NCBI GenBank assembly: GCA_905194705.1
Contig: CAJJTI010000014.1
Location: 1-22,388, forward strand
From: an uncultured Solobacterium sp.
GTDB taxonomy: Bacteria; Bacillota_I; Bacilli_A; Erysipelotrichales; Erysipelotrichaceae
Reading direction: 5' to 3'
DNA length: 22,388 bases
Shown: positions 1-22,388 of the stretch, piece by piece
Position numbering within the stretch: the stretch's first letter is position 1
Layout: the number at the start of each line of letters is the position of its first letter
Notes under the pieces: model-generated
What the model saw: only the letters and a program-made list of their open reading frames with translations
What the model was told of the DNA's origin: nothing
Databases searched by the model: none
Program-made: the position numbers and the translations under genes

Positions 1-2
1 TT

Positions 3-497
3 CTTACAAACTATAATTACCCATCTAAATTAAAAAGAAAGCATAAAAAAGCAACTGAAAGATATATGTTTTTAAATGGTAAAAAAACAATATTATTAAT
101 TAAAAAAGCACTCCATCTTATCGAAACAGATTACTATGTTCCTAATGCAAAAAGCCATGAGTATTTCAATATACTCACAGAATATTTCACTAAAAATTAC
201 ATCTATGTAGTCATAGCTCTAGATAATAATGTACCTTGTGGAATAATGTGCGGTTTTAAAAATAAGAAGTCAGTCTATAGGTTATGTCATTTTTATGATC
301 CATTATCTTGTAAGAATTATATTAATAACGGCTTGTATTATAGTTTTATAGAGTTGTGCAAACAGAAACATATTGAATCAATATGTTTTGGCTCTTCAGA
401 TATCCATGATTCTGGTTTAATACACTTCAAAGATTACTATAGTACAGAAAAGAAAATTTATTTTTCTCTTATAGTACCTTCTGCTAATTTATTCTAA
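3..497 (+). CDS. FemAB/GNAT-like acyltransferase, C-terminal part (5' end outside window)
   Basis: The reading frame is open from the first bases of the window, so the Met at 66 is probably internal and the gene starts upstream. Before that Met the frame encodes a basic stretch, YPSKLKRKHKKATERY, like the S-K-x-R+-x+-KA segment that precedes the second domain of FemAB-type and Acetyltransf_6 proteins. The C-terminal end has SGLIHFKDYYSTEKKIYF, resembling the GL-x-x-FK-x-x-F element of the same fold. A role in acylating or aminoacylating a small substrate or cell-wall precursor would follow from the family, but no catalytic residue can be assigned here. The protein ends at TAA 495-497. It is followed by the convergent flavodoxin gene. 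Family assignment is by pattern only and is tentative. Confidence 0.45.
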   Translation, partial: LTNYNYPSKLKRKHKKATERYMFLNGKKTILLIKKALHLIETDYYVPNAKSHEYFNILTEYFTKNYIYVVIALDNNVPCGIMCGFKNKKSVYRLCHFYDPLSCKNYINNGLYYSFIELCKQKHIESICFGSSDIHDSGLIHFKDYYSTEKKIYFSLIVPSANLF

Positions 498-588
498 CTC
501 AGCTAATTTATCCTCAGGTTTCATCTTATTTTTTCCGTTTTCTTGTATATGTCAAAGTTACCATATTGTGAAAAAATTATTAAATATC

Positions 589-617
589 AAAAAAGCATAG
601 AGATTTATACCCTATGC
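589..617 (-). terminator. Intrinsic terminator of the flavodoxin gene
   Basis: On the minus strand a 6-bp stem GCATAG/CTATGC (595-600 with 612-617) is followed directly by six Ts (589-594). It lies about 30 bases after the flavodoxin stop. The plus-strand reading of the same hairpin has no T-run, so it serves the minus-strand gene. Confidence 0.65.
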
Positions 618-644
618 AATTTAGTTATATACATTTATTTTTTG

Positions 645-1058
645 CTATTCAGCTAATGCTTTACCTAATTCTTCACATTCTTTAAGAGTGGTATCATCTG
701 GTGCACCATTACATGTTACTGTATTAATCACCTGCATTCCATCATTTGCACATCGATTAGACCAGTCATCCATCCAGACACCTCCTCCCCAGCCCCAAGA
801 TCCAAATAAACCAACTTTCTTACCGCTTAAAGATCCTTCAACTGATAAAAACATTGGTTCAAATTCACTTTCTTCGAGTTGTTCAGCTCCCATTGATGGA
901 CAACCAAAAGCAAATGTATCATAATCATTCACTTTTGACGCGTCAAAAGAAGATGCTGTAAACAATTCACCATTTCCATTTGTTCCACTTAGAACAGCAT
1001 TAGCCATAGCTTCTGTGTTACCTGTTCCACTCCAATATACGATTGCTACTTTACTCAT
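645..1058 (-). CDS. Flavodoxin, short-chain
   Basis: 137 residues, the normal size of a short-chain flavodoxin, a cytoplasmic FMN protein that carries low-potential electrons. The FMN phosphate loop is residues 9-15 (WSGTGNT), directly after the first strand MSKVAIVYW. Two further FMN-contacting loops are visible: FGCPSMGAEQLEE at 51-63 and GSWGWGGG at 86-93. The SD GAGG lies shortly before the ATG. The gene stands alone, with its own terminator and a promoter covered by tandem inverted repeats (1076-1110), so it is probably controlled by a dimeric repressor responding to redox or stress. The electron-transfer partner is not encoded nearby. The family assignment is secure; physiological role and regulator are not known. 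Confidence 0.93.
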   Translation of the reverse strand: MSKVAIVYWSGTGNTEAMANAVLSGTNGNGELFTASSFDASKVNDYDTFAFGCPSMGAEQLEESEFEPMFLSVEGSLSGKKVGLFGSWGWGGGVWMDDWSNRCANDGMQVINTVTCNGAPDDTTLKECEELGKALAE

Positions 1059-1075
1059 TTTATACCTCTTTCTTT

Positions 1076-1110
1076 CTAACTAACTACATTAGTTAGCTAT
1101 AACTAACTTA
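1076..1110. promoter_or_regulatory. Tandem inverted-repeat operator in front of flavodoxin
   Basis: Three alternating half-sites occur: CTAACTAA (1076-1083), TTAGTTAG (1089-1096) and CTAACTTA (1103-1110). The first two form a perfect 8-bp inverted repeat with a 5-bp spacer. The second and third form a near-palindrome whose core is GTTAGCTATAACTAAC (1092-1107). The array reaches the probable -10 of the flavodoxin promoter and extends downstream of it, as expected for a repressor site. Half-site size and spacing would suit a MarR- or TetR-type dimer; no such regulator gene is adjacent. Confidence 0.6.
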
Positions 1111-1134
1111 TATGATTATTTTATTTTTGTCAAA
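1107..1134 (-). promoter_or_regulatory. Probable flavodoxin promoter
   Basis: On the minus strand a TTTGACA -35 element is followed after 15-16 bases by TATAAG as -10 (plus-strand 1107-1112). The -35 is good but the spacing is slightly short. The -10 overlaps the edge of the inverted-repeat array. Confidence 0.45.
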
Positions 1135-1201
1135 GAATATGATTTCTATTGTTTTAATACAAAATAATTGTGATGGTAAACGCTTACTTTCAAATTCCTT
1201 A

Positions 1202-1229
1202 TTTACATCATTTTCAGTATTAGTATAAT
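1202..1229 (+). promoter_or_regulatory. Probable MATE gene promoter
   Basis: TTTACA (1202-1207) and a perfect TATAAT (1224-1229) are separated by 16 bases, about 30 bases before the MATE start codon. Confidence 0.55.
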
Positions 1230-1259
1230 CAATTTTGTGTTTTTAAAAAGGTGAAATTT

Positions 1260-2603
1260 ATGACGAAATCAATGGTTGAAGGAAATGCATTTAAACAAAT
1301 ATTACTATTCATGTTACCACTAGCTTTAGGTAGCATTTTTCAACAGGCATATAACTTAGCCGATGCTGCTATTGTAGGTCAATCTTTAGGTGCTGATGCT
1401 TTAGCTGCAGTAGGTGTATCAAGCAGTGTACAATTTTTAGTTCTAGGGTTTTGTACTGGCAGTGCTCAGGGATTTGCTATTCCTATCGCTACAGCTTTTG
1501 GAGCGAAAAGAGAAAATGAAATCAAGCAATTATTTTATATTGGTTTTATTCTTTTATTTATGATTGCTTGTGTAGTAACAATCAGTTGTGCTTTATTAAC
1601 AAATCAAATCTTATTATTACTTAAAGCACCTGCTGACATTTTGAGTAACAGTTACTGGTATTTATTCATTATTTTTATCGGTATACCTTTTACACTTCTT
1701 TATAATTACTTAGCTGCCGTTCTTCGTTCAGTCGGAGATAGTAAAACACCATTCTTATTTTTAGCTTTTTCTTCTGTTTTAAATATTGGCTTGGATTTCT
1801 TCTGTATTTTATCTCTACATTGGGGTGTGCCTGGTGCAGCTATCGCTACTGTATTTTCTCAAGCGGTAAGCAGTATTCTATGTTTACTACTTATTCATAA
1901 GAAATTCCCACTATTACATGTCACTGCTGAAGCGAAAGTATGGGATTCAGAAAAAGCCCTGCATATGGCTAACATGGGTATTCCTATGGGACTACAGTTC
2001 TCTATTACAGCTATTGGCTGTATGATGATGCAAGCTTCTAACAATGCTTTAGGTTCTAATTATGTATCTGCATTAGCTGCAGGACAAAAAATCAATAACT
2101 TTGCAATGTGTCCATTTGAAGCCTTGGGTGCCAGTGTTTCTACTTTTATTTCTCAAAATCTTGGTGCCGGTAAAAAAGATCGTATCTATGAAGGTCTTAA
2201 AGTTGGAACCATATCTGCTCTAATATATAGTGTTGTAGCTGGTTTAATCTTAGTATTCTTAGGTTATAACCTAGGTATGATATTTGTTAGTTCAAGTGAA
2301 GTTAATGTATTATCTTATACTGCTATGTATCTTAAATTTGTTGGCATCAATTATGCTCTACTTGGATTACTTTATATCTTCCGTATGGCTACGCAAGGTG
2401 TTGGTGAATCTAGACTTGCAATACAGGCTGGTGTACTTGAAATGATTGCAAGAACTGGTGCTTCATTATTCTTAGTCACTCGTCTTGGTTATACAGGAAT
2501 ATGTATTGAAGATCCTCTTGCATGGATATTCGCTGATATCTATATTATTCCTATATGTTTCTATGCTCTTAAACGTTCATTTGTCCGTTACGGTATTCAA
2601 TAA
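1260..2603 (+). CDS. MATE family multidrug efflux transporter
   Basis: An inner-membrane antiporter expected to export cationic drugs, dyes or other toxic compounds using a sodium or proton gradient. The product starts MTKSMVEGNAFKQILLFMLPLALGSIFQQAYNLADAAIVG, the hallmark first helix of the MATE fold (an LPLALG segment followed by QQ-x-YN-x-x-D). The 447 residues carry about twelve hydrophobic segments in two similar halves, the usual family length. I chose ATG 1260 rather than the in-frame GTG at 1251, because AAGGTGA at 1248-1254 is the SD and overlaps that GTG. The gene has its own promoter and a strong terminator, and so is monocistronic. The substrate cannot be read from sequence. Confidence 0.92.
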   Translation: MTKSMVEGNAFKQILLFMLPLALGSIFQQAYNLADAAIVGQSLGADALAAVGVSSSVQFLVLGFCTGSAQGFAIPIATAFGAKRENEIKQLFYIGFILLFMIACVVTISCALLTNQILLLLKAPADILSNSYWYLFIIFIGIPFTLLYNYLAAVLRSVGDSKTPFLFLAFSSVLNIGLDFFCILSLHWGVPGAAIATVFSQAVSSILCLLLIHKKFPLLHVTAEAKVWDSEKALHMANMGIPMGLQFSITAIGCMMMQASNNALGSNYVSALAAGQKINNFAMCPFEALGASVSTFISQNLGAGKKDRIYEGLKVGTISALIYSVVAGLILVFLGYNLGMIFVSSSEVNVLSYTAMYLKFVGINYALLGLLYIFRMATQGVGESRLAIQAGVLEMIARTGASLFLVTRLGYTGICIEDPLAWIFADIYIIPICFYALKRSFVRYGIQ

Positions 2604-2617
2604 TATATGCTAACATA

Positions 2618-2655
2618 CGAAAAAAGCTCTACATCAGAGCCTTTTTCGTTTTTTA
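2618..2655 (+). terminator. Intrinsic terminator of the MATE gene
   Basis: A 13-bp stem with one mismatch (2618-2630 with 2636-2648, core GCTCT/AGAGC) and a 5-base loop is followed by GTTTTTT. It sits 15 bases past the MATE stop. The following stretch to 2785 shows no gene; it contains two copies of GGGGATAG and weak dyads only. Confidence 0.85.
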
Positions 2656-2785
2656 TAGGGGATAGAAATCTAAATATATTGTTAAGGGGATAGCTTTATA
2701 TTTAGTACAGAATATTATCTTCTGCACTATTAAGATAACAGAATTCTATCGTTAAATTATGTCATAACTATGTAAAATTATGTGA

Positions 2786-3376
2786 TTAATGAATGATTTT
2801 AGCAAACATCTTAATAAAGAAATTAGCTACCGGTCCCATACAGAATATGGCAATAAATGTTCCAACACCAAATGTACCTTTTAATAAGATACCAATCACC
2901 AATAAACCCGCATCAAGTACTGGTCTAACAATACTGTAGCTTTTATTTATCTTTTTACTTAAAGCAAGCACAAAACCATCATATGGATTACTTCCCGTTT
3001 CACTTTGAGCGCCAATCGCAATACCAACACCAGCTATACATAAACCAATAAAGAAGAATACATATCTAATTATCGTATCATCTAAACTAGGCATAAATAG
3101 CAAACCAACTTTTGAACCAGCAGAAATAAACAATGGACTTAATACTGTATCAATAGAAATATTTTCTTTTGCAAAAACCAATAACAATACAACAAATATA
3201 CCATTAACGATAATCATCGCAATAGGTAAACTGATATGAAATGTTTGTGTTAAGCCTTGTTCAAAAGTAGTCATAGCATCTCCGCCAACATTAGCACTTA
3301 CAATAAAAGCTACACCAATACCTATAACTATTGCACCAATAATCATAATTAAATAATCTCTAACTAGTTTTTTCAT
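2786..3376 (-). CDS. YczE/YitT-type integral membrane protein
   Basis: 196 residues with five or six hydrophobic helices and short loops. The N-terminal RDYLIMIIGAIVIGIGVAFIVSANVGGDAMTTFEQGL matches the start of the YczE/YyaS/YitT-like group: a helix, a small-residue segment, then a conserved G-x-D-x-x-T-x-x-x-G turn. A second GSNPYDGFVLALSKK motif repeats the pattern in the other half (G-x-x-P-x-D), as is typical of the family. In Bacillus YczE is linked to post-translational activation of a lipopeptide synthetase, but for most members the function is unknown and I assign none here. The SD GAGGA is well placed before ATG 3376. The gene is divergent from the bile salt hydrolase gene, and the two share a 134-bp intergenic region. 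Confidence 0.8.
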   Translation of the reverse strand: MKKLVRDYLIMIIGAIVIGIGVAFIVSANVGGDAMTTFEQGLTQTFHISLPIAMIIVNGIFVVLLLVFAKENISIDTVLSPLFISAGSKVGLLFMPSLDDTIIRYVFFFIGLCIAGVGIAIGAQSETGSNPYDGFVLALSKKINKSYSIVRPVLDAGLLVIGILLKGTFGVGTFIAIFCMGPVANFFIKMFAKIIH

Positions 3377-3477
3377 ACTGTCCTCATTTCTTTTTAGATA
3401 ATTATCTTCGACTTTCTTAATACACTAATTATTATATCTCATATTAATTGCTCAATTTATCCCCTTTTTTCTATATG

Positions 3478-3501
3478 TGCTATACTGCATATGAATGGAG
3501 G
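3478..3501 (+). promoter_or_regulatory. Extended -10 promoter and SD of the bile salt hydrolase gene
   Basis: TGCTATACT (3478-3486) is an extended -10 element. No good -35 is present at 17 bases, which is common for extended -10 promoters. The SD GGAGG lies at 3497-3501, nine bases before ATG 3511. Confidence 0.5.
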
Positions 3502-3510
3502 TATTAGAAT

Positions 3511-4491
3511 ATGTGTACAGCTATTACATATAAATCAAAGAATTTCTATTTTGGTAGAAATCTTGATTATGATTTTTCTTATGGAGAAAGTGTTGTCATT
3601 ACACCTCGAAATTATACATTTGTGATGAAACATACCGATGATATTCAATCACATTATGCAATAATTGGTATGGCACTAGTTACACAAAATTATCCGCTAT
3701 ATTTTGATGCAATGAATGAAAAAGGCTTATGTATGGCAGGTCTTAATTTTGTAAATAATGCGAGCTACGAAAGTAAAGAAGTAACAAATAAAGTCAATGT
3801 TGCTTCATTTGAATTTATTCCTTATATTTTGAGTTTATGTTCAACAATAAATGAAGTAAAAGATACATTATCTAAAATGGTATTACGTGATACTCCATTT
3901 GCAGAAGGAATGCAACCAGGACAGTTGCATTGGCTAATTGCTGATAAAGATAACAATTGTATTACAGTTGAATATATGAATGATGGAATGCATGTATATG
4001 ATAATCCAACTGGTGTATTAACAAACAATCCACCATTTCCACTACAGTTATTCAATTTAAATAACTATCAAGGTTTAAGTAATGCTCAACCAGTAAATAC
4101 ATTTGCAAAAGATATACCACTTGAATGTTATTCAAGAGGAATGGGTGGTTTAGGACTGCCAGGCGATTTATCATCAATGTCTAGATTTGTTAAAGCGGCA
4201 TTTACCCGTTCATTTGCAAAATCTAATGAAGACGAAGCTTCTAGTGTATCGCAATTTTTCCACTTGTTAACATCTGCTGAACAACAAAGAGGTTGTTGTG
4301 ATGTTGGTGAAGGTAAATACGAAATTACATTATATTCATCCTGCTGTTCAGCAAATACTGGTATTTATTATTACACAACATATGATCGTCATCAAATCAC
4401 TGCTGTTAATATAAATCACGCCGATTTAGATAGTAATAAACTAATAACTTATCCACTATTAGTTAAAGATACGATTTATCATCAAAATTAA
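3511..4491 (+). CDS. bsh: Bile salt hydrolase (choloylglycine hydrolase)
   Basis: An N-terminal nucleophile hydrolase that cleaves the amide bond of glycine- or taurine-conjugated bile acids (EC 3.5.1.24 in the family), normally a cytoplasmic homotetramer. The sequence begins Met-Cys, so removal of Met exposes the catalytic Cys2. The other active-site positions are present: Arg16 and Asp19 (GRNLDY), Asn79 (AGLN), Asn172 (VLTNNP) and Arg225 (SRF). The 326 residues match the family length. The loop before GLPGD reads Y-S-R-G-M-G-G (207-213), so the substrate-selectivity triplet is S-R-G rather than the G-x-G seen in the Clostridium perfringens enzyme. No signal peptide. It has its own extended -10 promoter and terminator, and so is a single-gene unit. 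Penicillin V acylase is the alternative in this superfamily; overall similarity to bile salt hydrolases favours the latter. Confidence 0.92.
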   Translation: MCTAITYKSKNFYFGRNLDYDFSYGESVVITPRNYTFVMKHTDDIQSHYAIIGMALVTQNYPLYFDAMNEKGLCMAGLNFVNNASYESKEVTNKVNVASFEFIPYILSLCSTINEVKDTLSKMVLRDTPFAEGMQPGQLHWLIADKDNNCITVEYMNDGMHVYDNPTGVLTNNPPFPLQLFNLNNYQGLSNAQPVNTFAKDIPLECYSRGMGGLGLPGDLSSMSRFVKAAFTRSFAKSNEDEASSVSQFFHLLTSAEQQRGCCDVGEGKYEITLYSSCCSANTGIYYYTTYDRHQITAVNINHADLDSNKLITYPLLVKDTIYHQN

Positions 4492-4501
4492 ATACTTTAT
4501 T

Positions 4502-4535
4502 AATGAATCTTTCAATGAATGAAAGATTCATTTTT
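4502..4535 (+). terminator. Intrinsic terminator of the bile salt hydrolase gene
   Basis: A perfect 13-bp stem (4502-4514 with 4520-4532, core TGAATCTTTCA) with a 5-base loop runs into TTTTT. It lies ten bases past the stop codon. Confidence 0.85.
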
Positions 4536-4540
4536 ATACA

Positions 4541-4591
4541 AAAAAACAATCTCATATCGCATTTCATTTCTGCTTTACGAGATTGTTTTTT
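4541..4591 (-). terminator. Intrinsic terminator of the str operon (after tuf)
   Basis: On the minus strand CAATCTC and GAGATTG (4547-4553 with 4579-4585) form a stem flanked by A- and T-runs, ending in a long T-run, about 25 bases after the tuf stop. The loop is about 25 bases and may fold internally through GCA/TGC. It lies back to back with the bile salt hydrolase terminator, separating two convergent genes. Confidence 0.8.
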
Positions 4592-4615
4592 ATACGTTAG
4601 TAGTTAGAAATCAAC

Positions 4616-5809
4616 TTATTTAATGATTTCTGTGATGTTACCAGAACCTACAGTTCTTCCACCTTCACGGATAGAGAACTTTGTTCCTTGTTCGATAGCG
4701 ATAGGGTTTAGAAGTGTAACTTCCATTTCTACGTTATCACCAGGCATACACATATCAGTACCAGCAGGAAGAGTAATAACACCAGTTACGTCAGTTGTAC
4801 GGAAGTAGAACTGAGGACGGTAGTTAGAAACGAATGGAGTATGACGTCCACCTTCTTCTTTAGTTAATACGTATACTTGAGCCTTGAATTGTGTGTGAGG
4901 TGTAACTGAACCTGGCTTAGCTAATACTTGTCCACGTTCAACTTCATCACGGTTTACACCACGAAGTAATGCACCAATGTTGTCACCTGCTTGAGCAAAG
5001 TCAAGAATCTTACGGAACATTTCAATTCCTGTAACAACTGTTTTCTTTGTGTCTTTGATACCAACGATTTCAACTTCATCGTTTAGTTTTAATGTACCAC
5101 GTTCAACACGTCCAGTAGCAACTGTACCACGACCTGTGATTGTGAATACGTCTTCAACTGCCATTAAGAATGGTTTATCCATTTCATGAGCTGGAGTTGG
5201 GATCCATTCATCAACTGCATCCATTAGTTCTTTAATTGCTGGTTCCCATTTTGGATCGCCTTCAAGAGCTTTAAGAGCAGAACCTCTGATAATTGGAGTG
5301 TTGTCACCATCAAATCCATATTCAGATAGAAGGTCACGAACTTCCATTTCAACAAGGTCGATTAATTCTGGGTCGTCAACCATGTCACATTTATTTAAGA
5401 ATACAACCATCTTTGGAACACCAACCTGACGAGATAGTAGGATGTGTTCACGTGTTTGAGGCATTGGTCCGTCTGTTGCTGCTACAACTAGGATAGCACC
5501 ATCCATCTGAGCTGCACCAGTGATCATGTTTTTAACATAGTCGGCGTGGCCCGGGCAGTCTACGTGAGCGTAGTGTCTCTTCTTTGTTTGGTATTCAACG
5601 TGAGCTGTGTTAATTGTGATACCACGAGCCTTTTCTTCTGGAGCACCGTCGATTTGGTCATAAGCTTCGAATGTTGCTTTACCATCTTCTGGGTGAGTAG
5701 AAAGATACTTAGTAATTGCTGCTGTTAATGTCGTTTTACCATGGTCTACGTGACCGATTGTACCAATATTGACATGTTCCAGCGAACGGTCAAAATGTTC
5801 CTTAGCCAT
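4616..5809 (-). CDS. tuf: Elongation factor Tu
   Basis: The GTPase that delivers aminoacyl-tRNA to the ribosomal A site. All G motifs are intact: GHVDHGKT (19-26), switch I RGITI (62-66), DCPGH (84-88, with His88 as the catalytic histidine) and NKCD (139-142). Domains 2 and 3 follow, with [13 protein letters not shown] and the C-terminal [15 protein letters not shown]. The 397 residues are standard. It is the last gene of the str operon, 74 bases after fusA, with a strong SD AGGAGG and a small hairpin (5843-5859) in between. Only one copy is visible in the window. Identity is certain. Confidence 0.99.
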
Positions 5810-5842
5810 AATGCTTTTTTTCCTCCTGATTTTATTAAACCG

Positions 5843-5859
5843 ATATCATTTTATGATAT
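5843..5859 (-). other. Small hairpin in the fusA-tuf spacer
   Basis: ATATCAT/ATGATAT is a perfect 7-bp inverted repeat around three bases, located between the fusA stop and the tuf SD. It has no T-run, so it is not an intrinsic terminator. It could be an RNA-processing or stability element; this is only an inference. Confidence 0.35.
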
Positions 5860-5883
5860 TCAATTAGCGTTTGCAATAAGTAC

Positions 5884-7962
5884 TTACTTTTCTGAAGTAC
5901 TATTTTTTTCAATAATTTCTTTTGCAATGCTCTTTGGTACTTCTTCGTAATGATCTGTTTGCATTACATATGTACCACGACCTTGTGTAAATGAACGTAA
6001 GTCTGTTACATATCCAAACATTTCAGATAATGGTACGAAGCTTTCAATCTTAATTGCATTGCCGATTTCTTCTTGTTTACAGATTTGTCCACGACGTTTA
6101 ACAATATCGCCCATAACTGATCCTAAGTATTCACTTGGTGCAGTTACATCAACTCTCATCACTGGTTCAAGAATAACTGGATTACACTTCTTAGCTGCTT
6201 CTTTTAATGCAAGAGCTGCGGCAATCTTATATGCTTGTTCACTAGAGTCGACATCATGGTAACTACCATCAAATAATGTAGCTTTGATATCAACGATAGG
6301 GTAACCAGCAATTAAACCATTGCTAAGTGCATCTTCAAGACCTTGTTGAGTAGGCTTGATGAATTCTTTTGGTACGCTTCCACCAACAGTTGCATCAACG
6401 AATTCAAATCCTTTACCTTCATTAGGTTCGAAACGAATCCATACGTGACCATATTGACCATGACCACCTGACTGACGAACGAATTTACCTTCACATTCTG
6501 CAGTAGAACGGATAGTTTCTCTATAAGCAACTTGTGGAGCACCTGCTGTAGCTTCAACCTTGAATTCACGCTTCATACGGTCGATGATGATATCAAGTTG
6601 AAGTTCACCTACACCGGCGATAATCGTTTGACCTGTTTCTTCATCAGTATATGCACGGAATGTTGGATCTTCTTCTGCAAGTTTTGCTAAAGCTTGGTCC
6701 ATCTTTTCGCCATCTGCTTTTGTCTTAGGTTCAACAGACATCTGAATAACTGGTTCTGGGAATACCATTGATTCAAGAATAATAGGTGCACTTTCATCAC
6801 ATAATGTATCACCTGTTGTTGTATTCTTTAGACCAATAGCACCAGCAATATCACCAGCAAATACTTCAGTAATATCTTCACGTTTGTTAGAGTTCATTCT
6901 AACGATACGTCCTAAACGTTCTCTCTTTTCTTTAGTAGCGTTTAATACATAGCTACCTGCTGTGATAGTACCAGAGTAAACACGGAAGTATGTTAAACGG
7001 CCTACGAATGGGTCTGTTGCTACTTTGAATGCTAATGCACTGAATGGTTCATCATCACTAGCAATTCTATCTTCTTCTGTTCCATTTTCTAAGTGACCCT
7101 TAATTGATGGAATATCTGTTGGAGCTGGTAAGTAATCAACTACTGCGTCAAGTAGTAATTGAACACCCTTGTTCTTATATGCAGAGCCACATAGAACTGG
7201 GAAGAATTCAGAAGTTAATACACCTTTACGAATAGCTGCTTTAATTTCTGCTACTGTAGGTTCTTCACCTTCAAGTACCTTCATCATTAATTCATCATCG
7301 TAGTCAGCGATAGCTTCTAACATTTCTTGGCGCATTTCTTTAGCCTTGTCGATGAATTCTGGAGAGATTTCGCTGATTTGAATATCTGTACCAAGGTCAT
7401 TCATGTATATTTCCTGTTTCATTTCAACTAAGTCGATAATTCCACGGAAACTTTGTTCAGCACCGATTGGCATTTGAATAGCTGCTGCTTTTGCTGCTAA
7501 ACGGTCACCAATTGAATGAACAGCCATGAAGAAGTCAGCACCAGTAGCGTCCATCTTGTTAGAGAAAACGATACGTGGAACTTTATATTCACTTGCTTGT
7601 CTCCAAACTGTTTCAGTTTGAGGTTCAACACCTGCTTTTGAGTCAAGTACTGTTACAGCACCATCTAATACACGTAGAGAACGTTCAACTTCAGCTGTGA
7701 AGTCAACGTGGCCTGGTGTATCGATAATGTTAATTTGGCAATCTTGCCAATGACATGTTGTGGCAGCAGAAGTGATAGTAATACCACGTTCTTGTTCTTG
7801 TGCCATCCAGTCCATTTGGCTCGCACCATCGTGTGTTTCACCAATCTTGTGAATCTTACCTGTATAGTAAAGAATACGTTCTGTTGTTGTTGTTTTACCA
7901 GCATCGATGTGAGCCATGATACCGATATTACGAATTTTATTTAACGGAAATTCTCTAGGCAT
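5884..7962 (-). CDS. fusA: Elongation factor G
   Basis: The translocase GTPase of the ribosome, also active with RRF in ribosome recycling. 692 residues with the G motifs AHIDAGKT (17-24), RGITI (59-63), DTPGH (81-85) and NKMD (135-138). The EF-G-specific domain II, and domain IV with [12 protein letters not shown], are recognisable. The SD AGGGGA before ATG 7962 overlaps the rpsG stop region, only 12 bases separating the two genes, so translation is probably coupled. It is the third gene of the operon. Fusidic-acid and domain IV regions look ordinary; no lesions were seen. Confidence 0.99.
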
Positions 7963-7974
7963 ATTTTTCCCCTA

Positions 7975-8445
7975 TTACCAACGATAGTGAGCGAAAGCCT
8001 TGTTAGCTTCAGCCATCTTATGTGTGTCGTCCTTCTTCTTAACAGATGCACCTGTTCCATTAGCAGCATCCATAATTTCGTGAGCTAGTCTTAATTCCAT
8101 TGTTGGTTCATGACGAAGTCTTGAATAGTTAACAATCCATCTTAAACCTAATGTTAATTTTCTTTCAGAACTAACTTCAACTGGTACTTGATAGTTAGCA
8201 CCACCAACACGACGAACCTTTAGTTCCAGCATAGGCATAACGTTACCTAAAGCTTTTTCGAATACTTCCATCGCATTTTGTCCTGTTTTTTCTTCTACAA
8301 TTGCGAATGCATTGTAAAGAATTGTTTGAGCTGTTCCACGTTTACCATCAATCATAATCTTGTTGATTAATTTAGTAACAAGTTTTGAATTGTAGATTGG
8401 ATCAGGTAATACGTCACGTTTAGCTACATAACCTTTTCTTGGCAT
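7975..8445 (-). CDS. rpsG: 30S ribosomal protein S7
   Basis: 156 residues, the usual length. It begins [37 protein letters not shown] and contains [11 protein letters not shown], both diagnostic for S7, which nucleates assembly of the 30S head on 16S rRNA and contacts tRNA in the E site. It ends in the typical [13 protein letters not shown]. The SD AAAGGAG lies between rpsL (17 bases upstream) and ATG 8445. It is the second gene of the str operon. Confidence 0.99.
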
Positions 8446-8462
8446 ATTTACTGTTCTCCTTT

Positions 8463-8882
8463 CTACTTCTTAGCCTTTGGCTTCTTTGTTCCATATAGGG
8501 AACGGCTTTGGTTACGATCGTTAACACCAGCGCAGTCTAATGTACCACGGATAATATGATAACGAACACCTGGTAAATCCTTAACACGTCCGCCACGGAT
8601 CATAACAACACTGTGTTCCTGTAAGTTGTGTCCAACACCTGGGATATATGCTGTTACTTCCATACCGTTTGATAAACGTACACGGGCATATTTACGTAAT
8701 GCAGAGTTTGGTTTTTTAGGTGTCATTGTACCTACACGAGTACAAACACCACGTTTTTGAGGGCTACTAAGTTTTGTTGGCTTCTTTTGAAGAGAGTTGA
8801 ATCCTCTGTTCAAAGCAGGAGACTTAGACTTTGTAACCTTGTCTGTACGGCCTTTGCGTACAAGCTGATTTATTGTAGGCAT
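8463..8882 (-). CDS. rpsL: 30S ribosomal protein S12
   Basis: 139 residues; the decoding-centre protein that governs accuracy. It contains [20 protein letters not shown] (54-73), where Lys56 and Lys57 correspond to E. coli K42 and K43, the streptomycin-resistance positions. Both are lysine, so the sequence looks streptomycin-sensitive. [11 protein letters not shown] (81-91) and RVKDLPG (99-105) follow; Asp102 corresponds to the aspartate methylthiolated by RimO. The N-terminal region is about 14 residues longer than in E. coli, as in other Firmicutes. It is the first gene of the str operon, with the strong SD GGAAGGAG and a structured leader upstream. Confidence 0.99.
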
Positions 8883-8887
8883 TTATT

Positions 8888-8984
8888 GCTCCTTCCTTTT
8901 TATGCACACACTCTCGAGCGTGCCATTTCTTAGCCTAAATTTAGGCTTTGACATGAGCAAAGCCTTTTTTCACTAAGCATGACT
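8888..8984 (-). promoter_or_regulatory. Structured 5' leader of rpsL with mutually exclusive hairpins
   Basis: The untranslated leader between the str promoter and the rpsL SD (8888-8898) holds three dyads. H1 is GGCTTTG/CAAAGCC (8944-8950 with 8958-8964). H2 is a perfect 16-base palindrome AGCCTAAATTTAGGCT (8932-8947). H3 is 8904-8923, a GC-rich stem closing a GAGA tetraloop just before the SD. H1 and H2 share 8944-8947 and cannot form together. Read on the plus strand, H1 is followed by TTTTTT and looks like an intrinsic terminator against antisense transcription. An autoregulatory ribosomal-protein leader is plausible but unproven. Confidence 0.5.
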
Positions 8985-9013
8985 AGTCTACTAGATGTAA
9001 AATGTCTTGTCAA
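8985..9013 (-). promoter_or_regulatory. str operon promoter
   Basis: On the minus strand, a consensus -35 TTGACA (plus 9008-9013) is separated by exactly 17 bases from TAGACT (plus 8985-8990). The promoter lies about 100 bases upstream of rpsL and after the terminator of the preceding minus-strand gene, so the operon is transcribed independently. Confidence 0.7.
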
Positions 9014-9047
9014 CAACTTTTTTCATATATTGGAGAGAAGCTGAATA

Positions 9048-9082
9048 AAAGTACAGCAACCTAATTTTCATCGCTGTACTTT
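9048..9082 (-). terminator. Intrinsic terminator of the small membrane protein gene
   Basis: A 10-bp perfect stem AAAGTACAGC/GCTGTACTTT (9048-9057 with 9073-9082) is followed on the minus strand by TTATTC. It lies directly after the stop codon at 9088 and insulates the str operon. Confidence 0.65.
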
Positions 9083-9087
9083 CCTTT

Positions 9088-9456
9088 TTATTTTGCTGAT
9101 ATTTGACTTTTAGAAGAGATAAAAACAAATATATTTAATAATGTTGAACCAACAATGTGAACTAGTAACATGACTATAAATAATAAGCCAATATATAAAA
9201 CAAAAAACGATTTAAGTGTAATCGGTTCAGAACTCACAAGTGGGACAAATATTGTTACCGTTATAGGAGATGCATATTTTTTTATATAAAAATACAAGTT
9301 ATAAATGACTATTTGAGTATCCGTGATTTTGTATTTTGACTCATCTAAATAATAATATCTTTTATTATCTTTTCTAGCTTCACGATATTTTTCAATAAAT
9401 ATACTTGATTCTTTTCTATATAATTTACTGCATATATAATCAAAAATTTTACGCAT
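9088..9456 (-). CDS. Small membrane protein, unknown function
   Basis: 122 residues from the chosen ATG 9456 (MRKIFDYICSKLYRKES). A TTG twelve bases further upstream is in frame but directly abuts the SD AAGGGAG, so ATG 9456 is the better start. The N-terminal half is charged and tyrosine-rich (residues about 10-60: KYREARKDNKRYYYLDESKYK). The C-terminal half has two predicted membrane helices, about ITVTIFVPLVSSE and FFVLYIGLLFIVMLLVHIVGSTLLNIFVFI. I do not recognise the family. It lies between the ATPase pseudogene and the str operon and has its own terminator. Confidence 0.55.
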   Translation of the reverse strand: MRKIFDYICSKLYRKESSIFIEKYREARKDNKRYYYLDESKYKITDTQIVIYNLYFYIKKYASPITVTIFVPLVSSEPITLKSFFVLYIGLLFIVMLLVHIVGSTLLNIFVFISSKSQISAK

Positions 9457-9549
9457 GCAACAATTCAACTCCCTTCATCAAAAGCATTTCTTCTGAAATA
9501 TATTCAAATAATCAACAAAGAAAATAACTCTATTGATAAATTATACTTT

Positions 9550-10591
9550 TTATGCTTGATCTAACACAAATTTATCAAATAAAGGTAATGTAAAATCCAA
9601 TTCACCATAAGAAGGAGAATAAACTACCCCTTTCCTTATTAATCTAGTTCTATATACAGAAAAATCATTAGATTTAGAATTTAGAACTTCACGAATATCT
9701 TTCACTTTTTTGGATTTTATTTGAGTCATGGCAATTAAAATATCTTTTTCTATTGCGGATAATTCTTGCCATATCTTTTCATAGGAGTATTCTTCCAGGT
9801 ATTGTCTATATTGTGCTTTAACATCAATATCATACCCTTCTTTTTTCTGCCACGATAAATAGCCAAGCACTTGAAATGCATAAGAATATCCATTAGTTTC
9901 TTTAGCAAGTTCTCTCGCTTCTCTTTCAGATATGCCTAATGTATTTTTATAAGATTCTGTCATTCCACCAATATTTAATGGCGTTAGTTCTATTCTTGGC
10001 GCCCGATATAAAAAAGTTAGTTCGTCTTCATCCTGTATTTTCTTTATATTTTCATATAATCCTGTCATCAATAAAAATACCGGATAATTTTCTCTCATAA
10101 GCGTCTGAAACGATGATGTAAATTGTTTTACATATGTTGTATTTGTAACTTCATCTATCGTAAACAAAACCCGTTTATTTATTTTTTTCGCATATTCCAA
10201 TAATTTTTCTAAGGCTAGTTCTTCATCTGAGATCTTTTCGGCACCTTCTACAGACACTCCAATGCCTAGCAAAGAAAAATCTACAGAAGCTTTTAGCTTA
10301 AATGGAGCTATAGCTTTTTGAGCATTGAGTTTTTCTACAGCACTATGTAACAAATCTCTTGTAGGATTTAAATGAATGACAATCCATGCTTTCTTTTTTT
10401 AATTCATCAGAAACATTTGTCATGAGTACCGTTTTGCTAGAGCCACGAACGCCACTGATTAAATAAACCCGAACCGATGGATTTTCACTCTGTAAAGTAC
10501 CAATAATTTCTTCAGTTTGTTGAACTCTAGATATATATTGATCTGACTTTATTCAAAAAGTAAGCGTATATGGATTTTCATAACTTTTCAT
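9550..10591 (-). pseudogene. Decayed AAA/P-loop ATPase gene
   Basis: The minus strand starts MKSYENPYTLTF (ATG 10591, preceded by the SD AAAGGA), then meets TGA where a glycine codon is expected. The same frame continues IKSDQYISRVQQTEEIIGTLQSENPSVRVYLISGVRGSSKTVLMTNVSDELKKES. A frameshift near 10395-10405 then moves the frame to WIVIHLNPTRDLLHSAVEKL and the long intact remainder (to 9550, about 267 codons). The remainder holds a Walker B-like strand RVLFTIDEVTN and a sensor-like VFLLMTGLYEN. The expected Walker A GxxGxGKT reads GVRGSSKT, so a glycine is also lost. It belongs to the NPYTLTFG...QYISR...VRGSGKT group of Firmicutes ATPases, by memory of the motif. Three independent lesions indicate an inactive gene. 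Confidence 0.8.
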
Positions 10592-10617
10592 AACTTTTAT
10601 TTCCTTTCATAACTTTT
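10576..10617 (-). repeat. Three 13-bp direct repeats over the pseudogene start
   Basis: TTTCATAACTTTT occurs at 10576-10588, 10586-10598 and 10605-10617. On the minus strand each copy reads AAAAGTTATGAAA and carries an ATG; only the one at 10591 opens the ATPase frame. The copies probably arose by slippage or local duplication. Confidence 0.75.
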
Positions 10618-10627
10618 ATCAAGCTTG

Positions 10628-10656
10628 TTGAATCAAAGGTTTTAAAATGCTATAAC
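10628..10656 (+). promoter_or_regulatory. ktrB promoter giving a probably leaderless mRNA
   Basis: TTGAAT (10628-10633), a 17-base spacer with TG at 10648-10649, and TATAAC (10651-10656) form an extended -10 promoter. The predicted start point, about seven bases past the -10, falls on or next to the A of the ktrB ATG at 10663. No SD is present before that ATG. Confidence 0.6.
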
Positions 10657-10662
10657 CTAGTC

Positions 10663-12012
10663 ATGAATAAAAAAAGATTATCTTCTACAGCAATTATACT
10701 TTCGGGATTTCTTATCGTAATTCTTATTGGAAGTATATTATTAGCTTTACCTATAAGTCACGCTCACGACGTATCTATATCTTATATAGACGCTTTATTT
10801 ACCGCTACCACTTCAACTTGTGTTACAGGCCTTGTTACTGTTCCAACTGTTTCTTCATGGAGTATATTTGGACAAATTGTTATCTTGCTTCTTATTCAGA
10901 TTGGTGGCTTAGGTGTTATTACAATTATCACTGTTGCTATGTTATTAGCTGGTAAACATCTTGGTTTATCAGATCGTATCATCATACAGGATGCTTTTAA
11001 CTTAAACACTCTATCAGGCATGATTAAATTTGTTAGAAAGGTCATCAAATATACCTTATTTATAGAAGGTTGCGGTGCCTTAGCTTACATGTTTATCTTT
11101 ATTCCTGAGTTTGGTTTAAGAGGTATATGGATATCTATATTTAACTCTATTTCAGCTTTCTGTAATGCTGGTTTAGATATTATTTCACCAGATAGTTTAT
11201 ATAATTATCGTTTTAATATTCCTGTTAATATTATTACTTCCTTGCTTATTATTATGGGTGGTCTTGGTTTTATCGTTTATTTAGATATTTTCAAAGTATT
11301 AAAAGACTATAAAGAGAAGAAGCATTTCTTTAAACGTTTAACATTACATAGCAAGATTGTTCTTACAAGTACATTTATTCTTATCTTTGGTGGAGCATTA
11401 TTATTCTTTGTCTTTGAGTATAATAATCCCCTGACAATGCAAGATTATTCCTTGCCACAAAGAATAACAGTTTCTTTATTTGAATCCATCACAACAAGAA
11501 CCGCAGGATTTGCAACAATTCCTCAAAAAGATTTAACCAATGCCTCTTCTTTATTAGCATTAATATTAATGTTTATAGGTGGCTCTCCTGTAGGAACAGC
11601 TGGTGGTATCAAGACTATAACAATTGTCATCTTATTACTAACATCTATTGCGGTAGTTAAAAATAGAAATGATGTATCCTTATTTAATCGTCGCTTGTCA
11701 GATACCGCAATACGTAAAGCTATGGCTGTAACAACTTTCTCTTTTTTCACTGCTTTTATTTCCAGTATGTTATTATCGTGTGTAATTCATACATCACTAC
11801 TTGATATATTATTTGAAACAATTAGTGCTACTTCAACAGTTGGTTTAAGTAGAGACTTAACAAGTACTTTGCCTCTTATTGGTAAATTAATCATTATCGT
11901 TACCATGTATTTTGGTAGAATTGGTCCAATTTCTATCGCTGTTGCATTCTATAAAAAAGATAAAAAAGATAACTTAATTAGAAATCCAATTGAAGAAATC
12001 AGTGTTGGATAA
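10663..12012 (+). CDS. ktrB: KtrB/TrkH-type potassium uptake channel subunit
   Basis: 449 residues; the membrane subunit of the Ktr sodium-dependent potassium uptake system, which forms a dimer on a KtrA ring. All four pore loops are visible, each with its filter glycine: TCVTGL (Gly56), FCNAGL (Gly170), RTAGF (Gly282) and STVGLS (Gly394). The gating-loop region with GGSPVGTAGGIKT lies at about 307-318. Each of the four M1-P-M2 units is present, so it is full length. ATG 10663 is the first in-frame start and fits KtrB N-termini, but lacks an SD. ktrA follows after ten bases, its SD overlapping this stop, indicating a two-gene operon. No ydaO-type c-di-AMP riboswitch is present in the short upstream region. 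Confidence 0.95.
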   Translation: MNKKRLSSTAIILSGFLIVILIGSILLALPISHAHDVSISYIDALFTATTSTCVTGLVTVPTVSSWSIFGQIVILLLIQIGGLGVITIITVAMLLAGKHLGLSDRIIIQDAFNLNTLSGMIKFVRKVIKYTLFIEGCGALAYMFIFIPEFGLRGIWISIFNSISAFCNAGLDIISPDSLYNYRFNIPVNIITSLLIIMGGLGFIVYLDIFKVLKDYKEKKHFFKRLTLHSKIVLTSTFILIFGGALLFFVFEYNNPLTMQDYSLPQRITVSLFESITTRTAGFATIPQKDLTNASSLLALILMFIGGSPVGTAGGIKTITIVILLLTSIAVVKNRNDVSLFNRRLSDTAIRKAMAVTTFSFFTAFISSMLLSCVIHTSLLDILFETISATSTVGLSRDLTSTLPLIGKLIIIVTMYFGRIGPISIAVAFYKKDKKDNLIRNPIEEISVG

Positions 12013-12022
12013 AGGAGTATTT

Positions 12023-12673
12023 ATGTCAAAGAAAAAATCATTCGCTATTTTCGGTTTAGGAAGATATGGCCGAGCAATTGCTGAAGAATTAGTAGCTCAT
12101 GGTGCTGATGTTATCGCTGTTGATAAAGATGAAGATATCGTTGATGAAGCAAGCCTTGGCTTACCTGTATGTAAATGTGCTGATATTACTGATTCAGCCG
12201 TTATAGAACAACTTGGTATAGCGAATATGGATGTTGTGGTTATCGCTATTGCAAGTTCCTTAGATGCAAGTATTATGGCTACTTTATTATGTAAAGAAGC
12301 TGGTGTTCCTATGGTTATTGCAAAATGCGGAAGCTTCATGCATCAAAAAATATTACAAAAGATTGGTGCTGATAAAATTGTTTTCCCAGAAGCAGAATCA
12401 GGTACTCGTTTAGCTAAAAATCTATTAACATCAAATTTTGTCGATATGATGGAACTATCTGACAAAGTATCAATTGCTGAACTTGAAGTTAAAAAAGAGT
12501 GGTTGGGTAAAAATCTAGCTGAATTACATTTAAGATCAGAATATTCTTTAAATGTAGTTGCTATTAAAAAAGATGATAATGTTGAAACCGAGATTGATCC
12601 GTTGTTACCACTAACAAAAGACATGAAACTAATCGTTGTCATTAAGACAAGCAAGTTATCATCACTTGCATAA
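12023..12673 (+). CDS. ktrA: KtrA/TrkA-type RCK regulatory subunit
   Basis: 216 residues; the cytoplasmic gating ring subunit of the Ktr system, which binds ATP or ADP in its Rossmann RCK_N domain. The nucleotide motif GLGRYG is at 11-16 and the ribose-binding acidic residue Asp34 ends the second strand (IAVDKDE). RCK_N covers about 6-130. The RCK_C domain, the usual site of c-di-AMP binding, covers about 135-216. The start is ATG 12023, supported by the SD AAAGGAG at 12011-12017, which overlaps the ktrB stop; the upstream in-frame TTG at 11990 would overlap ktrB and has no SD. Pairing with ktrB confirms the function. Confidence 0.95.
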   Translation: MSKKKSFAIFGLGRYGRAIAEELVAHGADVIAVDKDEDIVDEASLGLPVCKCADITDSAVIEQLGIANMDVVVIAIASSLDASIMATLLCKEAGVPMVIAKCGSFMHQKILQKIGADKIVFPEAESGTRLAKNLLTSNFVDMMELSDKVSIAELEVKKEWLGKNLAELHLRSEYSLNVVAIKKDDNVETEIDPLLPLTKDMKLIVVIKTSKLSSLA

Positions 12674-12710
12674 TTTGACCTTTTTGTAATTTTGACTAGT
12701 ACTAATTTGA

Positions 12711-12738
12711 TTCATCTGCATTATCTTTCTTGTATAAT
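12711..12738 (+). promoter_or_regulatory. Promoter of the zinc-ribbon gene
   Basis: A perfect TATAAT (12733-12738) lies 17 bases upstream of ATG 12756, just before the SD AGGAGG (12745-12750). TTCATC (12711-12716) at a 16-base spacing is a weak -35. Confidence 0.5.
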
Positions 12739-12755
12739 ATTTTCAGGAGGCATTT

Positions 12756-13646
12756 ATGGCTAAAAGTAAAATTTGTGATTTCTGTTTGGATGAGCCAAAA
12801 GGTCTCTTCAATAAACCAGAGCTTTTAAAAGATGGACATAGCATATGTAAACGATGTAAGAAAATTATCGAAAGATATAGTCTTCCTGTTCGCTATGATA
12901 TTTTCCAGTTACTTGTTACTAATGAACCTTCTATGCGCAATATGATTATTGGTAATTACCTGGAACAACATACACCCGAAGAAATAATTGCCAAGTTTTT
13001 TCCATTACCTAATATGTTATTACATGATGGTGAAAGAGCGATTAATGTAGTTGATTCTTCTATTACCGTATTAAGTAGTCTTGTGCCACAGGAAAAAAAG
13101 AATAAGCGTATTGCGGATATTACAAGAAAAGACTTTGATCAGTTATATTCTGTAGAAGCTGAAAATGGTACAGTGACTATTAAAGGAAAGTTATATGAAA
13201 CAGATGCAGCTTTATATTTTATTTCCGATAATTTTATTAACTGTCATCGTTTAACAAATATGATTCATAATAACAGTGAACTAAAAACTATCGTAGTAAA
13301 TGAAAAAGGAAAAACATTTAAATATAATGTGGCACATGCCGATTTATTTTACATGCGTGAAGCTTTATTTTTGAAAGCTGCTGCTGTTCAAAGTAATAAG
13401 AGTGGTAACTTAATTTATTTATCAAGTGATAATACCATGACGATTACTCCTGGTATTTATTCAATCCCTAAAAATATATTACCTGGAACTTATTATGTAT
13501 CTCCTTTAAAAGACCATGGAATGCATGTTAAAGATGCTTTAGGAAGAGTCAAAGAATGTAGAAGTGGTAGAGTCCAACTTGATGAAGGTTCCTCTTTAGA
13601 AGTAACTGGTGAATACCAATTAAGAAGAAAAGAAAAAGAATTGTAA
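12756..13646 (+). CDS. Zinc-ribbon (DUF4428-like) protein of unknown function
   Basis: 296 residues. The N-terminus has a four-cysteine knuckle CDFC (7-10) ... CKRC (31-34) with LLKDGHSICKRC between, like the small DUF4428-type zinc ribbons that tag Firmicutes proteins. The middle (about 45-200) is an uncharacterised alpha/beta region that may contain a PH-like or bacterial SHOCT-associated fold; I cannot say which. The C-terminal 60 residues carry GIYSIPKNILPGTYYVSP, a pattern seen in small beta-domains of Gram-positive regulatory or surface proteins. No signal peptide or membrane helix, so it is cytoplasmic. The strong SD AGGAGG supports the start. Ten bases separate it from the next gene, so the two are probably co-transcribed. 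Confidence 0.7.
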   Translation: MAKSKICDFCLDEPKGLFNKPELLKDGHSICKRCKKIIERYSLPVRYDIFQLLVTNEPSMRNMIIGNYLEQHTPEEIIAKFFPLPNMLLHDGERAINVVDSSITVLSSLVPQEKKNKRIADITRKDFDQLYSVEAENGTVTIKGKLYETDAALYFISDNFINCHRLTNMIHNNSELKTIVVNEKGKTFKYNVAHADLFYMREALFLKAAAVQSNKSGNLIYLSSDNTMTITPGIYSIPKNILPGTYYVSPLKDHGMHVKDALGRVKECRSGRVQLDEGSSLEVTGEYQLRRKEKEL

Positions 13647-13655
13647 TTTTTATAT

Positions 13656-14681
13656 ATGAAGAAAAAGAAAAACGCTAAGAATACAAATGATATCAATCAA
13701 AAAATTCGTTATCGCTACAGTGAGGCGATGCAAGAATTAAAAGAGTTAGAAAATGATACAATCGCTACTCTAAACTCACAATATGATGAGCTTGCTAAAG
13801 GTACAGCCGATAGCATCAATATGCCTCGTCTAAAAAATGCAATGCTGGAAGAATCAGATTTATTAAAAGGTGCCAGTGAAACATATGGCAGTTTTGCCGT
13901 AAAACTACGCAACCAGTCTGACGAATTAAAAACAAGAGTGAAAGAAACAGAAAGAGTCGAAAAAAAGAAAGCAAAAAAATTTCGTATCTTGCCAGTTAAA
14001 CCTACAAATGCTGAAATTGACTATGAAGAAAAAGAAACCAGTCATTTTGCAGCTGGAGCAACTTTCCATAAATTATTCTGGGTATTCTTTATCGGTTCGT
14101 TTGCAGGTGTAGTTATCGAAACTATATGGTGCATTATTACTAGAGGTCATTATGAAAGTAGAGTTGGCTTAATCTATGGACCATTCAACCTTGTGTATGG
14201 TTTTGGAGCTCTTGCTTTAACATACAGCTTATATAAATATCGTAACCGTTCGGCTGTTTATTCGTTTATTGGTGGTTTTATCAGCGGTTCTGTAGTTGAA
14301 TATTTATGTAGCTTATTTCAAGAAATTGCCTTTGGTTCTACAAGCTGGGACTACAGTAATATTCCTTACAACCTCAATGGTCGTATTTGCTTACTCTATT
14401 CTATTTTCTGGGGAATTCTTGGTATTTTCTGGATTAAAACAATCTATCCATATATGGCCACATGGATTTTAAAAATCCCAAATAAAATTGGTAGACCACT
14501 CACTAAAATATTATTAGTCTTTATGATATTTAACTCATTCATGTCAGCTGCAACTGTCTTTAGATGGTATGAAAGAATGGAACAAAAGCCAGCTGATAAT
14601 ATATTTGAAACATATTTAGATAATCATTATCCTGATGAAAGAATGGAAAAAATATACGCAAATCTAGAATTTAAGAAATAG
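13656..14681 (+). CDS. Coiled-coil / CmpB-type (putative ABC transporter type IV) membrane protein
   Basis: 341 residues. Residues 1-125 are charged, lysine/glutamate-rich and likely coiled coil (SEAMQELKELENDTIATLNSQYDELAKG and later VKETERVEKKKAKKF). Residues about 135-320 form a membrane domain with four to six helices and the PF06541 CmpB-like pattern: FFIGSFAGVVIETIWCIITRGHYESRVGLIYGPFNLVYGFGAL, then SGSVVEYLCSLFQEIAFGSTSWDYS and NLNGRICLLYSIFWGILG. The function of the domain is unknown in general. There is no clear SD before ATG 13656; translation may depend on the upstream gene ten bases away. Its stop codon sits in the stem of a hairpin shared with the convergent tetR gene. Confidence 0.8.
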   Translation: MKKKKNAKNTNDINQKIRYRYSEAMQELKELENDTIATLNSQYDELAKGTADSINMPRLKNAMLEESDLLKGASETYGSFAVKLRNQSDELKTRVKETERVEKKKAKKFRILPVKPTNAEIDYEEKETSHFAAGATFHKLFWVFFIGSFAGVVIETIWCIITRGHYESRVGLIYGPFNLVYGFGALALTYSLYKYRNRSAVYSFIGGFISGSVVEYLCSLFQEIAFGSTSWDYSNIPYNLNGRICLLYSIFWGILGIFWIKTIYPYMATWILKIPNKIGRPLTKILLVFMIFNSFMSAATVFRWYERMEQKPADNIFETYLDNHYPDERMEKIYANLEFKK

Positions 14682-14703
14682 TCACTGTACTATTTCTTTT
14701 TTC
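14673..14703 (+). terminator. Intrinsic terminator spanning the stops of two convergent genes
   Basis: A perfect 9-bp stem AAGAAATAG/CTATTTCTT (14673-14681 with 14690-14698) with an 8-base loop is followed by TTTTC. The stem 5' arm ends with the TAG of the CmpB-type gene, and the loop begins with the reverse complement of the tetR TGA, so both stop codons lie inside the hairpin. In the minus direction the T-run is poor. Confidence 0.7.
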
Positions 14704-15284
14704 TCACCACAAACTAAGATTTCATAAGCTTCCACATAATGCTTTTCTAAATCAAAATCAAATGGAGCTGTAGACCATATTTGAATTGTTCCTACTAACA
14801 ATGTCAAAGAAATTCTAATTAGTTCTCGTACATCAACATCTGTTCGTATTTCTTCTTTCTCCTGGGCTCTTTTATATATACCAACTAATACTTCACGAAT
14901 AAAATCGTGCTCTGGTTTTTTTGGTTTATCTTTTATGTTTTCTGAAGAAATTTGTGTAAAATTAAAAACTAATGCTTTTTTGATAATTTCTTTTCCAATA
15001 TATACATAATGTTGAATAATTGTTTTATAACTGTAAATTAATTGTTCATATGGATCTTCTATCTGCATTAATGCGACGATATTTTCTTCCCCTAAAAATA
15101 CCAGTGAAAAGAATAATCCTTTAATTAAAGCATCCTTACTATCATAGTAATAATAAAATGTATTCTTAGAAATATTAGATGCTTTACAAATATCTCTTAA
15201 AGTAACCTCATCATATCCTTTTTCTTTAAACAAGCGAATTGCATTTTGTAATATTTCTTCTTTTGTACTATTTTCTTTTTTCAT
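14682..15284 (-). CDS. TetR family transcriptional regulator
   Basis: 200 residues from ATG 15284. The N-terminal HTH is clear: KEEILQNAIRLFKEKGYDEVTLRDICKASNISKNTFYYYYDSKDALIKG (8-56), with TLRDICKASNISKNTFYYYY as the recognition unit. The rest is a ligand- and dimerisation-type helical domain with no recognisable ligand. I chose ATG 15284 because GGGGA stands six bases upstream, as in front of fusA; the upstream ATG 15317 (adds MCYKHGGFGEN) has no SD. It diverges from the ABC exporter and its probable operator lies in the exporter promoter at 15361-15380, so it most likely represses the exporter until a substrate releases it. Confidence 0.92.
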   Translation of the reverse strand: MKKENSTKEEILQNAIRLFKEKGYDEVTLRDICKASNISKNTFYYYYDSKDALIKGLFFSLVFLGEENIVALMQIEDPYEQLIYSYKTIIQHYVYIGKEIIKKALVFNFTQISSENIKDKPKKPEHDFIREVLVGIYKRAQEKEEIRTDVDVRELIRISLTLLVGTIQIWSTAPFDFDLEKHYVEAYEILVCGEKKEIVQ

Positions 15285-15350
15285 ATTTTCCCCAAATCCA
15301 CCATGTTTATAACACATTTTAGTACTTTTGTCTATCTGTTGTATTACTTA

Positions 15351-15380
15351 TTTACACATTTATAGTACCGTGGTAATATA
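15351..15380 (+). promoter_or_regulatory. ABC exporter promoter with TetR-type operator
   Basis: The -35 TTTACA (15351-15356), a 17-base spacer and TAATAT (15374-15379) make a promoter. The 20-bp sequence at 15361-15380 is a near-perfect palindrome, TATAGTACC-GT-GGTAATATA (one mismatched pair), which fills the spacer and the -10. Occupation by the divergent TetR would block RNA polymerase. The SD AAAGGAGG follows, directly before GTG 15407. Confidence 0.75.
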
Positions 15381-15406
15381 GCTAAGAATTTAAAGGAGGT
15401 AAACTC

Positions 15407-17596
15407 GTGCTAAAAGCTCTTAAATATTTAAAACCTTTTTGGAAATCTGTTATAGCAGTTATTTTCCTAATCTTTGCACAGGTTCAACTGGAACTTGCAC
15501 TACCAGACTATATGAGTAATATTGTCACAAATGGTATTCAATATAACGGTATAACAAGTCCTGTCCCTGAAGCGTTATCCACAAGTACTTATGAACATAT
15601 GGAATACTTCATGAGTGATGAAGATATTACTACTTTTGAAAACAGCTATAAACTTATCGAAAAAGGTAATTCTTCCTATACAACAAAATACCCATTAAAT
15701 GAAACAGAAAATATCTATATACTAAATGCTGACAAAGATGCTTCATTAAAAACTATTGTGGAAAAACCATTATTCATAACACAGTTATTGAATGATCCTG
15801 ACCTTTTACAAAAAATGAATATAACTAGTGCAGATGATTTATATTCTGCTATTTCTAATAGTCCTCAAATGAAGGATAGTATTCTTTCAAAAATAGATGA
15901 GTCACTAAGTGGTTACACAAGTGAAAATATTGAAGCCGCAAGTATCATGGCTTTAAAGTCAGAATATGCATTTCTTGGTGTAAGTATCAGTTCCTTACAA
16001 AATGCATATATTATGCGTGAAGGCTTCATTATGTTACTTATCTCTTTAGCAGGAAGTTTATGTGCGATGGTCGCTTCTTATTTATCAAGTAGAGCTGCTA
16101 CGGGAGCATGTAAAAATATGCGTGATGATGTTTTCAAGAAAGTTGAATCTTTCTCCAGTGATGAATTTTCACGTTTTTCCACTGCTTCGCTAATTACTCG
16201 TACTACAAATGATATTCAACAAATTCAAAATGTTATTAATATGATTCTAAGAATTGTACTATTTGCACCTATGATGGGTATTACCTCATTATTAAAAGTA
16301 TTACGTTATCCAAGCATGGCAAGTATCTTAGGTTGGATTGTGTTAATTATCCTTGTATTATTACTAACTACATTTGCTTTAGGTATGCCTAAATTTAAGA
16401 TTATCCAAAAATTAGTCGATAAATTAAATTTAGTTACCAGAGAACAATTATCGGGAATGTTAGTTATCCGTGCTTTTAATAATGAAAAAGTAGAAGAAGA
16501 ACGTTTTGATGAAGTAAATACAGATATTACCAAAGTTAATGTATTTGTTAACCGTTTAATGGGTGTTATCTCACCTACTATGGCTTTCTTGATGAGTAGT
16601 GTTTCTATCTTGATTATCTGGGTAGGAGCTAATGAAATTGATGCTGGCGTTATGCAGATTGGGGATATTATGGCTTTCTTACAATATGCGATGCATGTAC
16701 TTATGTCATTTATGATTGTAGCTATGATATTTATCATGCTGCCAAGAGCGAGTGTCAGCGCAGGACGTGTATTTGAGGTATTAAACACAGAAGTATCTAT
16801 TAAAGATCCTGAAAATCCCGTTTCTTTACCTGAAGAAAATGCAACAATTCACTTTGATCATGTTTCATTCAAATATCCTAAAGCTGAAGAATATGTTTTA
16901 GAAGATATTGATTTCTCTGTTGATCCTGGTCAAACTGTTGCCTTTATTGGTTCTACCGGTTCTGGTAAATCTACACTAATCAACTTAATTCCTCGTTTCT
17001 TTGATGTCACTGATGGTGCAATACGTATTGGAAATATTGATATACGTGATGTTAAGCAACATGATTTACGTAATCGTATCGGGTATATTCCTCAAAAAGC
17101 CACATTGTTCTCAGGAACAATCGAATCAAATCTTCGCTATGCTGATGAAAATGCAACCGACAGCACTATTGAAAATGCTTTAGAAGTATCACAAGCCAAA
17201 GAATTTGTTTCTAAAATGCCAAGCGGTATTGAAGAAGCAATTTCGCAAGGTGGTACTAATGTATCAGGTGGTCAGAAACAAAGATTATCTATTGCTAGAG
17301 CATTAGTTAAAAACGCTGATATTTATATCTTTGATGATACCTTCAGTGCTCTCGACTACCATACAGATGCTTTATTACGTGAAGCGTTAAATAAGATGGT
17401 TAAAGAAAAACATTCAACTGTATTTATTGTTGCTCAACGAATCAGTTCTATCATGCATGCAGATAAGATTATTGTCTTAGACCAAGGTAAGATTGTTGGT
17501 AATGGTACACATGCAGAATTAATGAAGTACTGCCCTGTTTATCAAGAAATCGCTTATTCTCAATTAAGCAGAAAGGAGCTAGCCGTAAATGAGTGA
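15407..17596 (+). CDS. Heterodimeric ABC exporter, degenerate-site subunit with large extracellular insert
   Basis: 729 residues. One membrane helix (about 14-34) is followed by a long hydrophilic stretch to about 205, then five helices and the ATPase domain. The stretch (SPVPEALSTSTYEH...) replaces the usual short TM1-TM2 loop and is probably outside the cell. Walker A is GSTGSGKST (515-523), the Q-loop glutamine is Gln563 and the signature VSGGQ is at 619-623. Walker B ends IYIFDD, so the catalytic Glu is Asp644. The switch histidine is Gln677 (IVAQRIS). Such changes mark the non-catalytic half of TM287/288- or BmrCD-type heterodimers. The start is GTG after AAAGGAGG. It overlaps its partner by 8 bases. 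Multidrug or lipid export is the family role; the substrate is unknown. Confidence 0.93.
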   Translation: MLKALKYLKPFWKSVIAVIFLIFAQVQLELALPDYMSNIVTNGIQYNGITSPVPEALSTSTYEHMEYFMSDEDITTFENSYKLIEKGNSSYTTKYPLNETENIYILNADKDASLKTIVEKPLFITQLLNDPDLLQKMNITSADDLYSAISNSPQMKDSILSKIDESLSGYTSENIEAASIMALKSEYAFLGVSISSLQNAYIMREGFIMLLISLAGSLCAMVASYLSSRAATGACKNMRDDVFKKVESFSSDEFSRFSTASLITRTTNDIQQIQNVINMILRIVLFAPMMGITSLLKVLRYPSMASILGWIVLIILVLLLTTFALGMPKFKIIQKLVDKLNLVTREQLSGMLVIRAFNNEKVEEERFDEVNTDITKVNVFVNRLMGVISPTMAFLMSSVSILIIWVGANEIDAGVMQIGDIMAFLQYAMHVLMSFMIVAMIFIMLPRASVSAGRVFEVLNTEVSIKDPENPVSLPEENATIHFDHVSFKYPKAEEYVLEDIDFSVDPGQTVAFIGSTGSGKSTLINLIPRFFDVTDGAIRIGNIDIRDVKQHDLRNRIGYIPQKATLFSGTIESNLRYADENATDSTIENALEVSQAKEFVSKMPSGIEEAISQGGTNVSGGQKQRLSIARALVKNADIYIFDDTFSALDYHTDALLREALNKMVKEKHSTVFIVAQRISSIMHADKIIVLDQGKIVGNGTHAELMKYCPVYQEIAYSQLSRKELAVNE

Positions 17597-19454
17597 AAGA
17601 AGACAAAACGGTCCTAGAATGGGTGGGCCTGGTAGAAGAGCTGGCATGATGCCAGGCGAAAAAGCCAAAAACTTCAAAGGCTCCGTATTAAGATTACTTG
17701 TATTTTTAAAGCCATTTGCTCCTGTACTTACAGTCATTATTATCTGTGCTATTGCTTCTACTGTTTTCAATATTATCGGTCCTAAAATCTTAGGTACAGC
17801 CACAACTACTCTAGCTGAAGGATTAGCTCTTAAATATACTGGTAACGGTGGAATTGATTTCAATAAAATAGCTGATATTCTTACAAAACTATTAATCATT
17901 TATATTTTATCTGCAGCGTTTAGTTATATTCAAAGCTGGATTATGGCAGGGGTTACTCAGAAAGTAACTTATAAATTACGTAAAGATATTTCTGAAAAGA
18001 TTAATCGTTTGCCATTAAAATATTTTGATCATCAAACACATGGTGAAGTATTATCACGTGTTACAAATGATGTAGATACTGTTTCTCAATCTTTAAACCA
18101 GTCTATTCAACAGATATTAACTTCTGTAGTAACGGTTATTGGTATCCTAATCATGATGTTTTCTATCTCATGGCAGCTTACTCTAATGGCTTTAATTGTT
18201 GTACCACTATCTGGTATCGCCGCTGCATTTGTTGTTAAGCACAGTCAAAAGTACTTCTCTCTTCAACAAAAAACATTAGGTGAAGTGAATGGTCATATCG
18301 AAGAAATGTATGGTGGTCATATTGTCATGAAAGCCTTCAATGGGGAAGATAAATCTATTGAAGAATTTGAAAAACTAAATGACAACTTATACAACTCTGC
18401 ATGGAAATCACAATTTATGAGTGGTTTAATGCAACCAATTACAAGCTTTATTGGTAATGTTGGTTATGTTGGATGTTGTGTACTTGGCGGTTATCTTGCA
18501 ATACATAATGGTTTAGCTATTGGTGATATTCAAGCATTTATTCAATATGTAAGAAACTTCAACCAGCCTATTACACAAACTGCCCAAATTATGAATGTCT
18601 TACAATCTACTGCAGCCGCTGCCGAAAGAGTATTTGAATTCTTAGATGAACCTGAAGAAAGTGCTGATCCTGTTCATCCAGTAAATATCAGAAATGAAGA
18701 TGGTTCATTAAATATCAAAGGTAATGTATCTTTTGAAAATGTATGCTTTGGTTATGAGCCTGATAAGATTGTTATCAATAATTTCAGTGCATATATGAAA
18801 GAAGGAAAACAAATCGCTATTGTTGGTCCTACTGGAGCTGGTAAAACTACTATCGTTAAGTTACTCATGCGTTTCTATGAACTAAATAGTGGTGATATAT
18901 ACATTGATGGTATTAAGACAACTAATTTAACTAGACATGATTTAAGATCATGCTTTGGTATGGTGTTACAAGATACTTGGCTTCATTCTGGAACAATTAT
19001 GGAAAATATCCGTTATGGTAAGAAAGATGCAACTGATGAAGATGTTATGAGAGCAGCAGATGCCGCTTATGTAGACCATTTCATTCGTACACTGGATGAT
19101 GGTTATAACACTGTTATCAATGAAGAATCCACTAATATTTCTCAAGGTCAAAAGCAACTACTAACTATTGCTCGTGCCTTCTTAGCTGATCCTAAAATTC
19201 TAATTCTGGATGAAGCAACATCTTCTGTAGATACTCGTACCGAAATCCTAATTCAAAGAGGTATGGAAAATCTCATGAAAGGTAGAACAAGCTTTGTTAT
19301 CGCACATAGATTATCTACAATTAAAAACGCTGATATGATTCTAGTTATGAATCATGGCGATATTGTAGAAGTAGGAACACATGATGAATTACTTGCAAAA
19401 AATGGTTTCTATGCAAATCTATACAATGCACAATTTGAAGATGTAGCTGCATAA
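17589..19454 (+). CDS. Heterodimeric ABC exporter, catalytic subunit
   Basis: 621 residues: a glycine- and arginine-rich cytoplasmic start, six membrane helices (about 40-340) and an ATPase domain. Walker A is GPTGAGKTT (413-421), the Q-loop Gln461, Walker B ILILDE with catalytic Glu542, and the switch His573 is intact (IAHRLST). The signature reads ISQGQ (517-521) instead of LSGGQ. With the partner's normal signature this gives one complete ATP site (this Walker A/B plus partner VSGGQ) and one degenerate site, the expected asymmetry. ATG 17589 overlaps the partner's stop (TGA 17594-17596); the SD AAAGGAG at 17572-17578 lies inside the partner gene, so translation is coupled. A strong terminator follows. 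Confidence 0.95.
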   Translation: MSERRQNGPRMGGPGRRAGMMPGEKAKNFKGSVLRLLVFLKPFAPVLTVIIICAIASTVFNIIGPKILGTATTTLAEGLALKYTGNGGIDFNKIADILTKLLIIYILSAAFSYIQSWIMAGVTQKVTYKLRKDISEKINRLPLKYFDHQTHGEVLSRVTNDVDTVSQSLNQSIQQILTSVVTVIGILIMMFSISWQLTLMALIVVPLSGIAAAFVVKHSQKYFSLQQKTLGEVNGHIEEMYGGHIVMKAFNGEDKSIEEFEKLNDNLYNSAWKSQFMSGLMQPITSFIGNVGYVGCCVLGGYLAIHNGLAIGDIQAFIQYVRNFNQPITQTAQIMNVLQSTAAAAERVFEFLDEPEESADPVHPVNIRNEDGSLNIKGNVSFENVCFGYEPDKIVINNFSAYMKEGKQIAIVGPTGAGKTTIVKLLMRFYELNSGDIYIDGIKTTNLTRHDLRSCFGMVLQDTWLHSGTIMENIRYGKKDATDEDVMRAADAAYVDHFIRTLDDGYNTVINEESTNISQGQKQLLTIARAFLADPKILILDEATSSVDTRTEILIQRGMENLMKGRTSFVIAHRLSTIKNADMILVMNHGDIVEVGTHDELLAKNGFYANLYNAQFEDVAA

Positions 19455-19471
19455 GTAATATTTATAACTTT

Positions 19472-19512
19472 ATCCCCTGTATAACACATAAATACAGGGG
19501 ATTTTATTCTAT
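19472..19512 (+). terminator. Intrinsic terminator of the ABC exporter operon
   Basis: A perfect 11-bp stem ATCCCCTGTAT/ATACAGGGGAT (19472-19482 with 19492-19502) with a 9-base loop is followed by TTTATTCTATTT. Confidence 0.85.
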
Positions 19513-19555
19513 TTCCTCTTCACATTGGAATTTAATGTGAGTATGAGGAGGAAAT
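19511..19555. other. Nested inverted-repeat element before the DUF234 ATPase gene
   Basis: Outer arms ATTTCCTC/GAGGAAAT (19511-19518 with 19548-19555) enclose inner arms CACATT/AATGTG (19521-19526 with 19534-19539). There is no T-run and it is not needed for the preceding terminator. Nature unknown: possibly a remnant of a mobile-element end or a processed leader. Confidence 0.4.
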
Positions 19556-19577
19556 AAAGCATTTCATTTAATATAAA

Positions 19578-19623
19578 TTGATTATTTGTATACTTTAAAG
19601 TATACTACTCGTAAGTATACAAA
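19578..19623 (+). promoter_or_regulatory. Promoter with GTATAC palindromes, DUF234 ATPase gene
   Basis: TTGATT (19578-19583) and TATACT (19601-19606) are separated by 17 bases. The -10 lies in a perfect 18-bp palindrome GTATACTTTAAAGTATAC (19588-19605). A third copy of the half-site, AAGTATACAAA (19613-19623), is the exact inverse of TTTGTATACTT (19585-19595). The geometry indicates a repressor site at the transcription start. Confidence 0.65.
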
Positions 19624-19635
19624 TAGGAGAGTGCT

Positions 19636-21048
19636 ATGATTGGAAGAATTGAAGAACTAAACCATTTATATAATCTTTATAATAGTGATTCTTTTGAATT
19701 TTTAGTCATGTATGGTAGACGAAGAATAGGTAAAACCACTATTCTTCAAGAGTTTTCAGAAAAGACAAATTCTATTTTCTTTCCTGCTCGCGAAAAAAAT
19801 GATACATTAAATTTAGAAGATTTTTCAAAAATAATTCAATATCATTTTGACAAGCAATTTTATTCATCTTTCTCAAGTTGGGAAGATGCGTTTAATTATA
19901 TAAGTTCTAAGGCTCACGATAAAATCGCAATTATTATAGATGAATTTCCTTACATCATAGAAGAGAATCCATCTGTGAAATCAATTCTTCAACACGTTAT
20001 TGATCATAGTTGGAAACAAAAAAATATCTTTCTAATCCTTTGTGGCTCTTCTGTAAGCATCATGGAAAATGATGTAATGGGAAGAAAGAGCCCATTACAT
20101 GATAGACAAACTTCAACATTAGAAATCAAGCCTTTTGATTATTATGAAAGTAGCGATTTTTTTCCTGAATACAATAATATAAATAAAATATTAGCATATG
20201 GAATACTTGGTGGGGTCCCTAGATATTTAGAAGCTTTTGATTCCAGCAAAACGATCGAACAGAATATTGCGACAAGAATCATTCAAAATGGTTCCTATCT
20301 TTACGAAGAACCTATGAATCTTTTAAAAGCGGAAGTCCGTGAAACCAATATTTATAACAGTATCTTATCTGCTATTGCCAGCGGCAAAAACAAAATGATT
20401 GATATTGCGAACTTTATTCATGAAGATCGAACAAAAGTAGCAAAATATCTCAACACTTTACAAATATTAAGATTAATCGAAAAACGTGTGCCATGTGGAG
20501 AACCTGAAACAAGCAAAAAATCAATTTATGTAATCAAAGATAATTTCTTTAAATTCTGGTTCAGATATGAGTTCACCAATAATGTTTATTATTCTATTCT
20601 TGGACAATCTGAAGCATCAAAGGAAATCATGAACGATATCAGTAATTTTATGGGAGATATTTTTGAAGATATTTGTAAAGAATATTTAATTCGTTTAGCT
20701 CGATTAAGAAAACTTCCTTTTATTCCATATCATATTGGTAAATGGTGGGGAAATAATCCTGTTCTTAAAGCACAAGATGACGTCGATTTATTAGCAATTG
20801 ATAAAACTGGTACTAAAGCTATATTTGTTGAATGTAAATTCACTTCTAAGCTAGTGCCATATGAAGAATATGTAGATTTATTGACAGCAACAAAAGCATT
20901 TCCAAATATTAAAGAAAAACATTTATATTTCATTAGCAAATCAGGATATACAAAACCAGTAATAAAACAAGCAGAAATTGATGGTGCGATACTTTTAACC
21001 ATCGATGATTTATTTGATTTGAAGCGTTATAATGATTTTGACCTATAA
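19636..21048 (+). CDS. ATPase_2 / DUF234 protein with nuclease-like C-terminus
   Basis: 470 residues. The P-loop domain (about 1-230) has MIGRIEELNHL, Walker A GRRRIGKT (27-34), Walker B IAIIIDEFPYI (Asp102, Glu103) and a sensor strand FLILCGSSVSIME: the archaeal-type ATPase_2 pattern. A winged-helix-like part follows (about 236-285, KMIDIANFIHEDRTKVAKYLNTLQIL). The DUF234 C-terminus holds D-V-D-L-L-A-I-D (384 region) and FVECKF (Glu399-x-Lys401), the spacing of a PD-(D/E)XK nuclease core. These genes are common and often multi-copy in anaerobes; their role is unsettled (defence or mobile-element functions have been suggested). The SD AGGAG precedes ATG 19636. Its stop overlaps the P1 helix of the riboswitch-like element. 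Confidence 0.85.
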   Translation: MIGRIEELNHLYNLYNSDSFEFLVMYGRRRIGKTTILQEFSEKTNSIFFPAREKNDTLNLEDFSKIIQYHFDKQFYSSFSSWEDAFNYISSKAHDKIAIIIDEFPYIIEENPSVKSILQHVIDHSWKQKNIFLILCGSSVSIMENDVMGRKSPLHDRQTSTLEIKPFDYYESSDFFPEYNNINKILAYGILGGVPRYLEAFDSSKTIEQNIATRIIQNGSYLYEEPMNLLKAEVRETNIYNSILSAIASGKNKMIDIANFIHEDRTKVAKYLNTLQILRLIEKRVPCGEPETSKKSIYVIKDNFFKFWFRYEFTNNVYYSILGQSEASKEIMNDISNFMGDIFEDICKEYLIRLARLRKLPFIPYHIGKWWGNNPVLKAQDDVDLLAIDKTGTKAIFVECKFTSKLVPYEEYVDLLTATKAFPNIKEKHLYFISKSGYTKPVIKQAEIDGAILLTIDDLFDLKRYNDFDL

Positions 21049-21169
21049 AGAGTGTGCTAGAGACTGGCTCAATGACCACACAGCAACCTGCAAAAGTAAG
21101 GTGCTAAAGCCAGGAAGATGGGAACTGTTATATATTTAATATGATCCTATCTTTCCGATAGGATTTTTT
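21042..21169 (+). promoter_or_regulatory. S-box-like (SAM-I clan) riboswitch without P4, with terminator platform
   Basis: P1 CCUAU/AUGGG (21042-21046 with 21118-21122). P2a GUGUG/CACAC (21052-21056 with 21077-21081). P2b GAG/CUC closes the loop ACUGG (21060-21070), followed by AAUGA as in the SAM-I kink-turn. Then AGCAACC, a short P3 (21086-21091 with 21096-21102, loop AAAA) and GGUGCUAAA. Loop CUGG (21064-21067) pairs with CCAG (21110-21113) as the pseudoknot. Only four bases then separate this from P1, so no P4 hairpin exists. A terminator follows (21144-21151 with 21157-21164, T-run). GAUGGG (21117-21122) can instead pair with CCUAUC (21146-21151) as an antiterminator. Ligand binding would favour P1 and termination. 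The ligand, presumably SAM, is inferred. Confidence 0.75.
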
Positions 21170-21209
21170 CATTCTTTGTAGCGTCTATAATCGTTAGGAG
21201 GACTATAAA

Positions 21210-21560
21210 ATGAACACGATTAAAGAAGCGACAACATTATACGCAAAAGATTATTCTACTATTTGGTATTCTACTCCAAATGAATTACGCCATGAATTTT
21301 ATAAAGAAATCAAAGCATTAGGCGTTAGATTTTACACTGGCAAAGAAGTTAATGAAGAAGATATTGGATGCTTCACGTCTGTAGATCCTGATTTAACAAC
21401 TGGATATATATCAATAAAATGCTGGAGTGAATTATTAAATAATGCAGATCTTGCAGATATAAGCGGAAACATAATCCCCGTAATTCTGCTAGATTATGCA
21501 AAACTTAAAAACGGTGAAGATCCTGTAATTTTCGATAATTTAAAACATGCTAAAATATGA
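21210..21560 (+). CDS. Unknown 116-residue protein under riboswitch-like control
   Basis: Starts MNTIKEATTLYAKDYSTIWYSTPNELRHEFYKEIKALGVRFYTGKEV, with the strong SD AGGAGG seven bases before the ATG. The protein is soluble and acidic, with no signal peptide or membrane helix; it looks like a small alpha/beta fold. The middle has EDIGCFTSVDPDLTTGYISIKCWSELL and the end VILLDYAKLKNGEDPVIFDNL. I do not recognise a family and see no catalytic motif. It is the only gene between the S-box-like switch at 21042-21169 and the terminator at 21621, so it is the probable regulated target, read when the ligand is scarce. A role in methionine/SAM economy or in mobile-element biology are both guesses. Confidence 0.7.
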   Translation: MNTIKEATTLYAKDYSTIWYSTPNELRHEFYKEIKALGVRFYTGKEVNEEDIGCFTSVDPDLTTGYISIKCWSELLNNADLADISGNIIPVILLDYAKLKNGEDPVIFDNLKHAKI

Positions 21561-21620
21561 GCTTTCTTCAAAATCATTTAAGGAATGTCTTTTTAAATTA
21601 TATCTATTTTCGGTATCATG

Positions 21621-21647
21621 AGGTGTATCTTATATGCACCTTTTTTT
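21621..21647 (+). terminator. Intrinsic terminator after the 116-residue gene
   Basis: An 8-bp stem AGGTGTAT/ATGCACCT with one G-U pair (21621-21628 with 21634-21641), a 5-base loop and a run of seven Ts. Confidence 0.8.
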
Positions 21648-21747
21648 ATGCATGTTTGTTTTAAAAAAGACAAAATTGATAAAATCAAATTGATATTGTC
21701 AATATAAGTTCTATAAGCTCATACGCATTTTCATTACTCCTTTTATG

Positions 21748-22002
21748 TCACATTACTTCATCTCTAGCAGCCTGCATTTTAATGCGTCGTGAAAACTGAA
21801 TTATTCTTGACTATCCCACGACTTTTATATCAAATCCGGCTTTTTCAAAAATTTGTGAAGGAGTAAATCCCTTTGCTTTTTCAAGATAAAAATATTCTTT
21901 GAATTTTTCTTCATAAGTAATTGCCTTGTTTGAAACATTCTTAACATAAGGATTCTTTCTTAACTCAGCGACTTGTTGATCAGTAAAATAGTTAACACCC
22001 AT
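21748..22002 (-). pseudogene. IS3-type transposase OrfA / HTH remnant
   Basis: The minus strand from ATG 22002 encodes MGVNYFTDQQVAELRKNPYVKNVSNKAITYEEKFKEYFYLEKAKGFTPSQIFEKAGFDIKVVG, then TAG (21811-21813), then in the same frame SRIIQFSRRIKMQAARDEVM and a final stop at 21748. It matches the pattern of the HTH OrfA of some Firmicutes IS3 elements (L-x-x-NPYV-x-x-V ... ITY-x-x-x-FK ... G-x-(S/T)PSQIF-x-x-AGFD ... G-K-R-R-I). The stop replaces the expected lysine of GKRRI by a one-base change (AAG to TAG). No OrfB follows. The SD AGAGG lies before ATG 22002. It is a dead IS fragment. Confidence 0.75.
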
Positions 22003-22043
22003 AGCACAAAACCTCTATATATTATTATAAGGATTTAAGAAAA

Positions 22044-22095
22044 CCCTGTAATTCAGGTTCCACTCTTTTTTAGTGTGTCCGATTTACAGGGCCCA
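22044..22095 (-). mobile_element. Terminal end of the IS3-like remnant
   Basis: Read on the minus strand, the stretch ending at 22095 begins TGGGCCCTGTAAATCGGACA, which fits the TGG-x-CCC-x-GTAAAT-x-GGACA type of IS3-family terminal repeat. Inside it, CCCTGTAATTC (22044-22054) pairs with GATTTACAGGG (22081-22091) with one mismatch. The stretch lies upstream of the OrfA remnant in the right orientation. The other end of the element was not found. Confidence 0.5.
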
Positions 22096-22158
22096 TTTTA
22101 ACTTTCTGAAACATGTCTTTTTATTAACTCGATTAATTAGTATAAGATTTCTTGTTAA

Positions 22159-22245
22159 TCACAGATAAATCAGCTCATGGCTGGCGGCGGCGTGGCACTG
22201 ATCGGCACGACTCTGGTGCCGCTGCTTTCTGGACTTTTTGGTTAA
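22159..22245 (+). pseudogene. 3' fragment of a Maff2-family mobile-element gene
   Basis: After an in-frame TAA (22156-22158) the frame reads SQINQLMAGGGVALIGTTLVPLLSGLFG and stops at 22243-22245. This matches the conserved C-terminus (KQLMAGGG-x-x-LIG-x-x-LVPLLSGLF) of Maff2 proteins, small two-helix membrane proteins of Tn1549/CTn-type conjugative elements. The expected N-terminal helix is missing, and the DNA turns abruptly from AT-rich to GC-rich at about 22170. It is therefore a truncated gene at a recombination junction. From 22096 to about 22165 I see no gene. Confidence 0.7.
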
Positions 22246-22277
22246 ACAGAAAGCATACGAGGTTGGAATTCTGATGA

Positions 22278-22301
22278 GGGCGGCGGTGAGCCGCCCTTTT
22301 T
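22278..22301 (+). terminator. GC-rich intrinsic terminator after the Maff2 fragment
   Basis: GGGCGGC/GCCGCCC (22278-22284 with 22290-22296), loop GGTGA, then TTTTT. Its base composition differs sharply from all other terminators in the window, in keeping with a foreign element. Confidence 0.85.
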
Positions 22302-22303
22302 AC

Positions 22304-22341
22304 ATAGCCAGGTTTCTGATTGGGATTGGAGACCTGGCTAT
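22304..22341 (+). promoter_or_regulatory. Stem-loop covering the SD of the last gene
   Basis: ATAGCCAGGTTTC (22304-22316) and GAGACCTGGCTAT (22329-22341) pair over 13 bp with one wobble, around a 12-base loop. The SD GGAGA (22328-22332) lies mostly in the 3' arm, and the arm ends immediately before ATG 22342, so the stem would hide the ribosome site. Confidence 0.5.
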
Positions 22342-22388
22342 ATGTTTGCCCATTTGCAGGTGCACATGCAGATGGAAAATCACTATTC
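22342..22388 (+). CDS. Possible conjugative-element gene, 5' end only
   Basis: ATG 22342 opens a frame MFAHLQVHMQMENHYS that runs off the window. The SD GGAGA lies ten bases upstream. The position after a Maff2 gene suits the next transfer-region gene of a Tn1549-like element. There are too few residues to identify it, and the start is uncertain because two further in-frame Met codons follow closely. Confidence 0.35.
   Translation, partial: MFAHLQVHMQMENHY

What the first reader, a model, noticed from the sequence alone, without database searches (positions are those of the whole stretch)
21042..21169. S-box-like riboswitch lacking the P4 helix
The element has the SAM-I core: P1, a kink-turn P2 with loop ACUGG, a short P3, GGUGCUAAA and a 4-bp pseudoknot CUGG/CCAG. 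Only four bases lie between the pseudoknot strand and P1, so the normal P4 hairpin is absent. The terminator and antiterminator are complete and compete for GAUGGG, which argues for function rather than decay. A compact SAM-I variant in a low-GC Firmicute would be unusual.
Basis: partly seen in the sequence, partly recalled or inferred. Interest (0 to 1): 0.75.

Follow-up and report, generated by a model that had tools for sequence, protein, structure and literature searches.

The report
SAM switch missing one arm
This looks like a genuine RNA sensor for the cell's methyl donor (S-adenosylmethionine) that naturally lacks one of the usual four arms; it belongs to a widespread compact form that also occurs in gut phages, often in front of one family of small proteins of unknown function.

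Summary
The element is real. Window 21040-21124 matches Rfam SAM (RF00162, 50.4 bits, cut-off 44.4) with P4 deleted: four bases (GAAG) separate pseudoknot strand CCAG from P1. It is not one damaged copy. Of 140 SAM-I elements read (window, 137 of its family, 2 of its order), 119 lack P4, nearly all with a 12-13-nt spacer; 18 have it; 3 are irregular. In 80 aligned P4-less RNAs the pseudoknot pairs in 319 of 320 cells, all four pairs changing on both sides; 10 of 13 SAM-pocket positions are invariant. P4-less leaders precede metK 67 times, so SAM is the expected ligand. Terminator and antiterminator are present.

Loci gathered by protein similarity carry a P4-less SAM-I element just upstream in 20 of 20 viral contigs (12 already known from the switch) and 19 of 21 bacterial loci. 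Some phage copies adjoin DNA methyltransferases. No listing of ten paper searches pointed to either feature. Ligand binding and protein function are untested.

The parts
21028..21033 (+). TATAAT, a possible -10 box inside the end of the upstream ORF, 6 nt before the aptamer
   Evidence: Direct reading; at least 5/6 TATAAT just upstream of P1 in 85 of 113 P4-less relatives (47.9 expected from mononucleotide shuffles) and 21 of 26 viral ones (9.4 expected). Against: one search finds no full sigma-70 promoter here (0 found, mean 1.7 in shuffles).
21040..21124 (+). SAM-I aptamer lacking P4
   Evidence: RF00162 50.4 bits, cut-off 44.4, model 1-108 with P4 deleted.
21042..21046 (+). P1 5' strand CCUAU; overlaps the stop codon (TAA 21046-21048) of the upstream ATPase ORF
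   Evidence: P1 pairs covary in relatives.
21052..21081 (+). P2 arm with kink-turn; P2b GAG/CUC closes the loop ACUGG
   Evidence: the GA of the kink-turn 3' strand is kept in 79 of 80 relatives at each of the two positions.
21064..21067 (+). pseudoknot 5' strand CUGG
   Evidence: helix 5, 99.7% of cells paired, all 4 pairs with changes on both sides.
21082..21105 (+). P3 with the SAM-pocket bases (GCAACC / GGUGC)
21110..21113 (+). pseudoknot 3' strand CCAG
21114..21117 (+). GAAG, the whole stretch where P4 would stand
   Evidence: from GGUGC/G to P1 the spacing is 12-13 nt in 110 of 140 elements read.
21118..21122 (+). P1 3' strand AUGGG; within the stretch that forms the antiterminator
21143..21170 (+). 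intrinsic terminator: 9-bp stem, then a U tract
21196..21201 (+). AGGAGG ribosome-binding site
   Evidence: Direct reading (one search prints the sequence).
21210..21560 (+). 116-aa gene controlled by the switch; family also found in Clostridia and phages
   Evidence: no Pfam family at E 0.001, no NCBIfam or PADLOC family at E 1; AlphaFold2 model pLDDT 82.1, no close solved fold found.

Best explanation
A SAM-I-family transcriptional OFF switch in a compact form without P4. Inferred sequence of events: RNA polymerase starts just upstream of P1. When SAM is plentiful it binds between P1 and P3, holds P1 closed, and leaves CCUAUC free to form the terminator, so the 116-aa gene is off. When SAM is scarce, GAUGGG leaves P1 and pairs with CCUAUC (antiterminator), so the gene is read. 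The pseudoknot between the P2b loop and CCAG, normally anchored next to P4, is held by the short GAAG linker to P1 alone. Shown: the architecture, covariation, conserved pocket, terminator and antiterminator, the SAM-regulon genes behind many relatives, and the link to one protein family. Inferred: SAM binding, direction of control, and the role of the protein (made when SAM runs low).
For: RF00162 hit with P4 deleted. P4-less homologues with bimodal spacing: 12-13 nt against 22-29 nt in 16 of 18 with P4. Covariation: 86.6% of cells paired against 73.2% shuffled; pseudoknot 319 of 320 cells. Pocket: of the 13 SAM-I residues listed as near SAM in PMC6890682 (passage), the positions I aligned to A6, U7, G11, A12, C44, A45, C47, U57, G58 and A87 are invariant in 80 P4-less RNAs, A46 in 76 of 80; C59 is C (50) or G (30), swapping with its P3 partner; C8 varies (C in 25) (alignment to that numbering is from recall). 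metK follows 67 P4-less elements (named by sequence, HPDK motif in 80 of the 81 genes of the cluster, no family search). metF, hom and metY (named by sequence) follow P4-less elements in Clostridia, the last two in tandem with a P4-bearing one. Terminators: family set 96 of 113 (6.9 expected in dinucleotide shuffles), class 41 of 41 (4.1), Clostridia 7 of 9 (0.8), viral 26 of 26 (2.2). Antiterminator among those with a terminator: 66 of 96, 39 of 41, 6 of 7, 25 of 26 (expected 34.4, 16.8, 2.5, 10.0).
Against: No binding or expression data. A generic fold does not recover the aptamer. The antiterminator measure is crude: only about twofold over the dinucleotide control in the family set, and not enriched at all in the P4-bearing elements (5 of 15, 8.3 expected). 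No complete sigma-70 promoter is seen in the window. In the window P1 has only five canonical or wobble pairs, and pocket position C8 is A.
Confidence: 0.87

Rival explanations
1. A single SAM-I riboswitch that has lost P4 by decay and no longer works.
For: None beyond the absent helix; the score is modest for SAM-I (50.4 bits).
Against: 119 of 140 elements read lack P4, nearly all with the same spacing, and pseudoknot, pocket and terminator are kept.
Confidence: 0.02
2. A P4-less member of SAM-IV or SAM-I/IV rather than SAM-I.
For: SAM-IV also lacks P4 (PMC6890682, passages). One relative (L089) passes the SAM-I/IV cut-off, 41.6 against 41.1 bits, where RF00162 gives 42.5, under its own cut-off.
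Against: The only SAM-clan family listed for the window is RF00162. The interrupted P2 with kink-turn bases and PK-1 are present, which SAM-I/IV lacks. A terminator follows P1 after a linker that differs between relatives, not a constant P5.
Confidence: 0.04
3. The scaffold binds a related ligand (SAH, methylthioadenosine or another SAM derivative) instead of SAM, at least in the copies before small orphan genes.
For: Many genes behind the non-metK elements are not known methionine genes.
Against: The two P1 A-U pairs that face the sulfonium in SAM-I (recalled) are invariant in 80 of 80, and orphan-type and metK-type leaders share the invariant pocket positions.
Confidence: 0.07
4. A functional SAM-I switch in which an unrecognised helix outside P1 replaces P4.
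For: Not excluded by tertiary data.
Against: Linker and terminator differ between relatives while the 12-13-nt spacing and the 4-bp pseudoknot stay. The 80-sequence consensus fold finds no further conserved helix, but that alignment ends at P1.
Confidence: 0.05

Closest known systems
SAM-I (S-box) riboswitch, RF00162
   Same: P1, interrupted P2 with kink-turn, P3, PK-1, most pocket bases, transcription-terminator platform, metK regulation
   Different: P4 is absent: 12-13 nt from GGUGC/G to P1 against 22-29 nt in 16 of 18 P4-bearing relatives
SAM-IV riboswitch, RF00634
   Same: Also lacks P4 and has PK-1 (PMC6890682, passages)
   Different: SAM-IV has P5 with PK-2 and a four-nucleotide turn; here no SAM-IV match is listed and I saw no P5
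SAM-I/IV riboswitch, RF01725
   Same: Same ligand core; one relative (L089) narrowly passes its cut-off
   Different: SAM-I/IV lacks PK-1 and the split P2 and has P4; here PK-1 and split P2 are kept and P4 is missing
Phage-encoded riboswitches (a paper on an OM43 methylophage uses the term, PMC9004378: only search listing and start of abstract seen)
   Same: A metabolite switch in a phage genome
   Different: Here a SAM-I form in front of a small unnamed protein family, also on bacterial chromosomes

Membership tests
SAM-I (S-box), RF00162 | Score above the curated cut-off | tested here: met
   50.4 bits against 44.4
SAM-I (S-box), RF00162 | P1, P2 with kink-turn, P3 and PK-1 with conserved pocket bases | tested here: met
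   pocket position C8 is A in the window
SAM-I (S-box), RF00162 | P4 hairpin between PK-1 strand and P1 (part of the consensus; PMC7657543, passages, reports covarying pairs extending it) | tested here: not met
   Only GAAG lies there. Hence filed as a variant of SAM-I, not as a standard member
SAM-I (S-box), RF00162 | Selective SAM binding | not testable with these tools
   No binding data
SAM-I (S-box), RF00162 | Regulates SAM or methionine genes | tested here: inconclusive
   True for many P4-less relatives (metK 67; metF, hom, metY); the window gene has no known function
SAM-IV, RF00634 | P5 hairpin 3' of P1 with PK-2, and a match to the family model | tested here: inconclusive
   Not listed, but one search left out one overlapping same-clan match; PK-2 was not tested past P1
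SAM-I/IV, RF01725 | Uninterrupted P2, no PK-1, P4 present | tested here: not met
   Window has split P2 and PK-1 and no P4

The most novel reading that the evidence does not exclude
A mobile SAM-sensing cassette: a minimal, P4-less SAM-I switch plus one small protein, carried by gut phages (in some beside their DNA methyltransferase genes) and by bacterial chromosomes, which makes the protein when SAM runs out. It might protect, signal or compensate when methylation is starved during infection or by defence and counter-defence systems that destroy SAM.
Probability: 0.35. Interest if true: 0.87.

Novelty: new variant of a known kind. Interest (0 to 1): 0.72.

Why it matters
It gives a natural, evolutionarily tested minimal SAM-I aptamer (81-100 nt in 113 elements), which asks directly what P4 contributes to pseudoknot formation and SAM affinity. 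It also exposes a tight link between a riboswitch and an unnamed protein family shared by phages and gut Firmicutes, so the function of that family can be pursued through the signal that controls it. And it shows that the SAM-I cut-off undercounts this form: in its family 201 of 272 genomes had a match but only 138 one over the cut-off.

Tried and rejected

Rows dropped or selected: of the elements listed about 15 rows and all unlisted ones were not read, so the 140 lean to better scores. Two of the 140 (L083, L087, both with P4) come from the order, outside the family list. Five fetched loci (L099, L101, L113, L116, L120) were left out of the 140; the first two have P4, the other three do not (for L120 the script mispaired P1; read by eye). 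The script's spacing gave 113 P4-less; six more (L094, L111, L112, L143, L220, L243) were reassigned by eye because the model over-extended, giving 119; L182, L218, L219 are irregular; for L087 the script gave 8, one search gave 26. The class and Clostridia loci read were top scorers of the P4-less model and therefore enriched for it. In one search five of 41 elements could not be measured by script (AGUGC instead of GGUGC) and were read by eye.

Full report
WHAT IS THERE. Window 21040-21124 is the only Rfam match above cut-off in the window: RF00162 (SAM), 50.4 bits against 44.4, full model with P4 deleted. Four bases, GAAG, separate pseudoknot strand CCAG from P1. A terminator stands at 21143-21165 with a U tract (1 found, mean 0.0 in shuffles), and the P1 3' strand with its neighbours can pair over 10 bp with the terminator's 5' arm. 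The 5' strand of P1 overlaps the stop codon of an upstream ATPase gene; a TATAAT lies six bases before the aptamer, but no full promoter was found. Behind the terminator are AGGAGG and a 116-aa gene.

ORGANISM. No genome is held for the window. The ABC transporter at 17589-19454 is 79-80% identical (best segment) to proteins of two Solobacterium metagenome bins (L001, L002), so the host is a Solobacterium-like Erysipelotrichaceae relative.

HOMOLOGUES LACK P4. A search of 272 genomes of the family of G004 (NK3D112, L004) with RF00162 gave matches in 201, over the cut-off in 138. I read 140 elements: the window, 137 of the family and two of the order (selection told under Tried and rejected). 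The distance from GGUGC/G to P1 is bimodal: 12-13 nt in 110 elements and 9 or 14 nt in three more; 22-29 nt in 16 of the 18 that have P4. After correcting six over-extended matches by eye, 119 lack P4, 18 have it and 3 are irregular. Some genomes carry both forms (G201: L108 with P4, L211 without; G264: the two in tandem).

COVARIATION. In 80 non-redundant P4-less RNAs (window included) the proposed structure has 86.6% paired cells against 73.2% when partners are shuffled and 34-41% when slid. The pseudoknot pairs in 319 of 320 cells, all four of its pairs changing on both sides: CUGG/CCAG in the window, CAAG/CUUG, CUAG/CUAG, UCAG/CUGA and others. In 40 distinct sequences of the wider Bacilli set one P3 pair is C-G in 35 and U-A in five. 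Ten of 13 pocket positions are invariant in the 80; A46 is kept in 76, C59 swaps with its partner, C8 varies. Two subtypes differ by that swapped P3 pair (GCAACC/GGUGC or CCAACC/GGUGG), 50 against 30 sequences.

FUNCTION OF THE SWITCH. Of 136 elements with a readable downstream gene, 81 precede metK (named by sequence; HPDK motif in 80 of 81), and 67 of these lack P4. Twenty precede a membrane protein; the one tested is an ECF transporter S component (PF07155). Outside the family six P4-less leaders precede priA, judged by sequence. In Clostridia, P4-less elements precede metK, metF, hom and metY, the last two in tandem with a P4-bearing element (named by sequence). Terminators follow in 96 of 113 family, 41 of 41 Bacilli-class, 7 of 9 Clostridial and 26 of 26 viral elements, against 6.9, 4.1, 0.8 and 2.2 in dinucleotide-preserving shuffles. 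Antiterminator pairing is found in 66 of 96, 39 of 41, 6 of 7 and 25 of 26, against 34.4, 16.8, 2.5 and 10.0; in 17 P4-bearing elements terminators are as common (15, 1.4 expected) but my antiterminator measure is not enriched (5 of 15, 8.3 expected), so that measure is crude. The viral 26 hold 20 distinct aptamers. Together these fit SAM-repressed transcription attenuation.

SPREAD. A model of the P4-less form (R1) found strong matches in other Bacilli and in Clostridia. Of 41 top-scoring class-level elements, 36 measure 12 nt and five, with a compensated P3 change, read the same by eye. Of 23 top-scoring Clostridial elements printed, 19 lack P4 by eye. Two elements in another Bacilli genome (L327) have the canonical core with P4 deleted, which suggests that P4 was lost more than once. 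Weak R1 hits checked usually have P4.

THE CONTROLLED GENE. The window protein has 13 related clusters in 5.8 billion proteins and no named family. In 266 family genomes its profile matched once (E 7.7e-5), and that match (G240) sits directly behind a P4-less SAM-I element close to the window's in sequence, the pseudoknot being the main difference. Further steps joined it to proteins in Ruminococcus and other Clostridia and to Ruminococcus phage NatCom_28274, where R1 scores 91.1 bits just upstream of the gene. Profile comparison of the window family with the two phage families gives 97.2% and 97.3% probability over nearly the whole length (E 4e-11 and 1.9e-11); sequence identity is only about 20%.

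RECIPROCAL TEST. Loci were gathered by protein similarity. In IMG/VR 20 were found, and 20 of 20 have a P4-less SAM-I element upstream on the same strand, ending 72-93 nt before the match. This is not fully independent: the query proteins came mostly from contigs first found through the switch, and 12 of the 20 contigs had already come up in the switch pattern scan; the eight new ones (L393-L397, L405, L409, L410, some of them near-identical) all have it. In 200 genomes of a Clostridial family 23 matches were found in 17 genomes; two were second domains of the same gene; of the other 21, 19 have the element and two, both in G1027, have none even without filters. Two of the 19 lie in G763, the centre of the search, where the element was already known. 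The pattern scan gave 25 viral contigs, all confirmed by R1; with the named phage, 19 of 26 downstream genes match the family profile (whose seed includes some of them). RF00162 itself passes its cut-off in 18 of 18 viral loci given to it.

PHAGE NEIGHBOURHOOD. The phage NatCom_28274 record has a DNA methyltransferase annotated two genes from this gene. In L391 the gene is followed, convergently, by a C5 DNA methylase (PF00145) and an N6/N4 methylase (PF01555); in L370 a C5 methylase lies just behind a different small gene with the same kind of leader. Motif scanning suggests a C5 enzyme beside the gene in 8 of 20 protein-found viral loci, all found with the same query alignment (A10); some of the others are too short to tell, and the five loci found with the second alignment (L406-L410) show none. 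Other neighbours in viral contigs are an integrase and a sliding clamp. I saw no phage genes around the element in the window's ORF list, by eye.

STRUCTURE OF THE PROTEIN. AlphaFold2 gives a small alpha/beta fold, pLDDT 82.1. No convincing match was found.

LITERATURE. Ten full-text searches of a library that lacks most subscription papers gave no listing that points to P4-less SAM-I or to phage-borne SAM-I; apart from passages in six papers I read only listings. PMC6890682 (passages) states that SAM-IV lacks P4 and that SAM-I/IV lacks PK-1 and has P4. PMC7657543 (passages) reports extra covarying pairs extending P4 in the SAM-I seed. PMC3651934 (one passage) places the acceptor of the P2b loop in helix P4. 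PMC2864571 (passages) describes the SAM-I/IV variants as lacking the internal loop in P2. In PMC2258182 (12 of 25 places shown, and one more passage) and PMC3764141 (four passages) I saw nothing on a missing P4 in SAM-I. The original SAM-IV paper is not held.

VERDICT. A SAM-I-family switch of a compact, P4-less form that is common in this lineage and shared with gut phages. Filed as a new variant of a known kind. SAM binding, the direction of control and the role of the protein remain to be tested.

Noticed in passing
window 19636-21048: The ATPase gene upstream (PF01637, PF03008) matches the candidate anti-phage defence family PDC-S27 of PADLOC, E 7.2e-56.
   Followed up: no
L294, L296, L297, L305, L307, L308 (uncultured Bacilli): P4-less SAM-I leaders stand directly before priA (recognised by sequence), an unexpected target; in some Bacilli priA is followed by def, fmt and rRNA methyltransferase genes (recalled).
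   Followed up: no
L346, L349, L109/L163: A P4-less and a P4-bearing SAM-I aptamer in tandem before one gene.
   Followed up: no
L370 13121-13208 and downstream: In a viral contig a P4-less SAM-I leader precedes a different small protein and then a C5 DNA methyltransferase.
   Followed up: partly
L286, L289, L293, L298, L284, L285, L275, L202, L221, L159, L170: Other small orphan proteins behind P4-less SAM-I leaders look alike in layout to the window protein, but the family profile does not match them.
   Followed up: partly
L327 1033-1119 and 2235-2323: Two SAM-I aptamers with canonical core and P4 deleted in another Bacilli genome: apparently separate losses of P4.
   Followed up: no
G1027 (L414, L429): Two copies of the small-protein gene without any SAM-I element found nearby; the sequence just upstream differs from the other loci.
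   Followed up: partly
L419, L425: Two P4-less SAM-I elements within one 3.3-kb stretch, as if the cassette duplicated.
   Followed up: no
window 22170-22310: A visibly G+C-rich stretch near the contig end, unlike the rest (seen; the profile stops at 22149).
   Followed up: no
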